Shown here one piece after another: positions 1 through 64,000 of a DNA stretch of 64,000 nucleotides. This DNA comes from Synechococcus sp. JA-3-3Ab (lineage in GTDB: Bacteria > Cyanobacteriota > Cyanobacteriia > Thermostichales > Thermostichaceae): assembly GCF_000013205.1 (NCBI RefSeq), contig NC_007775.1:2315001-2379000 (forward strand), read 5' to 3'. Position numbers and translations under genes: made by a program. Positions within the stretch are counted from its first letter, which is position 1. Each line of letters begins with the position of its first letter. The notes beneath the pieces were generated by a model that did not search any database, was not told the DNA's origin, and saw only the letters and a list, made by a program, of their open reading frames with translations.

Positions 1-82
1 GAAGACGACCCGGTAATAGGCTCTAGGTGGAAGTGCAGCAATGCATGCAGCCGAGGAGTCCTAATAGACCGTCTGCTTGACC
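1..82 (+). rRNA. rrl: 23S ribosomal RNA, 3' end (partial)
   Basis: The window opens in the conserved 3' end of 23S rRNA: the block reading GGCTCTAGGTGGAAGTGCAG, then ATGCATGCAGCCGAGGAGTC and CTAATAGACCG, is diagnostic of domain VI and the terminal helix. The exact 3' end is estimated from the CTTGACC tail. The rest of the gene lies upstream of the window. It is followed after about 60 bp by 5S rRNA, the usual bacterial operon order. Confidence 0.93.
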
Positions 83-141
83 CAACTGCAGGGGTGTTCT
101 GCCTTCTCTTGCTGTGCAGCTTTCAAGGTGTTTTTCCCTTT

Positions 142-260
142 GCCTGGTGCCTATGGCGATGTGGAACCACGCCGACCCCATCCCGAACTCGGACGTGAAA
201 CGCATCAGCGGCGAACCTACTTGAGGGGTGACCCTCCGGTAACCTAGCTCGGTGCCAGGC
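142..260 (+). rRNA. rrf: 5S ribosomal RNA
   Basis: About 119 nt whose ends pair (GCCTGGTGCC with GGTGCCAGGC, allowing G-U pairs) as the 5S terminal helix. The inner CGATGTGGAACCACGCCGAC and CCATCCCGAACTCGGACGTG segments are canonical 5S loop sequences. Ends are placed by the helix and may be off by one or two bases. Confidence 0.93.
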
Positions 261-275
261 TCATCTCTCCACACC

Positions 276-304
276 AACCCCCCAATACAAGGGGGGTTAA
301 TTTT
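276..304 (+). terminator. Rho-independent terminator of the rRNA operon
   Basis: Perfect stem AACCCCCC / GGGGGGTT around a 7-nt loop, followed by AATTTT. It lies 16 bp after 5S and closes the rRNA transcript before the oppositely oriented genes that follow. Confidence 0.8.
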
Positions 305-320
305 CATCTGGGGGTAAAAC

Positions 321-851
321 TTACGGGAAGTTTCTCCCTTGAGCTCGCCGTAAGAGTTCTGTGCGTTCCAGATGGTTGAAGATGGGCGTGATCAGCTCTG
401 GACCGACGATGGGTTTACCAACGAAGTCATCCTCTCCCGCTTGAAAGACTTGTTCGAGTGTGTGAGGGTCTGGGTGGGCGATTAGGAAGAGTATCGGGAT
501 CTTGCTCCAATCTCGGTCGTTTAATTCCGACATTATTTGATTAAGCTGCTCCCAAAAGTCTTTTGGGATCGAGAGGGAGTACAGGTCAAGTCTCCAGGGA
601 TCCAGTGGTTCTCTCAGCGCAAGGACGAATGACTTGTTGTCATCCACAACTAAAATCCTTTTTCTCTCGAGATTTGAGGCTTCATTTTTGGCATAATCTA
701 GTTGCTCGTTGAGAATCTTAAAGATAGCATCTGGGTCAATAGGCTTTTGCAAGAGCATGCGCTTGAGATCAGCATCTTTCGTTAGCAAAATGAGGAGAGG
801 CAGATTTCGATTCCACCGAGATGGTGCTGGTTCGATCAATGTCCGGCCCAA
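321..851 (-). CDS. Degenerate two-receiver response-regulator-like protein, probable remnant
   Basis: The 176-residue product holds pieces of two CheY-like receiver domains. Residues about 18-50 look like only the C-terminal third of one (LLILLTKDADLK, then the KPID end motif). Residues about 62-170 begin as a normal receiver (KRILVVDDNKSF) and end as one (ILFLIAHPDPHT, GEDDFVGKPIVGPEL). The middle strand that should carry the phospho-accepting Asp (usually ...LLILDVEMPG...) is missing, as if deleted in frame between NQIMSEL and NDRDWSKIP. The protein therefore cannot be phosphorylated conventionally. The start overlaps the end of the upstream nuclease gene by 16 bp. The simplest reading is a decayed fragment of a larger cyanobacterial hybrid regulator; a phosphorylation-independent pseudo-receiver is possible but less likely. 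Confidence 0.55.
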   Translation of the reverse strand: MGRTLIEPAPSRWNRNLPLLILLTKDADLKRMLLQKPIDPDAIFKILNEQLDYAKNEASNLERKRILVVDDNKSFVLALREPLDPWRLDLYSLSIPKDFWEQLNQIMSELNDRDWSKIPILFLIAHPDPHTLEQVFQAGEDDFVGKPIVGPELITPIFNHLERTELLRRAQGRNFP

Positions 852-2497
852 GTATCTGGGCTTGGGCCGTCGACGGGGGCAAGAACCGAACCTTGGCTTA
901 GCCAGTTTTTAAGGCAATAGGTAGCCCGGCAGTCGTCCTCGTTGTAGATGAGCGACTGCTCCAAATAGCGGCGATCTCGTGTTTCCAGCCACTGGCTGTA
1001 CCAGTAGATGGAGTGGGCTCCACTGCCCTCGGGTAGTTGCCACTTAAACCCCAGCCAGCGAGCGATGTTTTTCAGGGAGTAGCTCTCGATGGGTAGCACT
1101 ACCGAGCGCTGAACCCAGATGTGCAAATCTACAAAGCGCTTCAGCAGTTGCCGCACCTCTCGGGGATCCGTTTGGTGCTGCTCCCCCAGTCGCCGACAAG
1201 TCTGTACTTCAAAGCTGTGAAAATGATAGATGGGGGCCTCAGGGTAGCGTTGAACTAGCTGTAGGAATTGTTGCCAGGCTTGCCCTTCCTCTCGCGGCTC
1301 AGCAGCTAGGCAACTGTAGTAGTTGACAACCTTGTTCTCCTCTGCTTGTTCTACCACGAGCAAGCCCAGTAGGTAAGCGACGTTGTGGCGGGGATCCGCC
1401 TCGATATCGAAGTACAGCTCCACGGGCGCTGTCGGCAGAGCCTGAGGCGGGGATTGCAGCCAGAGGGGCTTGCGGCTGAGGGTGGCACGGGCTTGAAGCT
1501 GCAGTTGCAGGGCCACGCCGGCTCCCAGCTTGGGGATAGCCTGGAGCATCTCCAGGCGAGCGTTAGCTAAAGCCTCAATCGAATGGATCCCTGCCTCCTG
1601 CAAAAGGGGATAGCGGGATCCGGTTACGCCCGGCAGCAGGCTGAGGGGTTGAGCGGCGGCGTTCAACTGCCGACAGTGCTCCCGCCAGTGGCAAAGATGG
1701 CAGCGGCTGCGGGCCATGAACACCTGCGGTGGTTCCGGCTGGTTGAGGGAGTGCAGGTACTCCTGCAGCAATTGCCGCACCTGTGCTCGTCGGCGGCTCA
1801 GGTGGACGGGGTGCCACTTCCCATCTTTCAGGATCAAAATGCCCCGCTTGGGAACGTTTCCCTGCAGGGATCCGAGCAACTCTGCCTGCAAAGCCAGCAC
1901 CAATTCGTATTCCGGTTTGGGGCGTTTGCCGATACGAATATGAACCGGCAGGTAAGAGGATCGGGCGGCGTGGCGACTTCTGCCAACGAGAGCGGGATCC
2001 CGAATTAGCAGATCCAGGGAGCTGCTCACCCAAACTGAACGTCTCTCTGGAACAGCTTCAGGCGGCAACGCAAGAGCGGGCACCATCTCGCAGTCTTCTG
2101 GGGCAGGGATGGGATCCCTTGGAGAGGAGGAGTGAGGGACAGGTTCAGAAGCAAGCTGCAACAGCTCTGCCTCAGCAGTACAGTTGAGATCTTCCTGCGG
2201 TTGCCAAAACAGCTCTGCGGCAATCCGTCCGCCGTAGATCCGCTCCGCCCCGTCGGCCATGGCTGCCAAGAGAGCTTCATTGCCCGGCGCAACCCGTTCT
2301 CCGGGGAATCGCTCAAACACAGCGGCTGCCAGGGCTTGGCGATCCCGCCGCCATTGCTCCAGCAGGTTGTCCGGCGGCAACTTGGCCTCTTGAGGGCCAA
2401 AGCGATCCAGGTAAGGCAAGCGTCGGCAACGAAAGAAAGCAAGCAGCTCCTCAGCCTCAACAGAACCCTGTCCTGCTGCTGCAACCTGGCACTCCAA
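836..2497 (-). CDS. TM0106-family RecB-like nuclease with RNase H-fold domain
   Basis: The 553-residue protein matches the TM0106 / YprB-type architecture. The N-terminal half is RecB-nuclease-like (FFRCRRLPYLDRFG near residues 21-34; a Cys cluster C266, C269, C275 of the Fe-S type found in RecB/AddB nucleases). The C-terminal half from about residue 358 is an RNase H-like exonuclease fold with FDIEADP (D364, E366) and the terminal acidic motif YNEDDCRAT (residues 518-526). It probably acts in DNA repair or nucleic-acid turnover in the cytoplasm; the substrate is not defined. The start chosen is the only ATG before the conserved FRCRR block. It overlaps the receiver remnant downstream and lies 60 bp after a small coiled-coil gene on the same strand. 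Confidence 0.85.
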   Translation of the reverse strand: MECQVAAAGQGSVEAEELLAFFRCRRLPYLDRFGPQEAKLPPDNLLEQWRRDRQALAAAVFERFPGERVAPGNEALLAAMADGAERIYGGRIAAELFWQPQEDLNCTAEAELLQLASEPVPHSSSPRDPIPAPEDCEMVPALALPPEAVPERRSVWVSSSLDLLIRDPALVGRSRHAARSSYLPVHIRIGKRPKPEYELVLALQAELLGSLQGNVPKRGILILKDGKWHPVHLSRRRAQVRQLLQEYLHSLNQPEPPQVFMARSRCHLCHWREHCRQLNAAAQPLSLLPGVTGSRYPLLQEAGIHSIEALANARLEMLQAIPKLGAGVALQLQLQARATLSRKPLWLQSPPQALPTAPVELYFDIEADPRHNVAYLLGLLVVEQAEENKVVNYYSCLAAEPREEGQAWQQFLQLVQRYPEAPIYHFHSFEVQTCRRLGEQHQTDPREVRQLLKRFVDLHIWVQRSVVLPIESYSLKNIARWLGFKWQLPEGSGAHSIYWYSQWLETRDRRYLEQSLIYNEDDCRATYCLKNWLSQGSVLAPVDGPSPDTWAGH

Positions 2498-2557
2498 CGG
2501 TGGAAAACCTCAGCTCTGCTGCCATTGTGGCATGCCCCCAGGTTGCCCTCTGATCCT

Positions 2558-2836
2558 TCAAGACTTGGGATCCTGAGCGGGCAGGAGATGGGCGATGATC
2601 CGCTCAATCGTCTCAGATTGGCGACGAGCTGTATCGGCTTGCTGTTGACATATTGCCTTTAACTCTCCCAGCCAAGTGCTCTGCTCCTGGGATATCAGCA
2701 CCTGTTGTTGAACAATGGCTTTCAGATGGGTCAGGTCATCCTTGACGAAGCTGACGGTCTCGGCCAAGGTCAACACAGCCCCAACCAGGCGATCCAGCCG
2801 GAAGTCAATTTGGTCGAACCGGTCTTTGCTCTGCAT
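2558..2836 (-). CDS. Small coiled-coil protein of unknown function
   Basis: A 92-residue hydrophilic protein. Residues 5-80 form an almost continuous heptad pattern (FDQIDFRLDRLVGAV, then VSFVKDDLTHL, then TIERIIAHLL) with no membrane segment or catalytic motif. It begins MQSKDRFDQID, as many short conserved cyanobacterial coiled-coil proteins do. It lies upstream of the RecB-like nuclease on the same strand with a 60 bp gap, so the two may be co-transcribed. Function unknown. Confidence 0.65.
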   Translation of the reverse strand: MQSKDRFDQIDFRLDRLVGAVLTLAETVSFVKDDLTHLKAIVQQQVLISQEQSTWLGELKAICQQQADTARRQSETIERIIAHLLPAQDPKS

Positions 2837-3170
2837 TTTCCTTACATTGGTTAGTAGAGGTTATCGGTGGGCGCTGAGGGAGGTCGCTTCACTGAGAAGA
2901 AAGCCCCAGTCTGACAGCCAGACCGCTCAAGCTTGTGTCTCTATTGTTACCCATAAGTACAAATACAGCACTAGCCATTTAGCACAACTTCCTCTATCTG
3001 CTGTACGCTCATGCCCTGCCCTGCGGACGCAACTCACTCTTCAGGTGCAATGTATACTATTTTGCAGAGCTTAGAGAAAAAACACAGGGAACGAGATCAC
3101 AGCCACGGAAGACTTGAAGGGATAGCATAAACTACTGCCAAGGGCAGGGATCCCTGATAAGACCTGCAGC
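2837..3170. other. Intergenic region, no gene seen
   Basis: Divergent spacer between the coiled-coil gene (minus) and the ABC ATPase gene (plus). No convincing ORF, RNA or repeat is seen apart from a GGGATCCC at 3147-3154. The promoter of the ABC ATPase gene lies at its right edge. Confidence 0.6.
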
Positions 3171-3199
3171 TTGCTGACACGGCTGGCGTATGCTAGAGA
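3171..3199 (+). promoter_or_regulatory. Sigma-70-type promoter of the ABC ATPase gene
   Basis: TTGCTG (3171-3176), a 17-bp spacer, then TAGAGA (3194-3199) preceded by TGC, giving an extended -10. The position, about 30 bp before the GTG start, suits a short leader. Confidence 0.45.
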
Positions 3200-3233
3200 A
3201 TAAAGATTTCTTTACACTTTACCGGAGCGGACT

Positions 3234-4127
3234 GTGACAGCTCTTTCGACGGCCCCAACCTTGCCCCAAACCAAGACGGTGGCGGTGGAAATGCAGGGGG
3301 TGTGGAAGCGTTTTGGGCAGCAGGTGGCGGTTCAGGACTTGAGCCTGCGGATCCCGCAGGGGGAGGTATTTGCCCTGCTGGGGCCCAACGGCGCCGGCAA
3401 ATCCACCACCATCCGCATGCTCACTAGCCTCACGCGACCCAGCCAGGGATCCATCCAAGTGGGGGGCTACGACGTGGTGCGGGATCCCTTGGCGGTGCGG
3501 CGGCAGATCGGCGTGGTGTTGCAGCCCATCACCCTGGAAGCAGAGCTGACGGTTTGGGAAAACCTGGAGTTCCATGGGCGCATGCACCACATCCCCAACC
3601 CGGAGCGGCAGCAGCGCATCGACGAGTGGCTGGAGTACGTGAAGCTGGCCGACCGGCGGCACGACAAAGTGAAGACCCTCTCCGGCGGCATGAAGCGGCG
3701 CCTCCAGGTGGCCAGGGCGCTGTTGCACCGGCCTCAAATTTTGTTTTTGGACGAGCCAACCGTTGGGTTGGATCCCCAGGCGCGGCGGCTGCTGTGGGAG
3801 ATCCTGCGGGATCTGAACCGGCAGGGGATGACCTTGCTGATTACCACCCACTACATGGAAGAGGCCGAGGAGCTGTGTGACCGCATCGGCATCATGGACG
3901 GCGGGAAGCTAATCGAGCTGGGCAGCACCGACCAGTTGCGGGCCAAGTACGGAGAAGCCCTGCTGGTGCGCTCCCGCCCTGGCCAGGAGGTGAGCTACAC
4001 CTTTTTCCCCAGCTTGGCGGAGGCCCAGCGGCAGTTGGAAGCGGAACCCGACAAAACCGGCCTGATGGTGCGCCCTGCCAACTTAGAAGATATTTTTGTA
4101 CGCTTGACGGGCCGTCGCCTGGATTAG
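3234..4127 (+). CDS. ABC transporter ATP-binding protein, DrrA/ABC-2 type
   Basis: A 297-residue ATPase of the ABC-2 export class (drug, lipid or polysaccharide exporters, DrrA/NodI-like). The Walker A GPNGAGKST is at residues 50-58, the signature LSGGMKRRLQVAR starts at 149, the Walker B ILFLDEPTVGLD starts at 169, and the H-loop His is near 206. The tail after residue 230 ends NLEDIFVRLTGRRLD, as is usual for the family. GTG is the start, preceded by GGAG. No permease is adjacent: the next gene is on the other strand, so the membrane partner must be encoded elsewhere. Substrate unknown. Confidence 0.9.
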   Translation: MTALSTAPTLPQTKTVAVEMQGVWKRFGQQVAVQDLSLRIPQGEVFALLGPNGAGKSTTIRMLTSLTRPSQGSIQVGGYDVVRDPLAVRRQIGVVLQPITLEAELTVWENLEFHGRMHHIPNPERQQRIDEWLEYVKLADRRHDKVKTLSGGMKRRLQVARALLHRPQILFLDEPTVGLDPQARRLLWEILRDLNRQGMTLLITTHYMEEAEELCDRIGIMDGGKLIELGSTDQLRAKYGEALLVRSRPGQEVSYTFFPSLAEAQRQLEAEPDKTGLMVRPANLEDIFVRLTGRRLD

Positions 4128-4169
4128 CGCGCCCTCAGCCTCAACCTCTCTCCTTCGGAAAGAGGGAGG

Positions 4170-4889
4170 TTACGGTTTTTCCTCTCCCCATCCCTCCTTT
4201 GGAGTGGGGGGCTCGAACTTGTAGCCAACTCCGCGCACGGTGCGGATCAGCTCCGGTTGGCTGGTATCGGTTTCCAGCTTCTTGCGAATTTGGCCGATGT
4301 GGACATCGACCACCCGTTCATCTCCCTCGTGGTTAAAATCCCACACCTCTTGAATCAGCTCAGACCGTCGCCACACCCGTCCTGGGTGTCGAGCCATGGC
4401 GTAGAGCAAATCAAACTCTAGAGCGGTCAGGTTAATCGGGCGACGGTCACGGATAACTTCTCGGGTGGTCGGGTCGATCACCAAGGAGGGAAAAGTCAAA
4501 ACCGGCGCGCTGCCTGTTTCCGTTCTCGTCCGCCCTCGGCGCAGGATAGCCTGTACCCGCGCCTGTAACTCCGGCAGGCTGAAGGGTTTGGTCAGGTAGT
4601 CATCTGCGCCTAGCTGAAATCCTTGCAGCTTGTCGGCAGGATTCACTCGGCTGGTTAACATCAACACATACACGCCGGTCTCTTTTTGCATCTGCTGGCA
4701 AAGGTCGTAGCCGCTCACATCCGGCAAATTCAGATCCAAAATCACCAAGCCTGGCTGAAAAGCGCGCAACTGCTGGAGGCCCTCGGCCCCCGTCGTCGCT
4801 ACCTCGACTGAGTACCCCTGCCGCTGCAAATACCGCTTGAGCAGCGCGCAAATGCTGGGATCGTCATCGATGATGAGGATGCGTAACAT
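4170..4889 (-). CDS. OmpR-family DNA-binding response regulator
   Basis: 239 residues. The receiver domain spans 1-115 with acidic pocket D8-D10, phospho-accepting D52 (VILDLNLP) and conserved K101 (LTKPFS). The C-terminal winged-helix domain (about 130-225) contains LTALEFDLLYAMARHPGRVW, VVDVHIGQIRKKLE and RTVRGVGYKFE, all typical of OmpR/PhoB. It regulates transcription in response to an unlinked sensor kinase: none is adjacent. Convergent with the ABC ATPase gene. Several cyanobacterial regulators (RpaA/B, NblR, ManR) share this architecture, and the sequence alone does not let me choose among them. Confidence 0.9.
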   Translation of the reverse strand: MLRILIIDDDPSICALLKRYLQRQGYSVEVATTGAEGLQQLRAFQPGLVILDLNLPDVSGYDLCQQMQKETGVYVLMLTSRVNPADKLQGFQLGADDYLTKPFSLPELQARVQAILRRGRTRTETGSAPVLTFPSLVIDPTTREVIRDRRPINLTALEFDLLYAMARHPGRVWRRSELIQEVWDFNHEGDERVVDVHIGQIRKKLETDTSQPELIRTVRGVGYKFEPPTPKEGWGEEKP

Positions 4890-5276
4890 GGCAGCTTGAC
4901 GCTCTCACAGTCAGCACGAGGCAGAGTTGTAGAAAAGCCCTGCCCGCAGGGCAAACGCATTTTGCGCCTGGGCAGGAGAGGGCAGCCCATCCAGACTACA
5001 ACAGATAGCTTCAGGTTTTTACATTACCCATTGGATTGCACCAGGAGCTTGGCCTTTCTGGAACCCTCTTTCTCTGGGTAAATCAAGGGAGGCTAACCCA
5101 AGAATCTCAGGCATTATTCATTCTACTGGGTTGTCCGGAGGAAAGGGAAAGGGTAAGGTAAAAGGGATTCGCGCAGCAGCTTCTTGCCCGCAGAGAGAAG
5201 CCCATTCAAAAACCTCGCCACTTCTGTACTTGCAGGCCAAACCTTAAAGTTGCACGCCGGTTTATCCCAGAAGCCT
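4890..5276. other. Intergenic region, no gene seen
   Basis: Divergent spacer of about 390 bp between the OmpR-type regulator and a small membrane-protein gene; it must hold both promoters. A short inverted repeat CCCTGCCCGCAGGGC is visible at 4939-4953. No convincing ORF or structured RNA. Confidence 0.5.
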
Positions 5277-5645
5277 ATGTACAATCCCAACGAAGTCTTT
5301 CGCAAAGATATCCAGTTGGCCCTCTTCACCTGGGGGATCCTGGAGCTGGCCTGTTTTGTCATCATGCCGTTTACCCGGGCCTACGAGTATGCGCAGGTAG
5401 CGGATTGGCTGTGGCCTTCGCTGGTTTTGGGACCGGTGGGGGCGGTGGTGGTGGCCTTTTGCTCAAAGCTCACAGTAGCTGCTAATTACATCCCCGACCC
5501 GAAAAAGAAAAGGGCCCAGCGACAAATTGCCCAGGTCATCAGTTTCTTCGGCTTCCTGGGCTTGGCCTTGCCCTTGCTCCTGGCCGGGTGGACATTTGGC
5601 CACGAGGTTCTCACCACCGACTGGGAGAATATGTTCACTAAGTAG
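5277..5645 (+). CDS. Small membrane protein of unknown function, three predicted TM segments
   Basis: 122 residues from ATG 5277 (MYNPNEVFRKDIQLALF). The frame is open further upstream, but the extension has no recognisable character, and AGAAG precedes this ATG. Hydrophobic stretches fall near residues 10-30, 45-65 and 88-108. A basic segment (PDPKKKRAQRQ) precedes the third and probably lies in the cytoplasm. I do not recognise the family. The next gene, also plus strand, encodes an anchored SH3-domain protein. Confidence 0.6.
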   Translation: MYNPNEVFRKDIQLALFTWGILELACFVIMPFTRAYEYAQVADWLWPSLVLGPVGAVVVAFCSKLTVAANYIPDPKKKRAQRQIAQVISFFGFLGLALPLLLAGWTFGHEVLTTDWENMFTK

Positions 5646-5812
5646 AAACTAAACTTGCTACTGATTTGCTCCAGACAGCGTTGCCCCTGGGTAGGTGGCT
5701 TCCCAAGGCAGTACACAGAGGCGAAACTAGAAGTACCAGAGATGCTCTGGTACTTGCAAGCGTTGGCAAAGCCCTTTGCTTTCGTCTCCGGCTTTTGGGA
5801 GCTGAGTTTTGG

Positions 5813-6619
5813 ATGGCTAACTACCCAATGCGAGGCCGTTCTTCTCCTGCTGCCAGCGGTTTTCCCTTCGGCACCTTAATGGCACTGAGCCTCTCGGTTG
5901 GGGTCTTGGCTGCTCTGGGTTGGCAGGCGTGGCGGTTCATTGCCCCCCTGCTGGCTCCTCCTGCGGCGCCTCAGTTTCCTCGCGCGGTGCGTGTGGATCC
6001 CTTACCCAGCCCGACAAGTTTGCCTTCCTCCCCCTCTGTTCGCGTCAGTGGGACGGAGTCCTTGCCGGCGGCGGGCACCATCGACCCTGAGGCCTTTCCC
6101 CCCGGCAGCCGCGGGCGGGTAATCGAGCCCATAGGTCTAGCCATTCGCAGCCAGCCTTCTGCTGACGGAGCCTACCAAGGGGGAATTGTGGCGGGGGAAA
6201 CGGTGACGGTGCTGGAGTACAGCGCTGATGGCCGCTGGCAGCGGGTGCGGCGGGAGCTAAACGGCCAGGAAGGCTGGGTGCGGGCCGGCAATTTGGGCCC
6301 CGTGGAGGGTGGGGCAGCGGTTGCTTCAGCCACAACTGCTGCAACGCCTGCGGTCGAATCCACACCAGAGTCCACTCCTTTGCCGACTCGGCCCCCCGCA
6401 GCAACAAGCATTGCCCCAGGTGCGCAGGGGCGGGTGATCGAGCCGATTGGCCTGGCGCTACGGGCCACTCCCGACCGGGAAGGGGCTTACATTGGTGGCC
6501 TGCCCATGAATGAGGTGGTGACGGTGTTGGAGTACAGCGCCGATGGCCGCTGGCAGCGCATCCGGCGCCAGAACGGGCAGGAAGGTTGGGTGCGGGCCGG
6601 CAACCTGGCGCAAGAGTAG
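5813..6619 (+). CDS. Membrane-anchored protein with two bacterial SH3 domains
   Basis: 268 residues from ATG 5813 (MANYPMRGRSS); the frame is open to 5666 but the upstream part looks non-coding. One hydrophobic segment near residues 20-42 (TLMALSLSVGVLAALGW) acts as signal anchor. A Pro/Ser/Thr-rich linker follows, then two SH3b domains of nearly identical sequence, each running from GRVIEPIGLA(I/L)R to VTVLEYSADGRWQR(V/I)RR and QEGWVRAGNL. A second Thr/Pro-rich linker joins them. Such domains usually bind cell-wall peptides, so a periplasmic wall-binding role is likely. The near-identity of the two repeats suggests recent duplication or gene conversion. Confidence 0.75.
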   Translation: MANYPMRGRSSPAASGFPFGTLMALSLSVGVLAALGWQAWRFIAPLLAPPAAPQFPRAVRVDPLPSPTSLPSSPSVRVSGTESLPAAGTIDPEAFPPGSRGRVIEPIGLAIRSQPSADGAYQGGIVAGETVTVLEYSADGRWQRVRRELNGQEGWVRAGNLGPVEGGAAVASATTAATPAVESTPESTPLPTRPPAATSIAPGAQGRVIEPIGLALRATPDREGAYIGGLPMNEVVTVLEYSADGRWQRIRRQNGQEGWVRAGNLAQE

Positions 6620-6768
6620 CAAGATGCCCCGGTGGGGGATTGTAGGTTGGCGAGAGCTTGTGGTTGGCTGGGACAGTACCGCCAGCCGCTGTCGGGAGGG
6701 GCAGGCGCGCTAGCGGGAGGGAGTTCTTACACTGGTGGCAGCACCTGGTGTCTTGGTTTCAGTGGTCA

Positions 6769-7668
6769 TTGCTGCGACCCCTGGCCAAAGGGATGGTTCT
6801 GGTGGCCCTGGGTCTAGGAGCCGGCATGACGGCTTGTCGCCCGCCTGTCGAGCCGGGGCCAGCCAGGGATGGGCAGGCGATCTCTGCCTCGGCTACGGGC
6901 ACGCTGGAGCTGTGGGCCAACGGCGAAGCGTTCCTGCGGGAGGGGCTGGTCTCCAAAGAGGGCTGGGCGTTGCAGTTTGAGCATGTGTACGTGACGCTGG
7001 CGGACATTACGGCCTACCAGACGGATCCCCCTTTTGATCCGCAAGGGGAAGGCGAGCTCCAGGCCAAGGCCTTGGTCAGCCTGACAGGGCCTCTTACGGT
7101 GGATTTGGTGCCGGAGCGAGCCCTGCTGGGATCCCTGGAAGCCCCCCCTGGGCACTACAACGCCCTGGCCTGGCGCCTAGTGCCGGCAGCGGAGGGGCCA
7201 GCAAAGGGCTACTCCCTCTGGATCGAGGGCAGAGCTCGACCGGCAGAAGGGGAGGGAGAGGCGATCCCCTTTGTGCTCAAGTTCAGCCCCGAGCTGGCTT
7301 TTGTCTGCGGCGAGTACGTGGGGGAGACGCGCAAGGGCTTTGTCCGGGCAGGCCAGGTGGCGGATCTGGAGGCGACTTTCCACTTCGACCACCTGTTTGG
7401 GAATGGCAGCCTGCCTCCCAAGGACGACCTCAACTCAGCGGCGCTGGGGTTTGCCTCCCTTGCGAAGTTGGACCCAGTCGACCCAGTCTCCCTCGAGCAA
7501 GGGCTAAAGGCGGGATCCCAGCCGCTGGAGGTGGACTGGGGCAGCCTGCAGGAGGGATCCCCTAGGGCCCAGGCCGTCTTGCAGAGCCTGCAGAGCTTGG
7601 GGCACGTGGGAGAGGGCCACTGCCGCGCCTCCTCTGGCGGCCTCGGCGGGACGGGATCCTTGCCTTAG
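6769..7668 (+). CDS. Putative lipoprotein linked to a nickel/cobalt ECF transporter
   Basis: About 299 residues. The N-terminus (LRPLAKGMVLVALGLGAGMTAC) is a lipoprotein signal with a TAC lipobox. The mature part has alternating strands and a conserved-looking core (LWANGEAFLREG, FEHVYVTLADITAYQTDPPF, FVCGEYVG), recalling the DUF4382-like secreted beta-domain proteins; that assignment is tentative. The start is uncertain: TTG 6769 gives a positively charged signal n-region, while ATG 6793 is the alternative. It stands first in a run with NikL-like, CbiM and CbiQ genes, which suggests a periplasmic accessory to metal uptake. Confidence 0.6.
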   Translation: MLRPLAKGMVLVALGLGAGMTACRPPVEPGPARDGQAISASATGTLELWANGEAFLREGLVSKEGWALQFEHVYVTLADITAYQTDPPFDPQGEGELQAKALVSLTGPLTVDLVPERALLGSLEAPPGHYNALAWRLVPAAEGPAKGYSLWIEGRARPAEGEGEAIPFVLKFSPELAFVCGEYVGETRKGFVRAGQVADLEATFHFDHLFGNGSLPPKDDLNSAALGFASLAKLDPVDPVSLEQGLKAGSQPLEVDWGSLQEGSPRAQAVLQSLQSLGHVGEGHCRASSGGLGGTGSLP

Positions 7669-7725
7669 GTTTTAGGCCTGGGTGGCTTTTGAGATCGAAG
7701 GGTGTCCTCTGTCTTTTGCTGACCG

Positions 7726-8265
7726 ATGAACTCAGTCTGGCCAAAGCGCATCCCTTTTTCCCCTTCCTGGCAACTGAGCTGGTTGGCCTTGGGCCTGCTC
7801 CTATCTCCGCCGGCTTGGGGCCATGGGGTGGAGGCCTCTTGGCGGGCTGTTCCCACCTTTGAGATCCAGGCCCGCTACGATTCCGGCGAGCCGATGCGTT
7901 TTGCCCGAGTTACGGTGTTTGCGCCCACCAATCCCACTCTCCCCTGGCAGGAGGGAGAGACAGACGGAGAGGGCCGGTTTTGGCTGCAGCCGGATCCTGA
8001 GCTTAAGGGACTGTGGCAGGTGCGCATTCGCCAGGCCGGCCACGGCGGGGTGGTGAACGTGCCGGTGGGCGAGGAGGGTATGCAGGCAGAAGGGATCCCC
8101 AGCCCCTCCTCCCCTGGCTTTGGCCCCCTGCAGCGGGGGGTTATGGCTGCCTGTGTTATCTGGGGCTGTTTGGGCACGGCCCTGTTTTTTTCCCGGCCCC
8201 GCCCCTTCCAAGGCCCAGAACTCCCCGACTCCCCAGTGGATGCTGCCGCTTTGAGCCAAGACTAG
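7726..8265 (+). CDS. NikL-like periplasmic/membrane component of Ni/Co ECF transporter
   Basis: 179 residues. An N-terminal signal or anchor (WLALGLLLSPPAWGHG) leaves mature His near the cleavage point. A beta-sandwich follows (VEASWRAVPTFEIQARYDSG, FARVTVFAP, GETDGEGRFWLQPDPELKG), like the DUF4198 / carboxypeptidase-regulatory fold of NikL. A C-terminal TM helix is near residues 140-160 (GVMAACVIWGCLGTALFF). In nickel and cobalt energy-coupling-factor systems such a protein sits beside the substrate subunit. Here it ends 2 bp before the cbiM start, so they are surely co-translated. Confidence 0.65.
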   Translation: MNSVWPKRIPFSPSWQLSWLALGLLLSPPAWGHGVEASWRAVPTFEIQARYDSGEPMRFARVTVFAPTNPTLPWQEGETDGEGRFWLQPDPELKGLWQVRIRQAGHGGVVNVPVGEEGMQAEGIPSPSSPGFGPLQRGVMAACVIWGCLGTALFFSRPRPFQGPELPDSPVDAAALSQD

Positions 8266-8267
8266 CC

Positions 8268-8912
8268 ATGCACATCAGCGAGGGCCTTTTGCCAGCACCG
8301 CTTTGGCTGGGGGGTTATGGCATCACTGCCCTGCTTACGGGTTGGAGCCTACACCTCCTCCAGCGGTTGGAAAAGGATCCCCGCCGCCAGCTCCCCAAGG
8401 CAGCGCTGCTCACGGCGGCCTTTTTTGTCGCCTCCTCCCTTCACCTGCCTTTTCCCCCGGCCAGCCTGCACCTGCTGCTCAATGGGCTGATGGGCGTGAT
8501 GCTGGGGGCCTTGGCCTACCCGGCAATTGTGGTGGGCCTGTTTTTTCAGGCGGTGGCTTTTGGGCATGGGGGGTTGACCACCCTGGGGATCAACGCCGCC
8601 ATTATGGGGATCCCGGCGCTTCTGGCAGGAGGGATCTTCCGGGCAAGCCGGCGCTGGTTGGGCACGGGCTGGGCCGCTTTTTGGGCGGGAGCGGTGGGGG
8701 TGGTGCTGGCGGCGCTGCTGTTTTACGGCGTGGTGCTGGCGGCGCTGCGCAGGGAGGGGATCCCTTCCACCTCGGCAGAGCACCTGGCTCTGACCAGTTT
8801 GGTAGCTGCCCACCTGCCGCTGGCAGGGGTGGAGGGGCTGTTTACCCGTTGGGTGGTGCTGTTCTTGCAGCGGGTACAGCCGCAGCTTTTGGGGGAGGAT
8901 GAAAAGCTCTAA
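8268..8912 (+). CDS. cbiM: Energy-coupling-factor transporter S component CbiM (cobalt/nickel)
   Basis: 214 residues beginning MHISEGLLP. The Met-His N-terminus, whose His2 coordinates the metal in CbiM/NikM, fixes ATG 8268 as the start although the frame is open upstream. Multiple TM helices include the conserved LNGLMGVMLGALAYPAI and FQAVAFGHGGLTTLGINAAIMGIPALLAG blocks. The protein is the substrate-binding membrane subunit for Co2+ or Ni2+ uptake. It overlaps cbiQ by 14 bp. No cbiN or cbiO is adjacent, so the ATPase must come from another locus. Confidence 0.88.
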   Translation: MHISEGLLPAPLWLGGYGITALLTGWSLHLLQRLEKDPRRQLPKAALLTAAFFVASSLHLPFPPASLHLLLNGLMGVMLGALAYPAIVVGLFFQAVAFGHGGLTTLGINAAIMGIPALLAGGIFRASRRWLGTGWAAFWAGAVGVVLAALLFYGVVLAALRREGIPSTSAEHLALTSLVAAHLPLAGVEGLFTRWVVLFLQRVQPQLLGEDEKL

Positions 8913-9714
8913 GGCTAATCTGCCCTGCCCGCCTCTCGCCTCCAGGAGTTTTTCCTCCCCTTGGCTCCACCGCTGGCGGCCTCTGCCCAAGGTGGTTGGC
9001 CTACTGGCATTGATGGCGGCTTTTGCCCAGGTGCAGCGCTTGGCCTTGCTACCCCTAGTTTGGGTGTTGGTGGCTCTTCTTTGGGCGCTCTCCGGCTTGC
9101 CCCTGCGCCGAGGGCTAAGACGGCTGGCCGCCCCAGGAGTTTTGTTGATAGCCTTCGTCCTCTTCTTGCCTTTTGCCGTTGGGGAGACCTTCCTCTGGCA
9201 GTGGGGCTCCTTGGCTTTGCGCTGGGAGGGGCTGGAGAGGGCGCTTTGCCTTGGCGGGCGCAGCCTGGCGCTGTTGGCCCTGGCAATGCTGCTGGGGGAG
9301 ACCACCCCTCTGCCGGCCCTGTTGGCAGCCCTAGGGGCTTTGGGGATCCCCGACCTCCTCCTGGAACTGGCCTGGCTAACCCAGCGCTATTTGCAGGAAG
9401 TGGGCAGCCAGTGGCAGCGGATGCAGCGGGCCGCGCGGCTGAGGGGCTGGCGACCGCGGGGATCCCTGTGGCAGCCTGGGCCAACTTGGCGGCAAGACCT
9501 GCCCTTTCTGGCTGCTGCCGTGGGCACTTTGTTGGTTCGCAGCTACGAACGTTCGCAGCGAGTTTACCAGGCGCTGCGCCTGCGGGGCTACGGGCGGGCG
9601 CCCTTGGTGCCGCCAGCGGCTGGCGGGGATCCCTGCAGTTGGGCGGCCACCGGGCTGGCGCTGGCAGTGGCTGTTGGCTTGGTTTTGGTTAACTTTGGGG
9701 GCTATCCCGATTGA
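8899..9714 (+). CDS. cbiQ: Energy-coupling-factor transporter T component CbiQ
   Basis: 271 residues. A hydrophobic N-terminal half carries several TM helices. Two coupling motifs of the Ala-Arg-Gly type characteristic of EcfT/CbiQ are visible: AARLRGWRPRG near residue 178 and ALRLRGYGRAP near residue 231. These engage the ATPase subunits. A final TM helix closes the protein. Its start lies inside the end of cbiM, indicating translational coupling. The run ends here, with rimO about 135 bp further on. Confidence 0.85.
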   Translation: MKSSKANLPCPPLASRSFSSPWLHRWRPLPKVVGLLALMAAFAQVQRLALLPLVWVLVALLWALSGLPLRRGLRRLAAPGVLLIAFVLFLPFAVGETFLWQWGSLALRWEGLERALCLGGRSLALLALAMLLGETTPLPALLAALGALGIPDLLLELAWLTQRYLQEVGSQWQRMQRAARLRGWRPRGSLWQPGPTWRQDLPFLAAAVGTLLVRSYERSQRVYQALRLRGYGRAPLVPPAAGGDPCSWAATGLALAVAVGLVLVNFGGYPD

Positions 9715-9849
9715 GCGGGTTGGCAGCGAGTTAGACAAGATAGACGGTTCTCTTCCCCGCCTTTAAAAGCAAAACCCAACTAGAACTAGAATAAGAAGGC
9801 TTTAATCTTCTCAGCTCTTGTCGCCATTTGCGCGTCCTCTCCTGGGGCT

Positions 9850-11232
9850 ATGAACTGGTTAGAAACCGCTTTGTCTACCTCTTCCCTCAAGGAAGCGCCG
9901 GCTGTTGCCGTTTTGCACCTGGGCTGTGAGAAAAACCGGGTGGACACCGAGCACATGCTGGGCCTGCTGGCCCAGGCAGGCTACCGGGTGGAGGGCGACG
10001 AAGACAGCGCCGACTACGTCATCGTCAACACCTGCAGCTTCATCGAAGCGGCGCGGCGGGAGTCGGTCAGCACCCTGATGGAGCTGGCGGTGCAGGGCAA
10101 GAAGATCATCATCGCTGGTTGCCTGGCGCAGCACTTCCAAGAGGAGCTGCTGCGGGAGATCCCCGAGGCGGTGGCCATCGTCGGCACCGGCGACTACCAC
10201 CAGATTGTCCAGGTTATCCAGCGGGCAGAGCGGGGAGAGCGGGTTAACGCCGTTACCTCGAGCTTAGATTACATTGCCGACGAGACCGTCCCCCGCTATC
10301 GCACCACCCATGCCCCGGTGGCCTACCTGCGGGTGGCGGAAGGGTGTGATTACCGCTGCTCCTTCTGCATCATCCCCCACCTGCGGGGAAAGCAACGCTC
10401 CCGCCCCATCGAGTCCATTCTGCGGGAAGCAGAACAACTGGCTGCAGAAGGGGTGCAGGAGCTAATCCTCATTTCCCAGATCACCACCAACTACGGGCTC
10501 GACCTCTACGGGGAGCCGCGGCTGGCCGAGCTTATCCGCGCTCTGGGCCAGATCCCCATCCCCTGGATCCGCATGCTCTATGCCTACCCCACGGGCATTA
10601 CGCCGGCGGTGGTGGAGGCCATTCAGGAGACGCCCAATTTCTTGCTCTATCTGGATCTGCCGCTGCAGCACAGCCACCCAGCGATCCTCAAGGCCATGAA
10701 CCGCCCCTGGCAGGGCCAGGTTAACGACCGGCTCATCGAACGGCTGCGCCAGGCCCTGCCCAAGGCTGTCCTGCGCACCAGCTTTATCGTCGGCTTTCCC
10801 GGCGAGACGGAGGAGCACTTCCAGCATCTTTTGGAGTTTGTCCAGCGCCACCAATTTGACCATGTGGGGGTGTTCACCTTTTCCCCGGAAGAGGGCACGC
10901 CCGCCTACCATCTGCCCCAGCAGGTGCCGGAGCCCCTCAAGGAAGAGCGCCGCGCCCGCCTAATGCAACTGCAGCAAGGGATCGCCTTCCGCCGCAACCG
11001 CGAGCAGGTGGGGCAGGTGGTGCCTGTGCTTTTGGAGCAGGAAAACCCCCGCACCGGCGAGTGGATTGGCCGTTCCCCCCGCTTTGCCCCTGAGGTGGAC
11101 GGGGTGGTGTATGTGCGCGGGCCGGGATCCCTGGGATCCCTGGTGCCGGTGCAGATTACGCGGGCCGAGCCCTACGATCTCTTTGGCCAGGTGGTGGAGG
11201 CGCCAGCAGGCTTTAGCTGGAGCGGACGGTAG
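9850..11232 (+). CDS. rimO: Ribosomal protein S12 methylthiotransferase RimO
   Basis: 460 residues. The N-terminal MTTase domain has cluster cysteines C26 (HLGCEKN), C62 (NTCSF) and C91 (AGCLAQ). The radical-SAM CxxxCxxC is at C166, C170, C173 ([17 protein letters not shown]). Then come [11 protein letters not shown] and a C-terminal TRAM-like domain. HLGCEKN and IPHLRG separate RimO from MiaB. It methylthiolates Asp89 of ribosomal protein S12 in the cytoplasm. Two GGGATCCC octamers nearly abut near the 3' end (11124-11140). rpiA begins 30 bp downstream. Confidence 0.95.
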
Positions 11233-11262
11233 AATAATTCGGTTGAACTTCGGAAAGGCGAG

Positions 11263-11955
11263 ATGGCCAGTGCAGATGAGCTGAAACAGGCGGCAGCCCA
11301 AGCGGCGGCCCAAAAGGTGCAGTCGGGCATGGTGGTGGGGCTGGGCACGGGATCCACAGCCGCCTTTGCTGTGGGCGCCCTAGCCCAGCGCATGCAAAAG
11401 GAGGGGCTGCAGTTCATTGGGGTGCCCACTTCCGAGCGCACGGCAGAACAGGCCCGCTCTCTAGGGATCCCGCTGGCCACGCTGGAGGAGCAGCCGCGCC
11501 TAGATCTTGCCATCGATGGAGCCGACGAAATCGAAGTGGGATCCCTCAACCTCATCAAGGGGGCAGGGGGAGCTCTGCTGCGGGAGAAACTGGTGGAGGC
11601 CAGCGCTGCTGAGCTCATCATCATCGCCGATGCCTCCAAAAAGGTGGCCCACCTGGGCACCCGCTTCCCGGTGCCGGTGGAGGTGGTGCGCTTTGGCTGG
11701 AAGACGACCCTAGCGCGGGTGGAGGCCCTGGGCTGTCAGGCGGTGCTGCGGCGCACTGCCGAGGGGGATCCCTACCTCACCGACGAGCAGCACTACATCC
11801 TCGACTGCCAGTTTGGCCCCATCGCCAATCCGGCCAAGCTGGCCGAGCAGCTCAAGGGAACGGTGGGGGTGGTGGAGCACGGCCTGTTTATCGGCATGGC
11901 CACGGAGGCCATTATCGCTGGGCCTGAAGGGATCGAGACGCTGCGGCAGAGCTGA
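11263..11955 (+). CDS. rpiA: Ribose-5-phosphate isomerase A
   Basis: 230 residues, the usual length. [11 protein letters not shown] near 26-36, [11 protein letters not shown] with the catalytic acids near 81-91, and [13 protein letters not shown] are all RpiA signatures. It interconverts ribose-5-phosphate and ribulose-5-phosphate in the Calvin cycle and pentose-phosphate pathway. AAAGG precedes the ATG. Its 3' end overlaps the convergent pdxA gene by 44 bp, so the two terminate into each other. Confidence 0.96.
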
Positions 11956-12961
11956 GGGCCAGCTCGGCTGCTAGCAGGATGGCCTGCTTGAGGCTCTCGG
12001 CGCGGGCTACCCCCTGCCCGGCTAGGTCAAAGGCAGTGCCGTGGTCGGGGGAGGTGCGAATAAAGGGCAGCCCCAGGGTTAGGTTGACGGCCCGGTCAAA
12101 CGCCAGCAGCTTCACGGGGATCAGGCCTTGGTCGTGGTAGAGAGCCAGGTAGGCATCGGCCACAGCAGGAGCTCCTTGACCATACCAGGCCTGGGCGGGC
12201 GCTAGCCACATGGTATCGGGGGGAAGCGGCCCCCAGATTTTGGCGTGGGGATAGGTTCTTAGCAGCTCCGCCAGCCACGTTTTCTCTTCCTGCCCAAGCT
12301 GCCCCTGCTCGCCAGCATGGGGGTTAAGGCCAGCCACAGCAATCACCGGATTGACAATCCCAAAGAGCTTACGCAGGGATCCAACCAGCAAGTCCAACTT
12401 CGCGCGCACCAGCTCCGGGGTAAGGGTGAGGGGCACCTGGCTCAGGGGGATGTGGGTGGTGGCCAGCAAAACCCGGATCTGCCAGCCGCTGTGGGGAGAA
12501 CGGGCCACAAACAGCATGCCGTAGCGCTCGCTCCCGCTGAGCTGGGCCAGAACTTCTGTTTGGCCAGGGAAGGGGTAGCCCGCCTGGTGCCAGAGGTATT
12601 TGGCAATGGGAGCGGTCACGATCCCCTGGAACTGGCCCCGCAGCGCTTCTTCAATAGCTGTTTTCAGGTAGGCAAAGCTGGCCGCCCCGCTTGCGACATC
12701 CCCCCGGCCCACGCGCGACGGCTCTAGGTAGAAGCCGCTGCCGCCCTCCAGCACCGGGATCCCTGCCGGGTCGGCCAGGTCGGTTGCCCCTCGCTGGCGC
12801 AGAAGGCAGTAGGTAGCTTCCAAAACCTGCCGCTCGCCCACCACCGTTATCTGGGCGCAGGCCTGCACCTGGGGATCCGCCAGCGCCTTGAGCACAATCT
12901 CTGGCCCAATCCCCGCCGGATCTCCCAATGTCAGGGCTAGCTTCGGCAGCAGCAAGCTCAT
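11912..12961 (-). CDS. pdxA: 4-hydroxythreonine-4-phosphate dehydrogenase PdxA
   Basis: 349 residues. [20 protein letters not shown] at the N-terminus, [37 protein letters not shown] (metal-binding His) and [18 protein letters not shown] are PdxA hallmarks. It oxidises 4-phosphohydroxy-L-threonine in pyridoxal-5'-phosphate synthesis. The upstream context is strange: the start codon is only 10 bp from the last, degenerate repeat of a CRISPR array transcribed in the same direction. There is no room for an ordinary promoter outside the array, and no clear Shine-Dalgarno sequence precedes the ATG. It overlaps rpiA at its 3' end. Confidence 0.95.
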
Positions 12962-12971
12962 TTTCTATTTC

Positions 12972-14201
12972 TAGTCCAATTTCTAGGGATCCCCCCGAAG
13001 GGGGAACAATGGAGTTACGTGGTTCCAGAATAAGCGGCTGGAGAAGTTTCCAATTTCTAGGGATCCCCCGAAGGGGGAACAAGCAAACAACTAACTTTCG
13101 CAAGAACTTGGCGTTCATAGTAATGTTTCCAATTTCTAGGGATCCCCCCGAAGGGGGAACTCCCAAGGGTACTACAGTTACTATTTCGCAGTTGCGCAAG
13201 GGTTTCCAATTTCTAGGGATCCCCCCGAAGGGGGAACTTTGCTGGGTCTATCGAAACAGATTCACTGGATAAACGTTTCCAATTTCTAGGGATCCCCCCG
13301 AAGGGGGAACTGTATCTGGGCATACGGTGGGTGGTACATTTCGGAGCGTTTCCAATTTCTAGGGATCCCCCCGAAGGGGGAACCTCATAGTGCGGGATGT
13401 AGGCGGTAAGCGCTTCTACTGTTTCCAATTTCTAGGGATCCCCCCGAAGGGGGAACCCTTTTTTAACAACTTCCTTAACTAGAGCAGATGTTTACAGTTT
13501 CCAATTTCTAGGGATCCCCCCGAAGGGGGAACAGCATTACTGAGCTGCGCAAAGCGCAAAAGCGTGAGCGGTTTCCAATTTCTAGGGATCCCCCCGAAGG
13601 GGGAACTCTAAACAAAGGAGTCCGTATGAACACATTCAAGATTGTTTCCAATTTCTAGGGATCCCCCCGAAGGGGGAACTGATGGTATACCCAGTCCTGA
13701 CTGGGCTACATCCTGCCGTTTCCAATTTCTAGGGATCCCCCCGAAGGGGGAACTTCTGGCGGGATCACCCACACACCCCTGTACTACAGTTTCCAATTTC
13801 TAGGGATCCCCCCGAAGGGGGAACCCGATTCGTTCGCAAGCGACTGGTTACTAACAGTCTTTACGTTTCCAATTTCTAGGGATCCCCCCGAAGGGGGAAC
13901 ATTAAGTATAAGACAGAGCAGCATCCTATTTTTCGCACTAATAGTTTCCAATTTCTAGGGATCCCCCCGAAGGGGGAACTCGACACGGCCGCCACGAATA
14001 AACCAAGGACTCAGGTTTCCAATTTCTAGGGATCCCCCCGAAGGGGGAACTTACCGTCCAGTACATATACATCCCGCACTTCAAGAAGAGGTTTCCAATT
14101 TCTAGGGATCCCCCCGAAGGGGGAACATCCTGCTGATATGGTAGAAGGCTTGGTAGCTCCTCAATGTTTCCAATTTCTAGGGATCCCCCCGAAGGGGGAA
14201 C
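12972..14201 (-). CRISPR. CRISPR array, 17 repeats and 16 spacers, no cas genes in window
   Basis: The 36-bp repeat starts GTTTCCAATTTCTAGGGATC and ends CGAAGGGGGAAC as read on the plus strand. It contains a CCCCC-CGAA-GGGGG hairpin and the octamer GGGATCCC. Repeat starts: 12972, 13046, 13125, 13202, 13275, 13348, 13421, 13497, 13571, 13644, 13718, 13789, 13865, 13944, 14015, 14091, 14166. Spacers are 35-44 bp. The left two repeats are degenerate: the first has an altered 5' end (plus strand) and the second lacks one C and is 35 bp. Decay at the left end, and a minus-strand repeat ending ATTGGAAAC (the usual 8-nt crRNA handle form), both place the leader on the right and transcription on the minus strand. 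The subtype cannot be assigned without cas genes; the handle suits type I or III. Confidence 0.97.
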
Positions 14202-14321
14202 GGCAAAAAAGGGCCCCGAAGAGGGGGGGTGAGAGGCCTGAAAGCCTTGTGGCGCAAGGCATCGAGCGGGTCAACGAAAGAATCGGCCTTTGCGGGTTTT
14301 GGCGAGGCGCTCGCAGAGCTG

Positions 14322-14350
14322 CTGATACCGTTTTGGTGTGCTTTTGGCAA
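14322..14350 (-). promoter_or_regulatory. Candidate CRISPR leader promoter
   Basis: On the minus strand TTGCCA (14345-14350), a 17-bp spacer and TATCAG (14322-14327) would start RNA near 14314, about 110 nt before the first repeat. This suits a CRISPR leader. The rest of 14202-14475 shows no ORF with support; it also must hold the pdhB promoter on the plus strand. Confidence 0.4.
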
Positions 14351-14475
14351 CATGACCGGGGTTGGGATCCCTAGGGGCGAGGTGCCCTGCCCAGCGGGTT
14401 GTCTGCCAGCGGATCCCTGCCGGCAAAATGGTTTAATGGAAACTTAGCAACATTTTTGAGCAGCGGTTGCCCTCT

Positions 14476-15453
14476 ATGGCCGAGACCTTCCTTTACAATG
14501 CCTTGCGTGCCGCCCTCGACGAAGAGATGGCCAGGGATCCCAATGTGTTTGTTCTGGGAGAGGATGTGGGCCACTACGGCGGCTCCTACAAAGTCACCAA
14601 AGACCTATATCGCAAATACGGGGAGATGCGCCTCCTGGATACCCCCATTTGCGAAAACAGCTTCACCGGCTTGGCCATCGGGGCAGCCATGACCGGCTTG
14701 CGGCCTGTGGTGGAAGGGATGAACATGGGCTTTTTGCTCCTGGCCTTTAACCAAATTGCCAACAATGCCGGCATGCTGCGCTACACGTCCGGCGGCAACT
14801 TCAAGATCCCGCTGGTGATCCGCGGGCCAGGCGGGGTGGGACGCCAATTGGGAGCCGAGCACTCGCAGCGGCTGGAGGCTTACTTTCAGGCAGTGCCGGG
14901 TCTGAAGATCGTCGCCTGTTCCACCCCTTACAACGCCAAGGGTCTGCTCAAGTCGGCCATCCGCGACGACAACCCCGTTCTCTTTTTCGAGCATGTGCTC
15001 CTCTACAACCTCAAAGAAGACCTGCCGGAGGAGGAGTACCTCTTGCCCCTGGACAAGGCGGAAGTTGTCCGCACGGGATCTGACGTTACCATCCTCACCT
15101 ACTCGCGCATGCGCCACCACGTGCTTAAGGCCGTGGACACCCTGCTGGAGCAGGAGATCGATCCGGAAGTGATCGACTTGATCTCCCTCAAGCCCCTCGA
15201 TATGGAGACGATTGCTGCTTCGGTGCGCAAAACCCACCGGGTGGTCATCGTGGAAGAAGACATGAAAACGGGCGGCATTGGGGCAGAGCTGACGGCCCGC
15301 ATCATGGAAGAACTCTTCGACGAGCTGGACGCGCCCGTAGTGCGCCTGGCCTCCCAAGACATTCCCACCCCCTACAACGGCACGCTAGAAGCGGCCACCA
15401 TTGTGCAGCCGGCAGATATTGTGGCAGCGGTGGAGCGGCTCCTCTACGGATGA
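14476..15453 (+). CDS. pdhB: Pyruvate dehydrogenase E1 component, beta subunit
   Basis: 325 residues from ATG 14476 ([21 protein letters not shown]). The extension to an upstream TTG adds three residues and has no support. ThDP-binding and transketolase-like features: [63 protein letters not shown], and the C-terminal [19 protein letters not shown]. With E1-alpha (not in window) it decarboxylates pyruvate and feeds acetyl-CoA to fatty-acid synthesis. It lies divergently from the CRISPR array and shares the leader region. Confidence 0.95.
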
Positions 15454-15584
15454 GACTCTTGCCTGCTGGCAGGCAGTAGCCGGAGGGCGGGGAGTGCCTG
15501 CGCCCTTTTGCAAGATACCTATCCCAACCCCAAGGCGGTGTTGCTGGGGGAGAGCCGGTTCCAAATGCTGCCGGCCCGCTATCC

Positions 15585-16376
15585 CTAGGCGGCTCTGGAA
15601 GTGGGGAGGTGATCCTGAAAATCCTGCTGGTCGAACAGGTACACCGTGCGAATCGGGTAGGGAATGACCAATCCGGCCCGGTCACAGGCCTGCTTGAGGG
15701 CGATATCACCTGAGTGCGGACGCGGCGCACCTCCGCCTTGCGAGGCCGAGTCCAGTAGCGCACCACAAAATCGATGGAGCTGTCGCCAAAGCCGACGATG
15801 TCCAGCTCAAAGGGGGCTCCGCCAGCACTCCCTCCACGCCTTGCATCGCCTCCAGCAGCACCTCCAAGGCTTTGGGCAGGGGTGTGTTGTAGTCGAGGCC
15901 AATCTCCAGATCGGTGCGGCGAAAGGGGCGATCGGTTAAGACCGTGATCGGGCTGGTGGGGATCACCACCCGTTCTCCTTGGTAGGTGCGAATCTGGGTG
16001 GAGCGAATGCTGATTTCCTCAACTGTACCTTCAAAATCCCCGACGACAATCTGGTCATTGAGTTGAAAAGGCTCGTTCAAAAGCAGCAGCACGCCCGCCA
16101 GGAAGTTCTTGAAAATATCTTGAAAAGCAAAACCGATGGCCACCGACCCTAACCCCAACAGCCCGATCAGATCTCCCAGGCGCAGATCTGGGAAAGCCAC
16201 CACGCTGGCTGCCAGGATCCCTGCCACCCAAGCACCCACTTGGCTGACTTGCACCAGCAGCATTTGTAGGGAAGGGCTGGGGATCCACCGGTTGGCTGCG
16301 GATCCCGCCAGGCGCCGCACGGCCCGAACGCCATCTCTAGAAGACTGCGGTTGATGGTTTGCAGTAGTTCGTTCAT
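15585..16376 (-). pseudogene. Frameshifted MscS-type mechanosensitive channel gene
   Basis: Pieces of one small-conductance channel protein lie in shifting frames. The N-terminus MNELLQTINRSLLEMAF starts at 16376; a shift near 16320 leads to RRLAGSAANRW and on through the pore helix and beta domain (GLGSVAIGFAFQDIFKNFLAGV, LNDQIVVGDFEGTVEEISIRST, VVIPTSPI). A shift near 15810 leads to ELDIVGFGDSSIDFVVRYW. A third near 15705 leads to ALKQACDRAGLVIPYPIRTV and YLFDQQDFQDHLP, with stop at 15585. Joined, these give a normal-looking MscS protein of about 260 residues. Each break is a one-base change. Three sequencing errors in one gene are less likely than real decay, but raw reads would be needed to exclude them. 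Confidence 0.85.
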
Positions 16377-16573
16377 ATCTTCACCCTTGCTACGCTATCG
16401 ATCACGATGAACGCCAGAGAACGCCATTCGACTTCGGCGGGAACACTCGATCAGGACTCAGGGAGGCTCTCTGTGGGTTCCGCCTCAGCTGGTATCCGCC
16501 ACGGCTTAGGTTCTGCTGTGCTTGCTACCCTGAAAGAGCCACTCTGCCGCAAGATAGGTTTCAGGGCCGCAGC

Positions 16574-17773
16574 ATGGCCAACTACGACTGGATCGTCGTC
16601 GGCGGCGGGATCACGGGGGCAGCCTTGAGCTACGAGCTGGCCCGCCAGGGGGGATCCGTTCTCCTCGTTGAGAAGGAAGCGCTGCCGTCCAGTGCCACTC
16701 GCTACAGCTACGGTGGCCTGGCCCATTGGGCCGGGAAAACCCCCCTGCTCAAAGCCTTGGGGGAAGAAGGGATCCAGCGCTACCGCACCCTGTCAGAGGA
16801 GCTGGAGGCGGATCTTCAATTTCGCGAGCTGGATCTGCTCATGCCCGTTGCCCCTGGCTACAGGATGGAGGCAGTGGAAGCCGATCTGGCCGACTGTCGC
16901 ATCCCACCGCAGCGAATTTCTGTAGAGGCGGCCTGTGAGCTAGAGCCGCTTTTAAACCCTGCCGCCCTCGAGGGTGTACTCTGGGCGCGGCATGGCCACA
17001 TCCACCCCTGGTTGACGACGCTGGCTTTTCAGAAGGCTTTCCAACGCCTAGGGGGATCCCTGCTCTTGCAAACCGTAAGGGCCTTGCGGCGCCAGGGCCG
17101 GCGCATTACGGGCGTGGAGACGGATACCGACTTCTGCGGAGCGGCTCAGGTGGTGGTGTGCGCCGGCGGCTGGACACGGGCTTTGTTGCGCCAGGCCGGG
17201 ATCTGGGCTCCTATCTACTTCACCCACGCCGAATCCCTGGAGCTGGATCCTGCGGAGGTGCGGTTGAGAGCCATCGTCATGGGCGCGCCCGTGCAGCGTT
17301 TGGAGCTGGAGCGGCAAGCTGGCCGCCCCGACCGGGATCCCCTCTGGGACCAGCCGGGACAGGAGCTCTGCCCGCCCATCCTGGATGTCGGGATCGTGCA
17401 GTTTCTCGACGGCAGACTTCGCCTGGGGCAGATTAGTCGGGTGCTGACGGATCCCATGGCCGAGGTAGATGCCGCTGCCAGCGAAGCCCAGATCCGGGAA
17501 CAGGCCGGTCGCTACCTGCCTCAGGTGGCCCGCCTGCCTGGGCGGTGGTATCACTGCTTGGTGGCCTTCAGCGCCGATCACCAGCCTTTGGTGGGATCCC
17601 TGCCCGGCTGGGAAGGGCTGCAGCTCTTCTCCGGCTTCAGCAGCCCTTTGGCCATCCTGCCGGCCCTGGCTCGCCGCTTTGCCCAGCAGGCCTATGGACA
17701 AGAGGATGAGTGGCTCCCCAGCCTCTCGCCAGCGCGCTTTGCTGGGCCCTCACCCCCTGCCCCGCTCCCTTAG
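16574..17773 (+). CDS. FAD-dependent oxidoreductase, DAO family
   Basis: 399 residues. The N-terminal dinucleotide-binding motif VVGGGITGAALSYELARQGG (residues 8-27) is followed by LLVEKE, the acidic residue that binds the adenosine ribose. The C-terminal YHCLVAFSADHQPLVG, then LFSGFSSP, resembles the FAD/substrate domain of D-amino-acid and glycine oxidases (DAO fold). The substrate cannot be told; a ThiO-like glycine oxidase or an uncharacterised amine oxidase are both possible. The next gene, dnaG, is convergent, with 14 bp between the stops. Confidence 0.82.
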   Translation: MANYDWIVVGGGITGAALSYELARQGGSVLLVEKEALPSSATRYSYGGLAHWAGKTPLLKALGEEGIQRYRTLSEELEADLQFRELDLLMPVAPGYRMEAVEADLADCRIPPQRISVEAACELEPLLNPAALEGVLWARHGHIHPWLTTLAFQKAFQRLGGSLLLQTVRALRRQGRRITGVETDTDFCGAAQVVVCAGGWTRALLRQAGIWAPIYFTHAESLELDPAEVRLRAIVMGAPVQRLELERQAGRPDRDPLWDQPGQELCPPILDVGIVQFLDGRLRLGQISRVLTDPMAEVDAAASEAQIREQAGRYLPQVARLPGRWYHCLVAFSADHQPLVGSLPGWEGLQLFSGFSSPLAILPALARRFAQQAYGQEDEWLPSLSPARFAGPSPPAPLP

Positions 17774-17787
17774 GGAGAAGAGCCCCC

Positions 17788-19683
17788 CTAGTCTTCAGCC
17801 AGCGGTGCCTCCAGCAGGTCTTCCAGGTTGAGTTGCACCTGGCGCTGCAAGGCCTGAATAGCCTGATATTCCTGTTGAATGCTGGCCTGGTACTGGGCAG
17901 CCAGAGCGGTGTTGCCCTCGGAAAAGGCCTGATCCCAGAGCTGCGTCCAGTAGCGGTAGCGCTTCTGGCGAATTTCCAACTCCATGTTGGCCAAGGCAGC
18001 CCGCACCACCAGGCGCGGACGCATCAGGGCCACGCGGGTATTTTCGTCCAGCCAGAGCAGGTGGCTGAGGCGCTCGTTGAGGTCCTCGTCTTGGGCGCAG
18101 AGGGTGCGCAGGGCGGTCAGGAGACCCTCTCCCTGGTCTTCCAGCTCCGGCTGGGCCGAGAGCAGCTCCAAGATCCGCTGCCACAGCTCCCGGTGGGGAC
18201 GGAAGCTAAACTGCAGCTCCCGCTCCATCAAGGTTTGGCGGATCTCGCGGCGGTACTCGGCAAAGTGCAAAAAGATCTGCAGAAGGTGGGACTCCGATTG
18301 CAAAAGTTTGCATCCCTTGGGGGCAGCAAGTTGCCGGGGTTTGGACCAGCGGTACTGGCGCACGGCCCGGCGCAGGTCCTCTTCCAGATCGCGGCAGAGG
18401 CGAGCGTTGCCCCGGCTGAGCAATTCCGCCACTTTGTGGGTGTACAGAGAGCGCCATTGCCCGCCCAAACCAGCCAGCAGTTGTACCAGCGCCTGATAGG
18501 CCTGTTGGAAATCGGCACCTTGAGCGAGATCCCGACCGGCCAGCACCTGGTCAATTTGCCAATCTAGCCACAGGGGAGCCTGAGCCAGCAGGGCCTCAAA
18601 TGCGGAGACCGAGTGCTGCCGCAGGAACTCGTCGGCATCTTTCCCGGCAGGAAGGGTGAGGATGCGCAGCTCGATTTCCCCCCGCCGCGCCTGCTCTTCA
18701 ATGGCCTCGATGGCCCGCTTGGCGGCATTCAACCCAGCGCGGTCGGCATCGAAGTTGAGAATCAGCCGCTTGGACTGGGTATAGCGCAGCAGAGTCTTGA
18801 CCTGGTGCGGCGTCAAGGCTGTGCCCATCGCGGCTACGGCATAGGCGATGCCGGCTTGGTGCAGGGCGATGACATCGAAATAGCCTTCCACCACCAAGAC
18901 TTGGTCGGCTTTGGCAATGGCCTCGCGGGCAAAGTTGAGACCATAGACCACCTGGCCCTTGTTGAAAAGTTCCGTTTCCGGGGAGTTGAGGTACTTGGGC
19001 TGCTCCTCTCCCAGGGCTCTGCCGGCAAAGCCAATGACCCGCCCCTGCAAATCGAAAATGGGCAGCATGATGCGGTTGCGGAAGCGGTCGTAATGGCCGG
19101 ATCCCTGCTGGCGCGGCGCCAGCAAGCCGGCTTCTTCTAGAAGTTTGACCGGCTGGCGCTTTTGGTTGACCAGGTACTCGTAGAGCGAGTGCCAGCCGGG
19201 GGGAGCAAAGCCGATTTGAAATTTTTGCAAGGTCTCTTCGCTCAGGTGGCGGCTGTGCAGGTACTGGCGGGCGGCGGATCCTATCTGGGAGCGGAGAGCA
19301 TGCCGATAGAAATCGGCAGCCAGGGCCAAAATCTCCAGCAGCTTTTCCCGGTGGGAGAGTTGGCGCTCGTAGTCCTGGGAGAGGGATTCCTTGGGCTCCG
19401 GCACATGGTAGCGGCGGGCCAGGTGGCGCACCGCCTCGGCAAAGGAAAGGCCCTCTATCTGGCTGACAAAGCGGATGACATCTCCCCCCGCCCCGCAGGC
19501 AAAGCACTTGTAGATCTGCTTGCTGGGGCTGACCTGAAAGCTGGGCTTGTGGTCGTTGTGGAAAGGGCAGAGGCCGACGAAATTCTTGCCCTGCTTGCGC
19601 AACACCACCTTTTCGGCCACCACCTCGACGATGTCGGCCTTCTGGCGCACCAACTGGATGAACTCCGGCGGCAGACTGCTCAT
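17788..19683 (-). CDS. dnaG: DNA primase
   Basis: 631 residues. The zinc-binding domain has C39, H42, C60, C63 (LCPFHNDHKPSF, KCFACGAGGD). The RNA-polymerase core contains YLNSPET (231-237) and the TOPRIM acids VVEGYFDV (E266) and FDADRAG (311-317). The helicase-binding C-terminal domain follows. It makes the RNA primers for replication. Lone gene between the convergent oxidoreductase and the divergent petJ operon. Confidence 0.97.
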   Translation of the reverse strand: MSSLPPEFIQLVRQKADIVEVVAEKVVLRKQGKNFVGLCPFHNDHKPSFQVSPSKQIYKCFACGAGGDVIRFVSQIEGLSFAEAVRHLARRYHVPEPKESLSQDYERQLSHREKLLEILALAADFYRHALRSQIGSAARQYLHSRHLSEETLQKFQIGFAPPGWHSLYEYLVNQKRQPVKLLEEAGLLAPRQQGSGHYDRFRNRIMLPIFDLQGRVIGFAGRALGEEQPKYLNSPETELFNKGQVVYGLNFAREAIAKADQVLVVEGYFDVIALHQAGIAYAVAAMGTALTPHQVKTLLRYTQSKRLILNFDADRAGLNAAKRAIEAIEEQARRGEIELRILTLPAGKDADEFLRQHSVSAFEALLAQAPLWLDWQIDQVLAGRDLAQGADFQQAYQALVQLLAGLGGQWRSLYTHKVAELLSRGNARLCRDLEEDLRRAVRQYRWSKPRQLAAPKGCKLLQSESHLLQIFLHFAEYRREIRQTLMERELQFSFRPHRELWQRILELLSAQPELEDQGEGLLTALRTLCAQDEDLNERLSHLLWLDENTRVALMRPRLVVRAALANMELEIRQKRYRYWTQLWDQAFSEGNTALAAQYQASIQQEYQAIQALQRQVQLNLEDLLEAPLAED

Positions 19684-19738
19684 GGCCCTGGGGATCCTGC
19701 ACCCTATGGTACCTGCAGGGGAGTTGACAGGCTGTCTT

Positions 19739-19767
19739 TTGACCTAACCTGACCTAGTGGAGATAAT
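19739..19767 (+). promoter_or_regulatory. Promoter of the petJ copper operon with an internal direct repeat
   Basis: TTGACC (19739-19744), 17 bp, GATAAT (19762-19767), which predicts a start near 19774 and a 55-nt leader to petJ. Two GACCTA copies at 19741-19746 and 19751-19756, exactly one helical turn apart, overlap the -35 box and the spacer. This is where a copper-responsive repressor could bind; no regulator is known from the sequence. Confidence 0.5.
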
Positions 19768-19828
19768 GGTCTAGCTTCAAAAGCTGGATTTTTCCATGAG
19801 CGGTTTTTTGCAGATTGTTGAGAGGAAA

Positions 19829-20176
19829 ATGCGGATCATCAAGTTTTTCTTGCTCCTTTTGCTGGTCGGCGCCGCCGTCTTCTGGGGCCCGCAGGTGGCT
19901 TCTGCGGAACCGGATTTGGCTTTGGGTGCCAAGGTCTTTCAGGCCAAGTGTGTGGGCTGTCACTTGAACGGTCGCAACACTCTGGTGGCGGCGAAAAACC
20001 TTTCCCTGGCTGCCCTGCACGAGTACCACGTGGATACCCCTGAGCTGATCCAAGCCCAGGTGCGCAACGGCAAAGGGGCCATGCCCGCTTTTGGCAAGCT
20101 CCTCAAACCAGAAGAAATCGAAGCCGTGGCCGCCTATGTTCTCGACCGGGCTGAGCACAACTGGAGCAAAGGCTGA
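19829..20176 (+). CDS. petJ: Cytochrome c6
   Basis: 115 residues from ATG 19829 (preceded by GAGAGG); an ATG at 19796 is possible but would put a charged tail before the signal peptide. Signal MRIIKFFLLLLLVGAAVFWG is cut after ASA near residue 26. The mature protein of about 89 residues has the haem motif CVGCH (C41-H45) and axial Met in GAMPAFG (M85). It carries electrons from cytochrome b6f to photosystem I in the thylakoid lumen, generally replacing plastocyanin when copper is scarce. Its stop codon overlaps the next start (TGATG), so the two are translationally coupled. Copper-handling genes follow. Confidence 0.9.
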   Translation: MRIIKFFLLLLLVGAAVFWGPQVASAEPDLALGAKVFQAKCVGCHLNGRNTLVAAKNLSLAALHEYHVDTPELIQAQVRNGKGAMPAFGKLLKPEEIEAVAAYVLDRAEHNWSKG

Positions 20177-20523
20177 TGGCTCAGGAGAGGACTCAAGATC
20201 TGACCTTGGCTCCGAAAAATTCTGTCGCCCCGGTGCCGCAGGAGCAGGGCTGTGGAGCACAGGGATCCCGCCGCAAAATCTTGTCGGTTGGTGTGGGGGC
20301 GCATGGTTTGGTGGCCGTCGGCATCTCCGCCCACGGGGTGGTGGCCATAGGCGTGGTGACCCACGGCATTCTCTCCATTGGCCTGGTGGCGATGGGCGCC
20401 CTCTCTTTTGGGCTGGTGTCGATGGGCCTGGCCAGCGCCGGCCTGGTGTCCATGGGCCTCTCCAGTTGGGGTCAGCACAGCATGAGCGTAACCGAATCCC
20501 ACGGATCCCATCGCCATCCCTGA
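20176..20523 (+). CDS. Glycine-pentad protein with a His/Met ladder, candidate copper protein
   Basis: 115 residues, no family recognised. After a polar N-terminus (with C26) residues 35-99 are thirteen five-residue units of pattern hydrophobic-hydrophobic-small-X-Gly, with Gly at every fifth position from 39 to 99. The X position alternates. Every second unit carries a metal-ligand type residue: His 43, 53, 63, then Met 73, 83, 93 and 103, exactly ten residues apart. The units between have V, I, F, A or W. The tail adds His 101, 109, 112, 114. Codons differ between units, so this is not a recent tandem duplication. It is coupled to petJ upstream and followed by YcnI-like and CopC-CopD genes. 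A copper-binding stack or a membrane-buried beta-helix is inferred, not shown. Confidence 0.75.
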   Translation: MAQERTQDLTLAPKNSVAPVPQEQGCGAQGSRRKILSVGVGAHGLVAVGISAHGVVAIGVVTHGILSIGLVAMGALSFGLVSMGLASAGLVSMGLSSWGQHSMSVTESHGSHRHP

Positions 20524-20553
20524 AGAAATTGGAAAACTAAAGAAATTGGAAAA
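20523..20553 (+). repeat. Tandem 14-bp direct repeat before the ycnI-like gene
   Basis: AAGAAATTGGAAAA occurs at 20523-20536 and again at 20540-20553 (17-bp period), with a third partial copy running into the ribosome-binding site AAGGAG (20555-20560). The 12-mer AGAAATTGGAAA is identical to the minus-strand 3' end of the CRISPR repeat in this window. Confidence 0.7.
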
Positions 20554-20567
20554 AAAGGAGATTGGAA

Positions 20568-21134
20568 ATGGGTCTGCAAAGTTACTTAGCTCTAGCCAGA
20601 AAATCTCTGCTGGCTTTGGGTATGAGCTTTTTGCCTCTTTCTTCTGCCTGGGCTCATGTTACCGTCCATCCCCAAGAAGCCCCGGCAGGCAGCTACACCA
20701 AGCTCACCTTTCGCGTACCCCATGGATGTGATGGCTCCCCAACCAAGCGCTTGCGGGTGCAGATCCCAGAGGGATTTGTTTCCGTGAAGCCGATGGTGCA
20801 CCCTCTGTGGAACATCGAGACGGTCAAAAGGCCGCTGAAGACCCCATACGAGTCCCACGGGAAGATGATCACCGAAACGGTTGCCGAAGTGATCTGGAGT
20901 GGCGGCTCGCTGCCCGATGACCTCATGGATGAGTTCAGCATCCGCGCCAAGCTGCCGGATCGGCCCGGCGAGGTCATCCCCATCCCGGTGATCCAGGAGT
21001 GCGAAAAAGGTGTGCACCGCTGGATCCAGGTGGCGCAGCCGGGCGAGGATCCCAAGAGCTTGCCGGAGCCGGCCCCGCTGCTGAAGCTGACAGGTGGAGG
21101 TGGTGGACAGGGTCATGGTCACGGCAGCCGGTAG
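20568..21134 (+). CDS. YcnI-like (DUF1775) copper-associated periplasmic protein
   Basis: 188 residues from ATG 20568, which AAGGAG precedes by 7 bp. The signal peptide ends SSAWA, so the mature protein starts HVTVHPQEAPAGSYTKLTFRVPHGC. An N-terminal His followed by the V-x-P block is the Cu(II)-binding feature of the YcnI/DUF1775 family. The body (ETVAEVIWSGGSLPDDLMDEFSIRAKLPD) also fits. The C-terminus is a GGGGGQGHGHGS tail lacking the TM anchor seen in some homologues. Third gene of the petJ operon, directly before the CopC-CopD fusion, the partner YcnI usually has in Bacillus (YcnJ). Confidence 0.85.
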   Translation: MGLQSYLALARKSLLALGMSFLPLSSAWAHVTVHPQEAPAGSYTKLTFRVPHGCDGSPTKRLRVQIPEGFVSVKPMVHPLWNIETVKRPLKTPYESHGKMITETVAEVIWSGGSLPDDLMDEFSIRAKLPDRPGEVIPIPVIQECEKGVHRWIQVAQPGEDPKSLPEPAPLLKLTGGGGGQGHGHGSR

Positions 21135-21151
21135 GCGGCCTGCTGGGCAGG

Positions 21152-22768
21152 ATGTCTCGCCCTAGAAGGGTTTTTGCCTGGATTTGGGCTGGGATCCTCG
21201 GCCTCTCGCTGTGGACGGCTGGGATCCCGCCCGCTTTTGCCCATGCCAGCTTGCTCTCCACTTTCCCGGAAGATGGAGCGGTGCTCCAGGAAGCGCCGAC
21301 GCAAGTGCGGCTGGTTTTCAATGAGCCGGTGCAGCTTACGCAGCTCCAGGTTTTGGACGGAAATGGACAGGTATTGCCCCTGGAAAACCTGGTGAGCAGA
21401 GGCGAGGCACCTCAGGGGGATTTGCCCCGGGGGATCCCAGCGGGGGTTTACCTTGTCAGTTGGCGGGCCATTTCCGCTGATTCCCATCCGGTGAGTGGCT
21501 CGTTTGTCTTCCAGGTGGGGACTGCAGATCCAGAGCTAGTTCAAGCGGTGAGGGCGGCCCAGGTTCGAAAAAGGGATCCCCTGCATTGGCCGCTGGTAGG
21601 TGTGCGCTGGGGGATCTACCTGGGCAGCCTGTTTGTTGTCGGCGTGCTGGGCTGGTGGCGGCTGGTGCGGGGGCGTTCGAGCGTTTTGGGGGCAAATGGA
21701 ATAGAGCTCTCGGATAAGGCCTGGGCTTTCGTGGCAGCTTGGCTGACCCTGAGTTTGACTCTGGTGGCCTTCGGTTTGCACTTGGCTCAGCTTTACCCCT
21801 ACCTCAATGGGCAAAAGCTGCTGAGTGTGATGCTTTCTCCCTATGGCTGGGGTACGGGGCTGCGGCTGGTGGGGCTGGGGATCCTGATCTGGGCCTGCGA
21901 GGGCGGGCCCCGCTGGGCCAACGGCTTGGGGTCGGTGGCGGTGATAGGGTCGTTTTTGCCCATCGGCCATGCCCTCACCAGCGAGTATCCAGCAGGGACG
22001 ATGGCCCTCTTGGGGCTGCACCTGGCCGGCTCGGCTTTTTGGTTGGGGGGGCTGTGGGGGGTGGAGCGCCTGTTGAGCCGATTGCGCCAGCGGGACGGAG
22101 TCCTTGAATGGACTTCCCAATCGGCAGGTGTCATCCAACGATTTTCCGATGTGGCCACCTGGGCTGTGCCGGGGCTGGTGCTGGCGGGAGTGGGGATGGG
22201 CGGGATCCACCGCGGCTGGGACTGGGAGCACCCCTACGGGCAGTACCTCTGGGCGAAGCTGTTGCTGGTGCTGATGATCGTGGGTTTGGGCGCCCACAAC
22301 AAGTTGCGGCTGCTGCCGGCGTTGCGAGAGGGGGTTTGGTCGGCGGGCCGATCCCTGCGCCAAATTGTCCGCCTGGAGTTGGTGGGGCTAGTTCTGGTGC
22401 TGGCCTTGACCAGCTTTCTGGTGGCCCAAGCCCCTCCTGGCCAAGGAGCGGGACCGGCTTGCCAAGAGACATTGAGCTGGCCGGAAGGCAGCCTCCGCCT
22501 GCAGATCCTGCCCTGCCGCCCTGGCAACAACCGCATCCAAGTGGAAGTTAAGGGGATCCCCGCCCAGGAGCTGAGCCTGGAGTTTGACCTCCCCGCACGT
22601 GGGATCCCGCCTCTGCGCCGCCAGGCGCTGCCAAGAGAACCTGGCCAGTTTGAGGTGGAAGATGTCCTCTTGCCCTTAGCGGGAGAATGGCAGCTCAAGG
22701 TAAGGCTGCTGGTGAGCGACTTCGAGGAGCGACGGGAGCAAGTTAGGCTCAGGGTAGAGGATCGCTAA
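21152..22768 (+). CDS. CopC-CopD fusion, copper import protein (YcnJ-like)
   Basis: 538 residues from ATG 21152; the frame is open further up but overlaps the previous gene. The signal ends PPAFA and the mature CopC domain starts HASLLSTFPEDGAVLQEAP (His31). VSWRAISADSHPVSGSFVFQVG supplies D110 and H112, matching the Cu(II) site of CopC. From about residue 150 the CopD part has some eight TM helices. The last 90 residues form a periplasmic beta domain (LQILPCRPGNNRIQVEVKG). Such fusions carry copper across the plasma membrane. The gene ends overlapping the convergent kinase gene by 4 bp. Confidence 0.9.
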   Translation: MSRPRRVFAWIWAGILGLSLWTAGIPPAFAHASLLSTFPEDGAVLQEAPTQVRLVFNEPVQLTQLQVLDGNGQVLPLENLVSRGEAPQGDLPRGIPAGVYLVSWRAISADSHPVSGSFVFQVGTADPELVQAVRAAQVRKRDPLHWPLVGVRWGIYLGSLFVVGVLGWWRLVRGRSSVLGANGIELSDKAWAFVAAWLTLSLTLVAFGLHLAQLYPYLNGQKLLSVMLSPYGWGTGLRLVGLGILIWACEGGPRWANGLGSVAVIGSFLPIGHALTSEYPAGTMALLGLHLAGSAFWLGGLWGVERLLSRLRQRDGVLEWTSQSAGVIQRFSDVATWAVPGLVLAGVGMGGIHRGWDWEHPYGQYLWAKLLLVLMIVGLGAHNKLRLLPALREGVWSAGRSLRQIVRLELVGLVLVLALTSFLVAQAPPGQGAGPACQETLSWPEGSLRLQILPCRPGNNRIQVEVKGIPAQELSLEFDLPARGIPPLRRQALPREPGQFEVEDVLLPLAGEWQLKVRLLVSDFEERREQVRLRVEDR

Positions 22769-25623
22769 GAGCTGCCTAGGGAGTGAGTCTCTTCTTCCCA
22801 AAGGCGACCCTCGTATCCTTGCAACTGGAGAGCAGTTTGGAAGTCCTGACAGGCTCCTTGCCAGTCACCAACGGCAGCGCGGGCTAGGGCACGGTTGCAG
22901 TGGGCTTTGATGTGGCTGGGATCCCGTTCGAGAACCTGCGTGTAGTCGCGGATAGCTGCCGCAAAATCTCCCTGTTGGGCGTAGGCCCAGCCGCGGTTGT
23001 TCAAGGCCCAGAGGCGCGTCTGCGGATCTGGCTCCAGTTGCAGGAGCTGGGTGTAATCGGCCAGGGCCCTCTCTATTTCCCCCGCCTGATCCCAAAGGAG
23101 AGCCCGCCAGAGGAGGGCGTGGCGCTCCTGCGGGTTCAAGGCCAGGACCTGGGTGTAGTCGGCAATGGCCTGCTGCAGCCGGTTGGCCTGGCGGTGGAGA
23201 TCCCCCCGCTGCCGGTAGGCCAGCGCCGCATCCGCCAGCCCCCAGTCGCGGTTGCAGCCTATGGCCCGGTCGAGATCAGCCAACGCTGCCTCCTCGTCTC
23301 CCAAGACTAGGTGTACCGCTGCCCGCAGGGCAAATCCCTGGGAAGCCTGCGGCTGCTCTTGGATCAAGGCCGTGAAATCGGCCAGCGCTCCCTGCCAGTC
23401 TTCCAGCCGCTGCCGCGCCATGCCCCGGTACAAGTGGATACGAGCCATCAGATCCAGCCCATGGGGGCCCCCCGGCTGGCCTGCCCACTGCAGCGCCTGG
23501 GAGAAATCCTCACAGGCTGCTGCCCAATCTTCTTGCTCAAAGTAGATCTGGCCGCGGTCGAAGTAGAGCTGCGGGTTGCGGGGATCCCGCTCCAGGGCAG
23601 CCGTGTAGTCCTGCAGGGCCGCCAAGGGATCCCCCAAAAGCCGGTGAACCTGCCCGCGGCTGCTGCGGGCGCCGACATCGCTGGCATCTAAAGCAATGGC
23701 CTGATTCAAGTCTGCCAGAGCCGCTTCCAGGTGACCCAGCTCCAGATGGGCAATCCCACGCTTGAGGTAGGCCTTGGCCAGCCGGGGATCCAACTCCAGG
23801 GCGCGGTTGAAGTCGGCCAAAGCGCCTGCCGGATCCCCCAACCCCTGGCGGGCCAGCCCCCGGTAGAAATGGGCTAGCGCCAGGGCAGGATTAAGGCGGA
23901 GCGCCTGTTCGCAGTCAGCCAGCGCTGCCTCCAGGGCGTTGTTGCTCAGGTAGGCCACAGCCCGCTGCAGATAGAGCTCCGCTTGAGCTGCCGCCACGGC
24001 TCCCGAAGGCTCCTCCCCCTGCGTAGCCCTCAGCGCAATGGCCTGGGAAAAATCAGTAATGGCCCCTTGCAGATCCCCCAACGCCTGCCGGGCTAGACCG
24101 CGGCGGTAACAGGCCTTGGGGTGGCCGGGATCCAACTGCAGCGCCTGGGTATAGTCCTCAATGGCTCCCTGAAAGTCCAGCAACTGCGCCCGTGCTACGC
24201 CCCGGTTGAAATAAGCTTCCGTATCTTGGGGATCCCGTCGGAGGACCTCGGAAAAATCGGCTACAGCCCCTTGCGCATCTCCCAACTGGCCGCGCACTAC
24301 GCCGCGGTTAAAGTAGGCCCGTACTTCCTCGGGGTTGAGCTCAAGGGCGCGGGAATAGTCCTCGATGGCTTGCTGCGGCTGATCGAGCTGCCGGTAGGCA
24401 TTGCCGCGGCTGTAGTAGGCCAGGGCCCAGTGAGGGTCGAGACGGAGGGCGTGCGTGTAATCAGCAACTGCTCCCTCATAGTTCCCCAGCCGATAGCGAG
24501 CGATGCCGCGGTTGAAATAGGTGCGGGCATCTCCTCCCCCCAGTTGGATGGCGCGGGTGAAATCTTCCACCGCTCCTGCCCAGTCGCCAGTTTTGTAGCG
24601 GACGCTGCCCCGCTGGCTGTGGGCGCGGCCATTCTGGGGATCCAGTTGAATGGCCAGGGTGTAGTCGGCAATTGCTCCCTGCAGATCCCCTTGGCGAGCT
24701 TTTTCCTGGCCGCGGGTTACCAAGCGCATCGCCAAGAGTTGATCCACCGAAAGCTGGGAAAGAGCAGGCGCTACACCTTCGGGGGGGGTAGGCAGGAGAG
24801 GCCGCAGCGCCTCCATCACCTCAGCCGCCGACTGGAAGCGCTCCTGCCAGCGGGGACAGATCATGCGATCTACAATCTCGGCCAGCTCCTTGCTAACTGG
24901 CACCAGATCCCGCCAAAGCAGCTGGCCGGTGCGGGGATCGTCCCGGATCTTGGTGGGGGGACGGCCAGTCAACGCTTGGATGGCCAGCACCCCCACCGAG
25001 TAGATATCGCTGCAGGGTTGGGGCTTGCCGCCAAGCTGTTCTGGGGCTATGTAGCCCACCGAGCCGATTACCGTCGCCACCTGGGTTTGACCGGGGGCGT
25101 GGCTAACCAATCTCCCCACCTCCTTCACCGCCCCAAAGTCAATCAACACCAACTTGCCGTCGAAGTCGCGGCGCATCAGGTTGGCCGGCTTGATGTCCCG
25201 GTGCAGGATCTGGTGGGCGTGGACATGGCGCAGGATCTCGAGAACTTCCCACAGGAGTTGCACGACCTCTGGCTCGCTGAGCGGCTTGCCGTCTACCAGC
25301 TCGTGGGTGAGGTCGTGCCCGGCAATGAACTCCTCGACTAAATAGAACTCCTGATCCTGCTCGAAGTGGGCCAAGAGGCGAGGTACCCGGTCGTAGTTGT
25401 TGAGCCGGTTGAGAACCTTGGCCTCCCGTTCCAACAGCTTGCGCGCCGTGGCCAGGGTGTAGGGATCCGTCGAGAGCGGGCGCAGGCGCTTGACCACGCA
25501 GGGAGTGTTGAAAGTGTCGCGATCCACCGCCTTGTAGGTAACCCCAAACCCTCCTTGCCCCAGAAGGCCGAGGATTTCGTAGCGTCCCCGCAGAATGGCT
25601 CCCGGCTTAACCTTGTCGTCCAT
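22765..25623 (-). CDS. Serine/threonine protein kinase with long TPR array
   Basis: 952 residues. The N-terminal PknB-type kinase (about 12-280) is complete: glycine loop LGQGGFGVTYKAVD, lysine K45, catalytic HRDIKPANL (H141-D143), DFG at 162-164 and the GYIAPEQLGG activation-segment end. The rest is some sixteen tetratricopeptide units (DPQ.A.AYFNRGVAR..LGD..GAI.DYTQAL type), a protein-interaction superhelix. No TM segment is seen, so it is cytoplasmic. Kinase-TPR fusions of this kind are common in cyanobacteria; targets unknown. Lone gene, convergent with the copper operon. Confidence 0.92.
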   Translation of the reverse strand: MDDKVKPGAILRGRYEILGLLGQGGFGVTYKAVDRDTFNTPCVVKRLRPLSTDPYTLATARKLLEREAKVLNRLNNYDRVPRLLAHFEQDQEFYLVEEFIAGHDLTHELVDGKPLSEPEVVQLLWEVLEILRHVHAHQILHRDIKPANLMRRDFDGKLVLIDFGAVKEVGRLVSHAPGQTQVATVIGSVGYIAPEQLGGKPQPCSDIYSVGVLAIQALTGRPPTKIRDDPRTGQLLWRDLVPVSKELAEIVDRMICPRWQERFQSAAEVMEALRPLLPTPPEGVAPALSQLSVDQLLAMRLVTRGQEKARQGDLQGAIADYTLAIQLDPQNGRAHSQRGSVRYKTGDWAGAVEDFTRAIQLGGGDARTYFNRGIARYRLGNYEGAVADYTHALRLDPHWALAYYSRGNAYRQLDQPQQAIEDYSRALELNPEEVRAYFNRGVVRGQLGDAQGAVADFSEVLRRDPQDTEAYFNRGVARAQLLDFQGAIEDYTQALQLDPGHPKACYRRGLARQALGDLQGAITDFSQAIALRATQGEEPSGAVAAAQAELYLQRAVAYLSNNALEAALADCEQALRLNPALALAHFYRGLARQGLGDPAGALADFNRALELDPRLAKAYLKRGIAHLELGHLEAALADLNQAIALDASDVGARSSRGQVHRLLGDPLAALQDYTAALERDPRNPQLYFDRGQIYFEQEDWAAACEDFSQALQWAGQPGGPHGLDLMARIHLYRGMARQRLEDWQGALADFTALIQEQPQASQGFALRAAVHLVLGDEEAALADLDRAIGCNRDWGLADAALAYRQRGDLHRQANRLQQAIADYTQVLALNPQERHALLWRALLWDQAGEIERALADYTQLLQLEPDPQTRLWALNNRGWAYAQQGDFAAAIRDYTQVLERDPSHIKAHCNRALARAAVGDWQGACQDFQTALQLQGYEGRLWEEETHSLGSS

Positions 25624-25707
25624 GGCCGAGCTTGCCCTGCAGTGATCTTGGTCACGGCAAGCTGGCTCGATTCTGCCATAGGCTGGCCTCCTGCAGCGAG
25701 CTTGGTC

Positions 25708-26106
25708 TTAGTCCTGCACGTACTCTTCGCCAGAGAGCAGGGCCGCCTCTGCCTTCTGAAACTCCCGCCCCAGGTAGGCGGCGTGGCTGAGCTGAGAGAC
25801 GACCTTTTCGCTTTCTTTTTCAAAAATCTGGACGCACAACTCTTTGGCCGTCCGGCCAACGTACACCCGCTGCGGGGAGCGATTGACCGGCCCCCGCGCG
25901 GGGATCACCGCTCCAGTCTCCGGGTCGGTGGCCAGCCCCCGCTCGTTGATCACAGTGCTGTAGTACTTAGCGCAAATGAGCTGCTGCTGCCGATCCACAT
26001 AGATGACAAAGTAGCCTGCCGGGTCTAGCTCCAGGGATCGGCGGGAAAGCTGGTCATCGATGCGGCGCACCTGCTCCCGCAGAGACTCAGAGGAAAAAGA
26101 CGACAT
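25708..26106 (-). CDS. DUF4346-family conserved cyanobacterial protein
   Basis: 132 residues. The core DPAGYFVIYVDRQQQLICAKYY, then NERGLATDPETGAVI and ARGPVNRSPQRVYVGRTAKELC, is typical of DUF4346, a domain also fused to other proteins in cyanobacteria. No membrane segment. The tail VVSQLSHAAYLGREFQKAEAAL is helical. Function unknown. It lies upstream of the kinase gene on the same strand with an 84 bp gap. An intrinsic-terminator-like hairpin on this strand lies about 110 bp before its start (26217-26254). Confidence 0.8.
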   Translation of the reverse strand: MSSFSSESLREQVRRIDDQLSRRSLELDPAGYFVIYVDRQQQLICAKYYSTVINERGLATDPETGAVIPARGPVNRSPQRVYVGRTAKELCVQIFEKESEKVVSQLSHAAYLGREFQKAEAALLSGEEYVQD

Positions 26107-26216
26107 AGTAAAGTTGCCAAGAAGCTAGCAGAACGGGTGCCAAAAACGTAGCCAAGACTACCTTCATTATCCCCATTGTGGCCGAGGAATGGGATCCCTA
26201 GCGAGGGAATTGCGAC

Positions 26217-26254
26217 AGAAAAAATCCCCTTATTTACCCGTGTTTTAAGGGATT
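26217..26254 (-). terminator. Orphan intrinsic terminator or attenuator upstream of the DUF4346 gene
   Basis: Read on the minus strand, AATCCCTTAA pairs with TAAGGGGATT (one bulged base) and is followed by TTTTTT-CTGTC. No minus-strand gene lies upstream of it; the neighbour at 26359 is on the plus strand. It could therefore end a small RNA or attenuate a leader of the DUF4346 gene. Confidence 0.5.
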
Positions 26255-26358
26255 GGCGGCGGCTTGAGGCCCTGGCAAGTTCAGTGGAAAGGCGGATGCT
26301 TGCAATTGGGAGCTGAAATTACGGTGGAAGCGGTGAGCTAGGAGTAGTCTCTACCAAG

Positions 26359-27393
26359 ATGCAATCCGCCCAAGCTGAGAGGCCCGTGAGGGTTGGGATC
26401 CCTGAGATAGCACCTTTTGGAGAGCAGGAGCCGGCGGGCCATCTCCTCATCGTGGACGATCAGCCCCACAGTCGCCTGTTGCTGGGGGATCTGTTGGAGA
26501 GCATTGGTTATCGCGTCAGCGAGGCGGAAAACGGCCAGCAAGCCCTGCAGATGCTGCCAAGCTTGCAGCCGGATCTGGTCCTGTTGGATGTGATGATGCC
26601 GGGGTTGGACGGATTCGAGGTCTGTCGGCGCATCAAGGCTGATGAAGAGACACGCCTGATCCCGGTGGTGTTGATTGCAGCGGCCAGCGACCGCAAAAAT
26701 CGCCTGCGCGGGATTGAGGCGGGGGCAGACGACTTCTTGAGCAAGCCCTTTGACGAGTCCGAGTTGCTGGCGCGGGTGCGCTCCCTCGTTCGCCAGAAGC
26801 ATCTCAATGAAGACTTGGATCATGCCGCCCAGGTTTTATTTGCCATTGCCCGCAGTGTAGAAAGCCGGGATCCGACCACCGGGGATCACTGCGAGCGGCT
26901 GGCAGCCCTGGCCAAGAGCTTTGGCGAGTTTCTCCAGCTACCCCGTCCCCTGATCAAGGTGCTGGCCTGGGGAGGTTACCTGCACGACATCGGCAAAGTG
27001 GGCATACCCGACGCCATCTTGGGCAAAACGGGCAAGCACACGCCGGAAGAGTGGGAGGTGATGAAATCCCACGTCCTAATTGGAGAGGAAATCTGCCGCC
27101 CCTTGCGCACCATGAGGGATGTGCTGCCCCTTATCCGCCACCACCACGAGCGCTGGGACGGCAGCGGCTATCCCGACGGCCTCAAGGGAGAAGCAATCCC
27201 CCTGGTGGCCCGCGTCTTTCAGATTGTCGACATCTACGACGCCCTTACCTCGGAGCGGCCCTACAAGCGAGCCTTCACTGTCCAGGAGGCCATGGACATC
27301 CTGCGGCAAGAAACGACCAAGGGCTGGCGGGATCCCTACTTGGTGGAGCGTTTCTTTGAGTTTCTCAGGTCGCGGCTGCCCCATTTGGAGTAG
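26359..27393 (+). CDS. Response regulator with HD-GYP phosphodiesterase domain
   Basis: 344 residues, RpfG-like. The receiver domain (about 28-145) has phospho-accepting D77 (LVLLDVMMPG) and the conserved KPF. The HD-GYP domain (about 152-340) keeps its catalytic residues: HD at 209-210 (YLHDIGKVGIPDAI), the triple His at 261-263 and GYP at 270-272 (WDGSGYPDGLKG). It should hydrolyse cyclic di-GMP when phosphorylated. No sensor kinase is next to it. ylxR follows after about 40 bp and may share its transcript. Confidence 0.92.
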   Translation: MQSAQAERPVRVGIPEIAPFGEQEPAGHLLIVDDQPHSRLLLGDLLESIGYRVSEAENGQQALQMLPSLQPDLVLLDVMMPGLDGFEVCRRIKADEETRLIPVVLIAAASDRKNRLRGIEAGADDFLSKPFDESELLARVRSLVRQKHLNEDLDHAAQVLFAIARSVESRDPTTGDHCERLAALAKSFGEFLQLPRPLIKVLAWGGYLHDIGKVGIPDAILGKTGKHTPEEWEVMKSHVLIGEEICRPLRTMRDVLPLIRHHHERWDGSGYPDGLKGEAIPLVARVFQIVDIYDALTSERPYKRAFTVQEAMDILRQETTKGWRDPYLVERFFEFLRSRLPHLE

Positions 27394-27431
27394 ACTGGAC
27401 TAGTTCCCGTGCTTCAGCGAGATGGCGTCTT

Positions 27432-27749
27432 TTGGCAGGGGCAGATCCGCTACGTCGCTGTGTCGGCTGTCGCCAACTGTTTCCCCGCTCCCAGTTGTGG
27501 CGGCTGGTTAGGCAATACGACACTCACCAGGTGCTTTTGGATCAGGGCATGGGGCGTTCTGCCTACCTCTGTCGCCGCCTCGAATGTCTGCGGGCGGCCC
27601 GGCGTAAGCACCAGATGAGCAGAGTCCTCAAGGCAGCAGTGCCCGACTCGCTGTGGCAACTGCTGGAGCAGCAACTGCTGCGCGATTCTGAGGCCCAGAG
27701 CCCCCCGGAAACATCAGCCCCGGGGGCAAGCGCTTTAGACAAAACCTAG
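27432..27749 (+). CDS. ylxR: YlxR family RNA-binding protein (DUF448)
   Basis: About 105 residues. RRCVGCRQLFPRSQLWRLVR, then GRSAYLCRRLECLRAARRK and VLKAAVP, are the YlxR core, known to bind RNA or RNase P in some bacteria. The start is unclear: no ATG in frame precedes RRCVGC, and TTG 27432 is the nearest candidate. The gene lies just before infB, its usual place in nusA-ylxR-infB, but nusA is replaced here by the HD-GYP gene. Confidence 0.82.
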   Translation: MAGADPLRRCVGCRQLFPRSQLWRLVRQYDTHQVLLDQGMGRSAYLCRRLECLRAARRKHQMSRVLKAAVPDSLWQLLEQQLLRDSEAQSPPETSAPGASALDKT

Positions 27750-28137
27750 GCAGCTCCAGAATTGGCCAAGTTAAGATATTGAAACACCTTTTCAGGTTCA
27801 TCCAGTCGCGAACTACACGGCAGCCCCTCTCAACTGTCAGAATGAGGACTGGCTGCGGCCAACCTGTATGAGCCGCAGAAAGGTTATTCTAAAAAGCACT
27901 GTTGATGTTGGTTTCTTCCCCGGTTGTCCTAGCTTTATGTCCCCTGCGGATGTTTCCAAAGTAGCTTCGGACTTGGATTCCCTCCAGTCCGCGCTCTTGG
28001 AGGATCGCCGAGATGCTCTCGCTGTGCCGAAGGAAGTGGCCACACACCCAACAGGTTCAGTCCCATCTGGCGATTTGGATCGTATTAACTTGGGTTGTAA
28101 AACTGACAAGGAGCAAGGAGCAGAGGCTAGCAGACGA

Positions 28138-31100
28138 ATGACCGATAGAGTCCGACTTTACGAGATTGCCCGCGAAATGGGATGTGACAATCGCGAGGTG
28201 CTGGAGGTTTGTGAGCAGTTGGGGATCCCTTTCAAAAGCCATAGCAGCACCATTTCTCCAGAGCAAGCCGAGTTGGTGCGCAGCAAACTGAGTGAACCTC
28301 GCGTTGTGAAACCGACTCGTCCCCGGCTCCGGCCCAAGCTGCAACCTGAGAGCTCTCAACCGCAGCCTCCCGTCGAAGCCAAAGCAAGTGAGCGCCCTCA
28401 GCACATTGTCGGCATTCGCCGGCCCGCTCCTGCTCAACAGCAAGCTGCTGCTGGTGAGGCCAGTTCTTCCAAGCCTTCGCCGCAGCGACCCGACCAGCTC
28501 TCCTCTGAAAAAGGGGCTGCCGGTGGCAGCCTCGAATTGATAGGCCCGCCGCGGCGGCAAGTCGATCCGCCTGCGCGCCCGGCTGCCCAGGAGCCGCAGC
28601 CGGCAGCTGCTTCTACTCGCCCTGAGGCTGCCGCCAAAGCCGGCAGCCCCGAACCTAGCCCTGCTCCGGCGGCCAAGCGACCGACAGTGCTCCCCCCCCC
28701 TCGACGAGCCGCCTCTGGGCCCGAGCCGCCGCAACGGGCCCCTGAATCCCGTCGCCCTGGCCTTGCGGAGGCGCCCTCCCCCAGCGGCGCTCGTACCTCT
28801 CCTCCTGTCGAGGAAAAGGTTTCTCTCCCTCAAGCTGAACAGCGCCCGCGTCCGCAATTGGTGGGCGCGCCTGTCCGCCCTGGCACTCGTCCCGAGCCGC
28901 GCTCGCCGGTGGCCAAGAAGGAAGAGAGCTCCGACAGCGGCAAAGCTGACGAGGCTCCTCGTCCGCAGCGGCGGCTGGAATTGGTAGGGCCTCCTACCCG
29001 TCCTGTGGCTAAGCCTCTTCCCCCTGAGCCGGATGCTTCCCCTCGCTTGCCAGAAGGGATCCCTGAGGAACGCCCCACGCCGGTGTTGGCCGAAGCTCCC
29101 GTGCGGCCTGCTGCGCCCAAACTCAAGCGCAAGACGGTGGAAGAAGAGGACGAGGAACTACAAGCCCTCGAACGACGGGCCGGCCGCACCCAGGCCAAGC
29201 GCAAACGCAGCCGCAGAAGAGAGGAAGGAGACGGAGACGTTCTGGATTTGGATCCCTTGACCGTCCTCTCCAGCGTCAAGCAGGCGGAGCTGAACGCGCT
29301 CAAACCCTTGGCGCGCCCCACCGCCAAGCCCCCCTCCTATCGTCCGCCCGCGGCAGCAGCTCGCCCTCGCCCGGCTGCTGAGCGCCCCCAGCGGCCCTCG
29401 GCCTCCGCCGAAGCTACTGCTCCTGAGGCCGCAGCAGAATCCTTGCCAGAAGAGAAGGTATTGCTCCTGGAGGGCAGCCTCACCGTGCAAGAATTGGCCC
29501 GCCGCCTGCGGGTAGCCGAAACCGAGATCATCAAAACCCTCTTCTTTAAAGGAGTGAGGGTGACCATCAACCAGGTTTTGGACGAGTCGCTGGCCGAGTC
29601 GGTGGCCAAAGAGTTGGGCTACGAAGTACGTCGGCCCGAGGCAGAGCCCAAAGCCAAGAAAACCGAGATCCTCGATCTGGAGGACATCGACCATCTGGTG
29701 CCACGTCCGCCGGTGGTGACCATCATGGGCCACGTGGATCACGGCAAAACCACTCTGCTCGATGCCATCCGCCACACCAATGTGGCCCAGCGAGAAGCCG
29801 GCGGGATCACCCAGCGCATCGGCGCTTACCACGTGGACGTGGACTTCGAAGGCCAGAAGCGGCGCATTGTTTTCCTGGATACTCCCGGCCACCAGGCCTT
29901 TACCGCCATGCGCGCTCGCGGCGCCCGCGTCACCGACATTGCCGTTTTGGTGGTGGCTGCCGACGACGGGGTGCAGCCGCAGACGCTGGAGGCCCTCAGC
30001 CACGCTCGCGCAGCCCAGGTGCCGATCATCGTGGCCATCAACAAGATCGACAAGCCCGGCAGCCAGCCGGAGCGCGTCAAGCAGCAGTTGGCAGAGCACG
30101 GCCTGTTGCCGGAGGAGTGGGGCGGCGACACGCCCATGGTGGAGGTGAGCGCCCTCACTCGCCGCAACCTGGACGCGCTGCTGGAGATGATCCTGTTGGT
30201 GGCCGATGTGGCGGAGCTGCAGGCCAACCCCAACCGGCCTGCCCGCGGCACCGTGATCGAAGCCCACCTGGACAAGGCTCGCGGCCCGGTGGCTACTCTG
30301 TTGGTGCAAAACGGTACCCTGCGGGTGGGCGATACCCTGGTGGCCGGCGCCGTCTTGGGCCGGGTCAAGGCGATGATGGACGACCGCGGCCAACGGCTGC
30401 AGGAAGCGGGGCCCTCTTCGGCGGTGCAACTGTTGGGCCTGGAGGAGGTGCCCGCAGCGGGGGATGAGTTCCAGGTGTACGCCGACGAGAAAGAAGCCCG
30501 GCGGATTGCCGAGGAGCGAGCGGAAGCCCTGCGGCAAGCCCGTCTGCAACAGGCGCTGCTGTCGCGGCGGGTGAGTTTGGGCAGCATCTCTGCCAAGGCC
30601 CAGGAAGGCCAGCTCAAGGAGTTGAACTTGATCATCAAGACGGACGTGCAGGGATCCGCCGAGGCCATCCAGACGGCGCTGCAGGATCTGCCGCAAGAAG
30701 AAGTGCGCTTGCGAGTGCTTCTAGCAGCTCCTGGGGAGATCACCGAGACTGACGTGGATCTGGCAGCAGCCAGCGACGCCATTATTCTGGGTTTCAACAC
30801 CAGCTTCGCCCCCGGCGCGCGGCAGGCTGCCGACGACAAGGGGGTGGATGTGCGCGAATACGACATCATCTACAACTTGCTGGACGATCTGCGGGCAGCG
30901 ATGGAGGGCCTGCTGGAGCCGGAGGAGGTGGAGGAGCCGCTGGGCCAGGCGGAAGTGCGCAAAGTCATCCCCATCAGCCGCGGTGCGGTTGCCGGCAGCT
31001 ACGTGCTCTCCGGCAAGGTGCAGCGCAACGCTCTGGTGCGGGTTCGCCGCAAAGGGGAGGTGGTCTACCAGGGCCGTCTCGATTCTCTGAAGCGCTTCAA

Positions 31101-31233
31101 GGACGACGTGCGGGAGGTGGCCGCCGGTTTCGAGTGCGGGATCGGCATCGAGAAGTTCGATGCCTGGCAAGAAGGGGACCTTATCGAGGTCTACCAGATG
31201 GTTACCAAGCGGCGGACGCTGGCTCCTGCCTAG
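28138..31233 (+). CDS. infB: Translation initiation factor IF-2
   Basis: 1031 residues from ATG 28138 ([18 protein letters not shown], the usual IF-2 N-terminal helix), preceded by AAGGAG sequences. A long Pro/Ala/Glu/Arg-rich linker runs from about 60 to 445. An IF2_N domain follows ([20 protein letters not shown]), then the G domain with GHVDHGKTT near 530 and [17 protein letters not shown], and C-terminal domains that bind initiator tRNA. The frame stays open for 270 bp upstream (from 27868), but that stretch has no homology that I recognise. Follows ylxR. Confidence 0.96.
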
Positions 31234-31335
31234 TTAATTTGGGTGGCCTAGCGTCGCAGGGATCCCAGTCCAGGGGATCTAGGAGGGAGGATTTGCTCCA
31301 GAACAACGGAAGCAGTTGCTAAGTGGAGGGGAGGG

Positions 31336-33165
31336 ATGCAACGGAGCCAGAGATTGAGTCAGATGTTGTTTGTAACCCTGCGGGAGGATCCTGCCGAAGC
31401 AGAACTGATCAGCCACAAGCTGCTGCTGCGGGGCGGCTTTATCCGGCGGCTCTCCCCGGGGATCTACACCTATTTGCCGCTCCTCTGGCGGGTTTTGCAA
31501 AAGATCTCGGACATCGTCCGGGAGGAGATGAACGCCATCGGCGCTCAGGAGTGTCTGCTGCCCCAGTTGCAGCCAGCCGAGATCTGGCGGGAGTCGGGCC
31601 GCTGGGACGTGTACACCCAAGCGGAAGGGATCATGTTCGCCCTCAAAGACCGACAGGGGCGCGAGCAGGCCCTGGGCCCTACCCACGAAGAGGTGATTAC
31701 CCTGCTGGCCCGGGATCTCATTCGCTCCTATCGCCAGTTGCCGCAAATTCTCTATCAAATCCAGACCAAGTTCCGCGACGAGATTCGACCCCGCTTTGGC
31801 CTGCTGCGCGGGCGGGAATTCCTCATGAAAGACGCCTACTCCTTCCACGCCAACGAAGAGAGCCTGCGCCAGACCTACCAGGACATGTACCGGGCCTACG
31901 GCCGCATCCTGCGCCGCTGCGGGCTGGAGTTCTGCGTGGTGGAGGCCGACGCCGGCGCCATCGGGGGGCCATCGGCAGCCTCGCAGGAGTTTATGGTGTT
32001 GGCCTCTGCCGGAGAAGACGAGATCCTCTACACTCCTGATGGCTCCTATGCCGCCAATGTGGAGAAGGCCGTCTCCCTTCCGCCGCCAGCAGCAGACTCC
32101 CCCTACACCACCTTCCAGGTTCTGGACACGCCGGGAACGGAAACCATCGAGAAGCTGGCCAATTTCTTGAAGATCTCCCCCACTCTGATTGTCAAAAACG
32201 TCCTCTACCAAGCCCTTTACGACAACGGCCTACGGGTGGTGGTGCTGCTGAGCATCCGCGGCGATCAAGAAGTCAATGAGGTGAAGCTGGCCAACCACCT
32301 CAACCGTCTGGCGGAGCGCTACCAAGCCAACAAGTTGCTCAAGCTCACCTTGGCGGATGCGGAGATCCAAAAAAGCTGGCAAGGGGATCCGATCCCCGTG
32401 GGCTACATCGCGCCCGACCTGCCGGATAGCTGCCTGGGCCGGCAGAAAAACCTGGCCCCTCAGATCCTGCGCCTGGCCGACCAGACGGCAGCCCTGCTGA
32501 AAAACTTTGTAACCGGCAGCAACCAGGTGGGGCGGCACGTAGTGGGGGCCAACTGGGGCGAGCAGTACCCCCTGGCGGAGGTGGTGGACGTGCGCAAAGC
32601 GCAAGCCGGGGATCGCTGTCTGCTCAACCCCGACCAGATTCTGGAAACCGCCCGCGGCATTGAGATCGGCCATATTTTCCAGTTGGGCCTCAAGTTTTCG
32701 CTGCCGATGCGGGCCAGCTTTACCGACGAGCAGGGATCCGAGCAGCCCCTGTGGATGGGCTGCTACGGCATTGGGGTATCGCGCCTGGCCCAGGCGGCGG
32801 TGGAACAGTCCCACGATGCCAATGGGATCATCTGGCCGGTGGCGATCGCCCCTTATCACGTGGTGGTGGTGGTGCCCAACGTCTCCGACCCAGAGCAGAC
32901 GAAGGTGGCGGAAAAATTGGTGCAGGAACTGGCTGCTGCCGGCATCGAGACCCTCTGGGACGACCGGGACGAGCGGGCCGGCGTCAAGTTCAAAGATGCG
33001 GATCTCATCGGGATCCCTTACCGCCTTACCACCGGGCGCAGCCTTAAGCAAGGCAAGGTGGAATTGGCCGAGCGGGCCACCGGCCAAGCGGTAGAAATTC
33101 CCATTGAGGAAGTGGTGGCTACCCTCAAAGAGCGGATTGCTGCCGCTCTGGCTGTGCCAGATTGA
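31336..33165 (+). CDS. proS: Prolyl-tRNA synthetase
   Basis: 609 residues, bacterial type with the editing insertion. Class II motif 1 region [21 protein letters not shown], motif 2 [31 protein letters not shown] editing domain about 225-400 ([18 protein letters not shown]), motif 3 [18 protein letters not shown], and the anticodon-binding domain from about 500 ([12 protein letters not shown]). It charges tRNA-Pro. It starts about 100 bp after infB and may be read from the same transcript. Confidence 0.97.
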
Positions 33166-33186
33166 GCAGGGCTTTTGTCGTAACCA

Positions 33187-33804
33187 ATGCTGAACCTCTC
33201 TCTTCTCAAGGAAGACGAATCCTATACTTTTCGCTCTTATTTTGAGATGCCCTACGAGCCAGAGGAAATCCTGGCTCAGTTTAGCTACCGTCTGGAGATA
33301 GGAGAGTGGACATGGCCCGTTGCCCCTGCCCTACCCCAAACCCCAGCTCTGAAAAACCGGATCCGACAATTGTTGCCTTTGGTCAGCCTCACCAGCGAGA
33401 CAGCCCGCCGAGAGCTGCTGGTGGCCCCTGTGCTGACGGAAGTGGCTCTTCACTGTCGAGTTCCTTTGCGGCTGGAATATCCCCTGATGGTCAACAATTG
33501 GCTCAAGGGCAGCCTTGATTATCTCTTGCGGGGCAAGAACATCCTGCTGGTGGTTGAAGCCAAAAAGGACGATCTGACGCGGGCTTTTGTCCAAATGGCG
33601 GTGGAGATGATCGCCCTGGCCCAGGTGGAGCCGCAAGCGCAGATCTACGGCGCTGTTACCATTGGATCTATCTGGCAGTTCGGGCAGATCCTTGGGGATC
33701 CGCGGACAATCCGACAAGACTTGACTTTGTACCGAGTACCGGAAGATCTGGAGAGCGTTGCCGGCATCCTCACGGCCATGGTAGGGGATCCCAGCCAACC
33801 ATGA
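33187..33804 (+). CDS. Conserved protein with a PD-(D/E)XK nuclease-like core
   Basis: 205 residues. NWLKGSLDYLL followed by ILLVVEAKKDDLTRAFVQMAVEM gives the D...E-x-K arrangement of the PD-(D/E)XK fold (Asp near 110, EAK near 122-124). The rest is not similar to any enzyme I recognise. Cyanobacterial proteins of this type are common and uncharacterised. No restriction or methylase gene is adjacent. The start is ATG 33187, 21 bp after proS. It overlaps the next gene by ATGA, so they are coupled. Confidence 0.65.
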   Translation: MLNLSLLKEDESYTFRSYFEMPYEPEEILAQFSYRLEIGEWTWPVAPALPQTPALKNRIRQLLPLVSLTSETARRELLVAPVLTEVALHCRVPLRLEYPLMVNNWLKGSLDYLLRGKNILLVVEAKKDDLTRAFVQMAVEMIALAQVEPQAQIYGAVTIGSIWQFGQILGDPRTIRQDLTLYRVPEDLESVAGILTAMVGDPSQP

Positions 33805-34076
33805 AACCCAAAACCCTCTGGTTTGCCCTGCAATTGATGGTGGCCGCTGCCGGGATCAGCGCGGCCATCAAATATGGCGGCCCCTACTTGGCCTTGCCGG
33901 AGACCCTGCCGGTGATCCTGGCCATGATCGTCTCGCCCGCCCTGGTCATGGCCGGGATCCTGTGGCGCTGGCAACAGCGGTCTTCTCTCTCCCCAACCCG
34001 CGCTCAAGACCGCCAGGGATCCCCGCCAACTGCAAACTCTGAGAATCCAAAAATCTCTCAGCCGCCTTTCCATTGA
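33801..34076 (+). CDS. Small two-TM membrane protein, unknown
   Basis: 91 residues. Two hydrophobic helices, about 5-23 (LWFALQLMVAAAGISAAI) and 35-55 (LPVILAMIVSPALVMAGIL), then a polar Ser/Pro/Gln-rich tail. Its ATG overlaps the stop of the PD-(D/E)XK-like gene by four bases, so the two are translated together. Function unknown. Confidence 0.6.
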   Translation: MKPKTLWFALQLMVAAAGISAAIKYGGPYLALPETLPVILAMIVSPALVMAGILWRWQQRSSLSPTRAQDRQGSPPTANSENPKISQPPFH

Positions 34077-34077
34077 C

Positions 34078-34112
34078 CCTCACCCCCAGCCCCTCTCCCT
34101 CTGGGAGAGGGA
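34078..34112. repeat. Dispersed CCCTCACCCC / CTCTCCC hairpin repeat
   Basis: A CCCTCACCCC block followed by CCTCTCCC-TCT-GGGAGAGG. Similar hairpins recur at gene 3' ends in this window (4150-4175, 17748-17790, 43009-43045 inverted, 53560-53582), so this is a repeat family. It may double as a terminator between the convergent genes here. Confidence 0.6.
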
Positions 34113-34172
34113 AGCTTGGGCGCCACTGCCAGGCCGGCAGGGCGACACTCTCAGTCCAGCCAAGGGGACAGG

Positions 34173-35219
34173 CTACTGCTGGGTGAGGCGCAAGGTTACC
34201 GTCGGGCTGGTTTGGTTGCCGGAAGTGGCCGTGAGATTGATCTGATACACCGTGCCGGAGGCCGGAATGGGCGGCCGCACCGTAACGGTGAAGCGGCCCT
34301 GGGCATCGGCTTGCACAGTTTGGTTGGTCACCGTCTGTTGGGCGCTGATGATGCCCCCCAGCGAGGTCGAAGCCGTTACATTCACCCGCACCGAAGCGTT
34401 GGGAGCCGTCGTGCCCTGCAGCGTAAAGGAAGAGCCGGAAACCCGATCCCCATCGCGCAGGTTGGTGATCTGGGGCAGCAGGCTGGAGAGGCTGATCGTC
34501 GCGGCAACCTCTTGGGTGGCGAGCCGCTGGATACCACCGGCGGCCCCCTCGATCAGGCGGGCGGGCTGTTCTGCGGTCATAAAGCGCACCTGGCCGCCGT
34601 TTTCCAGGCGAGCGATGACGATCCCTTCGCGGGTGGCATCTTTTGGCTCGATCAGGGCGTTGACCACATAGGTGCCGCTGGAAACTTCCTGAGCCGGCAG
34701 GGTTTGCACCTGCCGCCCGTCCTGGACAAGGTAAACGGTTACCCGGCTGGAAGGAGTGCCTTTGACGGTTACCAGCAGGATCTCGCCCGCCGCCAAGGGG
34801 CGATTGCCGGCGTTGTGATCCACCAGGTCGATAGAGGCGCGGACGGGGTTACCCACGGTGAAGCTCCAGGTCACGCGGCGGGTCACCCCCTGGGTATTGG
34901 TGAACTCCAGCAGGACTTCCCGCCGTCCCGGCGGTAGCGGCTGCGAGGGACGGTAGGTGAAGAAATCCCGGGTAATCACCGACTCGGCAGTAACATCTTT
35001 GCCATCCACAAAAACCCGCACCGTCTCCGGACGCACGCTGACCCCATCTTGGCTGCGAAAAGAAGCCGAGATTGGCGAGGTGGGCTCCACATTGGTGGCC
35101 GCTTGAGCCGGGCTGGGATCCGTAATTTGTTGAGCCCTTGCCGGCAGGCCCGACAACCCCACCACCGCAGCGCCCATCACCAAGGCACGGGGAAACCAAG
35201 AATACAAGTTATCGCTCAT
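34173..35219 (-). CDS. Secreted beta-sandwich (Ig-like repeat) protein
   Basis: 348 residues from ATG 35219 (MSDNLYSWFPRALV); a start four codons upstream is possible. The signal peptide is cut after ARA near residue 29. The mature chain is Thr/Val/Ser-rich beta structure with Ig-like units: ISASFRSQDGVSVRPETVRVFVDG, RASIDLVDHNAGNRPLAAGEILLVTVKG, LRDGDRVSGSSFTLQGTTAPNASVRV and GTVYQINLTATSGNQTSP. Such proteins are extracytoplasmic and often adhesive or structural. No catalytic motif is seen. Probably a single-gene unit. Confidence 0.72.
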   Translation of the reverse strand: MSDNLYSWFPRALVMGAAVVGLSGLPARAQQITDPSPAQAATNVEPTSPISASFRSQDGVSVRPETVRVFVDGKDVTAESVITRDFFTYRPSQPLPPGRREVLLEFTNTQGVTRRVTWSFTVGNPVRASIDLVDHNAGNRPLAAGEILLVTVKGTPSSRVTVYLVQDGRQVQTLPAQEVSSGTYVVNALIEPKDATREGIVIARLENGGQVRFMTAEQPARLIEGAAGGIQRLATQEVAATISLSSLLPQITNLRDGDRVSGSSFTLQGTTAPNASVRVNVTASTSLGGIISAQQTVTNQTVQADAQGRFTVTVRPPIPASGTVYQINLTATSGNQTSPTVTLRLTQQ

Positions 35220-35450
35220 GAGACCATCCAAAAAAAGTAAAAGTAAAGGACACTTCAGTTAGGTTACAGGCGAGTAGCTCAAAGGCAGAGCAAAGTCTAC
35301 AAGAACATCGACCTGGACATCCTGTTTGCATCCTGTCATAGGGGTCGATTGCTGTCGATACGCCTAAACCTCGGGTTGGCTCTCCAACAGACCCAGCTCC
35401 AACGTCAGATTTGAGTAAGGTTGACTGCCATGTAAACTACCCGGCTCCGA

Positions 35451-35517
35451 CCGCCCCCCTTCCAGCCCCCAACCCCCGTATACGGGGGCAGGGGGGCGGG
35501 GGGATGTAGGGGGGCTG
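35451..35517. repeat. GC-rich palindromic mini-element, copy A (in tnpB remnant)
   Basis: Runs of C, the palindrome CCCCCGTATACGGGGG and runs of G, flanked by TCCAG / CTGG. It splits the C-terminus of the tnpB remnant and shifts its frame. Same core as copies B, C and D. Confidence 0.75.
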
Positions 35518-35802
35518 GTTTACAGCAACCCCCAAAAGTGCAATCCCGTTGGCACCGTTAAAATCTGCATCCCCTTCCCAACCACAGAGCGGGTTCACAC
35601 AACGAAAATGCTTCCCTTCCCGTTGCTCAATCCAAAAACACTGGTGGCAGGTCTGCGAGCTGTAGGCAGGTGGCACCACCACAACCTGGATCCCTGCTCT
35701 CGCTGCCTTGTAGTGCACAAACTGCCTCAGTTGATAGAACGCCCAACTATTGGACCACCGACGCTCGGTTTTGCTGCGCGGCGGTCGGTGGCTACGTTCC
35801 CG

Positions 35803-35851
35803 GATCCCCCCGCCCCCCAGTCCCCCCGTGTACGGGGGGATATAGGGGGAT
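35803..35851. repeat. GC-rich palindromic mini-element, copy B (in tnpB remnant)
   Basis: C-runs, then CCCCCCGTGTACGGGGGG (one mismatch from the GTATAC core) and ATATAGGGGG. It sits at the 5' edge of the tnpB remnant and replaces the expected upstream coding sequence. Confidence 0.72.
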
Positions 35852-35925
35852 GCGGCGTTCATCTTCGCAAAGTTTAGAACCCGGTCGGGATCCCAAAGGC
35901 TATCTTTTGCCCGTTCAAGCTGGCA

Positions 35926-36390
35926 TCAATTCACGAAAATAGCGCCTGTCTCTTGTAAATCGAGACAATGGTCGCCGGAGACATCGTTGACCAGGCGCAC
36001 CTCTACGGTGATTACATTCAAGGGATCCACGCTCACCCGGTAGCCCACTGGGGACAACATCGGCGTGTTGATGGCCATGCAGTTGGGGATCGGCAGGTTG
36101 CTCAGACGCAGCGTTTCTCCCGGCGGAAGTTCCGACACCTTCTGGCGCGGATCGGTAAAGCCGTATTCCAGAGGCAGGCCGGTGCGATTGTGGATCACCA
36201 GCTCAGCAGGCAGGTTGGGGTTGAAGCGGGCCACCGGGCGATCGAAGACCAATTGATCCACACCCACCGGCAGGCGAGGCAGCGGCACTGTCCGAAAGGC
36301 AGGCTGAGCGACAGCACGGTGTCCACCCACCCAGGCTGACAAAGCGACCATGATCAAGCCGAGTCTTTTGCTTCCTTTCGCGTACCTCAT
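35926..36390 (-). CDS. Secreted protein of unknown function
   Basis: 154 residues. Signal peptide MRYAKGSKRLGLIMVALSAW is cut near AVAQ (residue 29). The mature domain is beta-rich: PAELVIHNRTGLPLEYGFTDPRQKVSELPPGETLRLSNLPIPNC, VEVRLVNDVSGDHCLDLQETGAIFV, with two Cys (near 104 and 142) that could form a disulphide. The fold recalls periplasmic copper-binding-like or immunoglobulin domains, but I do not recognise the family. Single gene. Confidence 0.65.
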   Translation of the reverse strand: MRYAKGSKRLGLIMVALSAWVGGHRAVAQPAFRTVPLPRLPVGVDQLVFDRPVARFNPNLPAELVIHNRTGLPLEYGFTDPRQKVSELPPGETLRLSNLPIPNCMAINTPMLSPVGYRVSVDPLNVITVEVRLVNDVSGDHCLDLQETGAIFVN

Positions 36391-36599
36391 GCCTCTGCCT
36401 CAGAATGCGCCTTGAAATTGGGATCCCCTTCCTTGCCTGCTTGTATTGTTCCCAAAAAGGGCTGGCTGGGCCAGGTGGTCGCTGTTTTTTCAAGGGTACG
36501 CCTCAGCAAGCTCCCCTTCCAGCTACCGCAGCACCGCACGGCAGAAATTCCGGGGGAGAAGGTTAAATTAGAGTTAACGGGGCATAAAGAGGCATGGCT

Positions 36600-36728
36600 A
36601 TGCCAGAAAAACTGGAAAAACCGGAGAAAAACTACTCCTGGAAGGGCAGTGCCAACGCAGGCCGGGTACTGACGATTTTGGCCGTCGTGGGGGGAGCGGT
36701 GATTTTGCTGGCGGGCTTCCTGCAGTAG
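36600..36728 (+). CDS. Short single-TM protein (42 residues), unknown
   Basis: ATG 36600 is preceded by AGAGG at a 7-bp spacing. The peptide MPEKLEKPEKNYSWKGSANA then has one hydrophobic helix (VLTILAVVGGAVILLAGFL) and stops. The charged N-terminus followed by a C-terminal helix is the layout of small subunits of photosynthetic or NDH complexes, but I cannot match a known one. Codon use and the ribosome-binding site support a real gene. Confidence 0.55.
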   Translation: MPEKLEKPEKNYSWKGSANAGRVLTILAVVGGAVILLAGFLQ

Positions 36729-37036
36729 GCCGAGCTGTCAGATCCTCAGTTGCTCCAGGAACATCAGCATGTCGCCAGAAGCCAACGTTTTCCCTTCAAG
36801 GCGGGGGTGGAAAGGGTTAGCTTTCCAGAGGAAAGCGGATCTGGGGTCGTTTTAAACAAAGTTATGAAACTATGAAACAACTTTCTCGCTCCCCTCTCCC
36901 ACAAGGGGAAAGGAGGTGGGGGGGAGGGGGCAAGGTTCTTAACCTTGTTTGAAACAACTGCAATGTTTTGCAAGTCCTGCTGAACAAGTTGTCAGCCTTC
37001 GCTAAGTCTTGTCAAGTTGTGCCACCATTGGGCAGC
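36729..37036. other. Intergenic region with repeat-like hairpins, no gene seen
   Basis: Includes CTCCCCTCTCCC-ACA-AGGGGAAAGGAGG (36892-36921) of the dispersed hairpin type, and the near-repeats AAACAAAGTTATGAAACTATG / GTTTGAAACAACT. No convincing ORF. Confidence 0.5.
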
Positions 37037-37074
37037 AAAAAAGACCCAGCAGAGAAGGGATCCCTGCTGGGTTT
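37037..37074 (-). terminator. Rho-independent terminator of tkt
   Basis: On the minus strand AAACCCAGCAGGGATCCC, a short loop, then TGCTGGGTC and TTTTTT. It lies 20 bp after the tkt stop. A GGGATCCC octamer is built into the loop side of the stem. Confidence 0.85.
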
Positions 37075-37094
37075 AGGCCGGAGGAGCAGAAACC

Positions 37095-39095
37095 TTAGCT
37101 TAGGAGACGGCGCGCGGTATTGAGCACATTCTCCACCGTGAAGCCGAACTTCTCCATGCACACGGGGCCGGGGGCAGAAGCGCCGAAGCGGTCGATGCCG
37201 ATGGCCACCCCCTCAAAGCCCAGGTACTTGTGCCAGCCAAAGGTGGATCCCGCCTCGACGGAGACGCGCTTGGTGACCTTGGGGGGCAAGACCTCGTCGC
37301 GGTAGCTCTGGGGCTGGGCCTCAAATAGCTCCATGCAGGGCATGGAGACCACCCGTACCGCCCGGCCTTCCTGCTGCAGTTGGGCAGCGGCCTTCACCGC
37401 CAGCTCCAGCTCTGAGCCGGTGGCGATTAGGATCAGTTCTGGGTTGGGAGTATCCACCACTACATAGGCCCCCTTGGCCACCCCCTCAATGGAGGTGCCT
37501 TCCACGGGGTTAACCGCCTGCCGGGTAAACACCAGCACCGAAGGGGTGGAGGTGGACTCAAGGGCTACTTGGTAGGCTCCCACCGTCTCGCGGGCATCAG
37601 CGGGGCGGATGACGTAGAGGTTGGGGATGGCCCGCAGGGAAGCCAGCGTCTCAATGGGCTGGTGGGTGGGGCCGTCTTCTCCCAGGGCAATGGAGTCGTG
37701 GGTCATAATATGGAGCACCCGCGCCCGCGAGAGGGCCGACAGGCGAATGGCCGGCCGCATGTAGTCGCTGAAGACCAAGAAGGTGGCGTCGTAGGGAATG
37801 AGGCCGCCGTGCAGGGCTATGCCGTTGGCAATCGCCCCCATACCGTGTTCCCGTACGCCAAAGCGGAAGTTGCGCCCATGATAGGAGCCGGCCTGGAACT
37901 CCGGGATCCCCTTTAAATAGGTCATGTTGGAGTGGGCCAGATCGGCGGATCCGCCCAGCAGCTCTGGCACCGCCTTGGCCAAAGCATTGAGACAAAACTT
38001 GGAGAGGTTGCGGGTGGATTCTTTGCCGGTTTCGGCAATGGGAGCCAACGCTTCTTTCCAGCCTGCGGGCAGCTCCCCGGCCATGATGCGCTTGAATTCG
38101 GCGGCCTCTTCCGGGTAGGCCTTCTCGTAGGCGGCAAAGCGCTCGTTCCACTCCGCCTCGGCCTTGGCCCCCTTATCGATGGCCTGGCGGAAGTGGGCCA
38201 GCACCTCGTCGGGAATGTAGAACTCCGGCTCCAGCGGCCAGCCCAGATTTTGTTTGGTGAGTTTCACCTCCTCTGGCCCCAGCGGCGCCCCGTGGACGCT
38301 CTCCGTGCCGGCTTTGTTGGGGGATCCGTAGCCGATGGTGGTCTCGACAATGATCAAGGAAGGCTTGTCGGTAACTTCTTTAGCTTTCTGGATAGCGGCG
38401 GCAATTCCCTTCAGGTCGTGGTTGCCATCTTCCACTTTTTGCACATGCCACCCGTAGGCCTCGTAGCGCTTGCCCACATCTTCGGTAAAGGCAATTTCCG
38501 TGCTGCCGTCGATGGAGATGTGGTTGCTGTCGTAGAGCATGATCAGCTTGCCCAGCTTGAGGTGGCCGGCCAGCGAGGCCGCTTCCGAGGCCACCCCCTC
38601 CATGTTGCAGCCGTCGCCCAAGATCACATAAGTGTAGTGATCCACAATGGTGTGACCGGGCTTGTTGAAACGGGCGGCCAAGTGGGCCTCGGCAATGGCC
38701 AGCCCAACGGCGTTGCCCACCCCCTGCCCCAGCGGTCCGGTGGTTACCTCCACACCGGGGGTTTCAAAGTTTTCCGGGTGGCCGGGGGTTTTGGATCCCC
38801 ACTGGCGAAACTGCTTGATGTCCTCTAGGCTCACATCAAAGCCGGTCAGGTGCAGCAGAGCATACTGCAGCATGCAGCCGTGGCCTGCCGAGAGGACAAA
38901 GCGATCCCGATCCACCCATTTGGGGTTGCGGGGATTGAACTTCAGGAACTGCTGCCAAAGCACATAGGCCATGGGTGCTGCCCCCATTGGCAGGCCGGGG
39001 TGACCCGAGTTGGCTTTCTGAACAGCATCCACCGCCAAAAAACGAATCGTGTTGATGGCAAGTTGTTCCAGAGAGGGAGGAGCAGCAACAACCAT
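37095..39095 (-). CDS. tkt: Transketolase
   Basis: 666 residues from ATG 39095 ([20 protein letters not shown], the usual cyanobacterial start); two starts further up lie in or next to a repeat element and are rejected. ThDP-binding [35 protein letters not shown], the substrate His (NSGHPG near residue 30) and the pyrimidine domain [19 protein letters not shown] are intact. It transfers two-carbon units in the Calvin cycle and pentose-phosphate pathway. A terminator follows. The upstream region is filled by a mobile-element-like repeat (39137-39412). Confidence 0.97.
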
Positions 39096-39136
39096 GTGGG
39101 GATCCCTATCGCTCGACATTCGCTTTCCAGTATGCC

Positions 39137-39412
39137 TTGACACGCCCACCGCCTAAAGGCGGGGGATTCTCGTCAAGGCGCTGTCAAGATGCCTCTAGAC
39201 AGTTCCTTGAGGCAAGGCCCCAAGGTTCTGCTGGCTTGTCTGGGCAGGTTGGCTGAGACGTTGGCATTTCCCGGACGCTTGCCACCGGTTGGGTTTTTCA
39301 CCGTGACTAGGGGCTCGCCTGAGAACGGTACGCCTCGGTGACAACTATACCATTGGCGAGCAGCTAAAGTTTGCTTCGCCTTTAAGGGCGGGGCTACTGA
39401 GCTATCCTTTTT
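39137..39412. mobile_element. Non-autonomous IS-like element, copy 1 (about 276 bp)
   Basis: Starts TTGACACGCCCA, a perfect hairpin CCGCCT-AA-AGGCGG and GGGATTCTCG. Then AAGGCGCTGTCAAGATGCC, CTAGACAGT and TTGAGGCA follow. It ends GGGCGGGGCTACTGAGCTATCC. The same blocks in the same order form copy 2 at 62017-62290, while the middle differs. The ends resemble those of IS200/IS605-type elements; no transposase is encoded. It occupies the space between the divergent tkt and lipA genes. Confidence 0.65.
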
Positions 39413-39506
39413 CGGGCTTTGGCCACCGAGCCCGGTCTCGGCTGGGCAATAATGACAGGCTAAGCTGAGAGATACGCTTGCCGCCATTTCTGGTTGGAGG
39501 GTTTCA

Positions 39507-40397
39507 TTGAGCGCTGTTTCTTCGCCTAGCGGCAAACCTCCCTGGCTGCGGGCCAAAGCCCCCCAGCGGGCCGGATCCGTCCAGCAACTGCTGCGGGACT
39601 TGGGCCTGAATACCGTTTGCGAGGAGGCTTCCTGTCCCAACCTAGGGGAGTGCTTTGCCAACGGCACCGCCACCTTTTTAATCATGGGCCCGGCCTGTAC
39701 CCGCGCCTGCCCCTACTGCGATATCGACTTCACCAAACGGCCTCCGCCTTTGGATCCCACTGAGCCGCTGCGGGTGGCCACAGCGGTGCAACGGCTAGGG
39801 CTACGCCATGCGGTGATTACCTCGGTGAATCGGGACGACCTCCCCGATGGGGGAGCCAGCCAGTTTGTTGCTTGCATTACCGAAATCCGCTGCCGCATGC
39901 CCCAGACAACCATCGAGGTCTTGATCCCAGATCTGTGCGGCAACTGGCAGGCCTTGGAGCAAATTCTCGCCGCCCGCCCGACGGTGCTCAACCACAACAC
40001 GGAAACCGTGCCCCGCCTCTACCGGCGAGTGCGCCCCCAGGGGAACTACGAGCGTTCCCTGCGGCTTTTGGAACTGGCGCGGCAATGGGATCCCGGCCTC
40101 TACACCAAGTCGGGGGTGATGCTGGGCTTGGGAGAGACCGCCGAGGAGATTTTGCAGATAATGCAAGATCTACGCCGGGTAGGCTGCGACATCCTCACTC
40201 TTGGCCAATACCTTCCTCCCAGCCCCAAACACCTGCCGGTGGAGCGCTACGTGCCCCCAGAGGAGTTTGACCACTGGCGACAGGTGGGGGAAGAGTTGGG
40301 CTTTTTGCAGGTGGTGTCCTCCCCGCTTACCCGCAGCTCCTACCATGCCGAGGCTGTCCAAGAGCTGATGCAGCGCTTTCCTCGACCAGGAACGTAG
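39507..40397 (+). CDS. lipA: Lipoyl synthase
   Basis: 296 residues. The N-terminal cluster [12 protein letters not shown] (three Cys near 38-49) and the radical-SAM [12 protein letters not shown] (near 63-74) are both present, with [12 protein letters not shown] and the C-terminal [12 protein letters not shown]. It inserts sulphur into octanoyl groups on lipoyl domains such as pyruvate dehydrogenase E2, whose E1-beta is encoded earlier in this window. TTG is the start, with GGAGG six bases before it. rnpB follows downstream. Confidence 0.95.
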
Positions 40398-40525
40398 ACC
40401 TAGGGGGATGGAGTCCCTGCGGAGCAGGAACAGCGGGGTCAGCTTTGCAGGCCGGCTGGCCAGCAACGCGGAGCCTAGGCGCAGAGAGATTTTCTGCGCT
40501 GGGGGGATGCGCTAGGATTGAAATG

Positions 40526-40980
40526 AAGAGATAGGAGGGGCAGGCGGTCGCGTCCTCGCTGCCGCCACCAGGCAGCAGGATGAGGAAAGTCCGGGCTTTC
40601 AGAAGAACACACCGCTGGGGAAAGCCCAGTGCGGGAAACCGCGAGGATAGTGCCACAGAAACATACCGCCGATGGCTGGGATCCCAGCACAGGTAAGGGT
40701 GCAAAGGTGGGGTAAGAGCCCACCAGCAGCGTCGTGAGGCGCTGGCTCGGTAAACCCCGGTGGAAAGCAAGGCCGCAGCCGCAGGACTATGGCTGTTCTT
40801 CGCCCCTGTCGGCTGCACCGAGGTCACGGTACTCAGCCAAGCGGTTGGGGGAGGGTGGTCTCGGTGGTGGTGAGCCGCTAGAGGGTGATGGCAACATCAC
40901 TCCCAGAGAGATGACCGCCAGTGCGGGCTGCTCCTTGGAGCACCCCACTACAGAACCCGGCTTACAACCTCCTCATCTCT
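40526..40980 (+). ncRNA. rnpB: RNase P RNA
   Basis: Contains the universal P RNA segments GAGGAAAGTCCGGGC (near 40581) and ACAGAACCCGGCTTACA (near 40950). The 5' AGAGATAGGAGG pairs with the 3' CCTCCTCATCTCT as helix P1, which sets the ends at about 455 nt. It is a type A, cyanobacterial-like RNA that processes tRNA 5' ends. A GGGATCCC octamer is at 40678-40685 in a stem. A T-rich run TCTTCTTCTTTTTTT follows as terminator. Confidence 0.96.
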
Positions 40981-41030
40981 TCTTCTTTTTTTGGGATTGC
41001 CTCCTTCCAACCCCGAGAGAGTCTTTTGCA

Positions 41031-41699
41031 CTAGGTTTCCTTCATGCCCCTCAAGGCTGCCATCCACAGCTTTACGCAGGCGTAGAGGAGAGGGGGAGTG
41101 CCGCTGTTGTTGTCATAAGTGCCCTTGTCCGCTGGGTCGGAGGAGGGCTGGTCGCCGTCGCCAGCAGGCAAGCCAGCGGTAACGGCTAATACAGCCGTCC
41201 CCAAAATCATCAGATGGAGAACTCCAGCAGCTGCGTGAAGGCACCCAGAGTCGACGGCTTGTAGCTCCGGGCTAGGGAGCTGCTGGAGGTAGTGGGCTAG
41301 CTGCTCTTGGGCCTGCAGGAAGCCTGCTCTCAAGGCGCGGCGATGCTCCTCGGAGTAGAAGCCTGCTTCTCCCACCAACGAGCGCACCAGCTCAGGGTTA
41401 TTAGCTAGAGCTTGGAAGCAGGTTTGGACATAGCGGAGGAGAATGGCTTGTAGCTCAGAGCCCCGGAAGGTAGTGGGGTCTGCTGGGAGGGGTAAGTCGG
41501 CAATGCCGGAGAAAACTCCCAGCTCAGCAAATACAGCCAGGAGCAGCCCCTGCTTGCTGCCAAAGTGACGAAACAGGGTTACTTCATGAACGCCGGCCAA
41601 GTCTGCAATTTGACGGGTGGTGGTCTGAGTGATGCCCTGGCGGACGAAGAGGTCTCGAGCCGCGTTCAGCAGCCTTTGCCGGGAAGAAGGACGTGCCAT
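41031..41699 (-). CDS. TetR-family transcriptional regulator
   Basis: 222 residues. The N-terminal helix-turn-helix RQRLLNAARDLFVRQGITQTTTRQIADLAGVHEVTLFRHFGSKQGLL (residues 7-53) is a textbook TetR motif. The ligand-binding C-terminal part is helical, with no known effector. Divergent from the delta-9 desaturase gene across 320 bp, so it may control that gene; an 8-bp palindrome TAAGCTTA at 41787-41794 lies between them. Confidence 0.9.
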   Translation of the reverse strand: MARPSSRQRLLNAARDLFVRQGITQTTTRQIADLAGVHEVTLFRHFGSKQGLLLAVFAELGVFSGIADLPLPADPTTFRGSELQAILLRYVQTCFQALANNPELVRSLVGEAGFYSEEHRRALRAGFLQAQEQLAHYLQQLPSPELQAVDSGCLHAAAGVLHLMILGTAVLAVTAGLPAGDGDQPSSDPADKGTYDNNSGTPPLLYACVKLWMAALRGMKET

Positions 41700-42018
41700 G
41701 GTAGGTGATGGGGTAAGGAGTCAAGAGAAGGCGCTCAAGGTAGTGGCAATCTGCAAGCAGCACTTGCATTTGAGGTGAAATATCGTTAAGCTTAGCCTCA
41801 GGCGAGATCAAACCTGCTGCCTTTCTGCTCTCTCATAGCGGCTCTCACTGCTGAAGCTTGCTTGGCCAGGCCCTTGGGGATCCCGGCTTGCCTTTCAGGG
41901 ACATGAGCTCGTTGTAAGCTAAGCCAGGGATGCGGTGGCCTATGCATGAGAAGCAACTTTGCGAGGAGGTATTTGATCCTGCGCTGCCCTTACTCCTTTT
42001 CTGAGGTTTTGCTGGTTC

Positions 42019-42912
42019 ATGGCCGTTTCCCTTCCCACCCAATCGCTGGACAATCCCAACCGTTTTGCTTCGCTAGCTCAGCCTGAGCCCCAAAAGTCTT
42101 TTCGGTTTGCCTGGGAATTTGTTCTTTTTTTCGTTGTTTTTCACGCCCTCGCTTTAGTGGGCGGCATCGTTTGCTTTTCCTGGCCAGCCTTGGGGGTGGC
42201 CCTATTGCTTCACTGGTGCTTCGGCAGCTTGGGCATCTGCCTGGGGTATCATCGTCTGCTTAGCCATCGCAGCTTCCAAGTGCCCAAGTGGCTGGAATAT
42301 GTCTTTGCTACCTTCGGTGCTCTCGCCATCCAGGGGGGGCCGATCTTTTGGGTGGCCGGCCATCGTCAGCATCACGCTTTTACTGAAGACGAAGAGCGGG
42401 ATCCCTACTCTGCTCGCAAGGGCTTTTGGTGGAGCCACATGCTCTGGCTCATTTACCAACGGGAAGAGTTTTTTAACCGTGAGAAGTATTCTGCCTTTGC
42501 GCCGGATTTGGCTCGGGATCCTTTTTATCGCTGGCTAGACAAGTATGGGCTGCTGCTGCAACTGCCGCTGGCTGGAGTGCTTTACCTGCTCGGCGGTTGG
42601 CCGTTCGTTATCTACGGCATCTTCGTGCGGACAGTGCTGCTGCTGCACTGCACCTGGTTGATCAACTCTGCCAGCCACTTCTGGGGCTACCGGACTTTCG
42701 AGAGCGACGACAATGCCCGTAACCTTTGGTGGGCGGCTCTCCTCACCTACGGTGAAGGCTGGCACAACAACCATCACGCCGACCCGAAGTGCGTGAAAGC
42801 AGGTTTGCGCTGGTGGGAAATTGACATGACCTACTGGGTCATTTGGGTGTTGGCAAGACTGGGTTTGGCTCGTAAGTTGCACTTGCCTGCTCAAAGTCAG
42901 CCAACTCGCTAA
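42019..42912 (+). CDS. desC: Acyl-lipid delta-9 fatty acid desaturase
   Basis: 297 residues, membrane di-iron desaturase. The three histidine boxes are HRLLSH (near 78), HRQHH (near 115) and HNNHH (near 251). TM pairs lie around 30-70 and 175-215. It introduces the first double bond into fatty acyl chains, which adjusts membrane fluidity with temperature. ATG 42019. The TetR gene lies divergently upstream. Confidence 0.93.
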   Translation: MAVSLPTQSLDNPNRFASLAQPEPQKSFRFAWEFVLFFVVFHALALVGGIVCFSWPALGVALLLHWCFGSLGICLGYHRLLSHRSFQVPKWLEYVFATFGALAIQGGPIFWVAGHRQHHAFTEDEERDPYSARKGFWWSHMLWLIYQREEFFNREKYSAFAPDLARDPFYRWLDKYGLLLQLPLAGVLYLLGGWPFVIYGIFVRTVLLLHCTWLINSASHFWGYRTFESDDNARNLWWAALLTYGEGWHNNHHADPKCVKAGLRWWEIDMTYWVIWVLARLGLARKLHLPAQSQPTR

Positions 42913-43243
42913 ACAGTCTCTGCCTCAGAGCTTCTAGAACCATCGACAGAGTTACCCCCGTCGTACGGGCAATTCCTGCTAAGACAGTTCGTTGTGCTGC
43001 TCGGCGGATCCCTCTCCCTTTTTTGGGAGAGGGGTTAAGGGTGAGGGGCCTGTATGCGCTAGCGCGAGCTCGTTAGCGGCGCAGAGCGCTCAAGGTCTGT
43101 CTCGACTTGGTTTGGAGCGGCTGCCCAGTTATCGGTTCCAGTTGGGAGGTGGGTCGGTATCGCCCTGCGGGGAGGTGGTAGTGCTCACCAAACAACCCAA
43201 AGGTCTGGCGTTCCGGTAATCCCTCTTCGGCAATGCAGGAGGG
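42913..43243. other. Intergenic region with a dispersed hairpin repeat
   Basis: CCCTCTCCC-TTTTTT-GGGAGAGGGG followed by TTAAGGGTGAGGGG (43009-43045) is the inverted form of the repeat at 34078. It may end desC. The inverted repeat GCTAGCGCGAGC is at 43059-43070. No ORF is supported. Confidence 0.55.
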
Positions 43244-43513
43244 CTAGTCCTGTAACGGGCTGTACTGCCATGTCCCGTAGTGGTCAAGAACGCGCTGAAC
43301 TTGCTCTGGGTCAGCGTCGGCCTCTTGGCGAATTTGCAGCGCCTCGATTTGGCTATCGGAGTAGCGAAAGATGGAGTCTTTTCTGCATTCCAGCTCTGCT
43401 TCCACCCCTGGAATGCAGGCCAGATGGGCAGCCACCTCTCGATAAACCATCAGGGGCATGGAATCATAACGAACAGCGTAGCGTTTCAACTCAGCAAGGC
43501 TCACGATAGGCAA
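43244..43513 (-). CDS. Small conserved-looking protein of unknown function
   Basis: Up to 89 residues: LAELKRYAVRYDSMPLMVYREVAAHLACIPGVEAELECRK, then SQIEALQIRQE and VQRVLDHYGTWQYSPL. Well-spaced hydrophobic and charged residues, with no TM. The longest frame starts at TTG, with no clear ribosome-binding site, so the start is uncertain. I do not recognise it. Confidence 0.5.
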   Translation of the reverse strand: MPIVSLAELKRYAVRYDSMPLMVYREVAAHLACIPGVEAELECRKDSIFRYSDSQIEALQIRQEADADPEQVQRVLDHYGTWQYSPLQD

Positions 43514-43671
43514 GGAAAGGAGAAACTAGGGATCCAGGTAACAAACAGCTTCACCACAACGGCCAATGACATCTTGCGAATGTCTCGCTACTTTTGAGGT
43601 AAAAAAGCCCTGCTCTGCATTTAATTGCCTGCCAAAACAAAGAGGGGGCAGAGAGAGTCTCCGAGATGTGG

Positions 43672-43935
43672 CTAAGCAATTTTGTCGTTGGCCAACGTAC
43701 AGCAATTGACCTGATCTAGGCAAACTTTTCCCCATTGCAAGGCCCAGCGCACCAAAGCGACGCGATTTGACGTTCGCGTCTTGCTCAGAATATTGCTGAT
43801 GTGATTGTCAACAGTGCGCTTGCTAATCTCTAAGCGCTCTGCAATGTCCTGATTGGTCAGGCCCGCTGCGATTAACTCGAGAACCTGCAGCTCACGCTCC
43901 GACAACAAATCAGCGGAATGATAGTCTGCGCCCAT
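43672..43935 (-). CDS. PedR-like small LuxR-type transcriptional regulator
   Basis: 87 residues, consisting of almost only a LuxR/GerE helix-turn-helix: LSERELQVLELIAAGLTNQDIAERLEISKRTVDNHISNIL (residues 11-50). The tail has VALVRWALQWGKVCLDQVNCC, with Cys residues near the end as in Synechocystis PedR (Ssl0564), a thioredoxin-interacting regulator of photosynthesis-linked genes. Assigning it to PedR rests on the small size and tail pattern. No receiver domain. Single gene. Confidence 0.78.
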   Translation of the reverse strand: MGADYHSADLLSERELQVLELIAAGLTNQDIAERLEISKRTVDNHISNILSKTRTSNRVALVRWALQWGKVCLDQVNCCTLANDKIA

Positions 43936-44085
43936 TCCGAATGCCCAGTGTACAAACTGTAAGGATTACCTAGACCAATTCTAGGGGATCCCCTCCAACA
44001 TGGATAGCCCCGCCGGAGGAAAATCTGGGGCAGTTCTCAGGTCGAAGGGCTTGGTGATGTTGATGGGAGCGCTTCTGGGCAGCTT

Positions 44086-45345
44086 TCACAGGGCATCGGC
44101 GTGTTTCCGGGGCAGCTCCACCTGCACCCACAGCCCACCTGCTTGCGGGTGATTGCGCAGACGGATTGTACCCCCGTGTAGTTCCACGATTTGCCGCACG
44201 ATCGCCAGCCCCAGGCCGGTGCCGCCTTTGCTGCGGGCCCGCGCCGCGTCGGTGCGGTAAAAGGGTTGAAAGACCAGCTCAAATTGATCCTCCGGCAGGC
44301 CAGGGCCATGGTCGTACACCTCCAGCCGCACTTGCGATTCCTGTTCCGACAGGGCCACGTGAATGGGGGAGTCGGTTCCGCCATATTTGATGGCGTTGTC
44401 CAAGAGGTTAAGGACGAGGCGGTAGAGGCGCTGTTCATCTCCCCAGAGATAGAGCTGGGAGGGGCCGCTTAGATCCAGTTCCTGCTGGCGGGGCTTGGCC
44501 AGCGGTTCCAGGCTCTGCCAGGCTTCGCGCACCAAGCTTGCCAGATCCACCCAGCGCCATTGGGATCGCGATGCGGCCCCCAGGTTGAGGGCGCTCAGTT
44601 CCAGCAAGTCTTGCACCAACTGGCTGAGGCGCAGCGTCTCGTTCAGCAATCGTTCCACCCAAACTGCTTGCGCGGCATCGACGCGGCTGTGCAGGGTTTC
44701 CGCTAGCAGGCGAATCGAGGTGAGGGGGGTCTTCAGCTCGTGGGCCACATCCGAGGCCCAGCGATCCCGTTGTTGGGCCAGCAGAGTTGCCTCTAGGCGG
44801 TCTTCCAAGAAGATGGCCACGTGGGCCTGGGGCAGGGGCAGCCCCCAAGCCCGCAGCGGCACCGGTTTGTCCTCGCCCCCGGAAGGGTAGAAGATCCACT
44901 CGCGGCTCTGGATGGGAGCGGTAGCTTCCTGGCGGCGGGTGGCTTCGATAAGCTGATCCAACTCGTAGGAGCGCACCCACTCCAGCAGGAGCTTGATGCC
45001 CGGCTGCCACTGGCTGATGCGCAGCAGACGCTGGGCGGCAGGGTTACACTCCCAGACCACGTTGTTCTCGTCTACCCGCAGATATCCCCAGGGCAGGTGG
45101 TGGCTGAGATACCGCCAGTCCTGTAGGTATCGTTTTTGGCGGGCCCACTCCAGTTCTTGTTGGCGAAGGTGGTGGCTGAGCCGGCTGAGCATCTGTTCAG
45201 GCGAGCTGAGAGGCAGGGCCAGGTGCATCAGGGATCCCAACTGTTGCAATTGGCGGCCGAAGCGGCGCCGGCTCTGCCAGAGCAAAATCAGCGTGCCGAG
45301 TAGGCCGATGCCCAACCCAATGAGGATCCCGCTTTCCAGTCCCAT
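44086..45345 (-). CDS. Sensor histidine kinase, PhoR/SphS-like
   Basis: 419 residues. One N-terminal TM helix (residues 5-23), a PAS-like domain about 85-190 (YLRVDENNVVWECNPAAQRLLR), then HisKA with the phospho-accepting His in SDVAHELKTPLTSIRLLAET (near 203), and HATPase_c motifs N (LLDNAIKYGG), G1 (DHGPGLPE) and G2 (GGTGLGLAIV). A single TM, a PAS and this HisKA fit the phosphate sensor SphS/PhoR, but the partner regulator is not adjacent and signal specificity is not shown. Confidence 0.88.
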   Translation of the reverse strand: MGLESGILIGLGIGLLGTLILLWQSRRRFGRQLQQLGSLMHLALPLSSPEQMLSRLSHHLRQQELEWARQKRYLQDWRYLSHHLPWGYLRVDENNVVWECNPAAQRLLRISQWQPGIKLLLEWVRSYELDQLIEATRRQEATAPIQSREWIFYPSGGEDKPVPLRAWGLPLPQAHVAIFLEDRLEATLLAQQRDRWASDVAHELKTPLTSIRLLAETLHSRVDAAQAVWVERLLNETLRLSQLVQDLLELSALNLGAASRSQWRWVDLASLVREAWQSLEPLAKPRQQELDLSGPSQLYLWGDEQRLYRLVLNLLDNAIKYGGTDSPIHVALSEQESQVRLEVYDHGPGLPEDQFELVFQPFYRTDAARARSKGGTGLGLAIVRQIVELHGGTIRLRNHPQAGGLWVQVELPRKHADAL

Positions 45346-45425
45346 GGGCCCACCCCCTTTGCCGCCATTGTCGCCCAGGCATGGGGGAGTGAATACCCAA
45401 CAACGACGGATACGGCATCACATCC

Positions 45426-46190
45426 CTAGCGACGATGCACCATCGTCGTGCTGGCCTGGTCGGTGGGCAGCAGCAAGACTTCGCTCAGGTTGACGTGGGG
45501 GGGACGGGTAACGGCAAACAGCACCACCTCGGCCACATCCATCGCCGTCAGGGGGGTGAGGCCCCGGTAGACGGCTGCCGCCCGCTCGCGATCGCCGCGG
45601 AAGCGCACTTGGCTGAACTCGGTTTCCACCAAGCCGGGCTGGATCTCGGTGACGCGAATGGAGGTGCCCAGCAGATCCAGCTTCAGTCCCTCGGAGATGG
45701 CCCGCACGGCGGCCTTGGAAGCGCAATAGACGGCGCCGCCGGGGTAGGTCTGGCGACCGGCAATGGAGCCGATGTTGACCACATGGCCCCGGCCCCGCTC
45801 CACCATGCCGGGCAAGACGGCGCGGGTAACATACAGCAAGCCCTTGAGGTTGGTATCGATCATCTCCTCCCAATCTTGCACAGCCCCGCTGTGGAGCTTG
45901 TCCAAGCCGCGACTGAGGCCGGCGTTGTTGATCAAAATGTCGATTTCAGCCCAGGCCGGCGGCAAAGACTGGAACGCCTGCTGCACGGCTGCCCTATCTC
46001 GCACATCCAAAGTCAGCAAGTATGAGGAAGCACCGTAAGCCTGCTGCAACTCCGCGGCCAGCTCCTGTAGCCGCTCCTGACGGCGGGCCACCAGGATCAG
46101 CTTGGCTCCAGAACGGGCAAAAAGCGTGGCACAGGCTGCCCCGATGCCGCTGCTGGCGCCGGTGATGAGCACAATGGCGTTTTCAAGCAT
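45426..46190 (-). CDS. Short-chain dehydrogenase/reductase
   Basis: 254 residues from ATG 46190 (MLENAIVLITGASSGIGAACA). The Rossmann motif TGASSGIG (near 10-17), the NNAG at about 90 and the catalytic S-Y-x3-K (IGSIAGRQTYPGGAVYCASKAA) are complete. The sequence groups with YdfG-type NADP-dependent 3-hydroxy-acid dehydrogenases; the substrate is unknown. Stands between the SphS-like kinase and the IS element. Confidence 0.9.
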   Translation of the reverse strand: MLENAIVLITGASSGIGAACATLFARSGAKLILVARRQERLQELAAELQQAYGASSYLLTLDVRDRAAVQQAFQSLPPAWAEIDILINNAGLSRGLDKLHSGAVQDWEEMIDTNLKGLLYVTRAVLPGMVERGRGHVVNIGSIAGRQTYPGGAVYCASKAAVRAISEGLKLDLLGTSIRVTEIQPGLVETEFSQVRFRGDRERAAAVYRGLTPLTAMDVAEVVLFAVTRPPHVNLSEVLLLPTDQASTTMVHRR

Positions 46191-46420
46191 AGTCCGCAAG
46201 AGTTAAGGGGCTACCAAGGGGATCCGCAACTCGAACGGGCCCCCGGCTGAAGAGAGTATTCCAGCAGCTTAACGCAGGCATAGAGCGTATCCAAGTGACA
46301 TCCTCTCCCGCTAAGCCCTGACGGGCTGTAGACGGGAGCTTCCGAGAATCACTTCCCGGAGTTGCTGCTTCAACGGACTGGTAAACCAGGATCCTCCACA
46401 GCCAGAGAGCGGCAGTCCCA

Positions 46421-46453
46421 CCGCCCCCCTACATCCCCCCGTATACGGGGGGA
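46421..46453. repeat. GC-rich palindromic mini-element, copy C (in tnpB)
   Basis: CCGCCCCCCTACATCCCC, then the palindrome CCCCCCGTATACGGGGGG. It interrupts tnpB just after the zinc-ribbon domain; the true C-terminus continues in another frame beyond it. Confidence 0.75.
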
Positions 46454-47186
46454 CCTGAGTCCTCGCTTCAAAATCTCGATAGCAGCGTTCAAGTCTCTGT
46501 CCCACGACCCGCAACGGGGGCAATCATGCACCCGTTCCGACAAGGTCTTGGGAACACGCTCCTCACAAACACAACAATATTTGGGACGTACCACGGGGAT
46601 CCACTCTCAACACCTGTTTGCCGCGTTTGACCGCCACTGCTGTCAGAATGTCAAGAAATCGTCCCCAAGCCGCATCCAAAATCGATTTAGCCAACCGAGT
46701 CCGTGCCAGCCCTCGGACGTTGAGATCCTCCACCACCAACAGGTCGTATTGCCCCACCAGCCAGTGCGCCACTTGGTAGTGGAACGCTTTGCGTTGTCGG
46801 GCAACGTGCAACTGCAGACAAGCGACTTTCGTGGCCTGTTTCTTCCAGTTGGCGGATCCCTTCACCTTGCGGCTCAGTTGCCGCTGCTGTCGAGCCAAGT
46901 GCTTTTGAGCTTGGCGGTAGTACCGCGGGATAGGCACCACCTCCCCATCGCTGGTGGTGAGAAACCTATCCAATCCCACATCAATACCCACCGCCCTTTT
47001 GATAGACACAGGCTCTGGGAGAGGAACGCTTTTGTCTTCCAAGCTGATGCAGACATACCACCCATCGGCCTTGCGCACCACTGTGCAGGTTTTGGGCACA
47101 AACCCCTCCGGCAAGGGGCGGTGCAGCACCACAGGCATCGAGCCAATCTTGCTCAGCCGCAGAGTCTCCCCTTCCAGATGCGCTCC

Positions 47187-47243
47187 CGCCCCCCTGCTGG
47201 CCCCCCAACCCCCCGTATACGGGGGGCAGGGGGGGCGGGGGGC
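47187..47243. repeat. GC-rich palindromic mini-element, copy D (in tnpB)
   Basis: CGCCCCCCTGCTGGCCCCCC, CCCCCCGTATACGGGGGG and further G-runs. It interrupts tnpB between FTFPRINCPG and HLEGETLRL, and its length is not a multiple of three, so it breaks the gene. Confidence 0.75.
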
Positions 47244-47688
47244 CGGGGCAGTTGATGCGGGGGAATGTGAAGGATCTCAACTCCCCCTCTTTTTTGAAGC
47301 GGGGCCGCCCCCGCCGTTTGCCTGTGCTATCCGGCTCCCGCCACGCTTTCCACGCCTTGTCCAGCCGCATCAAGTTTTGCTGCAGCACCTCGGCGTAAAT
47401 GCCCCGGTAAGCCGGGAACAGTTGCTTGATTTGTTTGAGGGATCCCGCCTGCCGATAATAATTCGGCTCCAGCGGAGCTTCTGACACAGGCAACGGACAA
47501 GAGACAAGGCTGCAACGGTCAATTGGACAATGGGTTGCGGTCAGCCAGTCCAGTCTCTGCCCCAGAGCGTCGTTCCACTGCCGCCGCAACAATTCCAGCC
47601 ACTCGGTCATCAGAGCGGCGTGGTCGTCGCTGGGCAGGATCCGGTACTCGTGGGTGATAATCATGAGACGGTTCTAGCATTTAGCGCA

Positions 47689-48096
47689 ATGAGCTACAAC
47701 ATAGGCCATCGTTCTGTTTACAGCCTACAAATCCACTTGGTGCTGGTGACAAAGTACCGTCGTCGGGTGATAACTGCTCCAATGTTGCAGAGGCTGGAAG
47801 ATATATTTCGAGCGACCTGCCAAAAGTGGCGCTGTTCCTTGGTGGAGTTCAACGGTGAGGCGGATCATGTGCATCTGTTGGTGAGTTTTCCGCCGGATGT
47901 TCAGGTCTCGAAGCTGGTGAACAACCTGAAAACAGTCTCCAGCCGGTTGATTCGCAAAGAGTTCGCCACAGAGGTGGCACGGTTCTACAGCAAGCCTGTA
48001 TTTTGGACAGGGACCTATTTTGTTGCCTCTTGTGGTGGGGTCACCGTTGAGGAGTTGAAGAAGTATGTCGAGCAGCAGGCAACGCCCAGATTGTGA
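47689..48096 (+). CDS. tnpA: IS200/IS605-family transposase TnpA (Y1, HUH)
   Basis: 135 residues from ATG 47689 (MSYNIGHRSVYSLQIHLVLV TKYRRRV). The metal-binding HUH is in GEADHVHLLVSFPP (near 60-70). Tyr residues in the last third (FWTGTYFVASCGG, LKKYVEQQ) include the nucleophile. Length and motifs are complete. It would cut and paste single-stranded element DNA during replication. Divergent from the broken tnpB; the frame extends further upstream, but only into tnpB. Confidence 0.92.
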   Translation: MSYNIGHRSVYSLQIHLVLVTKYRRRVITAPMLQRLEDIFRATCQKWRCSLVEFNGEADHVHLLVSFPPDVQVSKLVNNLKTVSSRLIRKEFATEVARFYSKPVFWTGTYFVASCGGVTVEELKKYVEQQATPRL

Positions 48097-48123
48097 GACT
48101 CAGGGGCATTGAACCCCTTCGTC

Positions 48124-49110
48124 TCACCGCCTATCCTCCAGCCCGCCAAGCTGCGCTGTGGCGGGAGTACCCCAGAGGTTCTGATGGGGAGTCGGGATCC
48201 CCGCCCAACGCCCCAGCTCCGTGATGGCGCCGACAATGCTCTCGATCTCCGTCGGTTGCCCCCGCTCGATATCCTGCAGCATCGAGGTGCGATGGGAGCC
48301 CACACGGGCTGCATCCTTCAGCCGCTCTTCCAAAGAGACCGGCAGCCGGATCCCAAATGCTTGGGCCACCGCCTCGGTTTCCTGCATCGCCGACCGAACC
48401 AAAGCATGGGTGGGCGGGTACTGGGCAATTGCGTCTTGGGCCGCGCGGGTAAGGGCGCTGATGGGATTGAAGGCGGCGTTCCCCCAAAGTTTTTGCCAGA
48501 TCTCGACCCGAATTTGGGAGGTGAGGGCCACAGAAAGCTGCCCCTGCTCAAAGATGGCCGCCAGAGAGCGCAGCCGCTCCGACAACGACCCATCCGGCTC
48601 TCCCAGAATGTAGCGCCCGCCACCGGTATGCAAAACTACCCCCGGCTCTGCCAACTGCACGGCGATGTACACCACACAGCCGATCACCCGCTCGACTGGC
48701 AGATGCGCGGCGATCACCCCGCCCGGATCCACCGAAGTCAAGGAGCGCCCCTCAAACTCGCCGCCATGCCGGTAAAAGTACCACCGGGGGATACCATTCT
48801 GGACAACCACAACGGGGCTATCCGGGCCACACAGGGATCCCAATTGCGGGGCAAGCAGGGGCAAGCTGTGGGCCTTGACAGCAACGATCACCACATCTTG
48901 CCGCCCCAGCTCAGCCAAGTCGTCGCTGGCCGTCAGCCGCTCTACCCAAGCCACAGGGGGATCCCCCTGCCGGATCAGCTTCAAGCCTTGGCTGCGGATG
49001 GCCTGCAGGTGGGATCCCCGCGCCACCACACTGACTGAAAAGCCGGCGCGAGCCAGGCAAACGGCCAAATGCCCCCCGACTGCCCCGGCGCCGACGATGC
49101 CGATTTTCAT
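48124..49110 (-). CDS. panE: 2-dehydropantoate 2-reductase (PanE/ApbA)
   Basis: 328 residues. The N-terminal MKIGIVGAGAVGGHLAVCLARAG is the NADP-binding Rossmann motif; VIVAVKAHSLPLLAPQL and VVVQNGIP follow. The C-terminal domain has EIWQKLWGNAAFNPISALTRA (catalytic Lys near residue 194 and Asn) and HRTSMLQDIERGQPTEIESI. It reduces ketopantoate to pantoate for coenzyme A. It stops just beside the IS element's end and lies 22 bp after petM on the same strand. Confidence 0.93.
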   Translation of the reverse strand: MKIGIVGAGAVGGHLAVCLARAGFSVSVVARGSHLQAIRSQGLKLIRQGDPPVAWVERLTASDDLAELGRQDVVIVAVKAHSLPLLAPQLGSLCGPDSPVVVVQNGIPRWYFYRHGGEFEGRSLTSVDPGGVIAAHLPVERVIGCVVYIAVQLAEPGVVLHTGGGRYILGEPDGSLSERLRSLAAIFEQGQLSVALTSQIRVEIWQKLWGNAAFNPISALTRAAQDAIAQYPPTHALVRSAMQETEAVAQAFGIRLPVSLEERLKDAARVGSHRTSMLQDIERGQPTEIESIVGAITELGRWAGIPTPHQNLWGTPATAQLGGLEDRR

Positions 49111-49132
49111 GTTTTACCAAATGAGGAAATCC

Positions 49133-49240
49133 CTACTCGGCCCCGCCCTGGGTGATGCGCAAGATCCCGTATCCAAGCGCCACACCCACTAGGGTCAGGA
49201 CGATGGAGAGCCCAGCAATGGTGAAGATCTCACTAGCCAT
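49133..49240 (-). CDS. petM: Cytochrome b6f complex subunit PetM
   Basis: 35 residues: [20 protein letters not shown], then [15 protein letters not shown]. One TM helix and the short tail ending in (I/T)QGG...E are typical of PetM, subunit VII of cytochrome b6f. The ATG is preceded by AGAGGA. The gene lies divergently from psbD and 22 bp before panE. Confidence 0.82.
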
Positions 49241-49733
49241 AGATTCCTCTCAGGTGGATTGCCTCGCCCTTCAAGGATATCGGATCTTGTGCCTTCGGCC
49301 TTCCCCAGGGTGAGGCAGCCCCTCTAGCTCAATATCTCAGGAGAGAAAAACCGCAAAGATTACAGTCTGTGAAGATCCCAGCCACCTCGGACTTGATGGG
49401 AACGAGTCCCCCCCCTCTATAATGAAAGCAATTTACAAGTCTTTACCGGCGTAGGCTAAATTGTAATGCCGACAGCCGTGAAACTTGTTCGGTGGCCCTA
49501 GGGCGGCTCGTCGGGATCGCCACAGCTCTGCTGAGGATTCCAAGAGCAGTTCGGAACGCCAGCAAAGCTGCCTGAAGCAGCGGTTGGTCAGTTCTGGCCA
49601 GGAATCCGTGCAGGGAAACCAAGGCGACAAGTTCGCAGACTGAGTCTTTATACCTAGGCACCAGTCTTGCTTCAAAGGAGCAAAATTTGTAGTTTCATTA
49701 ATGTCCTCATCATGTTTTTAAGGAGAGGTTGAG
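49241..49733. other. psbD upstream region and long leader
   Basis: About 490 bp between the divergent petM and psbD. From the predicted psbD start site near 49430 the leader is about 300 nt. GACTG-AGTCTTTATACCTAGGCAC-CAGTC (49637-49665) could fold near its 3' side, and GGAGAGG lies just before the psbD ATG. A minus-strand open frame here (49433-49675) has no family character and is not called. Confidence 0.5.
49393..49423 (+). promoter_or_regulatory. Candidate psbD promoter
   Basis: A perfect -10 TATAAT at 49418-49423, with TTGATG (49393-49398) 19 bp upstream as a weak -35. The spacer holds a run of C. Transcription would start near 49430. Confidence 0.5.
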
Positions 49734-50792
49734 ATGACCATCGCAGTAGGGCGCGCGCGCCAGGAGCGAGGATGGTTCGACATCGTCGACGACTGGCTCA
49801 AGCGCGACAGATTCGTGTTTATCGGCTGGTCGGGGCTGCTGCTGTTTCCTTGCGCCTATTTGGCCCTGGGCGGCTGGCTGACCGGCACCACGTTTGTAAC
49901 CTCTTGGTACACCCACGGGTTGGCCAGCTCCTACCTGGAGGGGTGCAACTTTTTGACGGTGGCCGTGTCCACCCCCGCCGACAGCATGGGGCACAGCCTG
50001 CTGCTGCTGTGGGGCCCGGAAGCCCAGGGGGACTTTACCCGCTGGTGCCAGATTGGCGGGCTGTGGACCTTTGTGGCCTTCCATGGGGCGCTGGGCCTGA
50101 TTGGCTTTATGCTGCGGCAGTTTGAGATTGCCCGGCTGGTGGGGGTGCGGCCCTACAACGCCATTGCCTTCAGCGCGCCGATTGCCGTGTTTGTGAGCGT
50201 GTTTTTGATTTACCCGCTGGGGCAGAGCAGTTGGTTTTTTGCGCCCAGCTTTGGGGTGGCGGCGATTTTCCGGTTTTTGCTGTTTTTCCAGGGGTTCCAC
50301 AACTGGACGCTGAACCCGTTCCACATGATGGGGGTGGCCGGCGTGTTGGGTGGAGCGCTGCTGTGTGCCATCCATGGGGCGACGGTGGAGAACACGCTCT
50401 ACAAGGATGGGGAAGCGGCGAGCACGTTTCGGGCATTTGAGCCGACGCAGGCGGAAGAGACGTACTCGATGGTGACGGCAAACCGCTACTGGAGCCAGAT
50501 TTTTGGGATAGCGTTTTCCAACAAGCGGTGGCTGCACTTTTTCATGTTGTTTGTGCCGGTAACGGGATTGTGGATGTCGAGCATTGGTGTGGTGGGGTTG
50601 GCGCTGAACCTGCGGGCGTATGACTTTATCAGTCAGGAGACGCGGGCGGCGGAAGACCCTGAGTTTGAGACGTTCTACACGAAGAACATTTTGCTCAACG
50701 AGGGGATTCGGGCCTGGATGGCGCCGCAGGACCAGCCGCACGAGCGCTTTGAGTTCCCCGAGGAAGTCCTGCCCCGCGGCAACGCGCTCTAA
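49734..50792 (+). CDS. psbD: Photosystem II D2 protein
   Basis: 352 residues, full length. [20 protein letters not shown], five TM helices, [39 protein letters not shown] (His ligand region for chlorophyll and iron), GATVENTLY and the C-terminus [13 protein letters not shown] are all D2. It binds pheophytin and plastoquinone QA in the photosystem II core. GGAGAGG precedes the ATG. It lies upstream of psbC but, unusually, does not overlap it. Confidence 0.98.
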
Positions 50793-50807
50793 ACTGGCGC
50801 TGGCTGT

Positions 50808-50860
50808 CGAACGCTTGAGTTCTCTCGATCCTTTACGTGAGAGCCGAGGCCGAGCGTTCG
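50808..50860 (+). other. Intercistronic hairpin between psbD and psbC
   Basis: CGAACGCT (50808-50815) pairs with AGCGTTCG (50853-50860). Inside, CTCTC pairs with GAGAG. No T-run follows, so it is not a terminator; an mRNA-stability or processing element is more likely. Confidence 0.5.
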
Positions 50861-50976
50861 CCTATTCAAGTCTTGGATTGGATGGGTAGGCGCTCGGCCA
50901 TTCCTAAGCTCCTTTGCTTTTCACCTCATATCTTTTGCTGTACTGTGACCTTTACTGTTTTCGGAGGCTGGCCTCA

Positions 50977-52356
50977 GTGACTTCAACGACGTTTGGTTCC
51001 GCAGCGATGCAGGATCGCACCCAGGGCGGGTTCGCCTGGTGGGCCGGGAATGCTCGCTTGATCAATCTTTCCGGTCGGCTTTTGGGCGCTCACGTAGCCC
51101 ACGCCGGCCTGATCGTCTTCTGGGCGGGAGCGATGCTGCTGTTTGAGGTGGCTCACTTCACGCCGGATCGGCCCATGTACGAGCAGGGGCTGATCCTGAT
51201 GCCCCACGTGGCCACTTTGGGCTGGGGAGTTGGCCCAGGCGGCGAGGTGATCGATACCTACCCCTACTTTGTGATCGGTGTGCTGCACCTGGTCTCCAGC
51301 GCGGTGCTGGGTCTGGGAGGCATTTATCACGCCGTGCGCGGCCCGGAAACCCTGGAGCAGTCTTTCCCCTTCTTCGGCTACGACTGGAAAGACAAGAACA
51401 AGATGACCACCATCTTGGGGATCCACCTCATCCTGTTGGGGTTGGGGGCTTTCCTGTTGGTGGCCAAGGCCATGTGGTTTGGTGGCGTCTATGACACCTG
51501 GGCTCCGGGGGGTGGCGACGTGCGGGTGATCACCAACCCCACGCTCAACCCGGCGGTCATCTTCGGCTACCTGTTCAAGTCTCCCTTTGGCGGCGACGGC
51601 TGGATCATCAGCGTGGACAACATGGAGGATGTGATCGGCGGCCACATCTACATCGGCATCATCTGCATTGCCGGTGGGATCTGGCACATCCTCACCAAGC
51701 CTTTTGGCTGGGCCCGCCGTGCTCTTATCTGGTCGGGAGAGGCCTATCTCTCCTACAGCTTGGCGGCGGTCTCGCTGATGAGCTTTATTGCCACCTGCTA
51801 CATCTGGTTCAACAACACCGTTTACCCCAGCGAGTTCTACGGCCCCACCGGCCCGGAAGCCTCGCAAGCCCAAGCCCTCACCTTTATCGTGCGCGACCAG
51901 CGCCTGGGGGCAAACATCGGCCAGGCCCAAGGCCCCACCGGTCTGGGTAAGTACCTGATGCGCTCTCCCACGGGCGAGATCATCTTCGGCGGTGAGACGA
52001 TGCGCTTCTGGGATGTGCGGGCCCCTTGGAAAGAGCCGCTGCTGGGCCCCAATGGCTTGGATCTGGACAAGCTGAAGAACGACATCCAACCCTGGCAGGC
52101 CCGCCGTGCGGTAGAGTACATGACCCACGCGCCGCTGGGATCCCTGAACTCGGTGGGGGGTGTGGCTACCGAGATCAACACGGTGAACTTCACCAGCCCG
52201 CGCACCTGGCTGGCAGCCCACAACTTCATCTTCGGCTTCCTGTTCTTCGTCGGTCACCTGTGGCATGCTGGTCGCGCGCGCGCCGCTGCTGCCGGCTTTG
52301 AGAAGGGGATCAGCCGCGAGAACGAGCCGGTTTACCGGATGAAGCCGATCCGATAA
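50977..52356 (+). CDS. psbC: Photosystem II CP43 protein
   Basis: 459 residues from GTG 50977, with GGAGG nine bases before it; the frame runs open to 50914 but that part is unlike CP43. The N-terminal [20 protein letters not shown], six TM helices, the large lumenal loop (about 280-410) with [18 protein letters not shown] (Glu and Arg that bind the Mn cluster) and the final [16 protein letters not shown] are all present. It binds antenna chlorophylls in photosystem II. It begins 184 bp after psbD. A strong terminator follows. Confidence 0.97.
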
Positions 52357-52387
52357 GCCCGGAAGTCTCTCGGAGATCACAACCTTT

Positions 52388-52412
52388 GGCCCCCGGCAGG
52401 GGGCCTTTTTTT
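52388..52412 (+). terminator. Rho-independent terminator of psbDC
   Basis: GGCCCCC-GGCA-GGGGGCC followed by TTTTTTT, 32 bp after psbC. Confidence 0.92.
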
Positions 52413-52487
52413 GGGGATCCCCCCTGCCGGGATGGACAGAGAGGGAAGCACGGGTAGAGACTGGGAAGGCCGAATGCGCAAATCAAG

Positions 52488-53546
52488 ATGCACAAAGTTC
52501 CGGTTACGGTCATCACCGGATTTTTGGGATCCGGCAAGACCACTTTGATCCGTCACCTTTTGCTCAACAACCAGGGCCGCCGCATCGCCGTAGTGGTCAA
52601 TGAGTTTGGCGAAGTGGGCATCGACGGCGAACTGCTGCGGGATTGCCAACTCTGCGAGGGAGGGGGCTCCATCCCCATTCTGGAGCTGGCCAACGGCTGC
52701 CTCTGCTGCACGGTGCAGGAGGAGTTCTTGCCGACCATGGAGGCTCTGCTGCGGCGGCGGGCAGAGCTGGACTGCATCCTGATTGAGACTTCAGGATTGG
52801 CCTTGCCCAAGCCGCTGGTGCAGGCTTTCCGCTGGCCCACCATTCGCACCGGCGCCACGGTGGATGCGGTGATTGCAGTGGTGGATGGCCAGGCCCTGGC
52901 TTCTGGGCAACTGGTGGGGGATCTGGCGGCGCTGGAGGCGCAGCGTCAGGCCGATGAGAGCCTGGATCACGAGACTCCCATTGAGGAGCTGTTTGAGGAT
53001 CAGTTGAGCTGCGCTGATTTGGTGCTGCTGAGCAAGGTGGATCAGATCACGCCGAAGGAGCGAACCCAGGTGGAGAGCTGGCTGCGGCAACAATTGCGCC
53101 CTGAGGTTCGAGTTCTCCCCTGTGAGCGGGGCCAGGTTGCCCCAGAAGTGCTCTTGGGCTTCCAGGCGGCGGTGGAGGATCAGTTGGAGCGCCGCCCCAG
53201 CCACCACGACTTCGAGGAGGAGCACGAGCACGAAGCTTTTGAGTCTTTCTGCCTCAGCCTGGAGGGCAGCTATGAGCCGGGATCCCTAGTTGCCCAACTG
53301 CGTCAACTGGCTCAAGAGGAATGCCTCTACCGGGTAAAGGGGTTTGTGGCCGTGCCCCACAAGCCGATGCGCCTGGTGCTGCAGGGGGTGGGATCCCGAT
53401 TTGAGACCTACTACGACCGCCCCTGGCGCCCGCAAGAGCCGCGGTTGACCCGCCTGGTGTTCATCGGCCAGAGGCTCGACCGGGAGCGCATTGCTGCTCA
53501 GCTTCAAGGCTTGGCTCACAGAGAAGCAGTGGCCTCTGCCGGCTGA
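52488..53546 (+). CDS. cobW: CobW/ZNG1-family GTP-binding protein
   Basis: 352 residues, G3E GTPase. P-loop GFLGSGKTT (11-19), the metal-binding CxCC (ANGCLCCTV near 70), IETSGLALP and LSKVDQ (GTP base recognition). A His/Glu-rich loop (PSHHDFEEEHEHEAFE) in the middle could bind zinc or cobalt. The C-terminal CobW_C domain (YRVKGFVAVPHKPMRLVLQG) is present. Members insert or deliver metals such as Co or Zn; the name cobW follows the closest family, and the true cargo is unproven. Single gene after the psbDC terminator. Confidence 0.86.
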   Translation: MHKVPVTVITGFLGSGKTTLIRHLLLNNQGRRIAVVVNEFGEVGIDGELLRDCQLCEGGGSIPILELANGCLCCTVQEEFLPTMEALLRRRAELDCILIETSGLALPKPLVQAFRWPTIRTGATVDAVIAVVDGQALASGQLVGDLAALEAQRQADESLDHETPIEELFEDQLSCADLVLLSKVDQITPKERTQVESWLRQQLRPEVRVLPCERGQVAPEVLLGFQAAVEDQLERRPSHHDFEEEHEHEAFESFCLSLEGSYEPGSLVAQLRQLAQEECLYRVKGFVAVPHKPMRLVLQGVGSRFETYYDRPWRPQEPRLTRLVFIGQRLDRERIAAQLQGLAHREAVASAG

Positions 53547-53607
53547 TCCCTGTCGGGATCCCTTACCCCTGGGGAGAGGGGAGTTGCGTGACTCTATCAA
53601 AGGTGGC

Positions 53608-54588
53608 CTAGAGGTAGGCGTCGAGAAGAGAGGCTACGGTAGGGAAGCGGCAGGGCAAGCCCAGCGCTGCTGGGGAGAGGGCCGGATAGACAAAGTGGCG
53701 GTGGCGCAGGCAGTACTCATCCCAGGCCGAAAGTCGCACCCGAAGTAGGAAGGCTAGGGTGCGAAATAGGCCGATGGGCAGGGGCAGGCGGAAATAAATC
53801 CGTTTTTTAAAATAGGCGCACACCTGCTCTACGCATTCATCCACCGACAAGGGGGGGTTGCCCAACACCCAATCCCCTCCCCCCGGCGGATGGGCCACCC
53901 AATGGGCCACCATCTCGGCCACATCGGCAGCGTGGATGAAGTGGAAGCTGGCATCCACCCGCAAAAAGCGGATCAAATCCAGCCAGCGGAGCACCTCCTT
54001 GAGGCCGGCGGTGATGTGGGAGTAGGGGTGGTGGGGGCTGCCGCCAAACAGCAGGGTGGGGTAGAGGGTGAGCAGGCGATCTGGCCAGAAGCTGCTTTCC
54101 TGCCGTCGCAGCAGCATCGCGTACTTGCTGCGGATGTAGTCGGTGCCGGCCTGGCCGGCGATGGCCAAAGGTTCTAACGCTTGATTCAAAAGGCTGGCAG
54201 TGGAAAAGTAGATCACCTGCTGACAGCGCTCCGGATCCAACAAGCTGAGCAACTCCAAGGTGTGGGTGACGTTCACCGCCCAGGTCAGGGTGGGATCCCC
54301 CCAAGCCGCCGCCATGTGGATCAACCCATCCATCTGCCGCAGCAGGGCGGCGTGTTCCCGAATGCGCAGGAGATCGCCGGCCACCAGGGTGATGGGGGCA
54401 GGCAAACGCTCCGGGGGCAACCGCAGGCGGCTGGGGTTGCGGATAAGAATGTACAGGTGGTAGGCGGGCTGCTCCGGAAACTCGGGATCCCTTTGTTGGG
54501 CCAGGCGCTCCAACACATAATGCCCCAGACAGCCGCTAGCGCCGGTAAGAAACAGGTTTCGCAAGAGATCTTCCCAACGGCAACTCAT
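53608..54588 (-). CDS. NAD-dependent epimerase/dehydratase family protein
   Basis: 326 residues, extended SDR. The Rossmann motif FLTGASGCLGHYVLERLAQQ is near 13-32; catalytic Tyr-x3-Lys in TDYIRSKYAMLL near 152; the substrate domain follows (HFIHAADVAEMVAHWV, then VLGNPPLSVDECVEQV). Hydrophobic residues near the end (LPLPIGLFRTLAFLLRVRL) suggest membrane association, as in some lipid- or sterol-type dehydrogenases. Substrate unknown. Divergent from the permease gene. Confidence 0.82.
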   Translation of the reverse strand: MSCRWEDLLRNLFLTGASGCLGHYVLERLAQQRDPEFPEQPAYHLYILIRNPSRLRLPPERLPAPITLVAGDLLRIREHAALLRQMDGLIHMAAAWGDPTLTWAVNVTHTLELLSLLDPERCQQVIYFSTASLLNQALEPLAIAGQAGTDYIRSKYAMLLRRQESSFWPDRLLTLYPTLLFGGSPHHPYSHITAGLKEVLRWLDLIRFLRVDASFHFIHAADVAEMVAHWVAHPPGGGDWVLGNPPLSVDECVEQVCAYFKKRIYFRLPLPIGLFRTLAFLLRVRLSAWDEYCLRHRHFVYPALSPAALGLPCRFPTVASLLDAYL

Positions 54589-54786
54589 CGAAAAAGCTTC
54601 TGACTAGTCTACCGCCTTAGCTTGCGCCTGCCGGATTGGCTTAACCCCCAATTTCCCTAACGGGCAACTGCGCCCTGTTCCAAGCCAGGCAGCAACCTGG
54701 AAATTTGGCCGCGAGAATGGCAGCATAGTTCGACAGGGATCCCACTCCCAGGGAGATTTGGACCTCGCTCAACTCGACTTCTGCCT

Positions 54787-55812
54787 GTGGCCGCAACCTC
54801 TTCTCCCCCTGCTGGACGGGTGTTCAGCCTTTGGCCTCCCCTAGCCCTTGTTTTGCAGCGGCTGGTCCAAGCGGTGCCGGTGCTGCTGCTGATCACGGTG
54901 CTCAGCTTTTTGCTCCTGCAACTGGCCCCCGGCGATTTTTTGGATCCCTTGCGGGCGGATCCCAGTATCAGCCAGGAGTTTATCGCCCAGGAAGAGGCGC
55001 GGCTGGGCTTGGATAAACCCTTGCTTTGGCAGTATTTGACCTGGTTGGGCAATCTGCTGCAGGGGGATTTTGGCGTCAGCTACACCTATCGCGTGCCAGT
55101 AGCGCAGCTCATCCTCTCCCGCGCCGGCGCCACCCTGCTGTTGGCAGTGTGCTCCGTTTTGCTGACTTGGATGATCGCCATTCCGCTGGGGATCCTGGGG
55201 GCGCTGCAGCAGAACACTCCTCTGGATCGGGCGTTGCAGTTGCTCAGCTACCTGGGGCAGGCCATGCCCAGCTTTGTGCTGGCCATTTTGCTGCTGATCG
55301 TGGCCCAAAACGTGGGCTGGCTGCCGGTGGGCGGGATGACCAGTGTTTATTTTGCCGAGCTGGGTTGGGGGGGAAAGCTGCTGGATCTGGGCCGTCACCT
55401 GCTCTTGCCCACGCTGGCCCTGAGCATCACCAGCTTTGCCGGGCTGCAGCGGATTACCCGCGGCAACTTCTTGGACGTGCTGCGGCAGGAATACATCCAG
55501 GCGGCGCGGGCGCGTGGGATCCCGGAATGGCGGGTGATCTGGCTGCATGCATTGCGCAACGCCGTCAACCCCTTGATCACGATCTTGGGCTTTGAGTTTG
55601 CCAATTTGCTCAGCGGCTCTTTTATTGCCGAGTTTTTCTTCAACTGGCCGGGGCTGGGCAAGCTGCTCTTGGAAGCGGTCCAGAGCTTCGACATCAACGT
55701 GGTGATGGCCGGGCTTTTGCTGGGGGCCGTGATGCTCATTCTGGGCAATTTGTTGGCCGATCTGCTCTTGATGTGGGTGGATCCCCGGATCCGACCTGAG
55801 TCTTTGCTTTAG
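54787..55812 (+). CDS. ABC transporter permease, DppB/OppB type
   Basis: 341 residues. TM helices fall near 23-45, 115-140, 155-175, 200-220, 265-290 and 305-328. The EAA motif QEYIQAARARGIPEWRVIWLHALRNAVNPLI is typical of DppB/OppB, and the periplasmic N-terminal segment QLAPGDFLDPLRADPSIS fits peptide or nickel transport. No DppC, binding protein or ATPase gene is adjacent. The start is GTG 54787. Confidence 0.9.
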   Translation: MAATSSPPAGRVFSLWPPLALVLQRLVQAVPVLLLITVLSFLLLQLAPGDFLDPLRADPSISQEFIAQEEARLGLDKPLLWQYLTWLGNLLQGDFGVSYTYRVPVAQLILSRAGATLLLAVCSVLLTWMIAIPLGILGALQQNTPLDRALQLLSYLGQAMPSFVLAILLLIVAQNVGWLPVGGMTSVYFAELGWGGKLLDLGRHLLLPTLALSITSFAGLQRITRGNFLDVLRQEYIQAARARGIPEWRVIWLHALRNAVNPLITILGFEFANLLSGSFIAEFFFNWPGLGKLLLEAVQSFDINVVMAGLLLGAVMLILGNLLADLLLMWVDPRIRPESLL

Positions 55813-55888
55813 GGGCTTTGGATCCTTCCCCAAGAGCTCAGGTTTCCTGTTGTACATTGGGTTCAAGTTGGAAAACGAGGGATCCCCC

Positions 55889-58006
55889 ATGCACTTTCAA
55901 CCCGACGGCGCTCTGGACGACAGCTTACCTGGGGTAGCTGCGGAAGCAGTGGTTTGGAATGCGCTGCGGCAGGCCCTGGGATCCGATCCCGGCTACCTCC
56001 TCCATCAGTTCAGTATCTATAACCATCAGGGCCACGTCACGGCCAAGCCCGACATCCTATTGATTCATTTTGAACTGGGCTTTTGGGTTTTCGAGTGTAA
56101 GGGCTGCAACCTTTACAATATCGAAGCCATCGACGGCAGCCAGTGGCGCATGCGGGAGTGGCACAGGGAAACCGAGACCCCCTTGGGGCAGGCCGATAAC
56201 CAAATGTTTCAGATCAAGAATTGGCTGCAGCAAAATCCGGAAACCCGGCCTCTCCAAGCTCGCGTTGCCTGGCAATATCGGCTGGCTTTGCCTCGCATTC
56301 GGCGACAAGAATGGCAGGAGCGCTTCGGGGATCCCCCGTTTCTCGGGGCGCTGCTTTTTGCAGATGATTTGGAGCATCCAGAGCAGTTGCGGCAGACTCT
56401 GTATGCGGCCAAAAAGGCCAATGGCGCTCCTCTCAACGCCACAGAATGGGAAGTGATCCTCAAAACGTTGGGAATAAAGTTGGGGGATCCCGGCGATGAC
56501 CCAATATCTTACAGCTACGATCCCCAGGCGGTGATCCGTCGCGTCCAAGAGCAGATCTTTAAGCTTGATGAAGACCAACGCAAAATTGCCACCCAATATC
56601 CTGAGGGGCCACAGCGGTTGCGGGGCCTGGCGGGGACAGGCAAAACGGTAGTCTTGACTCGCAGAGCGGCCAAGATCCACGCCGACCACCCCGATTGGGA
56701 CATTGCGGTAGTTTTTTACACCCGCTCTCTCTATCACCAAATTCGCGAGCAAATCTCAAAGGTCTGTCAGAGCAAGTTTGACCTTGAGCCGGACTGGAAA
56801 AAGATCCAGGTGATGCACGCCTGGGGATCCCAAAATCAAACTGGGTTCTATCGATTGCTCGCTAACGAATGTGGCTTAACGCCCAAAAGCTTGGAGCGGG
56901 CAAAGGCAGAGCTAAGGGATAAAAATGACTATACAACTGAGCCCTTCGACTACGTCTGCGAAAAGTTAGAAAAAGAAGCCAAGGAAATCCCTCAGCTCTT
57001 CGATGTTATTTTGATCGATGAAGGTCAAGATTTGCCCCCTGCCTTTTACCGTTTAGCCTATCGGGCTTTACGGGATCCCAAACGGCTCTATTGGGCCTAT
57101 GACGAAGCCCAGGGCATTGGCTCGCTGACGGTGCCAGGAATAGCCGAGCTATTCGGGCGCGACGAGACAGGCAAGCCCAAAGTGCAGTTGGGAGGGCGGG
57201 CCACTGTGTTGCCCCATTGCTACCGCACTCCGAAGATTATTCTCATGGCTGCCCATGCCATCAACATGGGTCTTTTGCGTGGAGACCAGCCTTTGCAGGG
57301 AGTTACTCAAAAAGGGCAGTGGGAAAATTTAGGTTACGAAGTGGTAGAAGGCGATTTTCGTAAGCCTGGATCCACAATTACCCTCACCCGCAAGGCTTGC
57401 CATCCCATCGATCAAGAAGACTTTGAGCCCAAGGTGGATCCGCAATCGCTGCTAATCTGGCGCACCTTCCCTTCTGAGGAAGAGGAGCAGAATTGGATTG
57501 CCCAACAAATCGAGCGCGACCTGAAGCAGTGGAGTTTTCAGCCGGAGGATCTCCTGGTTACCGGTGTAGGCAGCTTCAAGAAGAGCAGACCTTATTGGGA
57601 AAGCCTGAAGGCCAAGCTCAAACAAAGAGGAATTAGAGCTCTCATAGCCGGCGAAGATGCCGGTCAGGATATTTTCCGCTTGCCGGGGCATGTCACCCTA
57701 GCGGGGATCTTCCGGGCCAAAGGCAATGAAGCTTGGAAAGTCTACGTTTGCCAGTTTCAAAACGCCACCGAACCGGGGCTCAGTGTGGAAGAGCAACTGC
57801 GCCGGCGCAACCAAGCTTTTGTGGCCTTGACACGCACCAAGATCTGGTGTGTCGTGACAGGGATCTCCCCCCAAGACCACCTGGCCCCCGCCTTTCAAGA
57901 GCTGCAGCAGGCCAAGGAACAGTACCCCTATCTACGCTTCCCGGCCTTTAATAAGGGATCCCTGCGGCGAATTCATGAAATAGATCCGGACTCGGAAGGC
58001 GTCTGA
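55889..58006 (+). CDS. NERD-domain nuclease fused to a UvrD/Rep-like helicase
   Basis: 705 residues from ATG 55889 (MHFQPDGALDDSLPGVAAEA), with GAGGG upstream; an upstream TTG adds 13 residues without support. The N-terminal NERD domain (about 15-130) carries the nuclease signature VTAKPDILLIHF...FWVFECKG (Asp, then E-x-K). From about 210 an SF1A helicase follows: RLRGLAGTGKTVVLTRRA (Walker A near 250), DVILIDEGQDLPPAFYRLA (Walker B, motif II near 375), CYRTPKII, and the C-terminal QAFVALTRTKIWCVV (motif VI region near 640). It may process DNA in repair or defence. The next gene is a membrane coiled-coil protein on the opposite strand. Confidence 0.88.
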   Translation: MHFQPDGALDDSLPGVAAEAVVWNALRQALGSDPGYLLHQFSIYNHQGHVTAKPDILLIHFELGFWVFECKGCNLYNIEAIDGSQWRMREWHRETETPLGQADNQMFQIKNWLQQNPETRPLQARVAWQYRLALPRIRRQEWQERFGDPPFLGALLFADDLEHPEQLRQTLYAAKKANGAPLNATEWEVILKTLGIKLGDPGDDPISYSYDPQAVIRRVQEQIFKLDEDQRKIATQYPEGPQRLRGLAGTGKTVVLTRRAAKIHADHPDWDIAVVFYTRSLYHQIREQISKVCQSKFDLEPDWKKIQVMHAWGSQNQTGFYRLLANECGLTPKSLERAKAELRDKNDYTTEPFDYVCEKLEKEAKEIPQLFDVILIDEGQDLPPAFYRLAYRALRDPKRLYWAYDEAQGIGSLTVPGIAELFGRDETGKPKVQLGGRATVLPHCYRTPKIILMAAHAINMGLLRGDQPLQGVTQKGQWENLGYEVVEGDFRKPGSTITLTRKACHPIDQEDFEPKVDPQSLLIWRTFPSEEEEQNWIAQQIERDLKQWSFQPEDLLVTGVGSFKKSRPYWESLKAKLKQRGIRALIAGEDAGQDIFRLPGHVTLAGIFRAKGNEAWKVYVCQFQNATEPGLSVEEQLRRRNQAFVALTRTKIWCVVTGISPQDHLAPAFQELQQAKEQYPYLRFPAFNKGSLRRIHEIDPDSEGV

Positions 58007-58010
58007 TAGG

Positions 58011-58751
58011 CTACCATCTGCCCTCGAGCGAGCTCAGCTCTGCCATCGCTTTTGCCATGTCGTCCAAGTCGTTTACTCGCTCCTCAATAGCTGCAAGAAT
58101 TTCGTCGTAGGCGGTGGCAGAAACGGAGCTGAAGCCCAGGGATCCCTTTCCAAACCCAGAGGGGTGGGCGGCAAAGTTGCTGCAGCCTGTTGCTTGGCGA
58201 GCTTGATTAAGGCGGGCGATCTCTTGGGCCAAAAGATCCCGTTTGCAGCGGAGTTGGTCAATTTTCGCAACGTACTCTTTCAAAAGTTGTACAAGCTCTT
58301 GTTTTTTGGCTTGCAAGTCTTCTATTGAGGCTTTTAGATTCTGCTCTTCTGTACGCAATTGTGAAAGCAATTCTTGCTGAGCTTGGATCTGGGATCCCAA
58401 CTCAAAATAGGTTTGAGCATCAGTTCCATCGCCGGCTTTCTCTTCCTGCCGAAGGGGTGTCCAATTGGCAAGAGCAGCCCGCAGATCGGCCAGCTCGTTT
58501 TGCAGGTGCTGTAAACCTAGCTCTTGCCGGCTTTTGAGGTGCTCCAGAGATTGCTCCAGCAGGTGGATTTTGGCTTTGGACTCACTCCCAGCCAGGGCGG
58601 AGGCGAGGTAGCCGGTCATGCCCGTAGCCAAAGCGGCTGCCCCCGACTGCCACAGGGATCCGCCGGATCCCAGGCTGCCGAGGGCCACGGCAAGGCCAGC
58701 CAAAGCGGGAAAAGCATTGACCCAAAGCTGGCGAGGGGGAGAAGACGGCAT
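58011..58751 (-). CDS. Membrane-anchored coiled-coil protein
   Basis: About 246 residues from ATG 58751 (MPSSPPRQLWVNAFPALAGL); GTG 58811 would add 20 residues. Two hydrophobic stretches lie at about 10-28 and 36-52 (ALATGMTGYLASALAG). Then a long coiled coil covers about 60-185 (LEQSLEHLKSRQELGLQHLQ...EQNLKASIEDLQAKKQELVQ). The C-terminus is polar and flexible. The gene is convergent with the NERD-helicase (4 bp apart). I do not recognise the family. Confidence 0.65.
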   Translation of the reverse strand: MPSSPPRQLWVNAFPALAGLAVALGSLGSGGSLWQSGAAALATGMTGYLASALAGSESKAKIHLLEQSLEHLKSRQELGLQHLQNELADLRAALANWTPLRQEEKAGDGTDAQTYFELGSQIQAQQELLSQLRTEEQNLKASIEDLQAKKQELVQLLKEYVAKIDQLRCKRDLLAQEIARLNQARQATGCSNFAAHPSGFGKGSLGFSSVSATAYDEILAAIEERVNDLDDMAKAMAELSSLEGRW

Positions 58752-58875
58752 CGTCGGCCCCAGAAACAGGTTTTCATTGATCCTAACTGCTGTTTGGGGA
58801 GGTTTCCTCACCCGCAGCCCTTCTCCCTTGAGGAGCTAGCAACGCAACTTGCAGCAACAGGGCTGCCGGGATCCC

Positions 58876-59745
58876 TTAGCCGATGCTGAGGCTGCTGATG
58901 TTGCACCGTCCCAGGGCAGGTGCCGTTCGCCTCACCAAGCCCGTCAGCACATTGCCAGGGCCGATTTCCCACACCTCTCGGATGCCGTCGGCGGCCATCT
59001 GCAGCACCGTTTCTCGCCAGCGGACTGGGGCAGTCATCTGAGACAGCAGTGCCTGCTTGAGGACCTGGGGATCTCGGCTAGCGGCAGCCGTGCAATTGCT
59101 GTAGACCGGCACTCGCGGAGCCTGAAAGTCAACCTCGCGCAAGGTGTGGGCAAAGGTTTCCGCCGCCGCCTGCATCAAGGGCGAGTGGAAGGCGCCGCTG
59201 ACTTTGAGGGGAACGGTGCGCTTGGCCTGCAACTGCTCACAGATGGCCTGCACCCCCTCGACCGAGCCGCTGATCACGACCTGATCCGGGCTGTTGTCGT
59301 TGGCAATGACCACATCGGGAGTCATCTGGCACAGGTGCTCCAGCTTGTCGCGATCAAACCCAATCAGCGCCGCCATGCTGCCGGGGGGATCCCCTGCAGC
59401 TTCCATCAACTGGCCCCGCAGCGCCACCAGCCGCAGGCCAGTCTCAAAATCAAATACCCCCGCGGCGTAGAGGGCGCTATATTCTCCCAAGCTGTGGCCG
59501 GCTGTACAGGCGGGAGCCTGACCCTGAGCGTAGAGATAGTCCGTCAGCAGGGCCGATACAGTGAATAAAGCCGGCTGCGTGTAGCCGGTCTGATGGATCT
59601 GCTCTTCCGAGAGCGCCAGGGGATCCCATCCCAGCACCTCGCGGGCCACAGCCAACTTGCGGGCCGCCCCTGGCCAATCTTGTAAATCCCTTCCCATGCC
59701 CACGACTTGGGATCCCTGACCGGGATAGATCCAGGCAACGCTCAT
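58876..59745 (-). CDS. fabD: Malonyl-CoA-ACP transacylase FabD
   Basis: 289 residues from ATG 59745 (MSVAWIYPGQGSQVVGMGRD). Active-site GHSLGEYSA (Ser near 90), ASRDPQVLKQALLSQMTAPVRW and VWEIGPGNVLTGL are typical. It loads malonyl groups onto acyl carrier protein. It lies last in a plsX-fabH-fabD run, 20 bp after fabH, all minus strand. Confidence 0.95.
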   Translation of the reverse strand: MSVAWIYPGQGSQVVGMGRDLQDWPGAARKLAVAREVLGWDPLALSEEQIHQTGYTQPALFTVSALLTDYLYAQGQAPACTAGHSLGEYSALYAAGVFDFETGLRLVALRGQLMEAAGDPPGSMAALIGFDRDKLEHLCQMTPDVVIANDNSPDQVVISGSVEGVQAICEQLQAKRTVPLKVSGAFHSPLMQAAAETFAHTLREVDFQAPRVPVYSNCTAAASRDPQVLKQALLSQMTAPVRWRETVLQMAADGIREVWEIGPGNVLTGLVRRTAPALGRCNISSLSIG

Positions 59746-59764
59746 CAGTTCAATACTCTCCAAC

Positions 59765-60772
59765 TCATCTGCCCCAACGAAAGACAATTGCTCCCCAGGT
59801 GAGGCCGGCGCCGAAGCCAGCCATCACCCCCAAATCCCCAGGGCCAAACCGCCTTTGGCCAATCCAGTCGGCCAGCGCAATCGGCACCGAGGCGCCGGAG
59901 GTGTTGCCGTAGCGCTCCAGAACGCTGGCCACCCGCTGGGGATCCAACTGCAGCCGCTTGGCCACAGCATCGAGGATGCGCTGGTTGGCCTGGTGGATGA
60001 AGTAGCCTTGCACGGCTGCTGCGGCAATCCCAGCTCGAAAGAGAGCCTTCTCGATAATCTCCGGCACCGCTTGGACGGCGAACTTGTACACCTCACGGCC
60101 GTTCATGGCGATGGGGCAGCAGCGGTATTGACCCACCTGCAGGGATCCCACCAGGGGCCTGGCCTCGGTGGCCATGGCCAGGCTGAGCAGCTCGCTGCCA
60201 CTGCCATCGCTGCGCAGCTCGATGCTGAGGATGCCGCCGTCCCCCTCTCTTGCGGCTTCCAGGACCACCGCCCCTGCCCCGTCCCCAAATAGGACACAGG
60301 TGGTGCGATCTGTCCAGTCCACTGTGCGAGAGAGTACGTCCGCCGCCACCACCAGCGCCCGCCGGTACAGCCCGGTTTGCAGAAACTGGGCCGCCGTGGC
60401 CACAGCAAACACAAACCCTGTACAGGCTGCCGTCAGGTCAAAAGCCACCGCCCGTGTCGCCCCCAGCGCTGCTTGCACCCGCGGAGCGGAGCCGAAGCGA
60501 TCGACGCCGGTGGAGGTGGCCAGGAGGATTAGATCCAGCTCCTGGGGCGGGATGCCGGCCTGCGCCAGGGCAGCCTTTGCCGCTTGCGCCGCCAAATCCA
60601 CCAGGCTGAGGTCGGGGGGCAGGATGCGCCGTTGGCGAATGCCGGTGCGGGGCCAGATCCACTCGTCGGAAGTCTCCACGATCTGGCTGAGGTCGTCGTT
60701 GCTCAGGCAGGGAGTCGGCAGGGCAGCCCCCACCCCCACCAGCCGCACGCTCGGGAGGCCATTGCTGGGCAT
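59765..60772 (-). CDS. fabH: 3-oxoacyl-ACP synthase III (KAS III)
   Basis: 335 residues. The catalytic triad is visible: Cys in DLTAACTGFVFAVA (near 120), His in QGYFIHQANQRILDAV (near 263), Asn in ERYGNTSGASVPIALADW (near 293). It condenses acetyl-CoA with malonyl-ACP to start fatty-acid synthesis. It begins 6 bp after plsX, so the run is one operon. Confidence 0.96.
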   Translation of the reverse strand: MPSNGLPSVRLVGVGAALPTPCLSNDDLSQIVETSDEWIWPRTGIRQRRILPPDLSLVDLAAQAAKAALAQAGIPPQELDLILLATSTGVDRFGSAPRVQAALGATRAVAFDLTAACTGFVFAVATAAQFLQTGLYRRALVVAADVLSRTVDWTDRTTCVLFGDGAGAVVLEAAREGDGGILSIELRSDGSGSELLSLAMATEARPLVGSLQVGQYRCCPIAMNGREVYKFAVQAVPEIIEKALFRAGIAAAAVQGYFIHQANQRILDAVAKRLQLDPQRVASVLERYGNTSGASVPIALADWIGQRRFGPGDLGVMAGFGAGLTWGAIVFRWGR

Positions 60773-60777
60773 GAACG

Positions 60778-61869
60778 CTATCCTTCCACCCGATCCAGGG
60801 ATCCTACCGGCAGGGCTTCTGGACTGGGGTTAGAGGCTGAGGCCAGAGGAGGAGCATTCTCTCCGGCATTGACTTTGGATGGGTGAGAGTCGGCCATTTC
60901 CGCTTGCAGCCGCTGTAGGATCTTCTGCTCCGCCGCCTCTTTGGCCAGGCGAATGGCATGGTAGACCATCGCCGCCTTGGAGCTGCCGTGGGTAATGACG
61001 CAGATGCCGTTCACCCCCAGCAACAAAGCGCCGCCGTATTCCACATAGTCCATGCGCCGCTTCACCTGCTTCAGATTGGGCTGCAGCAGCCAGCAGCCCA
61101 GCTTGCCACGCCAGCCGCGGGGCAACTCCTCCCGCAGCACCTGGGTGATCACCTGGCCGACGCTCTCGGCAAACTTGAGCAGGGCGTTGCCCACAAAGCC
61201 GTCGCACACCACCACATCAAAGTCCCCCGTCAGCACGTCTCGCCCCTCGGCGTTGCCGGCAAAGTGAATCCCCGGCAACTGGGTCAGGCGCTGATGGGTG
61301 GCCAGGGCCAGGTCGTTGCCCTTGTTGGGCTCCTCGCCAATGTTGAGCAGGCCCACCCGCGGCTTCTCAATCCCCAGCACGCACTGGCAGTAGAGGGATC
61401 CCATGCGGGCAAATTGTTCCAAGAAGCGGGGCCGGCAGTCCACGTTGGCTCCCACATCCAAAAGCAAGACCGGCTTGCCCTTCAAAGTGGGCAAAAGAGC
61501 ACCGATGGCCGGGCGGTCGATCCCCGCCAATCGGCCCAAGTTGAGGTAGGCAGCGGCCATCGTAGCCCCAGTGTTGCCGGCAGCCACCACTGCATCTGCC
61601 TGCTTGGCGCGCACCTGTTGCATGGAGACGTTGATAGAGGCTTGCGGCTTCCTGCGCACCGCCAGGGGCTCTTCCGCCATGCCCACTACCTCCTCAGCGG
61701 GCACGACGGTGATCCCAGGAGGCAGGGGCCGGGGCAAGAAAGGCTCAAGCGCGTCTGGACGGCCGACCAGCGCAATCCCCACCTGAAGATAGCGATGGGC
61801 CAGCAGGGCGCCCTTGATGATCTCTTCGGGAGCGTAGTCACCTCCCATCGCATCAACTGCAATTCGCAC
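60778..61869 (-). CDS. plsX: Phosphate acyltransferase PlsX
   Basis: 363 residues. MRIAVDAMGGDYAPEEIIKG at the N-terminus, AVVAAGNTGATMAAA, RLAGIDRPAIGALLPTLKGKPVLLLDVGANVDC and VCDGFVGNALLK are PlsX motifs. It makes acyl-phosphate from acyl-ACP for phospholipid synthesis. First gene of the plsX-fabH-fabD operon. The C-terminal 30 residues are Pro/Ser-rich and variable. The upstream space holds a repeat element (62017-62290). Confidence 0.96.
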   Translation of the reverse strand: MRIAVDAMGGDYAPEEIIKGALLAHRYLQVGIALVGRPDALEPFLPRPLPPGITVVPAEEVVGMAEEPLAVRRKPQASINVSMQQVRAKQADAVVAAGNTGATMAAAYLNLGRLAGIDRPAIGALLPTLKGKPVLLLDVGANVDCRPRFLEQFARMGSLYCQCVLGIEKPRVGLLNIGEEPNKGNDLALATHQRLTQLPGIHFAGNAEGRDVLTGDFDVVVCDGFVGNALLKFAESVGQVITQVLREELPRGWRGKLGCWLLQPNLKQVKRRMDYVEYGGALLLGVNGICVITHGSSKAAMVYHAIRLAKEAAEQKILQRLQAEMADSHPSKVNAGENAPPLASASNPSPEALPVGSLDRVEG

Positions 61870-62016
61870 GAGCTGACCTCACACTGGAACACTCCTGACA
61901 GATAAAATGCGGAGATCTCCGCTGCTCCTCTGCCTCGAGAAGTTGGGATCCCGCTATCTACAAGGCGCTACCGAATTTTACCAGATTTGCTCTCTTTGGT
62001 TGAGGCCGTCAAGCCC

Positions 62017-62290
62017 TTGACACTCCCAGCGCCTGAAGGCAGGGGATTCTTACGCAGCCCAAAATGGACTGGCGAAGGCGCTGTCAAGACGCCCCTAGAT
62101 AGTCTTTTGAGGCATAACCTCAAAGTTCTGCTTACTTCGGAGGACTTCAGTTCCTCCAGGTTAGTCATTGCCGCGCGGGTTTGGCACCGCAGTAGGTTGT
62201 TTTCCTGGAGAAGCTCTAAAGAAGCAACTAAAGTGGCTCAAGGGCTTTTCCGCCCCGTCCTCAAGTACGGGGCTACCAAGCTATCCTTTT
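62017..62290. mobile_element. Non-autonomous IS-like element, copy 2 (about 274 bp)
   Basis: TTGACACTCCCA, a hairpin GCGCCTGAAGGC, GGGATTCTTACG, AAGGCGCTGTCAAGACGCC, CTAGATAGT, TTGAGGCA, and the end CGGGGCTACCAAGCTATCC. These blocks match copy 1 (39137-39412) in order and nearly the same total length, while the middle is diverged. It fills the 480 bp between plsX and the hmpF-like gene. Confidence 0.65.
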
Positions 62291-62351
62291 GTGTCAAAAG
62301 GAATGTGTGGGCACTGCCTGCCTGCTTGGGAAGACGACAGGACACAGCTCC

Positions 62352-64000
62352 TTACCGCTGGGTGAGGGCGGCCAGGAGCGATTGCACCTGCTGGACATGG
62401 GCGCTGGCCGTGGAGCCCCTTTCTTGATATTGAGCCAGCTCTGCCTCCAACTGAGCCAGTTGTTCCGCTAACTCCGCCCAGCGATCTCGCTCAGGGTAGA
62501 GGGTGGCCTGCAGATGGTTGAGGCGGCCCCAGGTTTCTGCCATCGCCTGGGTGCGGGCCCGCAGGGATCCCTCCTCTTGCTGCAACTGTTGCCACTGCTG
62601 CTGCAATTCCTGCTGCTGGCGGGCCAGTTGCTCTTGTTGAAAGGGCAGAGAGGATTCCAGTTGGTGGACGAGGGTTTGCAGGCGGCTTTTTTCTTGGAGA
62701 AGCTCCTGCTTCTGGCTGCCGATCTGCTCCAGGATCGGCCCGATATCGACCTGAACTGGGGCGGCAGCCTGATTTTGAAGCTGCCTAAGGCGGGCTTCCT
62801 GGCGGGCCAGCTCCTCGTATTCCCGTTGCAGGTTTTTCTCCTGAGGCAGCAGGGCTTCCTCTAGGGCGCTGCAGGCAGACTGGGCGTAGTCGATATCCAG
62901 TTCGATGTCGAACCGCTCCTCCGGAGAGGCGGTGGCCAGCCGCTCTTGCAGCTCCCGCAGGGTTTGCCGGTTTTGCTCCAGCTCGGCCCGCTGTTGGCTG
63001 ACTTGGGCTGCCCGCTGCTCGTAATCTCGGCGCAGTTGGCTCACCAAGGCCGCCAGCTCCTCGACCGAGATCGCAGACCCTGAGGCACCTGACCCGCCGT
63101 TGCTGCTGCCATCGACGATGAAGTCGTACTCCTGCACCAGGCGATAGGCTTTTTGGTACAAGCTCTCTTGGGATTGCAACTGCTGAAGGATCCTCTGCAG
63201 TTGCTCCTGATAGGCTCGCAGGGATCCCTGGCGGGCATGCCATTCGGCTTGGCTCTGCTCCAGGGATCGTTGGGATCCCCACCAGGCGGCGCAGCGCTCC
63301 CGCCAGGCATGGTAGTCTCGATCCAGCTCCTCCTGTTGAGCGTGGGCCTGCTGACGTTCTTGCTCCAGTTGGGCAATCTCTTGATTGAAGTGATCCTGCT
63401 GCTGCTGAACCTGGCTTTTTAAACTCTGGAGAAGAGCCAAGGGATTCGCGGAGAAATGTAAACTCTCCTGAACTTCTTGCAACAAAATCTGGAGCTGGAC
63501 CGCTTCTGCTTCCCCCAGCCGGCTGGAGCGGGCCTCTTGCAACTGAGCTTCCAGTTCCTGCCGTTGCCGGTTCAGGGCTTCTCGCTGTTCTCCGATCAGG
63601 CGCTGCTGCTCGGCCAGGTAGGCCTGCTGGGCTGCCAACTCCTCTTTGAGGCTGTCTAGAAGCTTGCGCTCTTCCTCCACGCCCTTGTATTGCTCGTACA
63701 GCCGCCGCACCTCCTCTTCTTGGGCTGCCAGCTCCATCTCGCGGCGGGTCAGCTCATGCGCCTGAAAGGTGAGGGACTTGCGCCAATTTTCAATCTCTTC
63801 CTCTTGGCTGCGGGCTTTGAGCTGAAGTTGGCTGAAGTTTTGTAGGTAGGTCACCACTTGGCGAGCGGCTTCGTTGATGCGGGTAATCTGACGGCTGCCT
63901 GTGATTTCTGCCAGCACCAAGGCCCCATCCTTGAAGCGCCCGGCCTCCTGGGCGATGCGGCCCTCTAGAGTAATCGATTCTTCGTTCACGGCCACCCAGG
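62352..64000 (-). CDS. hmpF: HmpF-like coiled-coil motility protein (5' end beyond window)
   Basis: At least 549 residues; the frame runs on to the window edge, so the start lies outside. The first visible part WVAVNEESI, then AGRFKDGALVLAEITGSRQITRINEAARQVVTYLQNFSQLQLKA, is the conserved N-terminal core of HmpF. The EEIENWRKSLTFQAHELTRREMEL block also fits. The rest is Gln/Glu/Leu-rich coiled coil to the end (QVQSLLAALTQR). HmpF organises type IV pili at the leading pole and is required for motility and taxis in cyanobacteria. No methyl-accepting or pil genes are visible nearby. Confidence 0.82.
   Translation of the reverse strand, partial: WVAVNEESITLEGRIAQEAGRFKDGALVLAEITGSRQITRINEAARQVVTYLQNFSQLQLKARSQEEEIENWRKSLTFQAHELTRREMELAAQEEEVRRLYEQYKGVEEERKLLDSLKEELAAQQAYLAEQQRLIGEQREALNRQRQELEAQLQEARSSRLGEAEAVQLQILLQEVQESLHFSANPLALLQSLKSQVQQQQDHFNQEIAQLEQERQQAHAQQEELDRDYHAWRERCAAWWGSQRSLEQSQAEWHARQGSLRAYQEQLQRILQQLQSQESLYQKAYRLVQEYDFIVDGSSNGGSGASGSAISVEELAALVSQLRRDYEQRAAQVSQQRAELEQNRQTLRELQERLATASPEERFDIELDIDYAQSACSALEEALLPQEKNLQREYEELARQEARLRQLQNQAAAPVQVDIGPILEQIGSQKQELLQEKSRLQTLVHQLESSLPFQQEQLARQQQELQQQWQQLQQEEGSLRARTQAMAETWGRLNHLQATLYPERDRWAELAEQLAQLEAELAQYQERGSTASAHVQQVQSLLAALTQR

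Follow-up and report, generated by a model that had tools for sequence, protein, structure and literature searches.

The 64-kb window, that is, the whole stretch of DNA that was analysed, comes from Synechococcus sp. JA-3-3Ab (OS-A) and holds a CRISPR array between two divergent metabolic genes, pdxA and pdhB. The features at this locus, in window coordinates, are as follows.

11263..11955, plus strand: rpiA, convergent with pdxA, whose 3' end it overlaps by 44 bases
11912..12961, minus strand: pdxA, 4-hydroxythreonine-4-phosphate dehydrogenase, 349 aa (NCBIfam NF002744 and TIGR00557 above cut-off; Pfam PdxA)
12962..12973, minus strand: 12-base bridge TAGAAATAGAAA from repeat 17 to the ATG, by its sequence a putative degraded partial copy of the repeat 3' end
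12974..13007, minus strand: terminal repeat 17, ending GGAC, not GGAAAC (two As missing); matched by Rfam
13008..13045, minus strand: spacer 16, which holds the nearest promoter-like site before pdxA
13046..13080, minus strand: repeat 16, one G missing
12974..14201, minus strand: CRISPR array of 17 repeats and 16 spacers, CRISPR-IIE of Synechococcus OS-A (sequence, Rfam and published coordinates)
14201..14202, minus strand: junction lacking the final 68 bases of the leader, which hold the predicted array promoter (leader alignment; comparison with array IIB; segment absent from the window)
14202..14354, minus strand: distal leader remnant, 153 nt, 96% identical to the IIB leader (leader alignment)
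14476..15453, plus strand: pdhB, pyruvate dehydrogenase E1 beta subunit, lying next to pdxA in divergent orientation here and in both sister genomes

The array is regular, with near-identical repeats of a 36-nt unit and unique spacers of 35–44 nt in a register rebuilt from the sequence, as is expected of a CRISPR array. Read on the minus strand, the repeat unit is GTTCCCCCTTCGGGGGGATCCCTAGAAATTGGAAAC. The Rfam family CRISPR-DR58 (RF01371), which describes the same repeat and covers the repeat alone, matches all 17 repeats on the minus strand above the gathering score. Heidelberg et al. (2009; PMC2612747) have placed CRISPR-IIE of this strain at genome positions 2,327,972–2,329,201. The arrays of JA-3-3Ab coincide with those tabulated in that study, and the array described here is their CRISPR-IIE, a cas-less satellite array identical in repeat and coordinates to the entry among the CRISPR-II arrays of Synechococcus OS-A and OS-B'. 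The main text of PMC2612747 contains none of the words leader, promoter and pdxA, and neither the loss of a promoter segment nor the replaced 5' region of pdxA is described there. A conserved leader at the right and degenerate repeats at the left support the orientation proposed in the first-pass annotation, in which the array reads on the minus strand. The repeat also contains the highly iterated palindrome of this genome: GGGATCCC occurs 103 times in the whole window against 2.5 expected, with 17 of the 103 copies inside the CRISPR repeats, and a passage of PMC6604393 likewise reports HIP1 in the repeat of Synechocystis CRISPR1. Neither the junction at pdxA nor the core of the repeat or of one spacer was matched in a scan of viral contigs.

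The ATG of pdxA (12961–12959) lies 12 bases past terminal repeat 17 on the same strand. The adjacency and shared direction noted earlier thus hold, with a gap of 12 bases, since the terminal repeat ends GGAC, against 10 in the register of the first-pass annotation. The bridge bases resemble a degraded second copy of the repeat end (CTAGAAATAGAAAATG versus CTAGAAATTGGAAAC), and brief tandem leftovers of the repeat end likewise trail other arrays of the same repeat family. In a survey of arrays from three genomes, pdxA is the only gene with a well-supported start codon to have a same-strand array no more than 15 bases away; one array of a sister genome continues into a predicted frame whose TTG start is unverified. 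Both terminal repeats are degenerate, as had been noted, but the proposed cause, selection for pdxA expression, is unsupported: similar decay at the trailer end is seen in other arrays of the family that have no gene there. The lack of a Shine-Dalgarno sequence before the ATG was also read correctly, but it is uninformative, the motif being present in just 13 of 44 long ATG frames within the window; as most of these frames are without one, its absence was dropped as a special sign at pdxA. RNA folding around the pdxA start gave no more structure than shuffled sequences and does not suggest a hidden riboswitch-like element. In any mRNA begun upstream, repeat 17 is part of the 5' untranslated region of pdxA.

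The product of pdxA is a full-length member of its family, with a curated family score and a conserved start. The gene is single copy, 81% identical to its counterparts in the sister genomes, and has a dN/dS of about 0.15 relative to its relatives, indicating purifying selection. The genome contains pdxJ, and a search of it for PdxS found none, while control genomes gave the expected matches. pdxA therefore lies on the only de novo vitamin B6 route detected; given this and its conservation it must be expressed, and from its place in the pathway it is apparently essential.

Both sister genomes have pdhB next to pdxA in divergent orientation, with a gap of about 200 bases and no array between the two genes. 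The pdhB side of this gap is still recognisable in JA-3-3Ab. On the pdxA side homology to both sister genomes begins exactly at the ATG, and so, as judged from this alignment, the native 5' region of pdxA is wholly replaced. This bears out the earlier suggestion that pdxA was left without an independent intergenic promoter. The comparison covers one genome of this species, JA-3-3Ab, and its two sister genomes. A pdxA protein search of species-representative contigs returned no close members of the genus. Because more distant members of the genus carry a different gene upstream of pdxA, gain of the array here and its loss in the sister lineage are not strictly separable. As the IIE and IIB leaders are nearly identical, a recent duplication or conversion in the JA-3-3Ab lineage is the more likely.

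The CRISPR-IIE leader was aligned with the leaders of four further arrays and of a decayed remnant in the same genome, and with those of several arrays of the two sister genomes. Every other informative leader of the repeat family in the three genomes, and the decayed remnant as well, ends in TTGCAT-17-TTTAAT followed by 9 bases and repeat 1; array IIC has a small insertion within this segment. CRISPR-IIE alone is without the 68-base leader end, the cut falling exactly at the leader-repeat border, so that the 153-base remnant is joined directly to repeat 1. The last ~105 bases of the remnant match the IIB leader nearly base for base. No copy of the 68-base segment is present anywhere in the 64-kb window. 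An active array is expected to have a complete leader with a promoter beside repeat 1, and the leader of CRISPR-IIE is incomplete there. Only one transcription start has been mapped in Synechocystis CRISPR3, a single base ahead of repeat 1 (PMC3575380), and the intact leaders here are predicted to have the same geometry; CRISPR-IIE, in contrast, is without the start-site segment. This parallel, together with the position and motif of TTTAAT, makes the missing segment most likely the array promoter. With it lost, CRISPR-IIE probably yields little or no crRNA. The view that pdxA depends on the ordinary CRISPR transcript is therefore weakened, since IIE is the one array without the leader segment that bears the predicted promoter. 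Elsewhere in the genome (505146–505226) a lone degenerate repeat has the promoter segment intact. Its surroundings resemble sequence that flanks complete arrays of the sister genomes, which would fit an array worn down to a single repeat.

A strict sigma-70 scan of 12900–14560 found no site, with 0.9 expected by chance, and no minus-strand terminator was found in the same interval. Because the strict scan also misses the TTTAAT-type leader promoter, a looser promoter score was adopted. By this score the last 160 nt before pdxA hold no promoter above shuffled sequence. The nearest promoter-like site, TTGGAA (13053–13048) -15- TATTCT (13032–13027), lies 65 nt before the ATG and reaches 6.8 bits against a shuffled average of 7.5, i.e., no better than chance; the looser score is also low for the native sequence upstream of pdxA in the sister genomes and is therefore insensitive, which makes such values weak evidence either way. 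The best-scoring site in the region is in the distal leader remnant, TTGCCA (14350–14345) -17- TATCAG (14327–14322), yet it is weak and imperfect. A promoter hidden in the last spacers, as the first-pass annotation had offered among other options, thus keeps its place among the explanations, although its candidate sites do no better than shuffled sequence.

The cas genes that belong to this repeat family lie elsewhere. Array IIA, which has the same repeat, adjoins a type III-B (CRISPR-II) locus encoding Cas1, Cas10b, Cmr3, Cmr4, Cmr5, Cmr6 and Csx1. No cas6 was found in this III-B locus, and the single Cas6 match of the genome adjoins the type I arrays and their system. Processing of the III-B repeats by Cas6 is accordingly unlikely, as is the earlier idea that a Cas6-type cleavage makes the 5' end of pdxA. 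The genome does encode an RNase E/G homologue, and RNase E would be a likelier processing enzyme than Cas6 for these repeats. RNase E has been reported to mature the crRNA of the type III array CRISPR3 of Synechocystis PCC 6803 with a cut downstream of the stem-loop in the repeat (PMC10989914), and the final repeat is cut there as well (PMC3575380). The CRISPR3 repeat tail ends in AUUGGAAAC, as here, and the tail of the present repeat matches the last 9 bases of the 13-nt CRISPR3 tag. Both the CRISPR3 locus and the OS-A III-B locus are without cas6. The OS-A locus has cmr5 (a strong Cmr5 match), whereas CRISPR3 is without it. The OS-A locus thus shares the missing cas6, the AUUGGAAAC tail and the presence of RNase E with the RNase E-matured III-B variant, and is not filed as the same variant because it carries cmr5.

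Several further features of the CRISPR loci in this genome were observed. The III-B cas1 (genome 2560123–2560965, minus strand) is interrupted by an in-frame TAA, and spacer uptake by this system may for that reason be impaired in JA-3-3Ab; the neighbouring cas2 looks intact. Array IIA (genome about 2558.1–2559.3 kb) is in two parts, of 3 and 8 repeats, with about 1.15 kb of DNA between them that holds a 299-codon frame. The type I cas1 (genome 893028–894876) is in two halves with a 397-codon frame between them, as already reported (PMC2612747).

Since an array that has probably lost its promoter occupies the control region of pdxA, the gene must be switched on from within the CRISPR DNA or through it. 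The reading that we favour, with moderate confidence, is that the array replaced the pdhB-pdxA control region and lost its leader promoter, and that pdxA is run from a weak promoter in the last spacers or repeats and not by normal CRISPR transcription. According to this reading, a cas-less III-B array, CRISPR-IIE, with a leader near-identical to that of another array of the genome, has replaced the pdhB-pdxA region up to the start codon of pdxA and has lost the leader end with the predicted array promoter. The array would have become silent or nearly so and would not drive pdxA by normal CRISPR transcription. Transcription of the gene would start at a weak promoter co-opted from the final spacers and repeats; the 5' untranslated region of the mRNA would be formed by terminal repeat 17, with a UUCG hairpin and an A-rich stretch, and translation would proceed without a Shine-Dalgarno sequence. 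For the source of pdxA transcripts we rank a promoter in the last spacers, at close to even probability, above read-through, which is clearly less probable, and processing of repeat 17, which is improbable.

Read-through would mean that the array is transcribed from a promoter located within the distal leader remnant or at some point upstream of it, and that pdxA is the last gene of a long RNA. The distal leader is conserved in all arrays and holds the TTGCCA-17-TATCAG site, and the lack of a detected minus-strand terminator between 12900 and 14560 is consistent with such an RNA. The -10 element TATCAG, in contrast, is without the final T, the one mapped start of Synechocystis CRISPR3 (PMC3575380) lies beside repeat 1, and seventeen stable repeat hairpins stand between the distal site and pdxA; we regard this as a secondary, rather doubtful option. 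Processing would likewise have the array transcribed, with RNase E, not Cas6, cutting repeat 17 to make the 5' end of pdxA mRNA and so tying B6 synthesis to crRNA maturation. The precedent of CRISPR3 maturation and final-repeat cleavage, the shared 9-base tail, the RNase E/G homologue and the III-B locus without cas6 all speak for it. The predicted array promoter is gone, however, the end of repeat 17 is altered, and cmr5 places the OS-A locus in a different subtype variant from CRISPR3, which together leave this route with a small probability. An assembly or strain artefact could also account for the abutment or for the absence of the leader segment, as one genome represents the species and near-identical leaders occur elsewhere in it. 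Against this, the genome is closed in a single contig of 2,932,766 bases, the table of PMC2612747 gives the same array coordinates, and a simple collapse of two identical leaders cannot yield the junction because both leaders would keep the segment; an artefact is therefore very improbable.

A search of the open literature for promoters within spacers, loss of leaders or transcription running on into a downstream gene yielded nothing pertinent. It is conceivable, although we consider it doubtful, that an essential gene is here expressed only via CRISPR DNA, through a promoter in viral spacers or crRNA-type cleavage of the terminal repeat, so that B6 is tied to an immune array and promoter loss was part of the capture. 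The locus offers a before-and-after case, in which the sister genomes have an array-free pdhB-pdxA gap and JA-3-3Ab has an array in place of the control region, with the array's own promoter apparently lost. It makes both the silencing of a satellite array and the recruitment of spacer DNA as a host promoter testable.

Follow-up and report, generated by a model that had tools for sequence, protein, structure and literature searches.

The switch between plastocyanin and cytochrome c6 is a classic example of a response to copper, and next to a petJ gene for cytochrome c6 the stretch of DNA analysed here (the window, 64,000 nucleotides of Synechococcus sp. JA-3-3Ab) encodes a small protein, hereafter the pentad protein, in which Gly returns every five residues and His or Met every ten. 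The question that this locus raises is a double one: is such a register maintained by selection, and, if it is, what would a row of His and Met residues do in a copper operon?

The pentad protein and its operon

The gene (20176..20523; this and the other operon features lie on the forward strand) encodes 115 residues and overlaps the stop codon of petJ by one base, its start codon being contained in the TGATG at 20174-20178. The upstream gene, petJ (19796..20176), encodes a cytochrome c6-like protein with a signal peptide and a CVGCH haem motif, matched by Pfam Cytochrome_CBB3 (9e-16) and NCBIfam PetJ (1e-34, with 118.8 bits versus a cut-off of 135). Downstream lie ycnI (20562..21134), from the DUF1775 family of secreted copper-binding proteins (Pfam 1.1e-48), and a copC-copD fusion (21152..22768) of the YcnJ-like copper importer family (Pfam CopC 1.3e-22, CopD 5.5e-20), for which our reading of the sequence favours the ATG at 21152 over a longer GTG open reading frame from 20999. 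A likely promoter for the whole operon, also read from the sequence, is found at 19739..19767, with TTGACC as the -35 box (19739-19744), a 17-nt spacer and GATAAT as the -10 box (19762-19767). In Bacillus, YcnI and YcnJ exchange Cu(II) and help the cells to grow when copper is limiting (PMC12154828). The copper context claimed by the original prediction is real, with petJ before the gene and YcnI and CopC-CopD after it, and copper partners recur in other lineages. Convergent with copC-copD, the reverse strand (22765-25623) carries a gene whose product joins a Ser/Thr kinase to an extended array of TPR repeats, and about 2 kb past the end of the window (C1:2380772-2381319) there are a small Atx1-like HMA open reading frame and a HMA-containing P-type ATPase. 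An antisense open reading frame at 20134-20517 was judged to be a composition shadow of the repeat.

The register itself is as originally described: Gly occupies 13 of 13 fifth positions (residues 39, 44, 49 ... 99), and His 43, 53 and 63 and Met 73, 83, 93 and 103 stand directly N-terminal to alternate positions of the Gly period. When residues 35-104 were shuffled 20,000 times, Gly runs at spacing 5 reached at most 7 (13 observed) and His/Met runs at spacing 10 at most 5 (7 observed); this register is not due to chance. The repeat core comprises residues 36-103 (20281..20484) and is followed by a His-rich C-terminal tail, SVTESHGSHRHP (20485..20520). No charged residue is present between residues 36 and 100, no signal peptide was seen, and the genome that encodes the pentad protein contains no paralogue of it, the remaining matches of the own-genome search having E 0.08 or worse.

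A cyanobacterial family with a conserved ladder

An exact-peptide scan of prokaryote genomes, whose reach outside cyanobacteria is limited as the peptides were taken from the query itself, returned 7 cyanobacterial relatives, of which 6 carry the full HHHMMMM register and one (L015) is a decad shorter. Profile searches extended the family to 94/386 genomes at the level of the phylum and, once the profile had been widened, to 111/390 genomes of the class, mostly as a single copy in both cases. The pentad protein thus belongs to a cyanobacterial family, present in about a quarter of the genomes sampled. No relatives were found on plasmids, phages or viral contigs, no NCBIfam or PHROGs model matches the family, and a sequence search of the PDB with the pentad protein gave no match. 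The phylum search also returned a handful of weak hits in f31 and in G074, which were dismissed as matches to low-complexity sequence or to pentapeptide repeats of the usual kind, and a Gly-pentad protein without the ladder (L102, from genome G406) was likewise set aside.

Four types, A to D, were assigned from sequence and without a tree. Type A has the HHHMMMM ladder, type B the same ladder with an inserted Asp (APHDG), type C a T followed by Met, and type D mostly an L followed by Met, mostly with a C-terminal fusion to DUF3721; at least three His/Met residues are found in the tail of 46/52 relatives. The type D loci (L068, L071, L079, L088 and others) are marine Synechococcus/Prochlorococcus-like, their Met ladder being fused to a DUF3721 domain of the pattern GCxGxHxMGxxWMPCxxH and preceded by an N-terminal CGxKPK-type motif. 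Several Prochlorococcus- or Synechococcus-like genomes (L091, L093, L094, L095 and L108) have a second, short copy that stops after the ladder and lacks DUF3721, and whose first ligand is often Arg (APRG).

Loss of His/Met from relatives that keep the Gly pentads, which the original prediction had named as the outcome that would count against it, is not what the alignment of 53 relatives contains: at positions 53, 63, 73, 83 and 93, 263 of 264 cells are His or Met (the sole exception is Cys), versus 5 of 263 at the matching positions of the alternate pentads. In a non-redundant set of 27 sequences with less than 80% core identity, the counts are 133/134 and 3/134, respectively. The ends of the ladder are looser, with His/Met in 26/52 relatives at position 43 (often L, T or R) and in 31/45 at position 103. 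As read from these alignments, the ladder is under selection. Positions 53 and 63 hold nothing but His (in about 26 sequences) and Met (in about 27), with no Leu or Ile; about half of the relatives thus have Met where the window protein has His, and the His-to-Met order "from hard to soft" that had been proposed is not a general trait, being found in types A and B only. Such an interchange of His and Met, with Leu and Ile excluded, would be expected if these residues are ligands of copper(I), and packing hardly accounts for it. It bears on a first alternative, in which the protein would be structural only, i.e., a beta coil of Gly pentads that might sit at a membrane or form oligomers, with the Met and His residues serving for packing and copper acting as nothing but the inducing condition. 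The uncharged core of 65 residues, the beta coil predicted for it and the similar Gly-pentad patterns in unrelated proteins (L102) agree with this possibility, yet five positions take only His or Met, whereas their equivalents in the alternate pentads accept I, V, L, F and A, so that we regard a purely structural role as doubtful.

AlphaFold2 gave a pLDDT of 57 and no fold match for the full pentad protein. For the core (window 20263-20505, 58 sequences) the mean pLDDT was 87.5 and the pTM 0.72, with unbroken beta structure from core residue 13 to 75 in a run in which two of the five models were good and three poor; the beta coil suggested originally is, at this level, also what the core model predicts. 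A Foldseek search against the PDB returned no convincing structural relative of the core (E 0.7 or worse), and the best VIA match, a fragment of EibD, is below Z 8 and has a high rmsd (Z 7.5, 5.9 over 78 residues). Among sequence profiles, the GLTT repeat (PF01744), which is a low-complexity periodic profile, scores 66.3 bits with the window protein (gathering score 21) and matches 53/53 relatives at E <= 0.01. The GLTT motif itself is present in 0/52 of the sequences examined, the window protein included, and membership was rejected as a pattern match. Pentapeptide_2 (PF01469) scores 12.4 bits with the window protein, under its gathering score of 26.4.

A promoter element, PetR and Slr0601

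A genome-wide scan and conservation point to a candidate PetR operator at 19723..19741 (forward strand), 54 bp before petJ, with the sequence GTTGACAGGCTGTCTTTTG and the family consensus TTnGACAnnnTGTCTTTTG. It is the sole site with at most one mismatch in the 2.93-Mb genome of the window, and in aligned upstream regions the block TTGACAGGCTGTCTTTTGAC before petJ is kept in 6 genomes of the genus and is almost identical in L149 and L060, which are distant cyanobacteria. Its TTTTGAC end coincides with the -35 box, and a -10-like box follows 17-18 bases on, a geometry that is also seen in other promoters of the family. Where petJ is not adjacent, TTnGACAnnnTGTCTTTTG also stands before the pentad gene itself: allowing up to two mismatches and a distance of at most 330 bp from the repeat, the element is directly upstream of 36 of the 48 pentad genes of types A to C, and 9 more of these loci have it before petJ or a PepSY operon, which makes a total of 45/48. 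It is absent at the remaining three loci, all from f14, and was found in 0/24 type D loci. Across 16 genomes, the sites with at most one mismatch number 0-6 per genome (0-5, mostly 0, for a reversed control pattern), and are mostly located at pentad, petJ, petE (reversed), PepSY_TM or TPR genes; the few before unrelated genes may be there by chance. In genome G105, mismatch-free elements precede a Tic20-like gene (L210 3591) and a gene for a 290-aa His-rich secreted protein that is followed by a short PepSY_TM protein (L211 3104-4717).

In L203 the element lies in reverse before petE, and in L212 two sites are situated between petE and petJ. At low copper PetR acts as an activator of petJ and a repressor of petE, and PetP, once activated by copper, eliminates PetR (PMC13421787, PMC12292863), which fits forward sites at petJ and reversed sites at petE. 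The genome of the window encodes a PetR-PetP pair (L111 1468-1902 and 1899-2771), and among the genomes tested a PetR profile has a match in 23/23 of those whose pentad gene or pentad operon carries the element and in 0/28 of those that lack it (51/51 concordant, in kin genomes that are not 51 independent trials). PetR and the element thus track each other and, kinship notwithstanding, the deviating genomes are the predicted ones: the f14 genomes and G170 have the pentad gene and lack both element and PetR. Low-copper control is consequently not universal, given that type D proteins keep the Met ladder, and those of three f14 genomes HHHMMMM, all without PetR and the element.

The gene order petJ-ycnI-copCD, whose conservation the original prediction had proposed to check, holds in the genus of the window and is confined to it; lineages outside the genus have in common the promoter element of PetR type and a location close to petJ or petRP. 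The petJ gene is at position -1 of the pentad gene in that genus and nearby in L060 and L149, while petR-petP (a BlaI-type regulator and a M48/M56-type peptidase) is at +1/+2 in L055, L148, L059, L063 and L064 and, at a distance of a few genes, in L011, L015, L145 and L149. Other copper-related neighbours are an Atx1-like HMA protein (L059), DUF305 (L077) and, in L053/L054, where PetR and petJ are not nearby, a CopA-type ATPase, a multicopper oxidase and DUF411; no copper neighbour was seen at the type A loci L150-L157, L159 and L162. Genes for a PepSY_TM membrane protein and for a secreted TPR protein are repeatedly found near petJ, petRP or the pentad gene (L149, L209 3329-4639, L216 2149-3111, L011 and L145), and these genes, which sometimes carry the same promoter element, look like further members of the copper-starvation regulon. 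Plastocyanin is encoded in 78 of about 89 pentad genomes, close to the class background, and this lack of enrichment leaves a plastocyanin-specific role unsupported.

Two Synechocystis-like genomes (L104 and L201) connect the family to a protein that has already been reported. In both, the order is a NTR-like reductase, the element, the pentad gene and a small secreted protein, after which L104 continues with a dnaE-N bearing a split-intein end (in Synechocystis, dnaE-N is slr0603) and LepA, and L201 with other genes. In Synechocystis sp. PCC 6803, slr0600 is ntr (PMC4182526), and slr0601-slr0602, petE and petJ are under PetRP control, the function of Slr0601 being unknown (PMC12382314, PMC7896320). 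On the basis of this synteny in L104 and L201, Slr0601 is very probably the Synechocystis member of the pentad family. The original prediction knew of no described copper carrier or storage protein of this shape; the family is nevertheless not entirely new, as it includes, by synteny, a protein already reported as PetRP-regulated, to which no function had been assigned. Slr0601 fell along with cytochrome c6 (PMC12382314), and through Slr0601 the regulation of the pentad gene is already partly known. Behind the pentad gene, the slr0602-like gene (L201 5557-5946, L104 6301-6717) codes for a small protein that is secreted, is probably helical and contains NPxL segments in repetition; Slr0602 is reported to interact with plastocyanin (PMC7896320).

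Probable copper handling and its alternatives

Taken together, these observations suggest that the pentad protein is probably a Cu(I)-binding beta-repeat protein, induced by copper starvation under the control of PetRP, that helps to acquire or relay copper. In the course of events that we infer, as regards Cu(I) binding, ligand stacking, the relay or buffer role and the direction of transfer, PetP would not degrade PetR at low copper, and PetR would bind the element at 19723-19741 and activate the petJ-pentad-ycnI-copCD operon. The 115-aa product would then fold into a small uncharged beta coil, on which the His and Met side chains, one per decad, would stack into a row that, together with the His/Met-rich tail, would bind Cu(I) and, while copper is being scavenged, relay or buffer it, most likely as a link from the import side (CopCD/YcnI in the window) to cuproproteins, for example plastocyanin or cytochrome oxidase. 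A point against this reading is the compartment, since YcnI and CopC are secreted whereas the pentad protein has no recognizable signal peptide. More tentatively, the ladder may even be a linear Cu(I) relay or wire, with beta-coil steps of about ten residues presenting one stacked Met or His each in an unbroken row within a small hydrophobic protein, for copper movement under scarcity across cyanobacteria. We know of no fold or carrier with a metal-ion ladder architecture.

A second alternative is that of a copper store or sink, in which the ladder would hold several Cu(I) ions as a reserve in the cytosol or a membrane, for example of copper from withdrawn plastocyanin, instead of handing them over. 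The His/Met-rich tail and the five to seven in-register residues that could act as ligands would suit such a reserve, and induction with cytochrome c6 would coincide with the withdrawal of plastocyanin. Copper stores, however, are normally induced by copper excess, whereas the promoter element is that of petJ, on at low copper, and a spacing of ten residues leaves few ligands per metal, for which reasons we consider a store unlikely. As for a haem or cytochrome c6 assembly factor, whose His/Met row would handle haem (the axial haem ligands of cytochrome c6 are His and Met) and whose gene would be induced to support cytochrome c6 production, two points are in its favour, the overlap of the petJ and pentad reading frames in the window and the common promoter element, but members of types C and D almost lack core His, L053/L054 have the CopA/multicopper oxidase/DUF411 context, with PetR and petJ not nearby, and the YcnI-CopCD of the same operon is a copper system, which makes this option very improbable.

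The PetRP regulon had been described as only four proteins, two of them of unknown function (PMC7896320). Of these two without a proposed function, one would now be given a concrete role, the probable handling of Cu(I) via a conserved Met/His ladder; the candidate PetR operator predicts the regulon across cyanobacteria; and in one lineage the regulon is tied to an established module for copper import. In the open-access literature searched we found neither the ladder and its conservation nor the consensus of the operator, nor how far the family extends, and, if the ladder binds metal as drawn here, it would be a protein architecture for metals apparently not described before.

Comparison with known systems delimits what is particular to this family. 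The GLTT repeat shares with the pentad protein a five-residue period with Gly, but to our knowledge the alternation of His/Met by decads is no part of that family. The YadA/EibD beta-rolls and the beta-helices of pentapeptide repeats are short-period beta coils, as is predicted for the pentad core, although of other repeat length and without a metal ladder. With the Csp copper storage proteins and the Atx1/CopZ chaperones the likeness is functional, namely the proposed intracellular handling of Cu(I): Csp proteins are Cys-lined four-helix bundles, whereas the pentad core lacks Cys and is predicted to be beta, and Atx1/CopZ are HMA folds with CxxC, whereas the pentad protein has no Pfam match to the HMA domain (PF00403) and, over its whole length, no CxxC. 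Bacillus subtilis YcnI and YcnJ are the same operon partners as in the window and both serve copper limitation (PMC12154828), although the ycnKJI operon has no pentad counterpart and the pentad protein resembles neither of them. The closest likeness in gene place is that of Slr0601, by synteny (NTR-like gene upstream, small secreted protein downstream) and by a petJ-type promoter element; the Synechocystis-like members are of type C, with T then Met and no core His, whereas the window protein carries the HHHMMMM ladder.
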